From contig CAMDTN010000016.1 in NCBI GenBank assembly GCA_945907755.1, positions 1 to 49,893 on the forward strand: a stretch of 49,893 nucleotides of DNA, written 5' to 3'. This stretch comes from Singulisphaera sp. GP187 (GTDB lineage Bacteria > Planctomycetota > GCA-002687715). Shown here piece after piece: positions 1-49,893 of this stretch. Under the pieces are notes generated by a model. The model saw only the letters and a program-made list of their open reading frames with translations. It searched no databases and had not been told where the DNA came from. The position numbers and the translations under genes are program-made. Within the stretch, counting starts at the first letter, position 1, and every line of letters begins with the position of its first letter.

Positions 1-2
1 CT

Positions 3-644
3 GAATTCAAAGGTAAGTCGCAGGTGGCACTGCCAGAGATGCCTGAGTTTGATCCTTGCGCTGGCTTCCGCATGGTGCTGGATTTGCGCGCCGCGGCTGA
101 CAATGGCGAAGGCGTGATCGCTCGTTTTGGCACCAGTTTCGTTTTCGCGCGCGACGGGAATGGCGCGTTGTCGTTGCAACTGGAAGTCGAAGGCCGTGAA
201 GCGGTGCTGAAGCTGGCTACTGCTCCGGGCGTGGTGCCTGCTGATCGCTGGGCACGGGTGGAAGCCGGGTTTGACAGCAACGCCGCCTGGATCTGTGTGC
301 ACGGCGTGACCGAAGCGCAGAGTGCGGTGGCGCCCGCCGGTGATGCCCGCACGCAGTGGCATCTGCTGTATCCACAGGGCGCCGGCGAAGCGCACTTGGT
401 GCTTGGTGGCGGTGGTTTCGGTGGGCTGATGGACGAAGTTCAATATGTAACCACCGAAGAAGAGCGCGTCATCGAGTTGGAGCGCGGCGTCACTTTCGGT
501 TTCGAGCAAGCGCTCTTGGTGCAGTACCTCGCGGATGGCCGCTTAGACCCACGCTTCCATCAGGGCATCGTGCAAATTCCCATCCGCACAGTGGAAGGCG
601 GAGACGCCAGCATTTGTGTGGACTTGGCAGGAGTCACCCGATGA
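3..644 (+). CDS. LamG-like protein, C-terminal part (cut by the left edge)
   Basis: The reading frame is open to the first bases of the window, so the true start lies outside; the GTG at 24 is only the first start-like codon inside. About 213 residues are visible. They have the look of a concanavalin/LamG-type beta-sandwich: alternating hydrophobic strands, a 'PADRWARVEAGFD' strand, and a late 'GGLMDEVQYV' segment like the 'IDEVRIY' strand near the end of LamG domains. The stop overlaps the start of the GspK-like gene (ATGA at 641-644), so the two are co-transcribed and probably translationally coupled. Position directly before three pseudopilin genes suggests an extracellular or envelope protein linked to that secretion or pilus system. 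The exact function is unknown. Confidence 0.6.
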   Translation, partial: EFKGKSQVALPEMPEFDPCAGFRMVLDLRAAADNGEGVIARFGTSFVFARDGNGALSLQLEVEGREAVLKLATAPGVVPADRWARVEAGFDSNAAWICVHGVTEAQSAVAPAGDARTQWHLLYPQGAGEAHLVLGGGGFGGLMDEVQYVTTEEERVIELERGVTFGFEQALLVQYLADGRLDPRFHQGIVQIPIRTVEGGDASICVDLAGVTR

Positions 645-3600
645 AGTCCAAAGCATTGCGGGCATCTGAGCGCGGTGTGGCACTGATTCTTGTGCTGACC
701 GCGTTGCTGGGGTTACTGGTTCTGGCCGTGCCATTCTTGGACATTGCACGCCACGAAGAGGCTGCGAGTGTTGCGCCGTTGGCGCGCGCCGAAGCCCGCG
801 CTCGGGCCGAAGCCACGCTGCGCTACGGCGAGTATGTGCTGGAAGCGGGGCATGCAGGCGAAGAAGCGCTGCGCGACCAAGGTGCAGCCTCGCTGGGTGG
901 GCGCGCCTACGACACACCGACCACGGATACGCCCGAAGAAGCATCTGTGCCAGTGGATTTGGTTGACGCGAAAGGGCAGGTGGCACGCGACCGTGATGGC
1001 ACCGCCCTGTTCCATCACCGCGATTCGCGTGGGGCCACAGTGGACTTGCGCGTGCGTGACGAGCAAGCCTGGCCGAATATTTTTTCGGCGACACCCTTCA
1101 TGCTGTCGGCCACCCTTGGGCGCACGCTGTTGGCCAAAGACATGACTGAAACCGACGCAGAAATGCGCGTCGAAGACGGCAGCTTCCTTGCGGCCAATGG
1201 CGGCTATGTCAACTGCGAAGGGGAAGTGATCGGCTACACCAAGCGCACGGGCAACATGCTGACAGGGCTGTCGCGCGGGCTAGGAGGCGGGCGTCGCGCC
1301 GGCAACCACAGTTCTGATGTCGTCGTCTTCGACGATCGTTGTCGCGAGATCGCCATGCTTCCGTTCATGAGCCCGCGAGCCGCGGGTGGCTATCGCGAGC
1401 CCATGAGCATCTCGTATGTCAAAGAGATCGCGCTACTGGGGCGCGATGCGCTGACAGATTTGGAAACCGACAAGCTGTCCGACGCGTTCTCGCTGCTGGG
1501 GAGGCGCCCGCAGAGTGGTGCCTTCGGTGAAAAGGTGAGCGTGATGCAGCCGGTGGACCCGGCTACAGCAGGCAGCAACGGTTTCCCACTGCAAGTCGCA
1601 TCGGTGAGTGGATTCAACATGGGCACGCTCGTGCGCCTCAGCGACGGCGTGCAGGTGGAGTATGGCTTTGTCATTTCGGTGCGCGGTGGTGGCAATGGTT
1701 TTGGCAGCGTCACTTTGGCGGAAGCGCCGCGTGGCACTTACGAGCAAGGCCGCGCCACACTGCAAGCGTTGTTGCGCCATCCTGTCAATATCAACGCCGC
1801 GCCCACTGAGGTGTTGACGCGATTGATTGACGGGATTCAGATCTCCTACTTTGGCAGGCCGCGCGGCAGTAGCGGGCGCGTCACGGAAGAAGCCACGGCG
1901 ATTGTGGTGGATGGCATCGAAGGGGCCCGGCCCATCCGCGACTTGAAGCACTTGCGCGAATTGCTCGACGGCTGGGTGGAGTCGTACCCCTTCATCCTCA
2001 CGCCGATCATGGCCGAGGCCGTTTTCCGCAACGCGGTGGATGCGAACGACACAATGCTGTGGAGCAGCACGCAGCCATTTTGTTTCGAATCGCACGACTA
2101 TTACACATTGGATGTGGCCTCGGTGGTGAACGACGGCGCTGGCCGCGAATTGGCGCGCACCGAGATTCGCGAACGCGTGCATGTGGCCCCGCGCGGGTTA
2201 CTCAGCCATGCGCTGGATTCGCAGGCAGATTTCGAGCAACACGCGGTGCGCGCGCGCTCTGCGCGCTATGTCGTCACTTTCCCGTACCCAGTGGAACGCT
2301 GGGTGAGCCCCACCGAGCAACCAGTCAGTCGCTTGCTGCGCATGTTGTGGAATTTCGGCGACGGCCTGCCCATGTCGCAGCAGAATCGCGAACGCCCTGA
2401 AGGCGGGGATGCGGATTTCTCAGAGGGCGTGTTCCCCTCAACCGATGCAGAAGCGGGCTTTGTGAAGCTGGCTCCGGGCCGCATGATGAGTTCGGGCTAC
2501 AACAAACATTTTGATGGCCCGGCATTCCACTTGGACGAGCCCGGTGTGACTCTGAATCGTATCGATGCTGACGGCTGGCGCTTGAATCGCGGGCCCTTCG
2601 AAATGGACCCGCGCGACCCCACTGGTGGCTATGGCGGCGGCATGCAAAGCACTGCGGTGGGGCAGGGCCGCGGCGGTGGCGGCGGCGGTGGCCGCAACGC
2701 GCAGACCGTGACGGTGCAAGTCTCCAGCAGCGGCAGCCTGCCACAGGGCGGCCGCGGCGGTGGGCAGCAAGGCAACGCCACTCAAGGCTCGCTGATGGGT
2801 CGCAACACCATCAACCCAGCGCGCTTCGACCTCTGGTATCAGTTCGGCAGCAGTGCAGGCGGGCGCCATGTGCTTTTTGATCTGGTGGGCACAGACCCCA
2901 ACGAAGCCCGCGTGCAATTAGTGCGCGAGAGCGATGGCTCGCTGGTTGCGCGCGTGCAGGACCGCACGCTCGACGACCCCTCCGATTCGCTCACTGAAGT
3001 GATGGAGGTGAAGTGGTTGCCTCAAGACGCAGGCTGGTGGAAGCCGCGCACTTGGTACCACTTAGGCCTCGCTTACCGCGGCAGCAAGCCCGACGATGTG
3101 ATGGTTTTCGCCGACGGCTACCGCCACGGAAAACCGAAATACAAATCGCGTCTTGCCGGCGGCTTCTCGGCCTCGGATGCATTCTTCTCGGTGGACGATG
3201 CTGAAGGCTGGCCTAATCGAGGCGTCGCGATGGTGGGCAGCGAAGTGGTGGACTTCGATCGCAGCGGTGAGAACTTCACCATTACCACGCTCGCGGGCCA
3301 AACTTGGGGTCGCGGGCAGCGCGGCACCAAAGCGTTGGACCATGCGGCGGGCGAGCCCGTCACGCTGTTCGGTTACAGCACCTTGCCGGTGACCGCGGAT
3401 GGCCGCAACGGCTTGGCCATTCCTCGCGGTGGCGGCGCACTGCGCTGCAACATCGGGCCGCCGCGCGTGGCAACTTTCCAAGCGAATGCCACAGTGAACA
3501 TCGTGATTCAGGGGCCAGGTGGTTTGCCGCTCAACATTCCCATGCAAGTGCACGACCCCGCAGCACCAGCGGGCAACATGCTCAGTTTGATGGCGGAATC

Positions 3601-5857
3601 TGGTGGCGCCGGAGATTTTTCGAGCTTCCCCGAAACCGGTGGCTATGTGCTGATCGTCTCGCAAGATGTGCCTGTGACCGGCGCACCAGCGGGCGGTTTG
3701 GAAATCGCGCGTTACCAGAGCCGCGTAGGCAACCAGTTGATCGGTTTGCAATCTGCAGGCGGCGCGGTGAATCCAGCGCTCGCCGGGCTGCCCGCGCAAG
3801 CGAGCCCCACCGCGCCCGGTTTTTCCGTGGTGCGCAAAATCCATCCCGTCAGCCTCGCCGGCACAGGGCCGGTCCAGAGTTACTCGACGCTCTCGTGCGT
3901 GCTGCCGATTTCCATTCCTGTAGACAACGTCGCTGGCTACTCGCAGCCTGACGTGGTGCAGGGCCAAGCAGGCGGCGGCGTTGGCGTGAATAGCAATTGG
4001 AACACTGATCCCGAGTTCGTGCAGATCGGCATCCCCAATCTTGCGAACTTGGATGCGCACGATGTCGAGTGGATCCGCTACCACCATGTGGATTCCAGCG
4101 GGCACTTGCTCTGTGACGAAGCGCGTTTCTTGTACGCGGCGGGCATGTTGCTGCGCTCGGCGCACTTGTCACCCGCGGGCGGCATCTTTGGCGCGCACAA
4201 TCTGGTTTCGCTCGTTCTGCCGTTCCGCCAACAGTGCGGCACGCGCGCGCTGTCCATCGGCAACCTCGCCGCCAACAGCGATGTGGTGCCATGTTTCCGC
4301 AGCGTCACTCACGGGGCGCGCGGTGCAATCAACAACCCCAACTGGACTCCGACCAACCCCGAAGCTCCTGCGGGCGCGGTGAACGCATCGTCTGTTGGCT
4401 GGGGCGATTCGGTAACTCTCGAAGACATGAACGGTCGCGACCGCTTCCTTGCCAAAGTGGCGTGGGCTGCGCTCGACGAACCGCAGCAAGTCAGCTACGG
4501 CCCGCAAGGAAACCAAATCACAGTGCAGTTGCGGCGCAACTATCCCTATGCGGGTTGGGCGGCGCTCACGGAGAGCACGCAGCGCGATTACCGTCAACGC
4601 AACCTGCCCGGTAGCGGCGAAGCGCAGCAGCGCACCACCTATCTGCGCGTGCTCAAATTCCCCAGCGGCGAATTGCCAGATTTCGGACGCACTTCGCGCG
4701 CCTTCGCAGGCGGCGACATGGATGGATCCACCAGCGCACCGGATGGCTATGTCGACGAACTGCGTGTCACGCCCTTTGTGTCGCAGCGCTACATCCTCTG
4801 GGATCACACGCGCATGGATTTCATTCCAGCGGCTGCGGGCAGCGCGGCAGCAGCCGCGGCGGGCAGCATGGGCATCGACGCCACGACCGATGAGATCCCG
4901 TTGGCCAATGTTGATTGGATGGTCAGCAACCCCACAAACTTCGGGCCTACGCCGCCGTTCTACATCTTGGCTGATGGTCGCAAGATCAACTACGACGAAG
5001 AACTGAGCGGCTTGCCGCGTAACGACGCGGGCGTGGTGCAGATCGGTGAAGAGATCATCGCCTTCCGCAGAGTGGGGCGCAGTTCTGCCGGTGCCCCAGC
5101 ATTATTGGATTGCCAACGCGGGTTTATGCAGACAGTGCCTATGCCGCATGGCTTCGGCGAAGAAGTCGTGTATCTCGATTTCGTCAATCTGGGGCAACTG
5201 CGTTCTGCGGTCGATGCCACCAACGCAGAAATCCCGGTGTCCTCAGCGCGAGGTTTCTACAGCGATGGCGGCACGGTGCTGCTCGACGATGAAATGGTGC
5301 ACTACAGTGGCTTGGGCCAAAACGGCCTGAGCATGCCGTGGATGTTGAACGACGCCGGCGAGCCTTACGCAGGTTTGTTGCGCGGGCGTTACGGCACGCG
5401 GCCCGCAGGGCACCAACAGGGCGCGCTGGTACTGGAAATGCCCTTCCGTTACTGGGACCGCCACGCGGAACGCCAAGACACCGGAGAACAATCGTTCTAT
5501 GGATTCTCGTTGGACCTGCCCGGCGCGTGGTTCCGCCAGATTGTGTTCGACGAACGCCGCCAAGTGGACAATGTGGATTTGCAATTGTTAGTGCGCACCG
5601 ATCCATCCATTCCTTGGTCGGCGAACCCCGCCACAACGCCGGGGCTGTTTCTGTTCGATGAAGCCACCGCCGACAAGCCCGGAGTCATCCGGCGCTCTGG
5701 ACGCGGGTTGGATGTGCGCGTTCTTTTCCGTTACTTGCCCGGCGCTTTCTCTTCACTGCTGAACACGCACGACTGGAAAGCGTCGCCAGAGCTGCATTCG
5801 CTGCGGGTGGATTACCTCGACGAAACGCGAGTGGCTTCGCGGGAGGACCTGCGCTGA
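641..5857 (+). CDS. Giant GspK-like minor pseudopilin with embedded LamG-like domain
   Basis: A protein of 1738 residues, against roughly 300-350 for an ordinary GspK. It starts with a short basic segment and a hydrophobic helix ('GVALILVLTALLGLLVLAV', residues 12-30) typical of a prepilin N-terminus. Near residue 381 comes 'VNINAAPTEVLTRLI', the 'NINTAPxxVL' signature of GspK helix-hairpin-helix regions. Residues about 665-715 are a glycine-rich linker. Residues about 725-845 resemble a LamG fold ('FDLWYQFGS', 'TWYHLGLAYRG', 'DDVMVFADGY'). The rest looks like beta-rich surface repeats. ATG at 641 was chosen because it overlaps the previous stop (ATGA) and gives the pilin-like N-terminus; the frame is open further upstream inside the preceding gene. 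Inferred role: a minor pseudopilin carrying a large extracellular domain. Confidence 0.75.
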   Translation: MKSKALRASERGVALILVLTALLGLLVLAVPFLDIARHEEAASVAPLARAEARARAEATLRYGEYVLEAGHAGEEALRDQGAASLGGRAYDTPTTDTPEEASVPVDLVDAKGQVARDRDGTALFHHRDSRGATVDLRVRDEQAWPNIFSATPFMLSATLGRTLLAKDMTETDAEMRVEDGSFLAANGGYVNCEGEVIGYTKRTGNMLTGLSRGLGGGRRAGNHSSDVVVFDDRCREIAMLPFMSPRAAGGYREPMSISYVKEIALLGRDALTDLETDKLSDAFSLLGRRPQSGAFGEKVSVMQPVDPATAGSNGFPLQVASVSGFNMGTLVRLSDGVQVEYGFVISVRGGGNGFGSVTLAEAPRGTYEQGRATLQALLRHPVNINAAPTEVLTRLIDGIQISYFGRPRGSSGRVTEEATAIVVDGIEGARPIRDLKHLRELLDGWVESYPFILTPIMAEAVFRNAVDANDTMLWSSTQPFCFESHDYYTLDVASVVNDGAGRELARTEIRERVHVAPRGLLSHALDSQADFEQHAVRARSARYVVTFPYPVERWVSPTEQPVSRLLRMLWNFGDGLPMSQQNRERPEGGDADFSEGVFPSTDAEAGFVKLAPGRMMSSGYNKHFDGPAFHLDEPGVTLNRIDADGWRLNRGPFEMDPRDPTGGYGGGMQSTAVGQGRGGGGGGGRNAQTVTVQVSSSGSLPQGGRGGGQQGNATQGSLMGRNTINPARFDLWYQFGSSAGGRHVLFDLVGTDPNEARVQLVRESDGSLVARVQDRTLDDPSDSLTEVMEVKWLPQDAGWWKPRTWYHLGLAYRGSKPDDVMVFADGYRHGKPKYKSRLAGGFSASDAFFSVDDAEGWPNRGVAMVGSEVVDFDRSGENFTITTLAGQTWGRGQRGTKALDHAAGEPVTLFGYSTLPVTADGRNGLAIPRGGGALRCNIGPPRVATFQANATVNIVIQGPGGLPLNIPMQVHDPAAPAGNMLSLMAESGGAGDFSSFPETGGYVLIVSQDVPVTGAPAGGLEIARYQSRVGNQLIGLQSAGGAVNPALAGLPAQASPTAPGFSVVRKIHPVSLAGTGPVQSYSTLSCVLPISIPVDNVAGYSQPDVVQGQAGGGVGVNSNWNTDPEFVQIGIPNLANLDAHDVEWIRYHHVDSSGHLLCDEARFLYAAGMLLRSAHLSPAGGIFGAHNLVSLVLPFRQQCGTRALSIGNLAANSDVVPCFRSVTHGARGAINNPNWTPTNPEAPAGAVNASSVGWGDSVTLEDMNGRDRFLAKVAWAALDEPQQVSYGPQGNQITVQLRRNYPYAGWAALTESTQRDYRQRNLPGSGEAQQRTTYLRVLKFPSGELPDFGRTSRAFAGGDMDGSTSAPDGYVDELRVTPFVSQRYILWDHTRMDFIPAAAGSAAAAAAGSMGIDATTDEIPLANVDWMVSNPTNFGPTPPFYILADGRKINYDEELSGLPRNDAGVVQIGEEIIAFRRVGRSSAGAPALLDCQRGFMQTVPMPHGFGEEVVYLDFVNLGQLRSAVDATNAEIPVSSARGFYSDGGTVLLDDEMVHYSGLGQNGLSMPWMLNDAGEPYAGLLRGRYGTRPAGHQQGALVLEMPFRYWDRHAERQDTGEQSFYGFSLDLPGAWFRQIVFDERRQVDNVDLQLLVRTDPSIPWSANPATTPGLFLFDEATADKPGVIRRSGRGLDVRVLFRYLPGAFSSLLNTHDWKASPELHSLRVDYLDETRVASREDLR

Positions 5858-6969
5858 TGCGGCGCCGTCAAGCAGGCTTCACGGTGTTGGAACTTTTGGT
5901 GGCCATGGGGCTGCTGGCGGCGCTGGGCGCGTTCGTCATGCAGCTCGTGGGCTCTTCGTTCGACATGTACCGCCGCGGCGACAAGCGCGGCGACTTGTAT
6001 GCCAACGCGCAGCACATCTTGGAATTGCTGGAAACAGATCTGGTGGCGGTGCACCCGGGGCCTGATGGGCGCTTCTTGTTGGAAGCTGAGGCCATGGGCG
6101 GCGCGGGCGGCGGTTTCTTGCTGCGCCTTGTGCGTTCCATTCCGCACAGCGAAAGCGAACATCCCGTGCTGCGCAAAGCAGGCACACGCACCAGTGCATC
6201 AGCGCGTTATGACGGCAGCGACCCTGGCCCCGGTGCACGCGAAGACATTCCACCGCCAAGCGGCCTGATGGAGGTGGCGTGGGCGCTGCTGCCAGACCCC
6301 ACTGATGAAGAGCACCCGGGCGTACTCACGCTGTACCGCGGTGTCAGTGCCCCCGCTTTCGCGGCCGGCGGTTTGTTCGACCCGGCGCAGGAAGGCCAGC
6401 GAGACGAAGCGTGGGTGCGCGCGCAGTTGAAGCCAGTGGCTACTGACATTTTGGGGTTGTGGCTGCTGTGCATGGGCCAAGGCAGCGCGTCGTGGGAAGA
6501 GCAGCTCGTATTGGAAGGTCGCGGCAATGCGCAAATGGCGTTGCTGAACTGGGACTCGACGCGCGGCGTGCTGCCACCGCAGTTGTTCCCGTTAGCGCGC
6601 GCAGGCTCGGCGACGGTGCCCGAAGACGACATTTATCCGCGAGCGGTGCGCATGGTGTTGCAAGTGGCTCGGCGCGACAGGCCCGACGCGTGGCTGCGCG
6701 GTTCGCTGCGCGAAGAGCATCAAGTGGTGGGTTTGACCACAACCCGCGACTTGCCCGAAGAAGACGAGCAAGACCAGTGCATCAAACTGGGCACGGAGTG
6801 GATGGAACTGGGCGCGCGCAGCTCGGGTGATGTCTCTGTGCGCCGTGGCGTGCGGCGCTCGCGCGCCAGCGCGTTGGGGCCGGGCACTCCGGTCTATGTA
6901 GGACGCACTTTCCGCAAGACTGTGGCCATCCCCGGGCGCCGTTCCTTCTGGGTGGAGGAAGGCCGATGA
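5857..6969 (+). CDS. GspJ-like pseudopilin (prepilin N-terminal methylation motif)
   Basis: A 370-residue protein opening with 'MRRRQAGFTVLELLVAMGL', a textbook type IV prepilin signal: basic leader, G before F at the peptidase site, and Glu at +5, followed by a hydrophobic helix. A prepilin peptidase should cut after the glycine and methylate the phenylalanine. Length and position between GspK-like and GspI-like genes fit a J-type minor pseudopilin, though it is longer than typical GspJ proteins (about 200 residues). The start overlaps the preceding stop (TGATG at 5855-5859), and the stop overlaps the next start (ATGA at 6966-6969). Subtype J is inferred from order and size; membership of the pilin superfamily is visible directly. 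Confidence 0.75.
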   Translation: MRRRQAGFTVLELLVAMGLLAALGAFVMQLVGSSFDMYRRGDKRGDLYANAQHILELLETDLVAVHPGPDGRFLLEAEAMGGAGGGFLLRLVRSIPHSESEHPVLRKAGTRTSASARYDGSDPGPGAREDIPPPSGLMEVAWALLPDPTDEEHPGVLTLYRGVSAPAFAAGGLFDPAQEGQRDEAWVRAQLKPVATDILGLWLLCMGQGSASWEEQLVLEGRGNAQMALLNWDSTRGVLPPQLFPLARAGSATVPEDDIYPRAVRMVLQVARRDRPDAWLRGSLREEHQVVGLTTTRDLPEEDEQDQCIKLGTEWMELGARSSGDVSVRRGVRRSRASALGPGTPVYVGRTFRKTVAIPGRRSFWVEEGR

Positions 6970-7403
6970 AACGCGCACATGGTTTTTCACTGATTGAAGT
7001 GCTGCTGGCCATGGGCATTCTCGTAGTGGGCATGACGGGCGTGCTTGCGCTGTTCAACACAGCGTTGCAGTTGCAAAAGCGTGCCACCGAGCGCATCGAT
7101 TTGTCGTTGCACATCCCCACAGTGATGGCCGAGATTGAAGCGGACCTGGCCGCGCGGCTGAGCACCGATGTGCGTGCGGTTCAGAAATTGGACGGATCCA
7201 TCTTTCCGGTTCCCGGCGATTCACGCTGGAGATATCGCGTGACTACCGCCGCGATTCCGGGAGACCCCATCGGTCGCGGCTTGCTCTGCCGCGTCGAACT
7301 GCTCAGTTTGCGTGGTGGTGACGATCAAGTGCACGACCTTGGCTATTTGCCGGTTGTGCCGCGTGCAGATAACGATGCCCTTCTGCGGGGGGGCGGGAAG
7401 TGA
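6966..7403 (+). CDS. GspI-like pseudopilin
   Basis: A 145-residue protein with the prepilin motif 'MKRAHGFSLIEVLLAMGIL' at its N-terminus: G/F cleavage site, Glu at +5 of the mature protein, then a hydrophobic helix. The rest is a small alpha/beta domain. Length is close to type II secretion GspI proteins (about 120-140 residues). It overlaps the GspJ-like gene by four bases. No GspD, GspE, GspF or GspG gene lies in the window, so the main machine must be encoded elsewhere or upstream. It could equally be a minor pilin of a type IV pilus; the sequence alone does not decide. Confidence 0.75.
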   Translation: MKRAHGFSLIEVLLAMGILVVGMTGVLALFNTALQLQKRATERIDLSLHIPTVMAEIEADLAARLSTDVRAVQKLDGSIFPVPGDSRWRYRVTTAAIPGDPIGRGLLCRVELLSLRGGDDQVHDLGYLPVVPRADNDALLRGGGK

Positions 7404-7407
7404 TGCC

Positions 7408-8853
7408 ATGCTGAAGACTCTGATTGCGTCGCTGATGGTGTGTCTGTGCAGTGCCTTCGTTCTTGCGGACGAGATCACGCTGACCGACGGGCGCTACCTG
7501 CAAGTGAAATGCTTGGAAGCCAACGAACGCGGTGTGCGCGTGCACCTCTTGGAATCCGGCGGCGAAGTATGGATTCCTTGGACACTGATTCGCGAGGCCG
7601 ATCGCAAGACGCTGCGTGTGCGCTTCTCGCTGGAATCGGACGATTCCAACTTGGTGCCCGCGGAGGAAGGTCTTCGTTTGGTCACCAAAGATGGCGACGA
7701 GCACATGGGTGTGCCCGTGGCGCCATTGGATCTGCAAAGCTTGCCCGACGAAGTGACCTTGTGGGTGGGAGGGAAGGAAACGGCCTTCAAAAAGAATGTG
7801 ATCCGCATGATCGAGGTGTGCGAAGTGCCCGCGTTGGCGGCGTTCACCCCAGAGCAGCTTTACCAACGCAAAGTGAAAGACGGCGCCCCTGCAGCGGATG
7901 ATGTGCAAGGCCACTGGGACTTGGGGCGTTTTTGCATCGCCATCGAAGCACCCGAGCTGGCCATCCGCCACTTGCTGGCACTGAAACTGACAGACCCAGA
8001 GTTCCAGACCGAAACGGTGGCGCGCGAGTTGGGCCGCATGGAAGAGCTGGCACGCAACGCCCGCGTGGTTCGTGCGATCTTCGACGCCAAGCAAGAGGCG
8101 TACTTCAAGCGCTTCGCCCGCAGTGTGCAGATGCTGGACGAGATTGTTGCCTTGGCAGAGATCACGCCCATGCTGAAATCGCAGGCGGAGATGACCAAGG
8201 AATTCGTGCTGAAGAAGCGCTGGGAGCATTTCCGCAGCATGGTGCGCCGGGATTACTTCGCGTTCATGGAACAGCGCATCGGCAAGATGGCGCGTGATGA
8301 GAAGATCACCCTCAAAGACGCACAGAAGGAACTGCGCTCTACGCTGCACAAAGACATCGTCGCGGACCTCGCCGCCAAGCATGCATTGGATGCCAAGACC
8401 GAAGTCCAAAAGATGTGGGAAGAGCGCGAGGTGCACTCGCCCTATTCAGCCTGCTATGTGTCGGGGTCGTTCATCGTGTTGGGGCGTGCTCCCGGCGCCC
8501 AAGAACGCGAACAGGCTTTGCAGCAGGCTCTTGCCAAGATGATGGCGCAGCAGCAGCAAAGCAGCAGCGGTGGCCAGAACACCAACACAGCCATGCCTAA
8601 GTTCCCGAAGCCACCAACAGCGGATGAGTGGTGGATGAAGTTGAGCGATTCGGGGTCGCGGACGGATTGGATGAAGGCGTATTACGCCGAGAATGGGCGC
8701 CAACTGAAGATTGTGGGCGAGCGCAAAATCGACTGCGACCGCTGCGGCGCCACGGGCACGATCAAGCACGGCGGTGCGCAGGGTGCGGTGTTTCCGGTCA
8801 CCTGCCCGCGCTGCCAAGGGCACAAGACCGACAAAGGTGTGCTCTACAAGTGA
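7408..8853 (+). CDS. Secreted protein with C-terminal DnaJ-like CxxC zinc motif
   Basis: 481 residues from ATG 7408, five bases after the pseudopilin stop and preceded by GGGAAG. A Sec signal peptide is clear ('MLKTLIASLMVCLCSAFVLA', then DE). Residues 20-150 look like small beta domains ('ITLTDGRYLQVKCLE', 'EEGLRLVTKDGDEHMG'), possibly SH3-like. A long helical region follows, then a Gln/Ser-rich linker (about 375-390). The end has a Trp/Tyr-rich part ('EWWMKL', 'WMKAYYAEN') and two zinc-binding pairs, 'CDRCGATG' and 'CPRCQG', like half of a DnaJ zinc finger. From memory, this tail arrangement recurs in planctomycetal secreted proteins. Function is unknown; linkage to the pseudopilin genes suggests an envelope role. 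Confidence 0.65.
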   Translation: MLKTLIASLMVCLCSAFVLADEITLTDGRYLQVKCLEANERGVRVHLLESGGEVWIPWTLIREADRKTLRVRFSLESDDSNLVPAEEGLRLVTKDGDEHMGVPVAPLDLQSLPDEVTLWVGGKETAFKKNVIRMIEVCEVPALAAFTPEQLYQRKVKDGAPAADDVQGHWDLGRFCIAIEAPELAIRHLLALKLTDPEFQTETVARELGRMEELARNARVVRAIFDAKQEAYFKRFARSVQMLDEIVALAEITPMLKSQAEMTKEFVLKKRWEHFRSMVRRDYFAFMEQRIGKMARDEKITLKDAQKELRSTLHKDIVADLAAKHALDAKTEVQKMWEEREVHSPYSACYVSGSFIVLGRAPGAQEREQALQQALAKMMAQQQQSSSGGQNTNTAMPKFPKPPTADEWWMKLSDSGSRTDWMKAYYAENGRQLKIVGERKIDCDRCGATGTIKHGGAQGAVFPVTCPRCQGHKTDKGVLYK

Positions 8854-8932
8854 CGCAGCGGCTTAGTTGCATGTCCGAAACTGGCGCGCGGCTTTACAAG
8901 CCACTGTGCGTGGATATTCTCGGCCACCAGCC

Positions 8933-9529
8933 ATGAACAGTGACACCGCAGCAACAGTGCAAAGCCCAGCCGCAGAAGGCATGGTTCCCGCCTTGGAGGC
9001 GGTGCTTTTTTCGGCTCCGGAACCCCTCACCGTGCGCACATTGGCCGGGGTGTTTCCGGGCACGGCCCCAGAGGCTATTGAAGCGGGCCTGTTGCTGTTG
9101 CAACAGCGCCTCGATGTTCCGGGACGGGGCGTACGCCTCGTGGCGGTAGCGGGCGGTTGGCAGTTGCGCACCCGCGAAGAGTATTTTCAATTCGTGCAGG
9201 GCATCGCGAAGGTCGAGCGCGAAGAGCACATTTCGCCCGCTGCTATCGAAACTTTGTCCGTTGTGGCCTACAAACAGCCGGTGACCCGGGCCGAGGTGGA
9301 TGCCATTCGCGGCGCTGCCTCCGCCCCGCACCTGCGTCTCCTGATGGAACGCGGCCTCATCCGCGTCACTGGCCGGGCCGACGTCCCCGGCGCGCCCTTC
9401 AATTACGGCACGACCAAGCAGTTCTTGAAGCACTTCGGGCTCCAGTCCGTGAAAGATCTGCCCGATCCGAAGGAACTGGCCAAGCTCCTCGCCGAGCAGG
9501 GACGCTTGAAGTCAGGCGATCAGGCTTAA
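8933..9529 (+). CDS. scpB: Segregation and condensation protein B
   Basis: 198 residues from ATG 8933. ScpB is the winged-helix partner of ScpA and the SMC ATPase in bacterial chromosome condensation. The signature is clear: 'ALEAVLFSAPEPLTVRTLA' in the first winged helix and 'SPAAIETLSVVAYKQPVTR' followed by 'VDAIRGAAS' in the second, then 'RGLIRVTGRADVPGAPFNYG' and 'TKQFLKHFGLQSVKDLP'. Length fits the family. A TTG at 8867 would add 22 residues without resemblance to ScpB, so ATG 8933 is preferred; no strong Shine-Dalgarno is visible. The usual partner scpA is not adjacent, which is a mild oddity. Confidence 0.92.
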   Translation: MNSDTAATVQSPAAEGMVPALEAVLFSAPEPLTVRTLAGVFPGTAPEAIEAGLLLLQQRLDVPGRGVRLVAVAGGWQLRTREEYFQFVQGIAKVEREEHISPAAIETLSVVAYKQPVTRAEVDAIRGAASAPHLRLLMERGLIRVTGRADVPGAPFNYGTTKQFLKHFGLQSVKDLPDPKELAKLLAEQGRLKSGDQA

Positions 9530-9563
9530 GTCTTTGGCGCGACCAATGAAGCGCCGTGTTTGC

Positions 9564-9591
9564 TTGCAGCTTCCCGTCCATTTTCTACAAT
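9564..9591 (+). promoter_or_regulatory. Candidate sigma-70-type promoter for the PpiD-like gene
   Basis: TTGCAG (9564-9569) and TACAAT (9586-9591) are separated by 16 bases in the gap between scpB and the PpiD-like gene. The -10 matches five of six consensus bases and the -35 three of six. Transcription would start near 9598, just before ATG 9611, giving a very short leader. The same TACAAT hexamer stands before the candidate 6S RNA at 34972. Confidence 0.4.
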
Positions 9592-9610
9592 CCCCAGACT
9601 TTAGGGCCCC

Positions 9611-11815
9611 ATGCAAGGCCGTGAGGTGGAGATCCCCATGTTCGAGATCATGAACAAATATCGCGTTGTCATCCTCGGCCTGCTCTTTGTCGGCCTGTTC
9701 GGATGGGGCGCTTGGGGCGCCGTGGATTCGCTCCTTTCGGGTGGTAACAGCGAAGAGGACACAGTGCTGGCTACCTACACAGTCCCCGGCGAAACTGCCC
9801 CGCGCGAAATTCGCACTGCGGACTGGTTAGCCGTGCGCCAGCAAATCGGCGGCGAGCAGATGCTCGAGTACCTCGCGATGCTCCTGCAAGTTGGGGACAA
9901 GAGTCTCGACCAATTCATCTTTGATTACATCGTGTTGCGCGCAGCAGGGGAGAAGGCCGGCATCGTCGTCTCGGACGGCGACGCGCTGCGCATGTACGAG
10001 CAGTTCTATGGCAAGTTAGCCAATCCCAAGCACCTGCCGCCCGAAGCAACGCTCGACTTCTACCGCGGCCTCGCCTGCGCGCAGCGCTTCCGCATGCAGT
10101 ACTACCGCGACGCGGGCGGCGTGGCTTTCGACAAACTGTGGACGACCTACAAGAGCGACTACGAATTGCTGCACGGCCGCGCTGTAGTGTTTGAGGCCAC
10201 CAAGGCAGCCGACCTGGCTTTCGACCCGGAAGGCAACGACAAGGACAAGAAGACCCTCATCGATTTTTGGGAAGAGAATCAGTGGTTGAAGGAAGCGAAC
10301 AAGCTGCCCGCTGAGGCCGATCTTCAAGTGGCCTTTGTGCGCTACAAGGACAAGAGCCTTGCAGATTTCGACAAGGAATTCGCCACTTTCACCGAAGCGG
10401 TGAAGGACTTGACGGTGACTGATGAAGAGGTGGCCCGTCGCTTCGAACTGCACAAGGCTGCCTACGCGCAGTTACTCGCCGATGAAAGCTCCCGCGTGGC
10501 GCGCGAGCAAGAAGACGAAGACAAGAAGGCCAAGGAAGAGAAGCGCGAGCCCAAGGACTTGACCCCGGGCGATCAGCCCGGCGAGTTCGAGCGCCTCAAG
10601 GGCCGCGTGCGCCAGGAACTGGTGCTGGCAAAACTGCTGGCCAAGGTTTCTGACGAAGTGAAGGCCGGGGCCGAATTGGAAGTGATTGCCAAGAAATACG
10701 GCATCAACTTCACCGACATGAAGAAAGTGAATGGCGATGCGCTGCAAGCGCAGCCTGAGTTTGGAACACCGCGCGCGAAGCAGGTGGTTTTCGGCAACGG
10801 GGCCGAGTGGTTGGCTTCGGGCAAGCTGAAGGCTGGCGAGATTGTGCCCTACGAATCCACCAACGCCGCTCAATACGCAGCTGGCTGCTTCGACGAACCC
10901 GGTTCGTTCCAAGCGCTGTTCCGTCTAATGGACCATCGCAAAGAACGCGCGCCTGAGCTGAAGGACATCAAGGACAAGGTTGTTGCTGAGTGGAAGAAGC
11001 GCCGCATTTCGGAAGACCTCACCAAGCGCGGCAACGATTTCCACGCTGCGGTTAAGAAGGCGGTTGAAGAACTGCCTGAGGTGAAGGCGCTGCGCGCACA
11101 AATGACCACGGAGCGCGATGCGTCCGTGGCCAAGGACATCGCGGATGCCAAGCTCAGCCGCGACAATGCCGAGCACAAGGATCAGATCCAACTGATCGAA
11201 GCGCGTTTCGATCGCGAGCGCGATGACAAGGTGATGCTCGAGAGCGCGAAGCACGAGAATGCCGCGTTCGAAGCAGCCGCGAAGGCGGCTGGCTTGACGG
11301 TGGAACCCGTGCCGCCCGCATTCAAGCTCAGTGCCACCGCCGCTGCTTGGCGTGACGACCTCAGCCCCGAAGAACGCCGCAACCGTTTGTTCCGCACCGC
11401 GACGGTGTTGCACAAGCTGGCTGTGGCCGAAATCGGTCGCGTGACAGAGCCCACCTTCGAAGCCGAAGGCGGTATCGGTGCAGTGATGGTTCTGGACAAG
11501 CGCACGCCTCCCACTGAAGCGGACATGCTCGCGCGCCCCGACCGCACCACCAACACGAGCAACCGCTTGGCCGAGCGCCCCGCGCAGGACGAATGGTCGT
11601 ACCGCAACTTCAAGACGGCAAGCTGGTTCTCGCTGTCCGCGCCTCAAACCGAAGAGGCTCTGAAGGCTCGCGAAGAGGATCAAGTGAAGCGCGCGACTGC
11701 CGATGCGGCACGCCGCGAAAGTGATAACCGCAAGCGCACTGATGCGGCCTTCAAGGCGCGCCAGTTAGAGCTGAAGAATCCGGCGCCAACCAACGGCGAC
11801 ATCAAGAAAGACTGA
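9611..11815 (+). CDS. PpiD/SurA-like membrane-anchored periplasmic chaperone
   Basis: 734 residues with one N-terminal membrane anchor (about residues 17-37, 'YRVVILGLLFVGLFGWGAWG') and a long soluble, charged, helical body expected in the periplasm. The plan resembles PpiD/SurA_N proteins: anchor, helical chaperone segment around 80-200 including 'SDGDALRMYEQF', then 'VTDEEVARRFELHKAAY' and 'LKGRVRQELVLAKLLAKVSDEV' as in SurA/PpiD relatives. A lysine/glutamate-rich segment sits near residues 300-315. No clear parvulin catalytic signature was recognised, so isomerase activity is not claimed. ATG 9611 has only a short leader; ATGs at 9638 (MFEIMNKY) and 9650 are alternatives, the former preceded by GTGGAGAT. 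Inferred role: folding of exported proteins. Confidence 0.6.
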   Translation: MQGREVEIPMFEIMNKYRVVILGLLFVGLFGWGAWGAVDSLLSGGNSEEDTVLATYTVPGETAPREIRTADWLAVRQQIGGEQMLEYLAMLLQVGDKSLDQFIFDYIVLRAAGEKAGIVVSDGDALRMYEQFYGKLANPKHLPPEATLDFYRGLACAQRFRMQYYRDAGGVAFDKLWTTYKSDYELLHGRAVVFEATKAADLAFDPEGNDKDKKTLIDFWEENQWLKEANKLPAEADLQVAFVRYKDKSLADFDKEFATFTEAVKDLTVTDEEVARRFELHKAAYAQLLADESSRVAREQEDEDKKAKEEKREPKDLTPGDQPGEFERLKGRVRQELVLAKLLAKVSDEVKAGAELEVIAKKYGINFTDMKKVNGDALQAQPEFGTPRAKQVVFGNGAEWLASGKLKAGEIVPYESTNAAQYAAGCFDEPGSFQALFRLMDHRKERAPELKDIKDKVVAEWKKRRISEDLTKRGNDFHAAVKKAVEELPEVKALRAQMTTERDASVAKDIADAKLSRDNAEHKDQIQLIEARFDRERDDKVMLESAKHENAAFEAAAKAAGLTVEPVPPAFKLSATAAAWRDDLSPEERRNRLFRTATVLHKLAVAEIGRVTEPTFEAEGGIGAVMVLDKRTPPTEADMLARPDRTTNTSNRLAERPAQDEWSYRNFKTASWFSLSAPQTEEALKAREEDQVKRATADAARRESDNRKRTDAAFKARQLELKNPAPTNGDIKKD

Positions 11816-11825
11816 CCCGCACGCG

Positions 11826-11850
11826 CCGCGATGCTGCGCTGGGCTCGCGG
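11826..11850. other. Hairpin in the convergent gap between the PpiD-like gene and yidD
   Basis: CCGCGA (11826-11831) and TCGCGG (11845-11850) form a six-base-pair stem with a 13-base loop in the 37-base gap between two converging genes. The position suits a bidirectional transcription stop, but there is no T-tract on either side, so this is only a weak terminator candidate. Confidence 0.25.
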
Positions 11851-11852
11851 GC

Positions 11853-12077
11853 TCAAGGGCTTTCTGGCGGGTGGACAGGGTCGTAGCCGGGCGGGTGGCC
11901 GGGGTGGCAGCGCAAGATGCGCCGCAGCCCCAGCCAAGTGCCGCGCAGCGCGCCGTGTTGGCGCAGCGCTTCGATCATGTAGCTGCTGCACGAAGGCATG
12001 TAGCGACAAGACGGCGGCAGCACTGGTGCGATGAGCAGTTGATAGCCCCGCACCAGCAAGATCAGCAGGTGCTTCAT
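11853..12077 (-). CDS. yidD: Membrane protein insertion efficiency factor YidD
   Basis: 74 residues. YidD is a small amphipathic protein that helps YidC-mediated insertion of membrane proteins. The family pattern is intact: an N-terminal helix '[15 protein letters not shown]', then '[16 protein letters not shown]' with its cysteines, '[19 protein letters not shown]', and an end rich in Pro and Asp ('GHPPGYDPV'). Start ATG at 12077 overlaps the last four bases of rnpA (ATGA), the usual coupling of this gene pair. Confidence 0.92.
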
Positions 12078-12433
12078 GGCCGCTTGGAGTTCAGTTTTTG
12101 CGCAGCGCGCTCGAGCAGGGCCACCACTGCGGCCAACTCTGTGCAAGGCTCTGCAGCATCCACGATCAGCACGATGTCCAAACCTGGCGGGAAATCTGCA
12201 CGCACGGTGCGCCACGATTCACGCAAGATGCGTTTGATGCGATTGCGCAATGGTGCGAGGCCTTCGAATTTCGGCACGGTGATACCGAGGCGAGTGGTCT
12301 TCGTGCCGTTGGGCGTGAACTGCACGCGAATGGGCCCAGAGCGCAGCCTTGCACCGCTGGCGCGCAGGCGCAGATAGTCTCCGCGCTTGCGCAGCCGCTC
12401 GGCCGTGGGCAAAGGCCCGTGGGCCTGTCTCAC
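12074..12433 (-). CDS. rnpA: Ribonuclease P protein component
   Basis: About 119 residues. The protein subunit of RNase P helps the RNA subunit mature the 5' ends of tRNAs. Visible signature: '[16 protein letters not shown]' at the N-terminus, '[25 protein letters not shown]' broken into its basic RNR helix, and 'GLDIVLIV' near the end. GTG 12433 was chosen because it overlaps the stop of the upstream lipoprotein gene (GTGA) and leaves only a short lead before the conserved region; an ATG at 12505 would lie inside that gene. rnpA normally follows rpmH; here it follows a lipoprotein gene instead, and rpmH is absent from the window. Confidence 0.9.
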
Positions 12434-13599
12434 TGGGGCGGCTTCTTCAAATGCGCTGCGAACTCGGCCTTCAAGCGGAAAGCGGTGTTCAAGTTCTCGT
12501 CCCACGAATCGGCCTGCTCGGAGCGCGTGCGGATGTAGCGTTCGAGGTTGTTGGTGGCCAGCTCAAACTGCCCGAGGCGGCCTTGGCACTGAGCAAGTTT
12601 CACCAGCACATCCATGCGTGCGGGCTCAGCTTCCATGGCTCCGTTCAAGTCATCCACCGCGCGTGAAAAATGTTGCTTGGCATCGCGTTGTGCGCCCGGC
12701 GTGGTTAGCAGTGCTTCGCCTTGGTCATAGGCAATGTTGCCTAGGCGCACCAACACGGTGGCCCGCTTGGCGCGCACGCTTTGGATCTTTTGGTTCACCA
12801 CAGCGCGCTTGGCTTCGCGCATGCGCTGGTCGGGCTCTTGTTCGCACTGTTCCAACTGCTTTTGCCAAAACTCGCGGGCCGACGTGCTCACTTGCAGCCA
12901 ACGCCGGAAGCTGCTTTCGCCGCTAGCAGCGTCGTTGCTGGCCACTTGCAGTTCAGCCACATTCAACGTGGCTTCGGGAGTCGGGCTGCCCATCGCGTCA
13001 AGACGCAGGAATAACTGCAGCGCTTCGGCGCGGCGTGTGGCGGCGCTGTGCCCCAGTTTCTCGGCACTTGTCGCGAGGGTTTGCCGCGCTGGGTCTTGGG
13101 GCCCGAGTGATGCGCTGCGCTGATTTTCCATGCGCCCGCGAAGGGTGTCGCAGTCGCTCAGGCCGCGCGCGGCCATGGCCACCACGAGCGCCGCTTTCCA
13201 CTGAGCCACAGGTATGTTGCTGGCCTGCGCAGCATCGGCCTCGATCTTGCCATCCCAAAGCGCCGCAGCAGCCTTGTGCGCTGCGCCGAGGCGATCTTCC
13301 GCGTAGCGGATTTCGCCGCGGTCGAGGGCCAAGCTGCCCAAATGAAAATCGCACGAGGCGATGCCTATCTGCGCCATCCAATTGCCCGGCTGCAATTTCA
13401 GTTGTTGCTCCCACTGCTCACGGGCGCGCAAGAACTGATCGCCGTCGAAATACTCTTTGGCGTTTTGCGCGTAGTAATCCGCATCGAATTGCGGGTCTTG
13501 GGGGTTGCGGCCTTCATCCGGGTCGGAGAGGGGCAATAGTGCGCACGCGGGCAGCAGGGCCGCAGCCAACAACAGGAACGCGCGGGGGAATAGCGTCAT
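12430..13599 (-). CDS. TPR-like lipoprotein
   Basis: 389 residues from ATG 13599. The N-terminus is a lipoprotein signal: a hydrophobic stretch followed by 'LLPACALLP', where 'LPAC' is the lipobox and the cysteine (about residue 20) would be lipidated. The remainder is helical and resembles tetratricopeptide repeats: 'YYAQNAKEYFDGDQFLRARE', 'WEQQLKLQPGNWMAQIGIA' and a later 'QHFSRAVDDLNGAMEAEPA' with 'VKLAQCQGRLGQFELATNN'. It lies between rqcH and rnpA on the minus strand, 53 bases after rqcH. The function is not recognised; TPR lipoproteins commonly scaffold envelope complexes. The frame is open upstream to 13833 but that part lacks a signal sequence and overlaps rqcH. Confidence 0.7.
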   Translation of the reverse strand: MTLFPRAFLLLAAALLPACALLPLSDPDEGRNPQDPQFDADYYAQNAKEYFDGDQFLRAREQWEQQLKLQPGNWMAQIGIASCDFHLGSLALDRGEIRYAEDRLGAAHKAAAALWDGKIEADAAQASNIPVAQWKAALVVAMAARGLSDCDTLRGRMENQRSASLGPQDPARQTLATSAEKLGHSAATRRAEALQLFLRLDAMGSPTPEATLNVAELQVASNDAASGESSFRRWLQVSTSAREFWQKQLEQCEQEPDQRMREAKRAVVNQKIQSVRAKRATVLVRLGNIAYDQGEALLTTPGAQRDAKQHFSRAVDDLNGAMEAEPARMDVLVKLAQCQGRLGQFELATNNLERYIRTRSEQADSWDENLNTAFRLKAEFAAHLKKPPQ

Positions 13600-13652
13600 G
13601 GACTCGTGGCTCCGCAGCAGGGGTTGCATGGTAGGAGTGGCCTTTGGCACGG

Positions 13653-15143
13653 TCAAGCGGGGTCGTCTGGGCGCCGTTCGCTCTCCAACAGCCTTTGGAG
13701 GCGGTCGACTTCGCCGCGCACTCGCACTGAATGGCGGTCTGCCAGTTGCACTTGGCCCGGCTTGGCGCCAGTGAATTTGCGCACATGTTTCACGCGGGTG
13801 TACGAAACTTCGGGCCGTGCTCCGGGCCCGCAACGGCTGAAATGGGCGGCTAGCGCAGCGGCATCCAGCAGTGTTTGCTCTGGGACTTCATCGGAGCAGC
13901 GCACCACCACGTGCGAGCCGGGGTGGTCGGCCACATGCAACCAGAGCTCGCTCTTGCGGGCGACATCGAAGGTGAGCACATCGTTGTCGGCGGCGGTGCG
14001 GCCAACGAGAAGTTCTATGCCATCGCGCGAAATGAAGGTGCGGTAGGGCAGGCGCGGCGCTGGACCTTTGCGTTTCTCGGCGGGGGCCACGGTGGCCACG
14101 GGCGGTGCGCAATCCAACGCTGCCGCGCGCTCGCGCAAGTCTGCGGCGTCTTGCAACGGGTCTGCCACGCGGCGCAACAAATCTTGGAACGCTTCCACTT
14201 GATCGCTGATCACACCCAAGCGCATGCTGGCGCGCGCCCAAGTGGCTTCGCGTTCGCGCGCTTCCTTGAACAGCTTTTGCAACAGCCCCGAAGCGCCAAG
14301 TCGTGGCGGTATCACCAGCACGCGAGGCGCTGTGTTGGGGTTCTCTGAGTCCAGCAGTTCCACACTGGTTGCATGCGCAGGGATGGTGGACAGTTGTTGC
14401 TGCAACAACAGGGCGTCATGGCGCAATTGCGCGGCTTCTTCGGCGTGGCGCTCGCCGGCGCGCAGTTTCGCTAACAACTGTTCGTCCTTGCGCAGTTGTT
14501 TCTCGGCCAAGCGCTGAATGGAGCTGCGCAGCGCGCGATCGCCCGCGCCGCTCACAACATCGCGCGCGTGGGCGTCGATGGCGGGCGACAGCGGCTGCGG
14601 CAAGGGCACAGCGAGGTAGGGGAAAGGCACTGGACTTGCACAGGTGGCGGCGTGGTCGAAGCGCGGCGGCACCCATGCGACGCCCTTCGCGGTGCGCGGA
14701 GATTTCGCTAAATCTGCTGCGTGCGAACTCAGGATCACTCCCGCTGCGTCCAGCACCAACAGGCGCGGCGCGCGCCCGAAAAGTTCCAACACTAAGCTGC
14801 GCGTGGTGACCATGCCATCCACCAACACTTGCAGTGCGATGACCAGGATGCGCTGGTGAATGACCGAAGTGACGCTGTCCACGCGCGCGTGCAAAAGCAG
14901 TTCACGCAATTCGGTGACGATGCCCGGCGGCACCGTGGGGTTTTCGCCGGGGGTGTCGCACAGGACCGCGCGCGGAAAGGCTGGGTCGAGCACGATGCTC
15001 AGCAACGCGCGGCCGCTATTGGGACCGAAGGCCTCCAGCACGAACAACACGGGCGAGCGCCCGTGCAGTTTCTGCAGGCGCGCGCCAGCAAGGGCCGCGT
15101 GCAGTTCCTCGGAGAGCAGCAGCAATTCCGCGGGAGTTAGCAC
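13653..15143 (-). CDS. rqcH: RqcH/NFACT-family ribosome quality control protein
   Basis: 496 residues. RqcH (the bacterial Rqc2 homologue, formerly 'fibronectin-binding A') binds stalled 50S-peptidyl-tRNA complexes and, in Bacillus, drives C-terminal alanine tailing. The order fits: NFACT-N (1-180, 'LSEELHAALAGARLQKLH'), a helical coiled-coil middle (about 205-340, with 'LRKDEQLLAKLRAGERHAEE'), then the NFACT-R domain (370-490: 'YRTFISRDGIELLVGRTAAD', 'KSELWLHVADHPGSHVVVR', 'KHVRKFTGAKPGQVQL'). It is shorter than the Bacillus protein (about 570). The Asp-Arg pair needed for tailing seems to read Gln-Arg at residues 97-98. It lies 16 bases downstream of ndk in the same operon. Confidence 0.85.
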   Translation of the reverse strand: MLTPAELLLLSEELHAALAGARLQKLHGRSPVLFVLEAFGPNSGRALLSIVLDPAFPRAVLCDTPGENPTVPPGIVTELRELLLHARVDSVTSVIHQRILVIALQVLVDGMVTTRSLVLELFGRAPRLLVLDAAGVILSSHAADLAKSPRTAKGVAWVPPRFDHAATCASPVPFPYLAVPLPQPLSPAIDAHARDVVSGAGDRALRSSIQRLAEKQLRKDEQLLAKLRAGERHAEEAAQLRHDALLLQQQLSTIPAHATSVELLDSENPNTAPRVLVIPPRLGASGLLQKLFKEAREREATWARASMRLGVISDQVEAFQDLLRRVADPLQDAADLRERAAALDCAPPVATVAPAEKRKGPAPRLPYRTFISRDGIELLVGRTAADNDVLTFDVARKSELWLHVADHPGSHVVVRCSDEVPEQTLLDAAALAAHFSRCGPGARPEVSYTRVKHVRKFTGAKPGQVQLADRHSVRVRGEVDRLQRLLESERRPDDPA

Positions 15144-15159
15144 GGCGGTCGATTATGGA

Positions 15160-15630
15160 TCAAAGTTCTTCGGAGGCGTCGTAGACCCAAGCCATGCCGG
15201 CTTGCGACCAGGTCTGCAATTCACCGGGTGCGAAGAATAGACCCAATTCGCGGGCGGCGGCTTCAGGAGAATCGGAGCCGTGTATCAGGTTGTAAGAGCG
15301 GCTGGAGCCGAAGTCGCCGCGGATGGTGCCGGACTCCGCGGTGGGGCCGAAAGTGGCGCCCATCATTTTGCGGCTGATCGCGATGGCATCGACCCCGCGG
15401 ACGGCGAACACAACGACAGGCGAAGAGGTCATGAAACGCACCAAACCGGGGTAGAACTTGCGCTCTTTGTGGGCTTCGTAGTGGCGTTCGGCCAAGGACA
15501 TGGGGATGGTCATCATCTTCATGCCCACAAGTTGCAGGCCCTTCTCTTCGAAGCGAGTGAGGATGCGGCCAACCAGCGCGCGCTGGACACCGTCGGGTTT
15601 GACAATCAACAGGGTGGATTCGAGTGCCAT
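15160..15630 (-). CDS. ndk: Nucleoside diphosphate kinase
   Basis: 156 residues from ATG 15630, preceded on the minus strand by the ribosome-binding site AAGGAAC. Ndk transfers a phosphate from ATP to nucleoside diphosphates through a phosphohistidine. Family signatures are all present: 'TLLIVKPDGVQRALVGRI', 'FYPGLVRFMTSSPVVVFAV', and the active-site motif 'NLIHGSDSPEAAARELGLFF' containing the catalytic His. The length is close to other bacterial enzymes (about 140-150). It is first in the minus-strand unit ndk-rqcH-lipoprotein-rnpA-yidD and is divergent from the ATP synthase operon across a 148-base gap. Confidence 0.96.
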   Translation of the reverse strand: MALESTLLIVKPDGVQRALVGRILTRFEEKGLQLVGMKMMTIPMSLAERHYEAHKERKFYPGLVRFMTSSPVVVFAVRGVDAIAISRKMMGATFGPTAESGTIRGDFGSSRSYNLIHGSDSPEAAARELGLFFAPGELQTWSQAGMAWVYDASEEL

Positions 15631-15757
15631 TGGGTTCCTTGTTCCTGAGCTTCGCTCGGATTTGTGCCCACCAATCGCGGGCAGCGGGCGACTGTAAGTC
15701 CGTGGAGCGGAGCGTTCAACGAATCGGCGCACCATCCAGCGGCTGATAGAGTTCGCC

Positions 15758-15774
15758 GCGCCTCGCGGAGGCGC
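15758..15774 (+). promoter_or_regulatory. Hairpin enclosing the ribosome-binding site of the first ATP operon gene
   Basis: GCGCCTC (15758-15764), loop GCG, GAGGCGC (15768-15774): a perfect seven-base-pair stem. The likely Shine-Dalgarno CGGAGG (15766-15771) lies inside the 3' arm and the start codon follows at 15779. The fold would hide the ribosome-binding site, so translation of the first gene could depend on opening this stem. Seen directly; the regulatory meaning is inferred. Confidence 0.45.
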
Positions 15775-15778
15775 ACCA

Positions 15779-16003
15779 ATGGCAACACCCGAGCGCAACC
15801 CCAACCGCGGTTTGGCCCTTGCAGGCGCAGGCATCACTTTTGCAGCGCTGGTGGGATTGTCCACTTGGGGCGGCAAAGCCCTTGATGACCGCTGGGGCAC
15901 GGAGCCTTGGCTCACCATCAGTTGCGGCATGATCGGCGTGGGCTTGGCCATTTGGGACTTAGTGCGCAGCGTGGACGCGATGGAACGAAAAGGGCGCAAA
16001 TGA
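15779..16003 (+). CDS. atpZ: AtpZ/AtpI-family small membrane protein
   Basis: 74 residues with two membrane helices: 'LALAGAGITFAALVGLSTWGG' and 'LTISCGMIGVGLAIWDLV'. The layout (short basic N-terminus, a helix ending in 'GGKALDDRWGTEPW', second helix, basic tail) is that of the AtpZ/AtpI (F0F1-ATPase subunit, gca1-type) family placed first in many atp operons. Such proteins assist assembly of the c ring or ion uptake; which applies here is unknown. The stop overlaps the next start (ATGA at 16000-16003). The symbol follows family and position rather than function. Confidence 0.7.
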   Translation: MATPERNPNRGLALAGAGITFAALVGLSTWGGKALDDRWGTEPWLTISCGMIGVGLAIWDLVRSVDAMERKGRK

Positions 16004-16413
16004 AAGCTGTGTGCATCGGGCGGTACTTCTTCGGATCAGTGGTGATGGGCGTGCTGCTCGGTGCAGTTGCGCATTGGGTGTGCGCGCTACTGGAACGGCC
16101 CGACGCGGCTGCGGCATCCTGCCGCATGGCCGTCGGCGCGGTGTTGCTTGCAGACCTCCTCGCATACTTCATCACCGCGCGCGGAATCGTGGCAGGAAAT
16201 CGTCAGTTCCTGACCTTGTGGGGAGTGGGACTCCTTAGCAAACTCGGCTGCCTCGTGGCGGCATCAGTGGCACTGGTCGCTACGGAGTGTGTGCAGCGGA
16301 ACGATTACTTGCTGGCGTTGGCCGTGGCCTTCCTCGTGTTCACTACACGACAAGCCGTGGTGCTGATGAAGCTGGTCTTGCCGCCTACGAAACCACCTGT
16401 CCCTACCGAGTGA
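16000..16413 (+). CDS. ATP synthase subunit I-like membrane protein
   Basis: 137 residues from ATG 16000, overlapping the preceding stop. Four hydrophobic helices are visible: about residues 8-28 ('RYFFGSVVMGVLLGAVAHWV'), 43-60, 72-90 ('LWGVGLLSKLGCLVAASVAL') and 102-125. Position between the AtpZ-like gene and atpB, size, and four-helix topology match AtpI-type accessory proteins, but sequence similarity to known AtpI is not obvious. Probably a helper for Fo assembly; identity is inferred mainly from context. Confidence 0.6.
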   Translation: MKAVCIGRYFFGSVVMGVLLGAVAHWVCALLERPDAAAASCRMAVGAVLLADLLAYFITARGIVAGNRQFLTLWGVGLLSKLGCLVAASVALVATECVQRNDYLLALAVAFLVFTTRQAVVLMKLVLPPTKPPVPTE

Positions 16414-16419
16414 CAAGAC

Positions 16420-17217
16420 TTGATCATCCCCGGCTTCATCGCTCCTGTGCTTGCCAGCGTGGAATCTCCCCAAGATGGCAACCCTGTCATCGCGGTGCTG
16501 AACCACGCAAAGGACCACAAGATCGGCGAAATCGCTGGCATGCCCGTCACTGCCTTTCAGGTGATGCTGGCGATCAGTGCAGTTGTGCTGGTGGGTGCGG
16601 CGCTGCTGTGCGATCGGCGCAGCTTGGTGCCCCGCGGTTTTCTGCGCAACACATTCGAGAGCATCATGCTCTTCATTCGCGATGAAATGGTGCGCCCCGC
16701 ATTCGGCGGCCACGGCGACGCCTTCGTGCCTTTCTTCAGCACCTGTTTCCTGTTCATCCTGACTGTGAACTTGCTGGGCATGGTTCCATTGCCCGTCATC
16801 GGCGGCACCGCAACTTCCGCGCTGCCCGTCACAGGCGCGTTGGCTGCGATCGTCATGCTGGTGTCGTTCTTCAGTGGGTTGTTCACCGCCAAGAGCCACT
16901 TCCTCAGCTTGTTCATTCCCTCGGGTTTGCCCACAGCGCTGAAGCCGCTGTTGTTCGTGTTGGAGCTGGTGGGGTTCTTCATCAAGCACGGAGTGCTGAT
17001 GGTGCGACTCTTCGCCAACATGCTGGCAGGCCACTTGGTCATCGGCGCCTTTGTCGCGCTGATCTTTGTTTACAAGAGCTATGGCGTCGCGGTTCCCGCG
17101 ATCGGCCTATCTCTATTCGTTTCCTGCTTGGAACTCCTTGTGGCGTTCTTGCAGGCTTATGTCTTCACGCTGCTCGCAGTGCTCTTCGTGGGTGGAATGG
17201 TCCATCCGGATCACTGA
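16420..17217 (+). CDS. atpB: F1Fo ATP synthase subunit a
   Basis: 265 residues. Subunit a forms the ion half-channels against the c ring. The key signature is 'MVRLFANMLAGHLVIGAF' with the essential arginine near residue 195, and the late helix 'LELLVAFLQAYVFTLLAVLFV'. An earlier segment, 'CFLFILTVNLLGMVPLP', is also typical of the family. The start is TTG at 16420; a stop at 16411-16413 lies in the same frame, so no ATG is available before residue 41. A weak start is common where translation is coupled to the gene before it, six bases away. Confidence 0.93.
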   Translation: MIIPGFIAPVLASVESPQDGNPVIAVLNHAKDHKIGEIAGMPVTAFQVMLAISAVVLVGAALLCDRRSLVPRGFLRNTFESIMLFIRDEMVRPAFGGHGDAFVPFFSTCFLFILTVNLLGMVPLPVIGGTATSALPVTGALAAIVMLVSFFSGLFTAKSHFLSLFIPSGLPTALKPLLFVLELVGFFIKHGVLMVRLFANMLAGHLVIGAFVALIFVYKSYGVAVPAIGLSLFVSCLELLVAFLQAYVFTLLAVLFVGGMVHPDH

Positions 17218-17270
17218 GCAGCTATTGGTTTCGTCGCTGACGCATGCCTCTTCAGAGGAGTGAGATCGAG

Positions 17271-17591
17271 ATGAACTTCAAGAACATCGTTCGCTTTGCG
17301 CTTGTGGCCGTTGTGGCCTTCGGTTTCTGTGCCATGCCCGCCTTCGCGGCGGAGCCCATGGGTGCACAAGATGCCCCTTCAAACTTGCTGCCCCTCGTGG
17401 CGCTGGGCGCAGGCCTGGTGACCGTTGGTGGCGGGCTCGGCATCGGCCTGCTCGCTAAGGCGGCAATGGAAGGCATCGCACGCCAGCCCGAAGCGGCCGG
17501 CTCCATCCGCGGCGCCATGATTGTGGCTGCGGCGCTCATCGAAGGTTTCACCTTCTTTGCGCTCATCGTTTGCATTATCGCCACCAAGTGA
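17271..17591 (+). CDS. atpE: F1Fo ATP synthase subunit c, with N-terminal signal-like extension
   Basis: 106 residues from ATG 17271, preceded by AGAGGAG (17254-17260). The C-terminal 65 residues are the two-helix c subunit: a glycine-rich first helix 'GGGLGIGLLAKAAMEGIA', the polar loop 'RQPE', and a second helix with the ion-binding glutamate (E91 in 'AALIEGFTFFA'). The polar residue expected for Na+ binding in helix 1 is Ile and the residue after E91 is Gly, so proton coupling is more likely. The first 27 residues resemble a signal peptide ending 'MPAFAAEP', an extension seen in some bacterial c subunits. Two hairpin-forming sequences follow before atpF. Confidence 0.93.
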   Translation: MNFKNIVRFALVAVVAFGFCAMPAFAAEPMGAQDAPSNLLPLVALGAGLVTVGGGLGIGLLAKAAMEGIARQPEAAGSIRGAMIVAAALIEGFTFFALIVCIIATK

Positions 17592-17628
17592 CCTGCGGTC
17601 CGCGTCGGAACCGGGGGGCGGGCTCGCG

Positions 17629-17646
17629 TCCAAGCATGCGCTTGGA
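17629..17646 (+). promoter_or_regulatory. Intercistronic hairpin between atpE and atpF
   Basis: TCCAAGC (17629-17635), loop ATGC, GCTTGGA (17640-17646): a perfect seven-base-pair stem in the 92-base gap. A second palindrome, ACTCCGCGGAGT (17667-17678), carries the atpF ribosome-binding site GGAGTGA. Such structures after the c gene can stabilise or process mRNA, which would suit the high c-subunit requirement. No T-tract follows, so it is not a standard terminator. Confidence 0.45.
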
Positions 17647-17683
17647 TGAATGCTCGCTCCTCAACAACTCCGCGGAGTGAACC

Positions 17684-18250
17684 ATGCTGAATATGATGTT
17701 TTCGACTGACCCGGTGCTTCGGCTCCGGCTGCTTTCGGATGAGGAGGGTTTCGACCCACTCTCGCATCCGCACACATGGGAACTCTTCTTCTGGGCACTG
17801 ATCATCTTCGCGCTGGTCTATTTCCTGCTGCAAAAGTTTGCCTTCGGGCCGCTGATGCAAACGGTGAGGGCTCGCGAGGCGAAAATCAGTGGCGATCTCG
17901 CTGCTGCGGAAACCGCTTTGGCGGAAGCCGCGCAAATGCGCGCCAAGCACCAAATTGAGTTGGATGCCGCGCAAGCCAGCGCACGCAAGCTCCTCGACGA
18001 GGCGCGTTCGCGTGCTGAAGCACTGCAGGCCCAGTTGGAAGCCACCGCTCGCACCGAAGCCACGGCTTTGATCACGCGCGCTCGCGCCGAGATCGAAGCA
18101 GAGAAGGCGCGTGCCAGCCAAGAGCTGAAGAATCTGATCGCCGAACTTGGCGCCGCAGTGGCCACACGCGTGGTCCGGCGTGAAGTGAACAGCGCAGATT
18201 GCATCAAGGACACCGAAGCTGTGCTTGCTGCTGTCAGCAAGTCGGCCTGA
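17684..18250 (+). CDS. atpF: F1Fo ATP synthase subunit b
   Basis: 188 residues from ATG 17684 with GGAGTGA just upstream. Subunit b is the peripheral stalk: one membrane helix ('LFFWALIIFALVYFLLQKF', about residues 34-52) followed by a long charged coiled coil rich in Ala, Glu and Arg to about residue 160. This architecture, the length (usual 156-190) and position between atpE and atpH identify it. An N-terminal segment of about 30 residues before the helix is slightly longer than usual. Confidence 0.93.
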   Translation: MLNMMFSTDPVLRLRLLSDEEGFDPLSHPHTWELFFWALIIFALVYFLLQKFAFGPLMQTVRAREAKISGDLAAAETALAEAAQMRAKHQIELDAAQASARKLLDEARSRAEALQAQLEATARTEATALITRARAEIEAEKARASQELKNLIAELGAAVATRVVRREVNSADCIKDTEAVLAAVSKSA

Positions 18251-18265
18251 GGACAAGGCGCCACG

Positions 18266-18847
18266 ATGCGTTCATCTGCTCTTGCACTTCGCTATGCCGA
18301 GGCCCTGTGGCTTGCTGCTGCAGAAGCAAAATCCTCGGACCAAGTTCTCGAGGATCTTGCCGGGCTGAAGCGCCGCCTTGATGCTGATCCACGCTTGTGG
18401 CAGGCGTTGTTGGACCCGCGCAAATCTGCCGAAGAAAAGGGGCGCGAGCTTTCGGACGCGCTCGGCTTCTCGGGACGCTTGGTTTCCAACGCGGTGCGTT
18501 TGATTCTGTCGCGCTCGCGTGAACAGATTCTGCGCGACTTCTTCCGCGCTTATTTGGAAGTGCACCAGCGCCGTGCTGGCATCGTGCGCGTACTGCTGGA
18601 AACGCCGCGAGCGCTGAGCGCAGACGAACGCGCCAACTTGTTGGCCTCGCTCGAAAAGGCCACCAAACGCAAGGTGGATTTGGAAGAAGGCGTGCGTCCG
18701 GAATTACTTGCCGGCCTGCGCATCACTATGGATTCAACTTTGATTGACGGCAGCGCTCAAGCCCGCATCGCGCGCATCGCGCATGGCTTGAAGAGCGTCA
18801 GCTTCGATCGCCCACTCACCAGCCCTCCAACGGGGGGAAGGAATTGA
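18266..18847 (+). CDS. atpH: F1Fo ATP synthase subunit delta
   Basis: 193 residues. Delta joins the b stalk to the top of F1. Family features are an N-terminal helical bundle opening '[15 protein letters not shown]', '[19 protein letters not shown]', and the conserved C-terminal part '[19 protein letters not shown]' with '[18 protein letters not shown]' and '[12 protein letters not shown]'. The length is near the usual 175-190. It is followed by atpA after one base, with its ribosome-binding site GGGGGAAGG inside the end of atpH. Confidence 0.93.
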
Positions 18848-18848
18848 T

Positions 18849-20357
18849 ATGTCTATCAGCCCAGCTGAAATCACCTCGATCCTGAAGTCGCAGATCGCCA
18901 ACTTTGACACTGGTGCAACGGCCGAATCCGTTGGCACGGTGCTGCAAGTGGGTGACGGCGTGGCCCGCATCCACGGGCTGAAGGATTGCCGCGTCTCTGA
19001 AATGCTCGAGTTCGCCGGCGGCGGCTTCGGCATCGCGTTGAACCTCGAAGAGGACAACGTCGGCGCCATCTTGCTCGGCGAAGACCGTCAAGTGAAAGAA
19101 GGCGACATGGTGAAGGCCACTGGCCGCATCATCTCGATCCCGGTGGGTGAGGCCATCTTGGGCCGCGTGGTGAACGCACTGGGCGCGCCGGTGGACGGCC
19201 GTCCTGCTTTCAAGGCCGAGAAGTACTCCAATATCGAAACCAGCGCGCCCAATGTGGTGCAGCGCCAGCCGGTGCACGAACCGCTACAAACGGGCATCAA
19301 GGCCATCGACGCCATGATTCCCATCGGCCGCGGGCAACGCGAGCTGATCATCGGCGACCGCCAAACCGGCAAGACTGCAGTGTGCGTCGACGCCATCATC
19401 AATCAGCGTGGCCAGAATGTGATCTGCATCTATGTGGCCATCGGCCAGAAGATGTCCACGGTGAAGTCGGTGCAGAAGTCCCTCGAAGCCGCCGGCGCCA
19501 TGGAGTACACGGTCATCGTGAACGCTCCGGCATCGGAGCAGGCATCGATGCAGTACATCGCGCCTTTCACGGGCTGCACCATCGGCGAGTATTTCCGCGA
19601 CAAGGGCGGGCACGCGCTGGTGATTTACGACGATCTCTACAAGCACGCGGTGGCATGGCGCCAGGTGTCGTTGCTGCTGCGTCGTCCGCCAGGGCGCGAA
19701 GCCTTTCCAGGCGACATCTTCAATCTGCACAGCCGCTTGCTGGAACGCTCTGCCAAGCTCTCGAAGGAACTCGGCAGCGGCAGCCTGACTGCGCTTCCGT
19801 TGGTGGAAATCCAACAGGGCGACGTGACCGCATACATCCCGACAAACGTCATCAGCATCACCGACGGGCAGATCTACTTGGAAACCGACTTGTTCAACGC
19901 GGGCATTCGCCCTGCGGTGAACGTTGGTCTGTCGGTGTCGCGCGTGGGCGGTGCGGCGCAAACCAAGGCCATGAAGAAAGTGGCTGGGCGCTTGCGTCTG
20001 GAAATGGCGCAGTACCGCGAGCTCGCGGCCTTCGCGCAGTTCGGCAGCGACTTGGACAAAGCCACGCTGGGCACGCTGCGTCGCGGCGAACGCTTGGTGG
20101 AATTGCTGAAGCAAAAGCAATATCGCCCGATGCCCATGGAAGATCAGGTGATGGTGCTCTTCGCGGGCATCAACAAGCTGCTTGACGGCGTCGAAGTCGC
20201 CCAGGTTTCCAATTGGGAAGAGCAGTTCCTTGGATGGATCAAGGGCACGCACCCGGCCATCCCGGAACTCATCCGCACCTCCAAGCAGTTGGACGCGGAC
20301 ACCGAAGCGCAATTGAAGACAGCCATCGAATCCTTCAACCGGACCTTCAAGGCCTGA
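18849..20357 (+). CDS. atpA: F1Fo ATP synthase subunit alpha
   Basis: 502 residues, the normal length. Alpha subunits alternate with beta in the F1 head and carry the non-catalytic nucleotide sites. Visible features are an N-terminal beta barrel ('[19 protein letters not shown]'), the Walker A motif 'GDRQTGKTA' (near residues 170-178), '[18 protein letters not shown]' and '[12 protein letters not shown]'-like '[17 protein letters not shown]'. The ATG at 18849 follows GGGGGAAGG. No unusual features. Confidence 0.97.
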
Positions 20358-20367
20358 AAGGCGTAGC

Positions 20368-21234
20368 GTGAAGGGAGTCAAGGAACTCAAACGACGCCTG
20401 AAGGGCGTCAAGAGCATTCGCAAGATCACCAAGGCCATGGAAATGGTTGCGGCGACGAAATTGCGCAGGCTCCAAGAGCGCGCCTTGGCGACGCGGCCGT
20501 TTGCTCGCGCTATCGAAGGCATGGTTGCGCGAGTCGCTGCTCATGCCGACATCACGGCCAGCCCGCTGTTGGCACAACCCGCGAAGACGTTGCGTGAAGC
20601 AGTGGTCATCGTTGGCGCCGACAAGGGCCTGTGCGGTTCGTACAACTCCAACGTGCACCGCACGACAGTGCAGCACCTGCGCAAGTTGGAAGCCGAAGGC
20701 GTGCAGGCGGAGGTTTGGGTTTTCGGCAAGCGCGCGCAAGGCTTCTTCGCCAAGATGCGCGGGCTGGAACTGCGCTACGCGCACCCCACCGCAGTGGAAA
20801 AGGTCAGCTACCGCGAAGTCGCGCAGTTGGCCAAGCAGATCGTGGCGGCCTTCGAAACGGGCAGCGTGCAACGCGTGTCGCTGGTGGGCACGCGCATGTT
20901 GACGCTCGCCACCTACAAGCCCAGCGTTCAAGCGCTGCTGCCTGTGGCGCGTCCTGCTGGCAATGCTGAGGGCGCGGATTACATCCTCGAGCCTGATGCG
21001 AATGGCATTCTGGCGCGGCTCTTGCCGCGCAATCTCGAGATGCAGTTGTACGCTGCGGTTCTCGAAGCACTGGCTTGCGAGTTTGCGTCGCGGCGCCTGG
21101 CGATGAAGAGCGCCTCCGACAACGCAGATGAGATGAGCCGTTTCTTGAGCATGGAATACAACAAGGCCCGCCAAAGCGGGATCACCGGCGAACTGCTGGA
21201 GATCATCGGCGGCGCCGAGGCATTGAACGGATGA
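20368..21234 (+). CDS. atpG: F1Fo ATP synthase subunit gamma
   Basis: 288 residues from GTG 20368. Gamma is the rotating central shaft. The N-terminal helix 'LKGVKSIRKITKAMEMVAA' and the C-terminal pair 'SDNADEMSRFLSMEYNKARQ' and 'ITGELLEIIGGAEAL' are diagnostic, as is 'GADKGLCGSYNSNV' in the Rossmann-like middle. Length matches the family (about 285-295). Confidence 0.96.
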   Translation: MKGVKELKRRLKGVKSIRKITKAMEMVAATKLRRLQERALATRPFARAIEGMVARVAAHADITASPLLAQPAKTLREAVVIVGADKGLCGSYNSNVHRTTVQHLRKLEAEGVQAEVWVFGKRAQGFFAKMRGLELRYAHPTAVEKVSYREVAQLAKQIVAAFETGSVQRVSLVGTRMLTLATYKPSVQALLPVARPAGNAEGADYILEPDANGILARLLPRNLEMQLYAAVLEALACEFASRRLAMKSASDNADEMSRFLSMEYNKARQSGITGELLEIIGGAEALNG

Positions 21235-21250
21235 GCGTGTGCACGGCTGA

Positions 21251-22672
<1,422 letters not shown>

Positions 22673-22675
22673 TTC

Positions 22676-23101
22676 ATGCCCAACTTCAAACTGGAACTGG
22701 TCACCCCGGACGCCACGGTCTTCAGCGGCGAAGTGACAACGCTCACTGCACCTGCCGAAGGCGGACGCTTGGGGATCCTCGCTGGCCACGCGCCGCTGTG
22801 CTGCACGATCAGCCCTGGCGAAGTGGTGGTGCGCGAGGCGAGTGGGGCCACGCGCAGTTTCATGGTTGGCGATGGGTTTCTTGAGATGGCGGCGGACACC
22901 TGCCGCATCCTCGCTTCGGTGGGCGAGCCCGCGGATGCCATCGATCTCGCACGTGCGGAAGCCTCAGAGCGCCGCGCCCGCGAACGCTTGAAGGCCCACA
23001 CGGGCCAAGACTTCGACCTCGCCCGCGCGGAAGCCGCTCTCGCACGCGCTGTCGTGCGCCTCAAGCTCGGTCGCGACCGCTCGCAGCGCCGCCCGCACTA
23101 A
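22676..23101 (+). CDS. atpC: F1Fo ATP synthase subunit epsilon
   Basis: 141 residues, starting three bases after atpD. Epsilon regulates and couples the rotor. The N-terminal beta-sandwich is clear: 'LELVTPDATVFSGEV', 'LTAPAEGGRLGILAGHAPL', 'VVREASGATRSFMVGDGFLE'. The C-terminal helical hairpin is present ('LARAEASERRARERLKAH', 'DLARAEAALARAVVRLKLG'), so an inhibitory two-helix arm is probably functional. It is the last gene of the operon; a strongly folded non-coding region follows. Confidence 0.95.
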   Translation: MPNFKLELVTPDATVFSGEVTTLTAPAEGGRLGILAGHAPLCCTISPGEVVVREASGATRSFMVGDGFLEMAADTCRILASVGEPADAIDLARAEASERRARERLKAHTGQDFDLARAEAALARAVVRLKLGRDRSQRRPH

Positions 23102-23103
23102 TC

Positions 23104-23171
23104 GCGCTCGCACGCGATGCTGCGTGTGCCCAGTCTTGCATTGCGCTCGCAGGCGACGCTGCGTGTGCCCA
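23104..23171. repeat. Two tandem 29-base imperfect direct repeats after atpC
   Basis: Copies at 23104-23132 and 23143-23171, a 39-base period, both beginning GCGCTCGCA and ending CTGCGTGTGCCCA, with two internal differences. The second copy overlaps the left arm of the large inverted repeat described next. No other copy was noticed in the window. Confidence 0.7.
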
Positions 23172-23404
23172 ATAGGCGCTCGGCCGGTCGGGCGAAGACG
23201 ACCGGCTGCCGCACCCATTGGGACACACTCCGCTTCCGCCGACGCCGCAACCGTTGCTGTAGCCGCAACGCTGGGCATGGGCATGTGGCCGAGCGGGCGG
23301 ACGGGCGCCCTGAGGTCGAGGGCGGGACGAGCGTTGCATCAGAGCAACGGACCGCCCGAGACCGTATCCAGGGCGCCCTTGAGCCTGCGAGCGCAATGCA
23401 AGAC
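23133..23404. repeat. 272-base nested inverted-repeat region between atpC and motA
   Basis: A perfect 22-base inverted repeat (23133-23154 with 23383-23404) encloses three further stems. Hairpin A: 23163-23173 with 23217-23228 (11 pairs, one bulge) capped by GCCGGTCG/CGACCGGC (23183-23190 with 23199-23206). Hairpin B: CGTTGC/GCAACG (23252-23257 with 23265-23270). Hairpin C: GGGCGCCCTG/CAGGGCGCCC (23303-23312 with 23369-23378), continued by GGTC/GACC, GGGCGG/CCGCCC and CGTTGC/GCAACG. No protein gene was recognised here and no T-tract follows. It could be a structured RNA, a REP/BIME-like repeat, a transcript-stabilising element or a small non-autonomous mobile element. The gene-free gap continues to 23554. 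Confidence 0.7.
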
Positions 23405-23466
23405 AGACCGCGTGCGGCCAAAGCCTGCGCGCAGAGGCGGGTTTGCGGAGGATGACGCGGCAAGCC

Positions 23467-23495
23467 TTCAGATGCTGGAAATGTGCGCCGATAGG
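23467..23495 (+). promoter_or_regulatory. Candidate promoter for the motA operon, sigma-28-like -10
   Basis: GCCGATAG at 23487-23494 matches seven of eight bases of the flagellar sigma-28 (FliA) -10 consensus GCCGATAA. The matching -35 region (around 23468-23475) is poor. A sigma-70 reading, TTCAGA (23467-23472), 17 bases, GATAGG (23490-23495), is weaker. Position about 60 bases before motA suits a motility promoter. A small hairpin GGAGG/CCTCC lies at about 23516-23531 in the leader, and the motA ribosome-binding site is GAGGGA (23542-23547). Confidence 0.35.
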
Positions 23496-23554
23496 AAGCC
23501 TGAGACTTTGTCCGAGGAGGGTCTGTCCTCCAAGGCCGGTCGAGGGAAGACGGC

Positions 23555-24346
23555 ATGGATCTTGCGACAATCATTGGCAGTGTGATCGGAGCCGTAACCG
23601 TGGGCTTCATCATGGTCCACGAGAGCCACGGCGCGCTGTACCTGTTCTGGAACATGTCAGCGGCCATCCTCATCACAGGAGGGTTGATCTCCGCCGTCAT
23701 GATCTCGTTCAAGATGTCTCATGTGACAGCGATGATGGGCATCGTCAAGCGCTGCTTCGTCTATCCGCTGCCCGAGACTGCGGAAGTCATCGAGCGCATG
23801 ACCGAGTACGCAACGCTGGCGCGCAAAGAAGGGCTGCTCGCACTGGAAGAAAAATCCAAGGATGTGAAGGACCCGTTCTTCTCCAAGGGCATCATGCTGG
23901 TTGTCGACGGCTACCCAGCAGACTCCGTGCGCCAGATCTTGGAAGTGGATGTCGAGGTGATGAAGGAACGCCACACCGTCGGCAAGAAAATGATGGAGAA
24001 CATGGCGGGTGCTGCACCGGCCTTCGGGATGGTGGGCACATTGCTCGGCCTTGTGGCCATGCTTCAAAACATTTCCGATCCGTCGAAGATCGGTGCCGGT
24101 ATGGCAGTGGCTTTGTTGGCCACCTTCTACGGCTGCGCACTGGCGAATTGCGTATTCATTCCATTGGCTTGCAAACTGGACATGCGCACCAAGGAAGAAG
24201 CGCTGATTCGCCAACTCATGATCCAAGGTGTTCTCGCCATCCAAAGCGGCGACAAGCCGCAAGTGGTGCGCGAGCGTCTCAAAGCATTCCTGTCGCCTGC
24301 GCAGCGCAAGCTGGTAGGCGCTGACAACCCACAACAGGGAGGCTGA
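23555..24346 (+). CDS. motA: MotA-type stator/proton channel subunit
   Basis: 263 residues with four membrane helices (about 1-20, 28-50, 148-170, 182-205). MotA forms the five-subunit ring of the flagellar stator that converts ion flow to torque. Visible signatures are 'LARKEGLLALE' (the cytoplasmic segment with the rotor-facing charges), 'GAAPAFGMVGTLLGLVAML' with the conserved proline, and 'GAGMAVALLATFYGCALAN'. This is closer to MotA/PomA than to ExbB or TolQ because of the long cytoplasmic loop. Start ATG 23555 has GAGGGA seven bases upstream. The next gene follows after three bases. No other flagellar genes occur in the window. Confidence 0.88.
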   Translation: MDLATIIGSVIGAVTVGFIMVHESHGALYLFWNMSAAILITGGLISAVMISFKMSHVTAMMGIVKRCFVYPLPETAEVIERMTEYATLARKEGLLALEEKSKDVKDPFFSKGIMLVVDGYPADSVRQILEVDVEVMKERHTVGKKMMENMAGAAPAFGMVGTLLGLVAMLQNISDPSKIGAGMAVALLATFYGCALANCVFIPLACKLDMRTKEEALIRQLMIQGVLAIQSGDKPQVVRERLKAFLSPAQRKLVGADNPQQGG

Positions 24347-24349
24347 CGC

Positions 24350-25051
24350 ATGTGCGGTGGTGGTGGCGACGGACCAGGAGCCCCGCTCTGGATCGTGTCC
24401 TTCTCGGACATGGTCGCGAACTTGGTCACATTCTTCATCATCCTCGCGTGCTTCGCGGGTAGCGAATCGGGCGGTCCCGCGCAGGTCACCAAGTCTGGCG
24501 TGGGCGTGCACGGCACGCAGCAGACTCCGCCGGCAGGGGCGTTGGTGCAACGCGCAAAATCGTCTGATGCGATTTACGCCACAGAAGGATCGGAAAGTCC
24601 ATCGGAGCGCGCCGAAACAGCATTGGATGAGGCGCTGGACAAGTTGGCCACTCCAGACAACTACGACACCAAGCCTGATATTGAAGCGCTGCAAGGGGGC
24701 CTGCGCATCCGGCTCGCGGCGGAAGGCATGTTTCGCCCCGGCTCCACTTCAATGACCGAACACGGGCTGATCTTGGTGCGTGAAGTCGGCAGCTTCTTCC
24801 GCGGCGAGCTATGTGAGTACACCGTTGAAGGGCACACCGATAGTGGTGAAGGCGACACGCCCGGGGCTGCTTTTGAACGCTCGCTGCAAATGGCCCGTGG
24901 CGTTGCACGCGGATTGGTGGGCTCAGGTGTCGAACCGTTTCGTGTGGGCATTCGCCCGCAAGGGTCGACTGTGCCGTTGGGCGCCAATGACACAGCCGCC
25001 GCACGCAGGCGCAATCGGCGCATCGAAATCTTGGTGCGGAGGACTCCGTGA
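24350..25051 (+). CDS. motB: MotB-like stator protein 1 (OmpA domain)
   Basis: 233 residues. The single membrane helix 'APLWIVSFSDMVANLVTFF' starts at residue 11 and carries Asp20, the ion-binding aspartate of MotB. A flexible part (40-100) follows. The C-terminal OmpA-like peptidoglycan-binding domain reads 'EYTVEGHTDSGEGD', 'FERSLQMARGVARGLVGSG' and 'RRRNRRIEILV', keeping the GHTD and NRRIEI signatures. The cytoplasmic N-terminus is very short and starts MCGGGG. The stop overlaps the start of the second MotB gene (GTGA). With MotA it would form an ion-driven stator anchored to the cell wall. Confidence 0.85.
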   Translation: MCGGGGDGPGAPLWIVSFSDMVANLVTFFIILACFAGSESGGPAQVTKSGVGVHGTQQTPPAGALVQRAKSSDAIYATEGSESPSERAETALDEALDKLATPDNYDTKPDIEALQGGLRIRLAAEGMFRPGSTSMTEHGLILVREVGSFFRGELCEYTVEGHTDSGEGDTPGAAFERSLQMARGVARGLVGSGVEPFRVGIRPQGSTVPLGANDTAAARRRNRRIEILVRRTP

Positions 25052-25956
25052 GCACGGGGCACAACGCAACACACGGACCAGGTGCAGACACCGCACTAGT
25101 GGATGCTCCAAGCAGCGACGCAGCGATTGCGCCAGCAGCGGAAACTCACGACAACGGTGGCCACAAGCACAGCGAGCAGGCTGCGCATGAGGAACACGCT
25201 GGCGGCCATGGTGGAGGCCACGGAGGTGGTCACCGCAAGAAGCATCATGCCCCAGACGGCGCACCACCGGGCGCTCCTTTGTGGATGCTGAGTTTCGCGG
25301 ACATGATGACCAACCTGCTCACTTTTTTCATTCTCATGGCGGCCTACACCAAGAGCGACATGGGCATTCAGTTCGATGATTTCATCGGATCAATCAAGCA
25401 GGATTTGAGTCCGGTGTCGCTGTCAGGCAGTGGGCTTGGGCACGACACAGCGTTTCAGTTCGGCGCGGGTCGCGTTGTTTACCGCGGCGCGAATCCGGTG
25501 AACACCGAAACGCTTGTGGAAGCCGGTGGCGGCATGACCAACTTGAATCGCGACCGCCTGCGCGAAGTGCTGGTGCATTCCATGGCTGGGGCCGGCGAAC
25601 GCACGCTGCCCACACCCATCTTATTTTCGCCTGGTGACAGCGTGCTCAGTGCAGGGCAAATGGAATTGCTGCAGCAACTGGGTTCGATGCTGGCCATGGG
25701 CAACTACCCCGTCAAGGTTGATGGCTACGCTTTCGCCGAAGGCTCGGATGTGGATGCGGGCTGGGAACTGTCCACGCGTCGCGCATTGGCTGCAGGCAAT
25801 GTGTTGGAGGCTTCCGGCGTGGCACGCGAGCGCCTCGCCATCACGGGGCATGGCATGTTGCTGCAAGGTAAATGGAGTGGCATCGAAGGCGCGGCGCTGC
25901 CGCAAAACCGCTACGGCCGCCGGTCGGTCTTAATCACTTTGGGAGAGGAGCACTAA
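25048..25956 (+). CDS. MotB-like stator protein 2, with His-rich N-terminal extension
   Basis: 302 residues from GTG 25048, overlapping the first MotB stop. A 75-residue cytoplasmic extension rich in His and Gly ('HEEHAGGHGGGHGGGH', then 'KKHHAP') precedes the helix 'APLWMLSFADMMTNLLTFF' with the ion-binding aspartate at residue 85. The C-terminal half keeps an OmpA-like outline ('ILFSPGDSVLSAGQMELL', 'WELSTRRALAAGNVLEASG', 'NRYGRRSVLITL') but GHTD is replaced by 'GYAFAEG' and the NRRVEI motif is altered. It may therefore bind the wall differently or not at all. The tandem pair suggests a mixed MotB dimer or two alternative stators; the His cluster might bind metal. Both are inferences. Confidence 0.8.
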   Translation: MSTGHNATHGPGADTALVDAPSSDAAIAPAAETHDNGGHKHSEQAAHEEHAGGHGGGHGGGHRKKHHAPDGAPPGAPLWMLSFADMMTNLLTFFILMAAYTKSDMGIQFDDFIGSIKQDLSPVSLSGSGLGHDTAFQFGAGRVVYRGANPVNTETLVEAGGGMTNLNRDRLREVLVHSMAGAGERTLPTPILFSPGDSVLSAGQMELLQQLGSMLAMGNYPVKVDGYAFAEGSDVDAGWELSTRRALAAGNVLEASGVARERLAITGHGMLLQGKWSGIEGAALPQNRYGRRSVLITLGEEH

Positions 25957-26744
25957 TGGCCTGCAGCGAGACACGCACCACGCTGCGCTACTTGCGTGGC
26001 GAGCTTTCAGATCGCGGAGCTGCGCGTTGCGCCGAGCACCTACACACTTGCACCGAGTGCCGGGCCACCATGCGCTTTGGCGCCGAAACCATGCTTGCGG
26101 CCCGCGACGAAGAAGAGAACCCGAGCATCGACGCCAGTGGCGTGCGCGAGTCCATGCGCCCAGTTGCGACCTCGGCAGCGGCCACGCCGTCGCGCGGGGC
26201 CTTTGGCTTGCGCGGGCTTTTCGTTGGGCGTCCCGCAACTGCGGGGCAGTCCAGCCGCCCGCGTTGGATCCTCATGCTCGGCACTGCCGCCGTCATCATG
26301 TGGTTGGTACTGCGTGGCGGTAATGAAACGCCTGCCGTTCAGGCCGCGTCGATCAGCCCCGCGAAGGCTGCACTGGCGGAAGGTCAGCCCTTTGTTGATT
26401 CCCCTTCAGGCTTGCTGGCCGGGCGCCCTCGTGCCGTCAGCGCGCTGCTGCCCGCTGGGGCGGCGGAGTTCCGCGTTCTCATCATCGACGCCGCGGGCCA
26501 AGTCTGCTGGTCGGCAGCGCATCGCGCGGGCCAGCCCGGCGTGTTGGCTGTGGACGAACAAGGTGGCCAGCGCGTGCTTGCGCCGTTCCCAACAGCCGAG
26601 CAGTTGCCGCTGGAAGCGGGCCAGCCTTACGGCATTTCCATTGTGATTCCGGGGGCGCGCATGTCGGCCAGCACGCGTTTCACATTGGACCAAGCGGCAG
26701 CTCCAGCAGCCTCACAATCCGCACCGGCTACGGCGCCGCGCTGA
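25956..26744 (+). CDS. Anti-sigma-like zinc-finger membrane protein
   Basis: 262 residues from ATG 25956 (TAATG overlap with the stop before it). The N-terminus 'YLRGELSDRGAARCAEHLHT' followed by 'CTEC' resembles the zinc-binding anti-sigma domain (H-x3-C-x2-C type) of putative zinc-finger proteins. One membrane helix follows ('WILMLGTAAVIMWLVL', about residues 105-120). The outside part contains a small beta-rich domain ('AEFRVLIIDAAGQVCWSA', 'LEAGQPYGISIVI') and an Ala/Pro-rich end. No sigma factor gene is adjacent. Co-transcription with the stator genes points to sensing or regulation of motility or the envelope, but a purely structural role is possible. Confidence 0.6.
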   Translation: MACSETRTTLRYLRGELSDRGAARCAEHLHTCTECRATMRFGAETMLAARDEEENPSIDASGVRESMRPVATSAAATPSRGAFGLRGLFVGRPATAGQSSRPRWILMLGTAAVIMWLVLRGGNETPAVQAASISPAKAALAEGQPFVDSPSGLLAGRPRAVSALLPAGAAEFRVLIIDAAGQVCWSAAHRAGQPGVLAVDEQGGQRVLAPFPTAEQLPLEAGQPYGISIVIPGARMSASTRFTLDQAAAPAASQSAPATAPR

Positions 26745-26750
26745 ACGCAC

Positions 26751-26778
26751 TTCGCAGACTGTGACCAGCGGCTATCCT
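26751..26778 (+). promoter_or_regulatory. Weak candidate promoter for aspS
   Basis: TTCGCA (26751-26756) and TATCCT (26773-26778) with 16 bases between, just after the anti-sigma-like gene. Each hexamer matches about four of six consensus bases. The aspS ribosome-binding site GAGGT (26786-26790) follows at once, so the leader would be very short. Confidence 0.25.
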
Positions 26779-26796
26779 CGGCCACGAGGTATCGCG

Positions 26797-28545
26797 ATGC
26801 GTCATCAGCGCACTAAAACTTGTGGCGAATGCCGCTTGAGTCATGTCGGGGAACGCGTGGTTTTGAATGGCTGGATTCAGGCTGTTCGTGACCACGGCGG
26901 GCTCATGTTCATTGACTTGCGCGACCGCTACGGTTTCACGCAAGTGGTGGCCGACCCGACGCAGCACGCCCAACTCGCTGAAGTGGGGCCTGAATGCGTC
27001 ATCGCTGTGGTGGGCACTGTGCGTGCGCGGCCTGCGGAAGCCCGCAACGCCAACCGCAGCACCGGCGATATCGAAGTCGCAGCGCTGGAAATCGAAGTGC
27101 TGAATACGACCAAGGTGCCGCCCTTCGAAGTCACCGACGAGTGCCGCACGCGCGAAGAGCTGCGCTTGGAACACCGTTACATCGACATGCGCCGCCGCCC
27201 CGTGTTGGCTGCTATGGAACTGCGCAGCCGCCTCAATTTCTTGATTCGCCAAAGCATGGTGGGGCAGGGCTTCATGGAGGTGGAAACACCGGTCCTGATG
27301 AAGACGTCGCCCGAAGGCGCGCGAGATTTTTTGGTGCCCTCAAGAGTGCATCCGGGCTTGGCCTACGGCCTGCCGCAATCGCCCCAGTTGTTCAAGCAAA
27401 CCCTGATGGTCTGCGGTATCGACAAGTATTTCCAGATTTGCAAATGCTTCCGCGACGAAGATTTGCGTGCCGACCGCCAGCCCGAGTTCACACAGTTGGA
27501 CATGGAAATGAGCTTCGTGCGCCAAGAGGATGTGTTCGCGGTCATGGAAAAGCTCATGACTGGCGTGTGGAGTGAACTTGCAGGCAGCACGGTGACTGCG
27601 CCGTTCCCGCGCATGACATGGGACGCATCCATGACGCACTTTGGCTCGGACAAACCTGAGACGCGTTTCGGGTTGGAGCTGTTCGACTTCGCCGAACGCG
27701 CGCGCGTGTCGCCCTTCAAGGTGTTCAGCCAAACCATGACGGCGCCGCAGGGCACCGTGCGCGGCATGGTTGTTCCTGGTGGCGCGGCGTTGCCGCGGCG
27801 TGTGATCGACGAATCCGAAGCTGTGGCGAAGTCCTACGGCATGGGCGGGCTCGCTTGGGTGAAGCTCGGTGCCGAAGGGCCGCAGGGGCCGTTGTCGAAG
27901 TTTTTGGGCCCAGAAGATCTTGCAGCGTTGAAGTCCTTCGGCGCGAATCAAGGCGACCTTGTGGTGTTCACTGCTGGCCGTTTCGAACCGGCACTGAATG
28001 CACTTGGCCAAGTGCGCTTGCATTACGGGCGCGAGCTGAAGCTCATCGACACCAAGCAGACGCACTTCGTGTGGATTACCGATTTCCCAATGTTCGAATG
28101 GAACGAAGACGAGAAGCGCTTTGAAGCGAAGCACCACATGTTCACAGCGCCGACGGAAGCGCTGCCTCCTGTTGGTGGCGATCTGTCGCACCTGAAAGCC
28201 AGCCTCTATGACCTTGTGCTGAACGGTAATGAAATCGGCTCGGGCAGTATTCGCATTCATCAGCCCGAAGTGCAGGCGCAGGTCTTCGCACATGTAGGCC
28301 TGACGCCCGAACAAGCGCAGGACAAATTCGGTTGGTTCTTGCGGGTGCTGGAATACGGCGCACCACCGCACGGTGGCATTGCCCTCGGCATCGACCGCAT
28401 CGCGATGATTCTTGCGGGGGCAACGTCGCTGCGCGATGTCATTGCCTTCCCCAAGAGTGCGAGCGGCGTGTGCCCGCTCACTCAATCGCCTTCAGCCCCC
28501 GACGAGCGCCAATGGCGCGAGTTGCACCTGCGTCCGGAGGCCTGA
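26797..28545 (+). CDS. aspS: Aspartyl-tRNA synthetase
   Basis: 582 residues from ATG 26797, with GAGGT six bases upstream; a GTG at 26761 would add twelve unmatched residues. AspRS charges tRNA-Asp with aspartate. It has the bacterial domain order: anticodon-binding OB fold ('VVLNGWIQAVRDHGGLMFID'), class II core with 'LEHRYIDMRRRPVLAAMELR', 'VETPVLMKTSPEGARDFLV' and 'QSPQLFKQTLMVCGIDKYF', the inserted GAD domain (about 300-400), and the final motif 3 region 'GIALGIDRIAMILAG'. The length is normal (about 590). Whether it also charges tRNA-Asn cannot be read from the sequence with confidence. Confidence 0.96.
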   Translation: MRHQRTKTCGECRLSHVGERVVLNGWIQAVRDHGGLMFIDLRDRYGFTQVVADPTQHAQLAEVGPECVIAVVGTVRARPAEARNANRSTGDIEVAALEIEVLNTTKVPPFEVTDECRTREELRLEHRYIDMRRRPVLAAMELRSRLNFLIRQSMVGQGFMEVETPVLMKTSPEGARDFLVPSRVHPGLAYGLPQSPQLFKQTLMVCGIDKYFQICKCFRDEDLRADRQPEFTQLDMEMSFVRQEDVFAVMEKLMTGVWSELAGSTVTAPFPRMTWDASMTHFGSDKPETRFGLELFDFAERARVSPFKVFSQTMTAPQGTVRGMVVPGGAALPRRVIDESEAVAKSYGMGGLAWVKLGAEGPQGPLSKFLGPEDLAALKSFGANQGDLVVFTAGRFEPALNALGQVRLHYGRELKLIDTKQTHFVWITDFPMFEWNEDEKRFEAKHHMFTAPTEALPPVGGDLSHLKASLYDLVLNGNEIGSGSIRIHQPEVQAQVFAHVGLTPEQAQDKFGWFLRVLEYGAPPHGGIALGIDRIAMILAGATSLRDVIAFPKSASGVCPLTQSPSAPDERQWRELHLRPEA

Positions 28546-28582
28546 GTTCGAAATAGAGGGCAGCAAGGCTAGGAAAGCCCAC

Positions 28583-28737
28583 GCGCTTGACGACGGTGGG
28601 GAGGCGCTGCTAAACCTTCGAACCGTCGTGCGCTCAGGGGATCGCTCTGTCCCTGTCGCCACGGGCCCGCGCCCAGCGCGGAATCCGGCCTGCGGTTGTA
28701 ACCGTGGCCATGTCCGGCCTCTCCTTCGCGAGAGGCC
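28583..28737 (+). promoter_or_regulatory. Structured leader upstream of thrS
   Basis: The 208-base gap between aspS and thrS folds extensively. P1: GCGC (28583-28586) plus ACGACGGT (28590-28597) pair with ACCGTCGT (28622-28629) plus GCGC (28630-28633). P2: CCACGG (28659-28664) pairs with CCGTGG (28702-28707) and encloses CCGCGC/GCGCGG (28667-28672 with 28676-28681). P3: GGCCTCTC (28716-28723), loop CTTCGC, GAGAGGCC (28730-28737), 16 bases before the thrS start. No promoter is obvious and no T-tract follows. ThrRS of E. coli represses its own mRNA through leader hairpins; a similar control is possible here but not shown. Confidence 0.5.
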
Positions 28738-28753
28738 AACGAAACGAGAGCGT

Positions 28754-30697
28754 ATGGACGAATCCGCATCACAGCGGGTCATCACGGTGACCCTGCGCGA
28801 CGGTGCACGGAAGGAACTGCCGCAAGGCGCCACCATCCGTGACCTCGCGGCTAGCATCGGCGAGCGCCTCGCAAGCGCCACCGTGGGCGGGCGTATCGAC
28901 GGCATCACCGAAATCCGCGACCTGCGCACGGTCCTGCGCGGCGACTGCCGCGTGGACATCATCACCGCGGACAGCGAAGCGGGCCTTGAAGTCCTGCGCC
29001 ACAGCGCGTCGCACATCATGGCCGATGCGATCTTGGCGCTGTGGCCCAGTGCGAAGCTGGCCATCGGGCCCTCCATTGCCGACGGTTTCTACTACGACAT
29101 CGATCTCGAGCACCGCATCACCCCGGAAGACTTGCCACGCATCGAAGCCGAGATGCAAAAGGTGATTGCGGCGGATAGCGCCTTCGAGCGCTGCACCGTA
29201 GACCGCGACGCCGAAGTGCTGCGCGCTCGTGCGCGCGGCGACATTTACAAAGCCGAGTTGATGGAAGGCCTCGCGGCAGACGCTGAAGTGACTTTCTATC
29301 GCCACGGTGCTGGCCGATTCGAAGACCTTTGCCGCGGGCCCCATGTGCAAACCACAGGGCAAGTGAAGTGCTTCCGGGTGCAACGCGTGGCCGGTGCGTA
29401 TTGGCGCGGCGACGAAAAGAACAGGATGCTACAGCGCATCTACGGCACTGCATTCCACGCCAAGAAGGATCTGGACGATCACTTGGCGCGTCTGGCAGAG
29501 GCGCAGAGGCGCGACCACCGCAAGCTCGGTCGCGAGCTCGGCCTGTTCTTGATGGACCCTGTGGCACCTGCGAGTCCGTTCTTCTTGCCCAAAGGCACAC
29601 TGCTTTACAACCGCCTGCAACAGCACATGCGCGAGCTGTACCGCGAGCATGGTTACCAAGAGGTCATCACCCCGCAGATCTTTGATGTGTCGCTGTGGCA
29701 TAAATCTGGCCACTATGTGCACTACAAAGACAACATGTTCTTCACTCATGTGGATGAGCGTGAATGCGCCGTGAAGCCCATGAACTGCCCAGCGCACACT
29801 TACATCTACGCGGCGGACAAGCGCAGCTATCGCGATCTGCCTTTGCGTATTGCAGACTTCGGACGCCTGCATCGCGCTGAACTCAGCGGCGTCACCAGCG
29901 GGCTCACTCGTGTGCGCAGCTTCTGCCAAGACGACGGGCACATCTTCGCCGCGCCAGAGCAGATCCAGTCCGAAATCACAGCGCTCATCGCCATGGTTCG
30001 TGGGGTGTACAACCTCTTCGGCTTCAACACGCTGAAGGTGTTCCTCTCCACACGCCCGAAGGAATCCGTGGGCAGCGATGCCATATGGGAGCGTGCCGAA
30101 GCGGGCTTGCGTGAGGCGCTCAATGCCAACGGCGTGGAATTCACGGTCAACCCTGGCGACGGCGCTTTCTACGGGCCGAAGATCGACTTCATTGTGCTCG
30201 ATGCCCTGAAGCGCGAATGGCAGTTGGGCACTATTCAACTCGACTTCAATTTGCCCGAGGCCTTCGACCTCAATTACGATGCCAGTGACGGCACGCAGCA
30301 GCGGCCAGTGATGATTCACCGAGCCATCATGGGCTCGCTGGAACGCTTCATCGGCATCCTCATCGAGCACACCGGCGGGGCGTTCCCCTTCTGGCTAGCG
30401 CCAGAGCAAGCGCGCGTGTGCACCATTTCCGACAGCCACGAGCCTTGGGCGCGCGAAGTCAACGCAGCGCTGCAAGCTGCAGGCGTGCGTGTGGCCACCG
30501 ATTTCTCCAACGCCAAGACGGGCGCGAAAATTCGCGATGCGCGTCTGGCGCGAGTGCCTTTCACCTTGGTGGTGGGAGGCCGCGAGTGCGAGGACCGCAC
30601 CATTGCGGTTCGAGAGCGTCCGGATGTGGACCGGGGGGTCATGGGCCTTCCCGCACTGCTGGCACTCTTCAGTGAGTTAGAGAGGAGCAAAGCATGA
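28754..30697 (+). CDS. thrS: Threonyl-tRNA synthetase
   Basis: 647 residues from ATG 28754 with GAGAG upstream. ThrRS charges tRNA-Thr and edits mischarged serine. Domain order: TGS domain ('VTLRDGARKELPQGATIRDL'), editing domain with 'HSASHIMADAI' (HxxxH) and 'CRGPHV', class II catalytic core with 'DEREC', 'KPMNCPAH' (zinc-binding Cys), 'SFCQDDGHIF', 'GDGAFYGPKIDF' and 'IHRAIMGSLERFIGILIEH', then the anticodon-binding domain ('RVATDFSNAKTGAKIRDARL'). All key residues are present. The frame is open far upstream, but only this start gives the TGS domain a normal N-terminus. Confidence 0.97.
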   Translation: MDESASQRVITVTLRDGARKELPQGATIRDLAASIGERLASATVGGRIDGITEIRDLRTVLRGDCRVDIITADSEAGLEVLRHSASHIMADAILALWPSAKLAIGPSIADGFYYDIDLEHRITPEDLPRIEAEMQKVIAADSAFERCTVDRDAEVLRARARGDIYKAELMEGLAADAEVTFYRHGAGRFEDLCRGPHVQTTGQVKCFRVQRVAGAYWRGDEKNRMLQRIYGTAFHAKKDLDDHLARLAEAQRRDHRKLGRELGLFLMDPVAPASPFFLPKGTLLYNRLQQHMRELYREHGYQEVITPQIFDVSLWHKSGHYVHYKDNMFFTHVDERECAVKPMNCPAHTYIYAADKRSYRDLPLRIADFGRLHRAELSGVTSGLTRVRSFCQDDGHIFAAPEQIQSEITALIAMVRGVYNLFGFNTLKVFLSTRPKESVGSDAIWERAEAGLREALNANGVEFTVNPGDGAFYGPKIDFIVLDALKREWQLGTIQLDFNLPEAFDLNYDASDGTQQRPVMIHRAIMGSLERFIGILIEHTGGAFPFWLAPEQARVCTISDSHEPWAREVNAALQAAGVRVATDFSNAKTGAKIRDARLARVPFTLVVGGRECEDRTIAVRERPDVDRGVMGLPALLALFSELERSKA

Positions 30698-30723
30698 TTC
30701 ATCACGAGGAAGCTTCGGTTTGA
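30694..30723 (+). other. Nine-codon mini-ORF bridging thrS and infC
   Basis: ATG at 30694 overlaps the thrS stop (ATGA) and its own TGA stop (30721-30723) overlaps the TTG start of infC (TTGA), giving MIHHEEASV. AGAGGAG lies seven bases before the ATG, inside the end of thrS. The arrangement could pass ribosomes from thrS to infC. Whether the peptide is made is unknown. Confidence 0.3.
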
Positions 30724-31277
30724 GCCCCCCACCCTTTGATCGTCGCGGCGGCCCAGCCCCGCGTCCGCAGCACCGCATCAATCACATGATTCGCGTGCCT
30801 GAGGTGCGTCTCCTTGGAGACGAAAACGAGCAGCTTGGCGTGGTGACCACAGAGCGCGCACGAGAAATGGCGCGCGAAAGCGGCATGGACTTGGTGGAAA
30901 TCTCGCCAATGGCTGTGCCGCCGGTTTGCCGCATCATGGACTACGGGAAGTTCAAATACGAACAGAAGAAGCGCACCTCGGAGTCGAAGAAAAAGCAGCA
31001 TGTCATCCAAGTCAAGGAACTGCGGCTGCGCCCGCGCACGGGCGACCACGATATCGACGTGCGCTTGAAGCAGGCGCGCGAGTTCTTGGCAGCCGGGGAC
31101 AAGGTTTCGGTGACTGCGGTGTTCCGCGGTCGTGAAGTCACGCACCCCGAGTTGGGCATGGACATGTTGCAGAAGTTTGCTGAGGACCTGAAAGATGTCG
31201 CTCGTGTGGAGCGCACAGGTGGCCTCGAAGGCAAGCGAATCACAATGATCCTGATTCCCGTCCGCCGCAACGGCTGA
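30720..31277 (+). CDS. infC: Translation initiation factor IF-3
   Basis: 185 residues from TTG 30720. IF-3 binds the 30S subunit and proofreads start codons. The N-domain ('IRVPEVRLLGDENEQLGVV'), the linker ('GKFKYEQKKRTSESKKKQ') and the C-domain ('IDVRLKQAREFLAAGDKV', 'FRGREVTHPELG') are normal. GAGGA (30706-30710) lies nine bases before the TTG. A rare start codon fits the known theme that infC starts poorly so IF-3 can limit its own synthesis; here it is TTG rather than AUU. Gene order infC-rpmI-rplT is conserved in bacteria. Confidence 0.94.
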   Translation: MSPPPFDRRGGPAPRPQHRINHMIRVPEVRLLGDENEQLGVVTTERAREMARESGMDLVEISPMAVPPVCRIMDYGKFKYEQKKRTSESKKKQHVIQVKELRLRPRTGDHDIDVRLKQAREFLAAGDKVSVTAVFRGREVTHPELGMDMLQKFAEDLKDVARVERTGGLEGKRITMILIPVRRNG

Positions 31278-31295
31278 CGGAATGGAGAAAGAACG

Positions 31296-31490
31296 ATGCC
31301 GAAATTAAAAACCAACAAGTCAGCCGCGAAGCGTTTCAAGCTGACGGGCACGGGCAAGGTGAAGCGCACGCGCGCCGGTAAGAGCCACCTCATGGTGACT
31401 TTCAGCGGGAAGCGCGTGAGACGCCTGCGCAAGGCCGGTCTCGTGTGCAAGCGGGAAGAGAAGAACATTAAGCGCATGCTGCTCGCCTAA
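31296..31490 (+). CDS. rpmI: Ribosomal protein bL35
   Basis: 64 residues, very basic, opening 'MPKLKTNKSAAKRFKLTGTG' as in other bL35 proteins, with 'KVKRTRAGKSHLM' and a basic C-terminus. ATG 31296 is preceded by GGAGAAAG. Part of the infC-rpmI-rplT unit; a 50S subunit protein. Confidence 0.97.
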   Translation: MPKLKTNKSAAKRFKLTGTGKVKRTRAGKSHLMVTFSGKRVRRLRKAGLVCKREEKNIKRMLLA

Positions 31491-31512
31491 GGCCGAGCGA
31501 AGGAGAACTCAC

Positions 31513-31863
31513 ATGAGAGTAAGAAACGGACCGGCACGCAAGAAGCGTGTGAAGAAGCTGCTGAAAGCCGCAAAGGGCTATCGCGCAGCAAAGGGCACGA
31601 ACTACCGTCAGGCCAAGCAGACCGTGCAACGCGCGGGCCGCTATGCCTTCATCGATCGCCGCCGCAAGAAACGCGAATTCCGCTCGTTGTGGATCCTGCG
31701 CATCAACGCCGCTGTGCGTGCAGCAGGTTTGAACTATTCGAGGTTCATCTCGGGCCTGCGCAAGGCCGGAGTGATCATCGACCGTCGCCAGTTGAGCGAA
31801 CTCGCCATCAATGACGAGGGCGCCTTCATGACCCTGCTCGAAACCGCCCGCAAGGCGTCCTAA
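31513..31863 (+). CDS. rplT: Ribosomal protein bL20
   Basis: 116 residues, the normal length for bL20, with AAGGAG upstream of ATG 31513. The long basic N-terminal helix ('ARKKRVKKLLKAAKGYRAAK') binds 23S rRNA early in 50S assembly; the globular part holds 'LWILRINAAVRAAGLNYSRF' and 'DRRQLSELAINDEGAF'. bL20 represses this operon in several bacteria by binding mRNA; no specific site was identified here. Confidence 0.97.
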   Translation: MRVRNGPARKKRVKKLLKAAKGYRAAKGTNYRQAKQTVQRAGRYAFIDRRRKKREFRSLWILRINAAVRAAGLNYSRFISGLRKAGVIIDRRQLSELAINDEGAFMTLLETARKAS

Positions 31864-31875
31864 GGCACCACGACG

Positions 31876-32880
31876 ATGAACGGCGCTGGTGGCATCGATG
31901 CCCTCGTTGCGGTCGCCGCAGCAAAGGACGAGTGTCGCCAGCGCATGCTCGACGCGCCGACGGCGGAGGCTTTGGCCTCCGCCCGCGCCGCGGCGCTGGG
32001 CCGCGAAGGCCGCCTAACCGCGCTGATGGAGCTACTAAAAACAGCCCCGCGCGAACAGAAACCCGCCTTGGGTGTGGCGCTGAATGCTTTCAAGAACGAG
32101 TTGACGGAATTGGCGGCAGTGCGCGCCACCGAACTTGGCTCTGTGGCAACTGTGCTTGCACGCCAAGATGTCACCTTGCCAGCAGCAGCGCTGGAACGCG
32201 GTTCTTTGCACCCACTCACGCAAACAGAACGCCGCGTGGTGCAGGTGCTCAAAGGTCTTGGGTTTTCCGTAACCGATGGGCCTGAAGTCGAAGACGAGCA
32301 TCACAATTTCGTGGCGCTGAATATTCCGGCGGGCCATCCGGCGCGCGAACCTTCCGACAATTTCTATTTGGCCGGAGTGCCGTGGCTGTTGCGCTCGCAG
32401 ACTTCGACGGTGCAGATTCGCACCATGGAAGAGAAGCAGCCGCCGTTGCGCGTGTGCGCGCCGGGCCGTGTGTTCCGCCCTGACGAGGTGGATGCCACGC
32501 ACCACTACATGTTCCATCAAGTCGAAGGGCTCGCGGTGGGCGAGGGTCTGACCATGGCCGATCTCAAGGGCACGCTGTTGCTCTTCTTCCGCGGTCTTTT
32601 CGGCGACGATGTGGAATTGCGTCTACGCCCCAGCTTTTTCCCGTTCACCGAGCCCAGCGCCGAAGTGGATGTGCGTTTCCCTGGCCGCGGTTGGGTAGAA
32701 ACGGGTGGTTGCGGCATGGTTGATCCAGCGGTGTTCACGGCCGTGGGCATCGACCCTGAACGCTGGAGCGGATTCGCCTTCGGGCTGGGCTTGGAGCGTT
32801 TGGCGATGCGCCATTTCGCCGTGCCCGATATCCGCCATTTCACGGAAAACGATGTGCGCTTCTTGCGCCAATTGGGCTGA
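31876..32880 (+). CDS. pheS: Phenylalanyl-tRNA synthetase alpha subunit
   Basis: 334 residues, usual length. The catalytic alpha chain of the tetrameric PheRS. An N-terminal coiled coil ('REGRLTALMELLKTAPREQK') is followed by the class II core: 'HPLTQTERRVVQVLKGLGF', 'LRSQTSTVQIRTME', 'GRVFRPDEVDATHHYMFHQV', 'RPSFFPFTEPSAEVDV', and 'GFAFGLGLERLAM'. It starts 12 bases after rplT and is followed two bases later by pheT. Confidence 0.97.
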   Translation: MNGAGGIDALVAVAAAKDECRQRMLDAPTAEALASARAAALGREGRLTALMELLKTAPREQKPALGVALNAFKNELTELAAVRATELGSVATVLARQDVTLPAAALERGSLHPLTQTERRVVQVLKGLGFSVTDGPEVEDEHHNFVALNIPAGHPAREPSDNFYLAGVPWLLRSQTSTVQIRTMEEKQPPLRVCAPGRVFRPDEVDATHHYMFHQVEGLAVGEGLTMADLKGTLLLFFRGLFGDDVELRLRPSFFPFTEPSAEVDVRFPGRGWVETGGCGMVDPAVFTAVGIDPERWSGFAFGLGLERLAMRHFAVPDIRHFTENDVRFLRQLG

Positions 32881-32882
32881 CG

Positions 32883-34913
32883 ATGCGCGCAGCAGCGGAA
32901 TGGATCACTTCTTTCCTCGCAGGCCCCAAGCCCTCGGCAGCGCGTCTGGCCGCGTTGCTCACTGATAGCGGTACGGAAATTGAAACCTGTGAAAAGGGCG
33001 CGGCTGGCTGGTTCCTCGAAGCGGCCATCACTTCGAATCGCCCTGACGAGTTCAGTCATCTTGGGTTAGCACGCGATGTTGCTGCGGTGCTTGGCCGCGT
33101 TTTGGTGCTGCCGCCGCACGAGGCGCAGGCCACGGGGCCCGCCACCGCTACGAAAGTGCGCGTCAGCGTCGAAGATGCAGCGCGCACACCGCGCTACACC
33201 GCGCGCGTCATCACCGGCCTTAGCAATGGGGTTTCACCTGAGTGGATGCAACGCCGCTTGCTCGCAGCAGGGCAGCGCCCCATCAACGCGGTGGTGGATA
33301 TCACCAACTATGTGATGCTCGAATGCGGGCAACCGCTGCACGCGTTCGACCTCGCGCGCTTGAACGGAGCGGCGCTGTGCGTGCGCGCCGCGCGGCCGGG
33401 CGAAAAGCTCGCAGCGCTGAATGGCAAAGCACTGCTGCTAGGCGCTGAAGATCTGGTCATCGCAGATGCCGCTGGCCCGCAGGCCTTGGCTGGCGTGATG
33501 GGTGGCACGGGTTCTGAAGTCACCTCGAACACAACGAGCATCGTGATTGAAGCGGCGGTGTTTGATGCGCGCACGGTGCGTTCTGCTGCGCGGCGCCATC
33601 AATTGCGCACGGAATCGGGGCATCGCTTTGAACGCGGCGTCGATCGCTCTGCTTGCTCGCGAGCCGGCGAACGCGCGGCGCGTTTGGTGCTGGAATTGTG
33701 CGGCGGCACACTGTGCACCGAGAGCGTGGATTGCGGTGGCGCGGGCGACAGCCACAGCCCCATCAGTTTCCGCCCCGCTGCTGTGCGGCGCGTCATGGGT
33801 GTGGCCATGCCTGCGCGCAAGATGCGTGCTTGGTTCGAGGCGCTGGGTTGCACCGTTGCGGAGGCCACGGATTGTTGGAATGTCACAGCACCGCGCTGGC
33901 GCCACGATCTGCACCGTGAAATCGATCTCGTGGAAGAAGTGGTGCGCCTTGCGGGGCTTGCGCGCATTCCCGAACGATTGTCGATGCCGCTGATGGTGGC
34001 CACCGAGCCGCCGGTGCGTCTGCTGCGTGCAGAAGCACAAGACTTGCTGGCAGGGCTTGGTTGCCACGAATGCGTCACTCCAGATTTCGTTCGCGAAGGT
34101 GCCGAAGCTGCCGCAGACTTGCACTTGCAAGCGATTGCGTTGGTTGCGCTGGTGCCTGTGCGCTCCGGTGAAGGCGTGTTGCGCCGTTCGCTGTTGCCTT
34201 CACTGCTGAAGGTGGCGCGCCTCAACCAAGACCAAGGCAACGGCACCCCGGCGCTGTTCGAAGTCGGCCCGGTGAATGCGCTGGGGGCCGCGAATGCGCC
34301 AGTGCGGCGTCAACTCTTGGGTGTGCTGTTAGCGGGCGAATGGCGCACGGCTCGCGCTGTGCTGGATGCAGTGCTGGCATTGCGCGGCGTGTCCGCATCG
34401 CCGGAGGCGTTGGACGCCTCGCCAGAGGCGATGGAAGCTGCTTGTTCAGCGTTGGACGCTGCGTCCAGTGCGCGCTTCTGCAAGGGTGAGCAAGTGTTGG
34501 CGTTCCTCGGCACACCCGTTGCGGCGCTGCTGCAAGGCTTGCGCCACAAACCGCTTTACCTCGAAGTCGATCTGGAAGCATTGGAGGCTGCGGGCACCAC
34601 GCAGCGGCGCTTCGCAGGTTTGCCACGCTATCCAGCCATGGTGCGCGATCTGGCACTCAAGGTGGCGGATGCCGTGCCCTACAGCGCGGTGGAGAAAGCC
34701 GTTCACGGCGCCGGCGCAGCCGACATCGAGGCGCTGGATTTATTCGACCTCTACCGCGGCGCTTCCATCGGTGCCGGGATGAAGAGCCTGAACATCCGCA
34801 TCACTTTCCGCTCTGCCTCCGGCACACTCACTGCAACTGAAGTCGATCAGCGTTTGCAGCGCATTGTCGTGCACATCGCCGCCGCCACCGCCGCCGAAGT
34901 CCGCGGCGCCTGA
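32883..34913 (+). CDS. pheT: Phenylalanyl-tRNA synthetase beta subunit lacking the N-terminal tRNA-binding domain
   Basis: 676 residues, about 110 shorter than typical bacterial PheT (about 790). The opening 'EWITSFLAGPKPSAARLAAL' and 'LTDSGTEIETCE' run straight into 'AITSNRPDEFSHLGLARDVA', so the EMAP-II-type tRNA-binding OB fold normally inserted there is absent. The remaining domains are intact: B3/B4 editing ('GVMGGTGSEVTSNTTSIVIE'), B5 ('RRVMGVAMPARKMRAWFEAL'), core-like region and the C-terminal FDX-ACB anticodon domain ('GLPRYPAMVRDLALKVAD'). An Ala/Ser-rich low-complexity stretch lies near residues 500-525. The reading frame is continuous and the start is fixed by spacing to pheS, so this looks like a genuine short form. 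Confidence 0.93.
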   Translation: MRAAAEWITSFLAGPKPSAARLAALLTDSGTEIETCEKGAAGWFLEAAITSNRPDEFSHLGLARDVAAVLGRVLVLPPHEAQATGPATATKVRVSVEDAARTPRYTARVITGLSNGVSPEWMQRRLLAAGQRPINAVVDITNYVMLECGQPLHAFDLARLNGAALCVRAARPGEKLAALNGKALLLGAEDLVIADAAGPQALAGVMGGTGSEVTSNTTSIVIEAAVFDARTVRSAARRHQLRTESGHRFERGVDRSACSRAGERAARLVLELCGGTLCTESVDCGGAGDSHSPISFRPAAVRRVMGVAMPARKMRAWFEALGCTVAEATDCWNVTAPRWRHDLHREIDLVEEVVRLAGLARIPERLSMPLMVATEPPVRLLRAEAQDLLAGLGCHECVTPDFVREGAEAAADLHLQAIALVALVPVRSGEGVLRRSLLPSLLKVARLNQDQGNGTPALFEVGPVNALGAANAPVRRQLLGVLLAGEWRTARAVLDAVLALRGVSASPEALDASPEAMEAACSALDAASSARFCKGEQVLAFLGTPVAALLQGLRHKPLYLEVDLEALEAAGTTQRRFAGLPRYPAMVRDLALKVADAVPYSAVEKAVHGAGAADIEALDLFDLYRGASIGAGMKSLNIRITFRSASGTLTATEVDQRLQRIVVHIAAATAAEVRGA

Positions 34914-34971
34914 CCTGCGCGGGGTTTCAGCCCAGCAAGAATAATCAGTGCGCTCGATACGCTGCTGCGCC

Positions 34972-34977
34972 TACAAT
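34972..34977 (+). promoter_or_regulatory. Candidate -10 element for the 6S-like RNA
   Basis: TACAAT, five of six consensus bases, lies eight bases before the first plausible RNA start. No good -35 was found at 16-18 bases, so confidence is limited. Confidence 0.35.
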
Positions 34978-34984
34978 GCGCGCG

Positions 34985-35125
34985 AGGTTCTGCGGGGTGC
35001 GTCACGGTACGGCGCCTCCGGCCCACGAACATGATTTGTGGAAGCCGCCGCGTGGGTTCGTCGGAATGCCCTCCGGGCTTAGGTCCGGGTTCAAGGGAAT
35101 CTTGTCGAACTGCCATGCAGGTTTC
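34985..35125 (+). ncRNA. ssrS: Candidate 6S RNA
   Basis: The 363-base gap after pheT folds like 6S RNA. Closing stem: 34989-34999 pairs with 35111-35121 (ten pairs including wobbles, one mismatch). An internal open region follows, as expected of the central bubble. Its 3' side contains GTTC-CAAG type pairing (35089-35095 with 35101-35110), the small 3'-bubble hairpin known from 6S RNAs, with GGTTCAAGGG-like sequence as in E. coli 6S. An upper arm is formed by CCGGCCC/GGTCCGG (35018-35024 with 35082-35088) and ACGAAC/GTTCGT (35025-35030 with 35056-35061). 6S RNA binds sigma-70 RNA polymerase by mimicking an open promoter. Ends are uncertain; SRP RNA and RNase P RNA signatures are absent. The rest of the gap (to 35276) shows no gene. 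Confidence 0.5.
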
Positions 35126-35276
35126 CGCCCTCAGAGCTTTGGCTCGCGAGGCATCAGCCAGCCGAACGGCCCACGCGGTTCCTCACTTTTTCGCTGTGGA
35201 GCAGTGTGCACTCTGGCAGCGGCAGCGAGGTTGGTGCATACTCCGCCTGCGTTCGAAGCGCCCTGGGGAGGGCCGC

Positions 35277-36329
35277 ATGATGCATCACATTCCGGAACGC
35301 CGTCGACCATGGCGTTCTGTTCTTGTTTTGGCGGTGGTTGTTTTGGCGGGCTCGCTGATCTGGCTGGTGAAGCCGGGCCGCGCCGCAGCATCGTTGTCGG
35401 CACAGGTTCCAGGCGCGCAGAGTGTGCTGTCTGCAACAGCACCCGTGCCCACACAACAAGATAGTGCGGCACCACCTGCTGCAACGCCGCCGACGCTGCC
35501 CGTTGTGTTGGCGAATCCACAGGTGGCATGTGCGACCACAGTCATCGCGAATGCGGCGCCAGTGCCAAGCGGCGCGCAGGCTGTGGTTGTTGGTATCGAA
35601 CAAGCGAAGGCGGAAATCGCAGCGCTGGAAGCGGCGCGCGACACGCCGCGGCTGCGGCGCGCGCTGGGACGCGCGGTGGTGCGCGATGACTTGGATGCGG
35701 CTTGGCGGCGCAGTCTCTGGCCGCGGTTAGAGCAATTGAATGCAGCCATCGTTTTTGCGGTGGAGCCAGCGGACGGTTTCAGCGTCGAGCTTGTGCGCAA
35801 AGGCGACACCCTCTGGAGCCTCTGCCAACGCCTGAAGCGCAACGCCAAGATTGATGTGGCCCCCGGGCTGATCTCTTCGATCAATCATGTGCCTGCCTCG
35901 GGTTTGAAGGCCGGTACGAGATTGAAGGTGCCGAGCGCGGAAGTGAGTGTGGTGGTCGACAAGAGCGACTTCAGGCTGTATCTGCTTCTGGACGGTGTGG
36001 TGATTCACCATGTGTCTGCAGGTATTGGCCGCGAAGGTCTGACCCCTGAAGACACATTCAGCATCAGCAGTCGCATCGTGCGTCCAGACTGGACGGACCC
36101 GGCAACAGGCAAGACCATCCGCTACGGCGAGCTTGGCCACAAAATCGGTGGGCGCTGGCTGGGGTTTTCGCGGAGCGGCAAGAAGACCGGGTGGGGGATC
36201 CACGGCACAGTGGAGCCCTTGAGCGTGGGACAAGCCATGTCGGATGGTTGCATTCGCCTCGCCGAGGACGACCTCGTGCGGATCTTCGAGTGGATTCCGG
36301 AGGGCACGGAGGTGCTCATTCGGCCATGA
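35277..36329 (+). CDS. LysM-domain L,D-transpeptidase
   Basis: 350 residues from ATG 35277, with GGGGAGGG upstream (ATG 35280 is an equal choice). An N-terminal membrane anchor ('SVLVLAVVVLAGSLIWLV', residues about 14-31) is followed by an Ala/Pro-rich region, a LysM peptidoglycan-binding domain ('VRKGDTLWSLCQRLKRNAK' to 'LKAGTRLKVPS', about 175-220), and a YkuD catalytic domain. The active site 'HGTVEP' and 'SDGCIRL' has the catalytic His (about 309) and Cys (about 325). The enzyme would make 3-3 crosslinks in peptidoglycan or attach proteins to it. A peptidoglycan enzyme and MotB-type OmpA domain together imply a real cell wall. Expressed from its own unit between the 6S-like RNA and nuo. 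Confidence 0.85.
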   Translation: MMHHIPERRRPWRSVLVLAVVVLAGSLIWLVKPGRAAASLSAQVPGAQSVLSATAPVPTQQDSAAPPAATPPTLPVVLANPQVACATTVIANAAPVPSGAQAVVVGIEQAKAEIAALEAARDTPRLRRALGRAVVRDDLDAAWRRSLWPRLEQLNAAIVFAVEPADGFSVELVRKGDTLWSLCQRLKRNAKIDVAPGLISSINHVPASGLKAGTRLKVPSAEVSVVVDKSDFRLYLLLDGVVIHHVSAGIGREGLTPEDTFSISSRIVRPDWTDPATGKTIRYGELGHKIGGRWLGFSRSGKKTGWGIHGTVEPLSVGQAMSDGCIRLAEDDLVRIFEWIPEGTEVLIRP

Positions 36330-36359
36330 ATCCAGCTGTGTGGAAGCCTCGCGTTGCAC

Positions 36360-36368
36360 TGATATGAT
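36360..36368 (+). promoter_or_regulatory. Candidate extended -10 promoter of the nuo operon
   Basis: TGATATGAT (36360-36368): TATGAT matches five of six -10 bases and is preceded by TG one base away, the extended -10 pattern that can work with a poor -35. It lies between the transpeptidase stop and nuoA, giving a leader of about 50 bases. The remaining gap shows nothing else. Confidence 0.4.
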
Positions 36369-36424
36369 CCGCGCGCACTTCGGCCGGATTGCGGTTGAAG
36401 ACGCAGCAACCCAGTGGAGTGAGC

Positions 36425-36859
36425 ATGGATTTCCAATACGCAAACGTACTGTTCGGCCTGCTGTTTGGGGCGGGGTTTGTCGTCTTGAATGTGTCTATCG
36501 TGAACCGCATTCTGGCGCCGAAGGTCATCGACCCAGAGAAGACCACCACCTACGAATGCGGCGAGCCCACAATCGGCAGCGCTTGGGTGCGTTTCGATAT
36601 GCGCTTCTACACCGTGGCGCTTGTTTTCTTGGTGTTCGAAGTGGAAGTGGCCCTGTTGTTCCCGTGGGCCGCTGCCTACGACACCCTCACCCAGGCTGGC
36701 GGCCTGTTTGCATTCGTGGAAGTGCTGCTGTTTCTGGTGATTCTCGGCCTCGGCTATGTGTATGTGTGGCGCAAAGGCGATCTCGACTGGGTGAAAGCCA
36801 CAGACGCGCAGACATCGAATGAAACGGTGGGCGTGGACAACGCCGCCAACGGCAACTGA
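36425..36859 (+). CDS. nuoA: Complex I subunit A (NuoA)
   Basis: 144 residues, three membrane helices. Signatures: 'LAPKVIDPEKTTTYECGEPT' and 'VRFDMRFYTVALVFLVFEVE', with the conserved cysteine and acidic residues of the family. ATG 36425 follows GGAG. NuoA sits at the joint of the membrane and peripheral arms near the quinone site. The C-terminal tail of about 25 polar residues is longer than usual. Confidence 0.95.
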   Translation: MDFQYANVLFGLLFGAGFVVLNVSIVNRILAPKVIDPEKTTTYECGEPTIGSAWVRFDMRFYTVALVFLVFEVEVALLFPWAAAYDTLTQAGGLFAFVEVLLFLVILGLGYVYVWRKGDLDWVKATDAQTSNETVGVDNAANGN

Positions 36860-36874
36860 GTGGAGAGCAGCAAA

Positions 36875-37423
36875 ATGTCAGAGACTCTCGATCAGGAATT
36901 GATGCTGGGCACCGAGTCGCCTTTGCAGGACAACATCCTCATCACCCAAGTTGACAAGCTCATCAACTGGACCCGGCGTTCGTCGGTCTGGCCAATGACT
37001 TTCGGGCTCGCATGCTGCGCCATCGAAATGATGGCCACCGGCGCTTCCACCTATGACATCGACCGGTTTGGGTCTGGGCCCTTCCGTGCCACGCCGCGCC
37101 AAGCCGATTTGATGATCGTCGCGGGCACGGTGAGCCACAAAATGGCACCGCGCGTGAAGCGACTGTTCGATCAGATGCCGGAGCCTAAGTTCGTGCTGGC
37201 CATGGGCGCCTGCACTGTTAGCGGCGGCCCTTACATCAAACACGGCTACCACGTGCTCAAGGGCGTCGACCGCATTGTGCCGGTGGATGTCTATGTGCCG
37301 GGCTGCCCTCCGCGCCCCGAAGCACTCTTGGAGGGCCTGTTCCGCATCCAAGAGAAGATGGAACGCGAGCGTTTGTTCGATCGCACCCGCGTCGGCGCAC
37401 GCCCGAAGATTTTGGTGGAGTAG
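36875..37423 (+). CDS. nuoB: Complex I subunit B (NuoB), N2 iron-sulfur cluster
   Basis: 182 residues from ATG 36875, with GGAGAG eight bases upstream; a GTG at 36860 is less likely. NuoB binds cluster N2, the last electron carrier before quinone. The ligand cysteines are visible in '[11 protein letters not shown]' (two adjacent Cys), '[10 protein letters not shown]' and '[14 protein letters not shown]'. The order A-B-C-D is conserved. Confidence 0.97.
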
Positions 37424-37433
37424 AGGAGCGCGC

Positions 37434-37913
37434 ATGAACAGAGCAAGCATTGTTGCTGATGTGCGCAAGGCCTTCGGCGAGCGCATCACCGAGGTGGATG
37501 AAGCGGCGTTAGAGCCGTTCATTCGCTGCGAGCCCGCCACTTGGCCCGAGCTTGCGCGGTTCCTAAAGGACCGTTGCGGTTTGGACATGCTTGTGTGTCT
37601 GAGCGGCATCGACCGCGGCAAAGGCGTTGGGTTAGAGGCGGTCTACAACGTGGAGCGCTGCGATGCGCAGCGTGCCGGGATCGCCGTGAAAATTCGCGTG
37701 CCCTATGAGGACGCAGTGATTCCCAGTGTCGAGACAGTGTGGCGCACGGCCGATTGGCACGAGCGCGAAGCGTGGGACTTGCTCGGGATTCGCTTCGCAG
37801 GCCACCACAATTTGGTGCGCATTCTGTGCGCTGAAGATTGGGAAGGCCATCCGTTGCGCAAAGACTACAAGTCCCCTGATCGCTACCACGGGATTAAGAA
37901 CAATGTTGTCTGA
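37434..37913 (+). CDS. nuoC: Complex I subunit C (NuoC)
   Basis: 159 residues, ATG 37434 after GAGGAG. NuoC (30 kDa subunit) is part of the hydrophilic quinone module. Recognised by 'VKIRVPYEDAVIPSVETVW', 'ADWHEREAWDLLGIRFAGH' and 'WEGHPLRKDYK'. It is separate from NuoD, not fused, and overlaps nuoD by eleven bases. Confidence 0.95.
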   Translation: MNRASIVADVRKAFGERITEVDEAALEPFIRCEPATWPELARFLKDRCGLDMLVCLSGIDRGKGVGLEAVYNVERCDAQRAGIAVKIRVPYEDAVIPSVETVWRTADWHEREAWDLLGIRFAGHHNLVRILCAEDWEGHPLRKDYKSPDRYHGIKNNVV

Positions 37914-39072
37914 CTCCACGCGAACAAATGCAGTGACTTCCGGCAGCGCCGATCTGCGCACCGAGGAAATGCTGCTGAACATGGGGCCGCAACACCCGGC
38001 AACTCACGGGGTGCTGCGCGTGTTGGTGCGCACCGACGGCGAGGTGGTGCTGGATTGCGAACCGCATGTGGGCTATCTGCACCGCTGCTTCGAGAAGCAC
38101 TGCGAATCAGTGACCACTCTGCAATCCGTGCTGTACACAGACCGCCTCGATTACCTCACTGCCATGGGGAACAATTGGGGCTTTTGTATGGCTGTGGAAA
38201 AGCTCTATGGCCCCGAGCTGGTCATTCCCGAGCGCGCGCAATACATCCGCGTTATCTGCCAAGAGCTGAACCGCATTGCGTCGCACTTGCTGGCTATCGG
38301 CACCTACGGCATGGATGTCGGTGCGATCACGCCCTTCCTGTATTGCTTCCGCGAGCGCGAGAAGATCCTGACGATTTTCGAGCATATTTGCGGGCAACGC
38401 CTGAACTACAACTACATTCGTCCAGGCGGCGTTGCCTACGATGTTGATGACGCCATGCTGGCGCTGATCAAAGACTTCTGCGGGTACTTCCTGCCGAAGG
38501 TTGACGAATACGACGACTTGCTGAGTGGCAATGACATTTTCGTGCAGCGTACGGCCAATGTGGGTGTGCTGTCGGCGAAACTGGCCATTGACTACGGCTG
38601 CACTGGCCCGGTGTTGCGCGGCTCGGGTGTGCCTCGCGACTTGCGCAAGGACCAGCCCTACGGCATTTACGATCGCTTCAAATTCGAGGTGCCGGTGGGG
38701 CGCGGCGAACGCGGCAGCGTCGGCGATTGCTACGACCGTTACATGGTGCGCGTGCGCGAAATGCGTGAGAGCACCAGCATCGTGCAGCAAGCGCTGAAGG
38801 GCATTCCTGCTGGCGAGATACGCTCGTCGAAGATCAAAGCGAAAGTGCGGCCGCCGAAGGGCGAGGCGTTCACGCGCATCGAGAATTCCCGCGGCGATTT
38901 GGGCTTCTATGTGGTTTCCGAAGGCAAAGAAGTGCTGTATCGAGTGAAGTGCCGCGCGCCCAGCTTCCACAACATTGCAGTGCTGCCAGAAATCTCGCGC
39001 GGTTCAATGATCGCGGATCTCATTGCAATCATCGGCAGCCTGGACATCGTGCTTGGTGAGGTGGATCGATGA
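37903..39072 (+). CDS. nuoD: Complex I subunit D (NuoD)
   Basis: 389 residues from ATG 37903, overlapping the end of nuoC. NuoD (49 kDa subunit) forms the quinone-binding cavity and descends from [NiFe]-hydrogenase large subunits. Signatures: 'NMGPQHPATHGVLRV', 'GYLHRCFEKHCESVT', 'RADW'-equivalent region 'LDYLTAMGNNWGFCMAVEK', and the end 'GSLDIVLGEVDR' that terminates the family. Its stop overlaps the nuoH start (ATGA). Confidence 0.97.
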   Translation: MLSDSTRTNAVTSGSADLRTEEMLLNMGPQHPATHGVLRVLVRTDGEVVLDCEPHVGYLHRCFEKHCESVTTLQSVLYTDRLDYLTAMGNNWGFCMAVEKLYGPELVIPERAQYIRVICQELNRIASHLLAIGTYGMDVGAITPFLYCFREREKILTIFEHICGQRLNYNYIRPGGVAYDVDDAMLALIKDFCGYFLPKVDEYDDLLSGNDIFVQRTANVGVLSAKLAIDYGCTGPVLRGSGVPRDLRKDQPYGIYDRFKFEVPVGRGERGSVGDCYDRYMVRVREMRESTSIVQQALKGIPAGEIRSSKIKAKVRPPKGEAFTRIENSRGDLGFYVVSEGKEVLYRVKCRAPSFHNIAVLPEISRGSMIADLIAIIGSLDIVLGEVDR

Positions 39073-40301
39073 GCATGGACACCAAAACACTGGTGGACTG
39101 GGTGTTGGGCAGCGATGCCGGTTTCTGGTGGCGTTTCGCTGGTGTCGCTGCAGCTTGGGCACTGCCCATCACGCTGTGGGTTTCGCTGGTGGGTCTGATC
39201 AGCATCTGGCTTGAACGCAAAATTTCAGCCCACATTCAATGTCGCTTAGGCCCGATGGAAGTGGGCCCACACGGCGCGCTACAGACGATTGCCGACGGCG
39301 TGAAGCTACTGGCCAAAGAAGATCTCATTCCTGACGGTGCCGACCGCATGTTGTTTGCGCTGGCGCCCATCCTCGCGTTCGCGGGCACATTTGTGTCCTT
39401 CGCGGTGATTCCATTCGGGCCAGATTTGATCATTACGGACCTCGACACCGGGCTCTACTTCTTGGCGGCCATTGGTTCGCTGGAAGCCATTGGCGTTATT
39501 GCCGCTGGTTGGGCATCGAATAACAAGTGGGCGCTGTTTGGTTCGGTGCGTGCAGCCACCCAAGTGGTTTGCTACGAAATCCCCATGGGATTGGCCTTCG
39601 TCACGGTGGCCGCAGTGGCGGGCACTCTCAGCATGACGGAGATCGTCGAGCAACAGAACGGCATGCTGTGGAACTGGTACTTGTTCCGCAATCCGTTTAT
39701 GCCGCTGGCATTCATCAGCTACTACATCGCATCGTTAGCGGAATGCAAACGCGCGCCTTTCGATTTGCCGGAAGCGGAATCGGAATTGGTTTCAGGATTC
39801 CACACCGAATACTCTGGTATGCGCTTCGCCATATTTTTCTTGGCTGAATACGCAGCCATGTATGTGGTGTCAGCGCTGGCGGTGGTTCTCTTCTTGGGCG
39901 GCTGGTACACAGGCATTGCTCCTGTGGACAAGGCGCTGGCCGCGAGCCCGCTGTGGGGCAATGTGGTCGGAGCGCTGGTGATCATCACCAAGTCTTTCGC
40001 ACTGATCTTCGTGCAGATGTGGTTGCGCTGGACGCTGCCCCGCGTGCGCTTGGATCAGATGATGCACTTGTGCTTGAAGGTGATGGTGCCTATCGGCATG
40101 TTTGTGCTGGTATTCGCTGCGCTGTGGCAAGCGCTGCTCCCCTACGCCGGTGCACTGAATGGGCGCGAGGCCCTTTATCCAACCCTTGGCAGCGTCACGG
40201 GGTTGGTGGTGTTCCTGGTTCTTGTCATCGGCGGCTGGATGTGGGTGCGCGGCGTTATCCGCGCCACGACCAGCTACAAAACTGCGAATTACAGGACCTG
40301 A
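39069..40301 (+). CDS. nuoH: Complex I subunit H (NuoH)
   Basis: 410 residues, about eight membrane helices. NuoH joins the Q site to the membrane arm. Seen: 'ISIWLERKISAHIQCRLGPM' and 'GPHGALQTIADGVKLLAKED', 'AECKRAPFDLPEAESELVSG' and 'HTEYSGMRFAIFFLAEYAAM', all highly conserved. It is longer than the E. coli protein (325), mainly through an N-terminal lead and a middle loop. Normally nuoE, F and G lie between D and H; they are missing here. Confidence 0.96.
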   Translation: MSMDTKTLVDWVLGSDAGFWWRFAGVAAAWALPITLWVSLVGLISIWLERKISAHIQCRLGPMEVGPHGALQTIADGVKLLAKEDLIPDGADRMLFALAPILAFAGTFVSFAVIPFGPDLIITDLDTGLYFLAAIGSLEAIGVIAAGWASNNKWALFGSVRAATQVVCYEIPMGLAFVTVAAVAGTLSMTEIVEQQNGMLWNWYLFRNPFMPLAFISYYIASLAECKRAPFDLPEAESELVSGFHTEYSGMRFAIFFLAEYAAMYVVSALAVVLFLGGWYTGIAPVDKALAASPLWGNVVGALVIITKSFALIFVQMWLRWTLPRVRLDQMMHLCLKVMVPIGMFVLVFAALWQALLPYAGALNGREALYPTLGSVTGLVVFLVLVIGGWMWVRGVIRATTSYKTANYRT

Positions 40302-40318
40302 GGGAAGGAGCGAGCACT

Positions 40319-40879
40319 ATGGGAACCCTCTCGACCTATTTCGGACGCATCCATGACTCGGCCAAGACCGTCGTCGTGGGCATGGGCATTACTTGGCGCT
40401 ACATGGTGCGCCCCAAGGAAATCATCACCATCGAGTACGGCTCGAAGAACCGCGCCCCGAAGGAACGCTACATCCCCGATCGCCATCGCGGCATCCACTA
40501 CCTCGAAAGCGAGAAGTGCATCCATTGCCACATCTGTGAAAAAGCGTGCCCGGTGGACTGCATCGTTATGGATGGTTCCCGCGAGCCGTTTGAAGGCGCG
40601 TGGCAGGGTGATGGCACTCACATTTCGAAGTTCACGCTCGACTTGAACAAGTGCATCTTCTGCAACCTGTGCTGCGAGCCTTGCCCCAAGGATTGCATTC
40701 ACATGGGCCAAGAATTTGACATGGCGGGGTTCACTCGCTCGAACGGAGTCAAGAACTTGCTGACCGATGCGCCGTGGAGCAACGCCGATCGCAGCCGCGA
40801 AGCAGCAGCGCGCACGCTGATCGAAGCGGCCGAAGCTGAAGCCAAAGCACGCAAGGCGGCAGCGAAGAAGCCAGCGTGA
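40319..40879 (+). CDS. nuoI: Complex I subunit I (NuoI), two [4Fe-4S] clusters
   Basis: 186 residues from ATG 40319 with AAGGAG upstream. NuoI carries clusters N6a and N6b. Both ferredoxin motifs are complete: 'CIHCHICEKACP' and 'CIFCNLCCEPCP'. The N-terminal part 'RPKEIITIEYG' is typical. The tail of about 30 residues is rich in Ala, Glu and Lys ('AAEAEAKARKAAAKKPA'), an extra feature. The next gene starts within or just after the stop. Confidence 0.96.
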   Translation: MGTLSTYFGRIHDSAKTVVVGMGITWRYMVRPKEIITIEYGSKNRAPKERYIPDRHRGIHYLESEKCIHCHICEKACPVDCIVMDGSREPFEGAWQGDGTHISKFTLDLNKCIFCNLCCEPCPKDCIHMGQEFDMAGFTRSNGVKNLLTDAPWSNADRSREAAARTLIEAAEAEAKARKAAAKKPA

Positions 40880-40890
40880 AGGAGACCGTG

Positions 40891-41415
40891 GTGGACATCG
40901 ACTTCGGAACAATCATGTTCTTCGCCTTGGCCATTGTGGCGGTGGTGCCAGCCTTCATGGTGGTGCTGGCGCGCGACATCGTGCGCGTGGCCTTTTGGCT
41001 CCTCGCCAGCCTCTGTGGCGTGGCAGGGCTCTACATCTTGCTGGGTGCCGACTTCCTCGGCCTCACTCAAGTGCTGGTGTACATCGGCGGCATCTTGGTG
41101 CTGATTCTGTTCGGCATCATGATGACTTCGAAGGATCCGCTGCACGAGAAGGCTACTGCAAGCGGCAAGCGTTCGCCGGTGACGGGGTTGGTGACCGGCG
41201 CTCTGGTGTTTGCTGTGTTGGCAGCGGTCATTGTTGGCGTTGGGTTTGAAGAGAATAAGGGCGTGTCTGGCGGCGAGCCCACAACTACGAAACTTGGCGA
41301 AGTGCTGCTGACGGATTATGTCCTGCCCTTCGAATTGGTTTCCGTGCTGCTGCTGTTCGTGCTGTGCGGGGCGGCGTATATGGCGCGTCGCCGTCGGGAG
41401 GATGCCCATGCTTGA
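40891..41415 (+). CDS. nuoJ: Complex I subunit J (NuoJ)
   Basis: 174 residues from GTG 40891, six bases after AAGGAG (40879-40884). A GTG at 40876 overlapping the nuoI stop would add five residues. NuoJ is a five-helix membrane subunit; the family segment 'DFLGLTQVLVYIGGILVLIL' with the pi-bulge helix is clear. The stop overlaps nuoK. Confidence 0.93.
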   Translation: MDIDFGTIMFFALAIVAVVPAFMVVLARDIVRVAFWLLASLCGVAGLYILLGADFLGLTQVLVYIGGILVLILFGIMMTSKDPLHEKATASGKRSPVTGLVTGALVFAVLAAVIVGVGFEENKGVSGGEPTTTKLGEVLLTDYVLPFELVSVLLLFVLCGAAYMARRRREDAHA

Positions 41416-41725
41416 GGTGTCACTACAGCATTACTTGCTGGTTGCCGCGCTGTTATTCGCCGCTGGCGTCGGCGTGATCATCTCGCGGCGAAATGCCATC
41501 GCGGTGTTGTGCGGCGTCGAGCTGATCTTGAATGCCGCCGCGCTCAACTTCGTGGCCTTCAATCGCTATGCGGCGCCCGCTGGTCGCTTGGACGGCCAAG
41601 TATTCACCATCTTCATCATTATTCTTGCAGCAGCGGAAGCCGCCATCGCGCTGGCCATCCTGCTCAACCTCTTCCAGCAAACCAACACCGTGGACGTCGA
41701 CGAGGCGGACACGATGAAGGAATAG
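41408..41725 (+). CDS. nuoK: Complex I subunit K (NuoK)
   Basis: 105 residues, three membrane helices. ATG 41408 has GGGAGGA just upstream; an ATG at 41402 would bury that site. NuoK is an antiporter-like channel subunit (MrpC-type). Both membrane glutamates are seen in 'VLCGVELILNAAALNFVAF' and 'IILAAAEAAIALAI'. Confidence 0.95.
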   Translation: MLEVSLQHYLLVAALLFAAGVGVIISRRNAIAVLCGVELILNAAALNFVAFNRYAAPAGRLDGQVFTIFIIILAAAEAAIALAILLNLFQQTNTVDVDEADTMKE

Positions 41726-41729
41726 TTGC

Positions 41730-43931
41730 ATGCAGACGCCTGACACAATCATCATTGCGCTGCTGATCGTCGCGCTGCCGCTAGCAGCGTGGACCATCGG
41801 CTTCTTGCATGCAGCAGTGCGCCGTCGCCTGCCTTCGGGGCAAGACTGGATCAGTACTTGCGCCGTCGGCGGTTCACTAACTCTGTCGCTGTACCTGCTC
41901 TTCAGCCAAGTGATGGCCGGGCCCAGCGGCATGCAGGCGGTGACTCATAGCTGGCGCTGGTTTGCCATCGGCAGCGGAGACCACGCCTTCGTTCTGAACT
42001 TCGATGTGCTAGTGGACAACCTCACTGTTGCGATGTTTTGTGTCGTGAACATCGTGGCATTCCTCGTGCATGTGTACAGCCGCTCATACATGCACGGCGA
42101 AGATCGTTATCCGCGATTCTTCCTTCACCTCTCGTTGTTCACTTTTTCCATGCTCGGGTTGCTGGTCACCAGCAATCTGATGATGCTGTTCATCTTCTGG
42201 GAATTGGTGGGCGTGTGCTCTTACTTCCTCATCGGGTTCTTCATTCTGAAGAAGTCTGCCGGAGATGCAGCCAAGAAGGCTTTCGTCGTGAACCGCATCG
42301 GCGATGCTTGCTTCATGGCCGGCATTTTCATGATCGGCGGATTGTTAGCGAAGCAATGGCCGGGGCAGGATGTGCTCTCCTTCCAGCGCATTTGGGAATC
42401 GGTGGCCATGTTGGGGCACGGCAACGGGCCATGGGTTGGGCACGAAACCGAAGTGGCTGTTGCCGGCGTGCTGGTCTTCATGGGCTGCATGACCAAGTCG
42501 GCGCAATTCCCACTGCATGTGTGGTTGCCCGATGCGATGGAAGGCCCGACGCCGGTGTCCGCGTTGATTCACGCCGCCACCATGGTGGCGGCTGGCGTGT
42601 ACATGATTGTGCGCATGTTCCCGCTGATGGCTGGCAAAGGCTATGTCAGCGGCGACTTTCTCGACTCCCCAGCGTTGTGGGTGATTGCCATCGTCGGCGG
42701 CATCACCGCGCTATTCAGCGGCACGATTGCGTTGGTGCAAACGGACCTGAAGAAGGGTCTGGCCTACAGCACCTGTTCGCAATTGGGTTACATGGTGATG
42801 GCGGTGGGCGTCGGGAGCATTTCCGCCGGCATGTTCCACCTGTTCACGCACGCATTCTTCAAAGCGTGCTTGTTCCTCGGCTCCGGTTCGGTGATTCACG
42901 CCGTGCACAGCCAGGAGATGAAGGACATGGGCGGCCTGCGCGCCAAGATGCCCATTACCTACACCACATTCTTGATTTCGTGTCTGGCCATCGCCGGCAC
43001 GCCACTTTTTAGCGGCTTCTTGTCGAAGGAAGCGGTGCTGGGGCAGGCAGCGGCCTTTGGTGAGCACCACGGCAGCCTTATTGGCTGGGTGCCCTTCGCG
43101 CTGGCAGCAGCCACCGCGTTCCTCACGGCGTTCTATATGTTCCGGCTGCTGTTCCTCACCTTCCATGGCAAACCAGGGAACCAGCACAAATTCGAGCACG
43201 CGCACGAATCGCCGGCCGCGATGTCCATGCCCTTGGTGGTGTTGGCGGTGCTTGCCGTCATCGCTGGCGGCATCGCGCTGCCCGCGGGTTTGGACTTCGG
43301 TACCAGTCATTGGTTCCAAGACCGCGTGAACGATCAAGTGTTGGTGCAAGACACGATGGGTGCAACTCCGGCGTTTGCAGGGATGCAAGCGCACATGGTG
43401 CACCGTGCCGAGCCGCTGCCCAATGCGAACGAAGCCGTCACCAGTTTCCACCATCATGCGCATCATGTGCACATGCCGGTGATGCTGATGTCGCTGTGCG
43501 CTGTGGTCATCGGTATTGCGGGTGCGTGGCTGCTGTTCGTGCGCCGTCGGGGGCACGATTTAGTGGCTTCGATTCCACCGCTCGCCAAATTCCGCGTTGT
43601 ACTGAGCAATCTGTATTATGTGGATTGGGTCTATTGCCAGCGTTTGGTGCCCACTGTCAAAGATATCGCCGATTTGGCGAAGGCCTTTGACAAGGGCGTC
43701 ATCGACGCAACCGTGAATTATGTGGCGCGCTTTGCGTGCGACATTGCGTGGTTTGCTGGCCGTGTGGACGCGATAGTTGTGGACGGTGCGGTGAATGGCT
43801 CCGGGGCGCTGATGATGGGCCTCGGGCAGTTCTGCCGCAGTTTTGTGAACGGCAAGATTCAAGATTATGTGAAATACACGGTCTGGGGGCTGGGCGTGCT
43901 CATGATCTGGGCAGTGCTGGCTCTGGGCTGA
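41730..43931 (+). CDS. nuoL: Complex I subunit L (NuoL)
   Basis: 733 residues, longer than E. coli NuoL (613). The distal antiporter-like subunit with the lateral helix. Recognised by 'FFSTFS'-like helix bundle segments 'IVAFLVHVYSRSYMHGEDRY', 'FIFWELVGVCSYFLIGF', 'HVWLPDAMEGPTPVSALIHA' and 'FKACLFLGSGSVIHAVHSQE'. Late in the protein is a His-rich loop ('FHHHAHHVHMP', about residue 570-580) and a longer C-terminal part. The gap to nuoM holds a UUCG hairpin. Confidence 0.95.
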   Translation: MQTPDTIIIALLIVALPLAAWTIGFLHAAVRRRLPSGQDWISTCAVGGSLTLSLYLLFSQVMAGPSGMQAVTHSWRWFAIGSGDHAFVLNFDVLVDNLTVAMFCVVNIVAFLVHVYSRSYMHGEDRYPRFFLHLSLFTFSMLGLLVTSNLMMLFIFWELVGVCSYFLIGFFILKKSAGDAAKKAFVVNRIGDACFMAGIFMIGGLLAKQWPGQDVLSFQRIWESVAMLGHGNGPWVGHETEVAVAGVLVFMGCMTKSAQFPLHVWLPDAMEGPTPVSALIHAATMVAAGVYMIVRMFPLMAGKGYVSGDFLDSPALWVIAIVGGITALFSGTIALVQTDLKKGLAYSTCSQLGYMVMAVGVGSISAGMFHLFTHAFFKACLFLGSGSVIHAVHSQEMKDMGGLRAKMPITYTTFLISCLAIAGTPLFSGFLSKEAVLGQAAAFGEHHGSLIGWVPFALAAATAFLTAFYMFRLLFLTFHGKPGNQHKFEHAHESPAAMSMPLVVLAVLAVIAGGIALPAGLDFGTSHWFQDRVNDQVLVQDTMGATPAFAGMQAHMVHRAEPLPNANEAVTSFHHHAHHVHMPVMLMSLCAVVIGIAGAWLLFVRRRGHDLVASIPPLAKFRVVLSNLYYVDWVYCQRLVPTVKDIADLAKAFDKGVIDATVNYVARFACDIAWFAGRVDAIVVDGAVNGSGALMMGLGQFCRSFVNGKIQDYVKYTVWGLGVLMIWAVLALG

Positions 43932-43969
43932 TTCATAGACATTCCGGGCTTGCATGCCTGGAGGACGCC

Positions 43970-43987
43970 CGGGCCGTTCGCGGCCCG
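43970..43987 (+). promoter_or_regulatory. UUCG-capped hairpin just before nuoM
   Basis: CGGGCCG (43970-43976), TTCG, CGGCCCG (43981-43987): a perfect seven-base-pair stem closed by the very stable UUCG tetraloop. The nuoM ribosome-binding site AGAGGAGAG follows directly. No T-tract, so a processing or mRNA-stability element in the operon is more likely than a terminator. Confidence 0.5.
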
Positions 43988-44004
43988 AGAGGAGAGAGAC
44001 GACG

Positions 44005-45804
44005 ATGCTGCTGACGCTTGCAACCTTCCTGCCGCTCTTGGGCATGGTGGTGGTGCTCCTGCTGCCGAAGGACAACAAGAATCTCATCCGCTGGACCGCC
44101 ACGGCCTTTGCTGTGGCTGCGTTCATCCCGATCTTGATGATCACTGTGGGATATGCGGGTGGTAAGGGTATTCCTGCTCCGGAAACGCTGCGCGCGGAAG
44201 CGGCTGCAGTGGTGGCGGCGGCACCGGCTGCCGAGCGTGGGCGCATCACCGCCCTTCTGGCAGATGCTCGTGCGAACACGCCAACGCTGCGCGAGTTCAC
44301 TCCTGCAGATCCGAAGCACCTGAGTGACGGCGACAAGAAGTCGCTGGCCGCCAAAGCAGAGATTGTGGCGCTAGAAAAAGCGGGGTCGTATGACGCCTGG
44401 CATGAAGCATGGGAGCTGACGCTCGCAGCAGCATCGCCTATCAGCCAAGACATTCGTTACATGGAATACGGGACATGGATCCCCGCGCTGAACATTCACT
44501 ACATGATGGGCACCGACGGGCTCAGCATGCCGCTGATCTTTCTGACAGGCCTACTATGGGTGCTGTGCTTCGTGTACTCGTTCTCGATCGAGAACGGAGT
44601 GAAGGGGTACTTCGCGCTATTCTTGCTGTTGCAAACAGGTTTGATTGGTGTGTTCTGCGCGCTGGACTTCTTCTTGTTCTACGTGTTCTGGGAAATCGTG
44701 TTGCTGCCGATGTACTTCCTCATCGGTTATTGGGGCGGAGCCAACCGCCTCTATGCCGCCATCAAGTTCTTCATTTACACATTGGTTGGTTCGGTGCTGA
44801 TGCTGGTGGCCATGTTGGCGCTCTACTGGAAGGATGGTTTCGACACCTTCAACCTGCTGACACTGACTTCACTGTCAGGCAGTTTCGATATCGGGTTCCA
44901 AACTTGGATATTCCTGGCGCTGTTCATGGGCTTTGCCATCAAAGTGCCGGTGTTCCCTTTCCACACTTGGTTGCCGGACGCGCATGTACAGGCACCCACG
45001 GCTGTATCTGTAGTGCTGGCCGGCGTGCTGTTGAAGATGGGCGGATACGGTTTCTATCGCTTCAGTTACACGCTCGCGCCCGACGCCGGCATTTCTGAAA
45101 TGATGGTGCTGCTCATCGGCGGCCTGGGTCTGATCAACATTGTGTATGGAGCTCTCTGCGCGATGGCGCAGAAAGATTTCAAATCACTGGTGGCCTATTC
45201 ATCCGTCAGCCACATGGGTTTCGTGCTGCTGGGTTTGGCAGCCATGACCACGGAGGGCATCCAGGGCTCGGTGCTGCAAATGTTCAATCACGGTGTCAGC
45301 TCGGCCATGATGTTCCTCTTAGTCGGCGTGCTCTATGAACGCGCCCACCACCGCGATCTCGACCGCTTCGGAGGCATCGGGCTGCAGATGCCCTACTACA
45401 CGGGCTTCGCCATCATCGGCTTCTTCGCGAGCCTCGGCTTGCCAGGCCTCAACGGCTTCATCTCGGAAATGCTGGTGTTCATGGGGGCGTTCAATTCCGA
45501 GACCTTCTTCGCAGGCAGCAGCACGGTGTTCGCGTTGCCGCGCTGGATCGTCTATCTCGCCTTGCCAGGCGTCGTGCTGACCGCTGGCTACATCCTCTGG
45601 ACGGTGCAGCGTGTCTACATGGGCACGGCCAAGAAAGAGGAATACAAGACTTTCCCAGACTTGAATTGGCGCGAAGTCTTCAGCCTCACGCCACTGGCTG
45701 CGCTGTGCATCATTCTGGGTGTCATGCCGCAATTGGTGCTAGATCCAATGAACGCCACTTTGGATCACTTGCGCGCATTCATCGTCGCAGGCGGCGTGAA
45801 CTAA
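44005..45804 (+). CDS. nuoM: Complex I subunit M (NuoM) with a soluble insertion
   Basis: 599 residues from ATG 44005, with AGAGGAGAG upstream; an ATG at 43954 would place that site inside the gene. NuoM is an antiporter-like proton pump subunit: 'GTDGLSMPLIFLTGLLWVL', 'FYVFWEIVLLPMYFLIGYWG', 'FHTWLPDAHVQAPTAVSVVL' and 'VAYSSVSHMGFVLLGLAA'. Between the second membrane helix and the conserved DGLS motif (Asp about 171) lie roughly 85 extra charged, helical residues (about 52-150) absent from E. coli NuoM. Their function is unknown; they should face the periplasmic side. Confidence 0.95.
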   Translation: MLLTLATFLPLLGMVVVLLLPKDNKNLIRWTATAFAVAAFIPILMITVGYAGGKGIPAPETLRAEAAAVVAAAPAAERGRITALLADARANTPTLREFTPADPKHLSDGDKKSLAAKAEIVALEKAGSYDAWHEAWELTLAAASPISQDIRYMEYGTWIPALNIHYMMGTDGLSMPLIFLTGLLWVLCFVYSFSIENGVKGYFALFLLLQTGLIGVFCALDFFLFYVFWEIVLLPMYFLIGYWGGANRLYAAIKFFIYTLVGSVLMLVAMLALYWKDGFDTFNLLTLTSLSGSFDIGFQTWIFLALFMGFAIKVPVFPFHTWLPDAHVQAPTAVSVVLAGVLLKMGGYGFYRFSYTLAPDAGISEMMVLLIGGLGLINIVYGALCAMAQKDFKSLVAYSSVSHMGFVLLGLAAMTTEGIQGSVLQMFNHGVSSAMMFLLVGVLYERAHHRDLDRFGGIGLQMPYYTGFAIIGFFASLGLPGLNGFISEMLVFMGAFNSETFFAGSSTVFALPRWIVYLALPGVVLTAGYILWTVQRVYMGTAKKEEYKTFPDLNWREVFSLTPLAALCIILGVMPQLVLDPMNATLDHLRAFIVAGGVN

Positions 45805-45825
45805 GCAGGAGGCACCGAGACTCCT

Positions 45826-47364
45826 ATGCAGAACTCGATTGATACGGCACGCAAAGTTGTGGCGGAAGGCATGTCCGGGCTGTTGCCTGAACTGTTGCTT
45901 GCCGCATTAGTCTGCGTCTTGCTGCTTGCTGACTTGTTCCTGCGCGGCGTGAAGCCGCGTGCCACCGCATGGATCGCGGTGGTCGGCTTCGTCGCGTGCG
46001 GAGCTGCACTGGTGCAGCGCTACGGCGCGCACGCAGAGATCTTCGGTTGGGTGCAATCCGACGGCCCACGCGGCATGTTGCTGAATGACCACTTCGCATG
46101 GTTCTTTCAGATGTTTGTGCTGGCGGCTGCGCTGGTGTGCGTGCCTATGGCAATGGACCATGCCGCCTTCCGTTCGCGCCGCATGGGCGAGTTCTATGCG
46201 CTGCTGGCAGCAGCCACCCTGGGCATGTTCCTCATGGCGAGTTCCACCAACTTGCTGATGGCCTACCTCGGAATCGAATTCGCCTCGATGGCCAGTTACC
46301 TCGCTACCGCTATCGACAAGCGTGACCGCGCTGGCTCTGAAGGCGGTCTGAAATATGTGATCTACGGGTCGGTGGCGTCCGGCGTGATGATCTACGGCAT
46401 CTCGCTGCTCTACGGCATGACGGGATCAATGCACTACGGTGACATCGCTCGTGCACTGCAGGTGCACGCAGCCACCGAAGGTCAGCTGATGATTGCAGCC
46501 GTGCTGATATTCGCTGGTTTCGCGTACAAGATGGCCGCATTCCCAATGCACTTCTGGTGCCCCGATGTCTACCAGGGCGCGCCCACACCAGTCACAGCAT
46601 TCTTATCGGTTGCTTCCAAGGCCGCGGGATTTGCCGCCTTTGTGCGCTTCCTCGCAGCCTTCACGGCGCACGATGGCACATTCTTCATCGGCTTCGGCGA
46701 TGAGAAAGTTCCGGCATCCTTTGGTTGGCCCGTGATCATCGGCGGCGCTGCGGCGCTCAGCATGACTGTGGGCAATCTGGGCGCGCTGTGGCAGACGAAT
46801 GTCAAGCGACTGCTGGCGTATTCATCCATTGCGCAAGCGGGCTATCTGCTGATGGCTGTCGCCGTTTATGCCGCCGGCAAAGGCCAGCCGAGCGGTGGCG
46901 ATCTCGCGCCGCTGATTTATTACTTCGTGGCATATTTCTTTATGAACCTTGGCGCGTTTCATGTGATCACGGTGATTGGTTCGCGCACGGGGGCCACCTC
47001 AGTCGCCGATTTCGCTGGCCTTGGTCGGCGTGCGCCTTGGATGGCCTTCGGACTCGGCCTGTGTTTGCTGTCGCTCTTAGGCATGCCGCCCACAGGTGGT
47101 TTCGTAGGCAAATTGCAGTTGTTATCAGCAGCCGTCAAGCACGACTTGCTCTGGCTGGCAATCCTCGCGGGTATTAACACCGCCATCTCGGCGTTCTATT
47201 ATTTCAAACTGCTCAAGTGCATGTACTTGGATAGAAGCGATGCTGGAGTGATTCGAAGTGGTGCTGCCAACATGGCTGTCTTGGCTGTGCTGGTCGCGCC
47301 GGTGCTGATTCTTGGGCTCGCGTTCTCACCCATCGCGGACCTCAGCCGTGGCTTCGGATTCTGA
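45826..47364 (+). CDS. nuoN: Complex I subunit N (NuoN)
   Basis: 512 residues. The third antiporter-like subunit, with about 14 membrane helices: 'LMAYLGIEFASMASYLATAI', 'PMHFWCPDVYQGAPTPVTAF', 'LLAYSSIAQAGYLLMAVAVY' and 'LLGMPPTGGFVGKLQL'. Both the glutamate in the fifth helix region and the lysines expected in the proton path are present. ATG 45826 follows AGGAGG after 12 bases. The operon continues into the Fe-S protein gene 13 bases later. Confidence 0.95.
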   Translation: MQNSIDTARKVVAEGMSGLLPELLLAALVCVLLLADLFLRGVKPRATAWIAVVGFVACGAALVQRYGAHAEIFGWVQSDGPRGMLLNDHFAWFFQMFVLAAALVCVPMAMDHAAFRSRRMGEFYALLAAATLGMFLMASSTNLLMAYLGIEFASMASYLATAIDKRDRAGSEGGLKYVIYGSVASGVMIYGISLLYGMTGSMHYGDIARALQVHAATEGQLMIAAVLIFAGFAYKMAAFPMHFWCPDVYQGAPTPVTAFLSVASKAAGFAAFVRFLAAFTAHDGTFFIGFGDEKVPASFGWPVIIGGAAALSMTVGNLGALWQTNVKRLLAYSSIAQAGYLLMAVAVYAAGKGQPSGGDLAPLIYYFVAYFFMNLGAFHVITVIGSRTGATSVADFAGLGRRAPWMAFGLGLCLLSLLGMPPTGGFVGKLQLLSAAVKHDLLWLAILAGINTAISAFYYFKLLKCMYLDRSDAGVIRSGAANMAVLAVLVAPVLILGLAFSPIADLSRGFGF

Positions 47365-47377
47365 GCGGAGCAAACCC

Positions 47378-48136
47378 ATGGAAACCCTACAACCCGTCAT
47401 CGCGCGCGACCTGTTGGCGCTGTGGCGACATGAAGCGCGCTCGTTGCTGGTGTACATCGCTGGCGGCACAAGCCCCGTCGTCGTCGATGAACTCGACAAA
47501 TCGGTGGTTGCCTCGCTGACGCGCTTCCACGGCGAAGAGCTGCGCCTGCAACTGCGCGTGTTGGAGTTGTTGCGTTCGGGCGGTGTCCGCCCAGACAATG
47601 CACCGACGCCGTTGGGTGCACCTGCCTACAACTTCATGCGTCCTACTGTGCTGGGCCGCGTGTTTTGTGAACTGGCCAAGCAGGACATACTGGCTCTTGC
47701 GGCAATTCGCGAACGGCATGCCGGTGGCACTGAGCTGCACGAGCGTTTACTGCGCTACATCATCGACGATGCGGTGAAGCTGCGTGAAACGGTTGTTGCC
47801 GAGTTGAGCAAAGCGTTGGGGCTGGGCGAGGCTGCGCCAAGCGTTGTCGCTGTGCCTGCTGCCGCTGCACCCGTGGCGCAAGCAGCCGCAGCCCCCACGG
47901 GGCCGGCGTGGCACGATGAAGCGCTCAGCATCGAAGAACGCATGGCGTTGGTGGATGGCAAGGGGCTGTTTGAGAAGCTCTTCGCCGCCATGGCGCAAAC
48001 GGATTGCACAGCCTGTGGCTACGACTGCGAAGGCTATGCGCGTGCGATCGCCGAAGGCCAAGACAAAGACATCAGCAAGTGTTCACCTGGCGGCGACGAA
48101 ACGAAGGTCATGTTGAAGAAGCTGATGGCGAAGTGA
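47378..48136 (+). CDS. Helical protein with C-terminal RnfB-type 4Fe-4S motif, nuo-linked
   Basis: 252 residues from ATG 47378 (GGAG upstream). Residues 1-145 look like a four-helix bundle ('LLALWRHEARSLLVYIAGG', 'FHGEELRLQLRVLELLRSGG', 'FCELAKQDILALAAIRERH', 'LRYIIDDAVKLRETVVAEL') with scattered Glu and His, so a ferritin-like fold is possible but a complete diiron set is not evident. An Ala/Pro-rich linker (151-178) follows. The end has C210-x2-C213-x3-C217-x17-C235 followed by 'SPGG', the pattern of the 4Fe-4S domain (PF04060-like) in RnfB. Located 13 bases after nuoN, it is probably co-expressed with complex I. A role as electron donor or adaptor is inferred, not shown. Confidence 0.65.
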   Translation: METLQPVIARDLLALWRHEARSLLVYIAGGTSPVVVDELDKSVVASLTRFHGEELRLQLRVLELLRSGGVRPDNAPTPLGAPAYNFMRPTVLGRVFCELAKQDILALAAIRERHAGGTELHERLLRYIIDDAVKLRETVVAELSKALGLGEAAPSVVAVPAAAAPVAQAAAAPTGPAWHDEALSIEERMALVDGKGLFEKLFAAMAQTDCTACGYDCEGYARAIAEGQDKDISKCSPGGDETKVMLKKLMAK

Positions 48137-48174
48137 TTGTTTTGGCGTAAGCCGTCTCGCTTGCGGAGGACTGT

Positions 48175-49578
48175 TTGAATTCTGCACCGGCTTCCTTGCT
48201 CGCTGCACTTCCCTTTGCAGGGCTGTTGCTCTCTATCGCCCTGGTGCCATTGTTGGCTGCGCGCTTCTGGCATCACCATTACGGCAAGGTCGCGGCATTC
48301 TGGGCGCTCGCATGGTTGCTTCCCGGAGCGCTCGCATTCGGCGTTGCGCCTGTAAGCCACGGTTTTTTGGATGCGATGCTGCTGGAGTACTTGCCGTTCA
48401 TCATCCTCATCGGCACGCTGTATGTGATCGCGGGCGACATTCGTTTGACGGGGCAGTTATCAGGCACTCCGTGGGGTAACACACTGCTTTTGGGCGCCGG
48501 GACGCTGCTGGCTTCCGTGATGGGCACCACGGGCGCATCAGTGGTGTTGGTGCGCCCATTGCTGCACGCTAATGCGCACAGAAAATCCCGCGCACACCAG
48601 GTCGTGTTCTTCATCTTCCTGGTGTCGAACATCGGTGGGGCGTTGACGCCGCTGGGGGATCCACCGCTATTCCTTGGTTTCTTGAAAGGCGTTGAGTTTT
48701 TCTGGACCGGCGAGCACCTTTGGCCAATGATGCTCAGCGTCGCTGGAGTGCTGTTGGGCCTGTTCTTCATTATGGATTGGGTTCTTTGGCAGCGCGAAGG
48801 AGCACCGCGCAGCGTGCTAGTGCATTGCTCCGCGAGCGCTCGGCAGAGCGGCGCTGCAAGCAAACGGCTTGGAGTTGAAGGCGGCGCCAATGTGGTTTTG
48901 TTGCTGATGGCGGTTGCGTTGGTGCTGGGCTCTGGCCTATTGCACAAGCGCGCACCGTTCTATGACGCCGCGGAGGAAGATGCCGTTGCCAGTATCGCCG
49001 TCGCGGGCCTGCGCGTGCCGTGGCTGCAAGTCCTGCGCGACGGTCTGCTGCTGCTGCTGGCCTTCATTTCGCTGCGCTTGAGCCCGTTGGCGCAGCGGCG
49101 CACGCGCGGGTTCAGCACCGCGCCCATCGTTGAAGTGGCGCTGCTTTTCGCAGGCATCTTTGTCACCGTTGCGCCGGTCATCGCCATGCTGAAGGCCGGA
49201 GCTCAAGGCCCGTTTGCAAGCGTTGTTCTTGGCGTCACTGGTGCCGACGGCGAACCCCTTCCACTGCGCTATTTCTGGGCCTGCGGCATCCTCTCATCAT
49301 TCTTAGATAATGCACCCACCTATTTGGTGTTTTTCAACACTGCCGGAGGCGATGCAGCGGCTCTGATGTCGGAACACTCCGTTCTCATGGCTATTTCCGC
49401 AGGTGCCGTGTTCATGGGCGCCAACACCTACATCGGCAATGCGCCCAACTTCATGGTTCGCGCCATGGCCGAAGAAGCTGGTGTGAAAATGCCATCGTTT
49501 TTCGGCTATATCCTTCGCTGGACACTGCCCATCTTGATTCCGCTCTGGCTGTTGGCGGGCTGGTTGTTCGTCGCGTAG
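48175..49578 (+). CDS. Na+/H+ antiporter-like permease (CitMHS_2/NhaD-type)
   Basis: 467 residues from TTG 48175, with GGAGG a few bases upstream. About 11-13 membrane helices. Conserved segments of the ion transporter superfamily proteins annotated as sodium:proton antiporter are visible: 'EYLPFIILIGTLYVIAGDI', 'GTTGASVVLVRPLLHANA', 'NIGGALTPLGDPPLFLGFLK', 'SSFLDNAPTYLVFFN' and 'GANTYIGNAPNFMVRAMAEE', the last two carrying the Asp/Asn-rich breaks typical of the substrate site. Substrate is inferred as Na+/H+; carboxylate transport cannot be excluded. It follows the nuo operon by 38 bases and may be co-transcribed. The end is five bases from a converging gene. Confidence 0.7.
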   Translation: MNSAPASLLAALPFAGLLLSIALVPLLAARFWHHHYGKVAAFWALAWLLPGALAFGVAPVSHGFLDAMLLEYLPFIILIGTLYVIAGDIRLTGQLSGTPWGNTLLLGAGTLLASVMGTTGASVVLVRPLLHANAHRKSRAHQVVFFIFLVSNIGGALTPLGDPPLFLGFLKGVEFFWTGEHLWPMMLSVAGVLLGLFFIMDWVLWQREGAPRSVLVHCSASARQSGAASKRLGVEGGANVVLLLMAVALVLGSGLLHKRAPFYDAAEEDAVASIAVAGLRVPWLQVLRDGLLLLLAFISLRLSPLAQRRTRGFSTAPIVEVALLFAGIFVTVAPVIAMLKAGAQGPFASVVLGVTGADGEPLPLRYFWACGILSSFLDNAPTYLVFFNTAGGDAAALMSEHSVLMAISAGAVFMGANTYIGNAPNFMVRAMAEEAGVKMPSFFGYILRWTLPILIPLWLLAGWLFVA

Positions 49579-49583
49579 CGGCG

Positions 49584-49893
49584 TTAGTGCACGACGCGCA
49601 GGCAGAACACTCTGGATCTTTGGCCAGACTCCGTTGCCACCAGCCACACGAGTAGTTCCGGCGCGCGCAGCGCCGTGAGCACTTCGGGGCTGAGCGCTGT
49701 GCCATTGGCGTTGCCGCTACTGATGCGCCACGCACCGAAGGGCACGATGACGCCTCCAGCGCTCGGCACCGTAACCGCTTCCGCCTGCGCCGTTTCGCCT
49801 GGAGCGACGAGATGCGCGACCAAAGGCCCATGGGCATCGGTTGCAAATCGCAATTCGCGGCTCGCAGCATCTGCTGCAATAGACCAGCTTGTT
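49584..49893 (-). CDS. Unknown protein, C-terminal part (cut by the right edge)
   Basis: The minus-strand frame is open to the right edge and ends at TAA (49584-49586). About 103 residues are visible, with no recognised family. The end is beta-rich ('AGGVIVPFGAWRISS', 'LLVWLVATESGQRSRVFCLR') and could be a small secreted or regulatory domain. It converges on the antiporter gene with only five bases between stops. Codon use looks like its neighbours. Confidence 0.5.
   Translation of the reverse strand, partial: TSWSIAADAASRELRFATDAHGPLVAHLVAPGETAQAEAVTVPSAGGVIVPFGAWRISSGNANGTALSPEVLTALRAPELLVWLVATESGQRSRVFCLRVVH

Follow-up and report, generated by a model that had tools for sequence, protein, structure and literature searches.

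The window is a stretch of 49,893 nucleotides, contig C16 of a draft genome (G000) of 2.68 Mb in 94 contigs; all genomes compared here are drafts, and the range of the repeat family is stated for the genomes searched. Genes were placed with a simple codon model that had been trained on eight genes of the window. The gene atpC ends at 23101 and a MotA/PomA-like gene starts at 23555, both recognised by Pfam and NCBIfam. Gene calling places no gene in the gap 23101-23555, in agreement with an earlier note on this DNA that saw no protein gene there. The gap holds a composite structure that starts right at the atpC stop codon and has the following parts.

23101-23132, + strand: incomplete copy of the arm that flanks hairpin A; it forms the first unit of a tandem repeat and is 91% identical to 23140-23171 over 32 nt.
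23133-23154, + strand: left arm of an inverted repeat; the same arm flanks hairpin A elsewhere in the genome (exact copy on C7, 19 of 22 positions on C5, near copies on C21 and C81).
23156-23235, + strand: hairpin A, a member of a genus-wide family, of the short-loop type with loop GGCGAAGA; recovered by covariance model R2, built without hairpin A (E 7e-4 per genome, 36.7 bits); homologues on C5, C7, C21, C6 and C81.
23229-23301, + strand: second hairpin, from folding; a segment also present in other composites (C23:1377-1458 is 87% identical, and C7 and C6 carry shorter matching stretches).
23303-23378, + strand: third hairpin, from folding, with tandem GA mismatches (z = -5.4 for 23297-23386); the right arm recurs on C81 (23353-23412 is 97% identical to C81:168-227), and BLAST of the left arm against its own genome found no copy elsewhere.
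23383-23404, - strand: right arm of the inverted repeat, which is the repeated flank turned the other way; also found on C81 and C7.

The earlier note described most of this arrangement correctly. The inverted repeat is a perfect match over 22 nt (23133-23154 / 23383-23404) with 228 nt between the arms, and folding places three hairpins inside it, at about 23163-23228, 23229-23301 and 23303-23378. The ten-pair GC stem reported there exists at 23181-23190 / 23199-23208, with one of its ten pairs being G-U, and the two tandem repeats, given as 29 bases, extend over 32 nt (23101-23132 / 23140-23171, spacing 39), the left arm overlapping the second copy. The interval first described takes in the composite and misses its left part, 23101-23132, and a recurrent tail to about 23412. 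The absence of a T-tract stands as well: between 23101 and 23500 neither T nor A occurs four or more times in a row. Folding, proposed as a check, returned z about -10 for either strand: the minimum free energy of the + strand is -177.5 kcal/mol (z = -10.2, 0 of 200 shuffles as good), the - strand folds equally well (z = -10.7), and the sequence folded as DNA gives z = -8.0.

Parts of the region recur by BLAST at about ten other places in the same genome, on contigs C5, C7, C21, C6, C81, C23, C58, C2 and C12. On C5, C7 and C21 hairpin A is accompanied by its flanking arm, and the C6 and C81 copies do not have the arm directly attached; C23, C7 and C6 carry the middle segment, and C81 and C7 the right end. 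Because the copies are modules, the 22-nt inverted repeat is one repeated flank occurring twice in opposite orientations. The tandem repeat is a further part copy, and the region as a whole is a mosaic of modules. Contigs C81 and C58 end in the same 46 nt, which lie inside such a module; additional copies are therefore probably places where the assembly breaks. A second module, with loop GTCGGATGCACTCCAAC, occurs 11 times in the window's own genome and eight times in the sister species G001 when one mismatch is allowed. The single named record that contains the loop sequence is Planctomycetota bacterium Baikal-deep-G176, assembled from a Lake Baikal metagenome, which places the organism of the window in the Planctomycetota. 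A repeat some 225 bp long, with about 91% identity between its two copies, is present at both the C5 and the C7 locus (L009 1-229, L010 624-880) and includes a terminator-like hairpin; a tRNA-Pro gene lies near each locus.

The hairpins of the wider family are built alike, with an apical stem some 8 bp long and 3x3 mismatches in phase; most copies also share a single conserved apical loop. The mismatches (TCC, TGC or TAC on either side), as read by eye, break the stems about 17 nt apart. The near-constant loop is carried on stems that are wholly different yet paired, such as GCCGACCG/CGGTCGGC, GCAATCCG/CGGATTGC and GCATTCCG/CGGAATGC; in G002, the second sister species and the third species of the genus, the stems differ again, and most copies have a loop with the core TCGGATGCACTC. 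Covariation was scored on 14 hand-picked hairpins, twelve chosen by loop sequence and two by fold energy, with chimeric and contig-edge copies excluded, an exclusion that favours paired stems; the score was 0.325, against 0.154 +- 0.017 in shuffles and at most 0.160 with slid partners, with double changes in 13 of 24 pairs. The G001 and G002 sets also covary (0.329 against 0.194 and 0.125 against 0.069), a result to be read with caution because the model itself aligned them. A model of hairpin A only, R1, was too uniform for covariation to show.

When pairing is selected in a loop-sense RNA, G-U pairs are expected to clearly exceed A-C mismatches. The ratios of G-U pairs to A-C mismatches in the three sets were 22:10, 27:27 and 10:10, and any excess in G002 is at most weak. 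With G-U (59 in total) hardly above A-C (47), the counts do not demonstrate selection at the RNA level. These counts and the mixed orientation of the loop relative to genes, described below, point to an element maintained or spread as DNA more than to an RNA that works from a single strand; a transcript end indifferent to strand may also be compatible with both.

Covariance model R2 was built from the 14 hairpins, none of them from the window, and run on 31 genomes. It found 15 matches in the window's own genome, 24 in G001, one of which is the opposite strand of another match, and 25 in G002. The other 28 Planctomycetota genomes, three of them of the same family, gave no match at E <= 0.1. 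The matched core spans 78-123 nt, and conserved flanks extend beyond it. Window hairpin A and its homologues on C5, C6, C7, C21 and C81, recovered by the same model, keep the apical stem and the mismatches and have the short loop GGCGAAGA in place of the conserved apical loop TCGGATGC-CTC-AA. In hairpin A the model recognises the apical stem, the spacing of the 3x3 mismatches and the outer stems. Membership rests on this architecture and on the composites they have in common with long-loop copies on C6, C7 and C81. Two tandem hairpin copies on C8 of G001 (L145 15123-15316), 105 bp apart and identical in the matched core, point to a recent local duplication.

BLAST against 58 relatives returned only chance-level matches outside the window's own genome; it took the loop pattern and the covariance model to reveal the family members of the sister species. 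A match at C9:44932 lies beside a tRNA-Gln gene and was not counted. Neither exact-pattern scans for the apex of hairpin A in the genome and viral contigs nor BLAST of the element against phages and plasmids found anything; a single loop match on a viral contig, without a hairpin, was taken as chance. An ungapped palindrome scan misses known copies because these contain bulges. The curated models of Rfam 15 gave only sub-threshold, implausible matches at the element, and a search of the open-licence literature turned up no account of such a family in Planctomycetota.

Copies of the family prefer convergent gaps and sites near stop codons, and they avoid promoters. For the 52 copies with both neighbours called, 20 lie in convergent, 28 in tandem and 4 in divergent gaps, whereas in the base sample of intergenic gaps (at least 20 or at least 50 nt) 11-13% are convergent and 24-28% divergent. 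Fisher's test gives p of about 2e-5 or less for the convergent excess and 0.01 or less for the divergent deficit. Of the 28 copies in tandem gaps, 22 are closer to the stop codon upstream than to the start codon downstream (p = 0.002). All p-values are approximate, as copies within one array are counted individually and two of the three species contributed to the base sample. The loop lies in sense orientation to adjacent tandem genes in 9 of 11 cases in G001, in antisense orientation in 6 of 8 in the window's own genome, and is mixed (5:4) in G002.

Comparison of orthologous sites shows turnover. The C7 copies are missing in G001, and one G001 copy is missing in the window's own genome (L106 versus L133). 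Two slots, the C12 convergent gap and the atpC-motA gap, hold different family members in these two genomes, the atpC-motA copy of G001 being L224 (R2, E 4.5e-9); among the matches listed for G002, none falls in its atpC-motA gap. Such presence and absence is the pattern from which mobility is inferred, and loss could also explain it. As regards the features of a MITE, inverted arms are present, an unsystematic search found no autonomous transposon that shares them, and the flanks show no obvious target-site duplication, the empty sites in the sister species being too diverged for junctions to be read.

What usually defines REP-like repeats is a conserved sequence together with a terminal tag and a RAYT transposase. 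The present family is held together by structure, with stems rewritten within and between sister species. REPs are multi-copy intergenic palindromes, found chiefly in gaps between convergent or unidirectional genes and on the downstream side of genes, and their subfamilies carry alternative complementary stem residues (PMC3733652); the genus family resembles them in each of these respects. It differs in its size of about 90-120 bp, against 20-40 bp for REPs, in lacking a terminal GTAG/CGTC tag, in that no RAYT was detected in two of its three carriers, and in the long conserved apical loop and phased 3x3 mismatches of most copies. Since three REP features failed (size, tag and RAYT), the family is designated REP/BIME-like rather than REP. 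With BIMEs it has in common composite arrays with hairpin modules and arms in both orientations, but its modules are not REPs by size and tag, and the mosaic has no demonstrated fixed alternation of units. Stem-loop (SLS) repeat families are likewise intergenic and defined by a common predicted stem-loop (PMC2267715), whereas structure and loop are what identify the genus family in its three species, whose stems differ, and it is not among the SLS families given for other organisms in that paper.

We consider it probable that the region is a composite of genus-restricted, imperfect palindromes of about 90-120 bp, subject to REP/BIME-like dispersal, recombination and loss in intergenic DNA. The REP-type element that the earlier note had listed among its options has held up in this form: the sequence is multi-copy, intergenic and palindromic, prefers 3' ends, shows compensatory stem changes, and is present or absent between sister species. 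The note had named a single copy, without a transcript and drifting freely with no compensatory changes, as an argument against a repeat family or an RNA; the genome-wide search found many copies, and the covariation analysis found compensatory changes in the stems. For its option of a small mobile element, presence and absence at orthologous sites speak in favour; neither a transposase nor a target duplication was found, and the classical link of REP to RAYT does not hold. Copies would spread as non-autonomous DNA, possibly through an enzyme recognising the hairpin in its single-stranded form. Those inserted close to promoters would be purged, leaving copies behind stop codons, and recombination between arms could produce the mosaics. 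A transcript leaving the ATP-synthase operon would end in or cross a structure of about -178 kcal/mol, and this very stable 3' structure, if transcribed, would hinder exonucleases; fewer transcripts may then run on into the flagellar motor gene. The element at atpC probably acts as a passive 3'-end hairpin. The family is small and searchable, and so lends itself to asking what disperses palindromes and whether gene-end hairpins in Planctomycetota are parasites or recruited transcript ends.

A more novel reading, which we consider less likely than not, is that of a maintained or mobile palindrome in which a factor would recognise the apical loop and the phased 3-nt mismatches, the stem sequence being free to vary provided that the two arms change together; it would spread without a RAYT and possibly also serve as a bidirectional transcript end.

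On balance unlikely is a genus-specific family of bidirectional terminators or mRNA stabilisers under selection, which would end or protect transcripts from either side, its slots being refilled by whichever copy is available. In its favour are the marked enrichment of copies in convergent gaps and directly after stop codons, a positional bias that selection for a terminator role could also yield, the different members found in the C12 and atpC-motA slots of two species, the maintained stem pairing, and the G001 copies, which often end in CACTTTTGCC and lie mostly in sense orientation. The composite resembles an intrinsic terminator in being a G+C-rich hairpin behind a stop codon, but it is longer and multi-part, and the window copy has no U-tract; T-tracts are likewise missing from the G002 flanks. 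Few convergent gaps in the sampled stretches appear to hold a copy, four copies lie between divergent genes, and a separate T-rich terminator-like hairpin adjoins the C7 copies.

That 23133-23404 is a discrete structured RNA, either a small RNA or a cis-regulatory element, is very improbable. The structured RNA suggested by the earlier note does draw on extreme fold stability and covariation within the family, but no Rfam family matches, orthologous sites do not preserve the entire composite, both strands fold equally well, G-U pairs do not clearly outnumber A-C mismatches, and orientation to genes varies between species.

The window's own genome contains two RAYT-like Y1 transposase genes, one passing and the other missing the PF01797 cut-off, which match NF047646 at 50 and 48 bits (cut-off 80). 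RAYT-like copies, some of them partial, are located at C7:43884-44573, C1:144590-145270, C15:2380-2838, the starts of C28 and C47 and the end of C17 (L230, L232, L234), with identical pieces at three contig ends. RAYTs are usually single-copy, so an active relative may be present. A classical REP mobilised by these enzymes, which their presence and partial copies would favour, is nevertheless largely refuted and hardly credible: no family copy adjoins the two RAYT loci examined, G001 and G002 have about 24-25 copies each with no RAYT or Y1_Tnp detected, and no conserved GTAG or CGTC foot was found in the flanks of their copies.

In G001 the 3' flank of many copies closes with GCGCTCACTTTTGCC, a brief run of T that the G002 copies and the window lack. 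Downstream of the composite, the motA-like gene has a promoter-like motif of its own, GCCGATAGG at 23487-23495, upstream of the gene; it is kept in G001 and nearly so in G002 and presumably resembles the -10 element of a flagellar sigma-28 promoter. Two consecutive MotB-like genes with MotB_plug and OmpA domains come after the motA-like gene (24350-25048 and 25048-25953). The octamer ATTAGTGC is about sevenfold over-represented in the window's genome (46 sites in 450 kb) and CATTAGTGC about 13-fold, while the octamer is under-represented in G001 (2 in 400 kb). Its sites occur in genes and gaps, also near both RAYT-like genes; those in the window are at 2917, 23095 and 25950, one of them overlapping the atpC stop codon.
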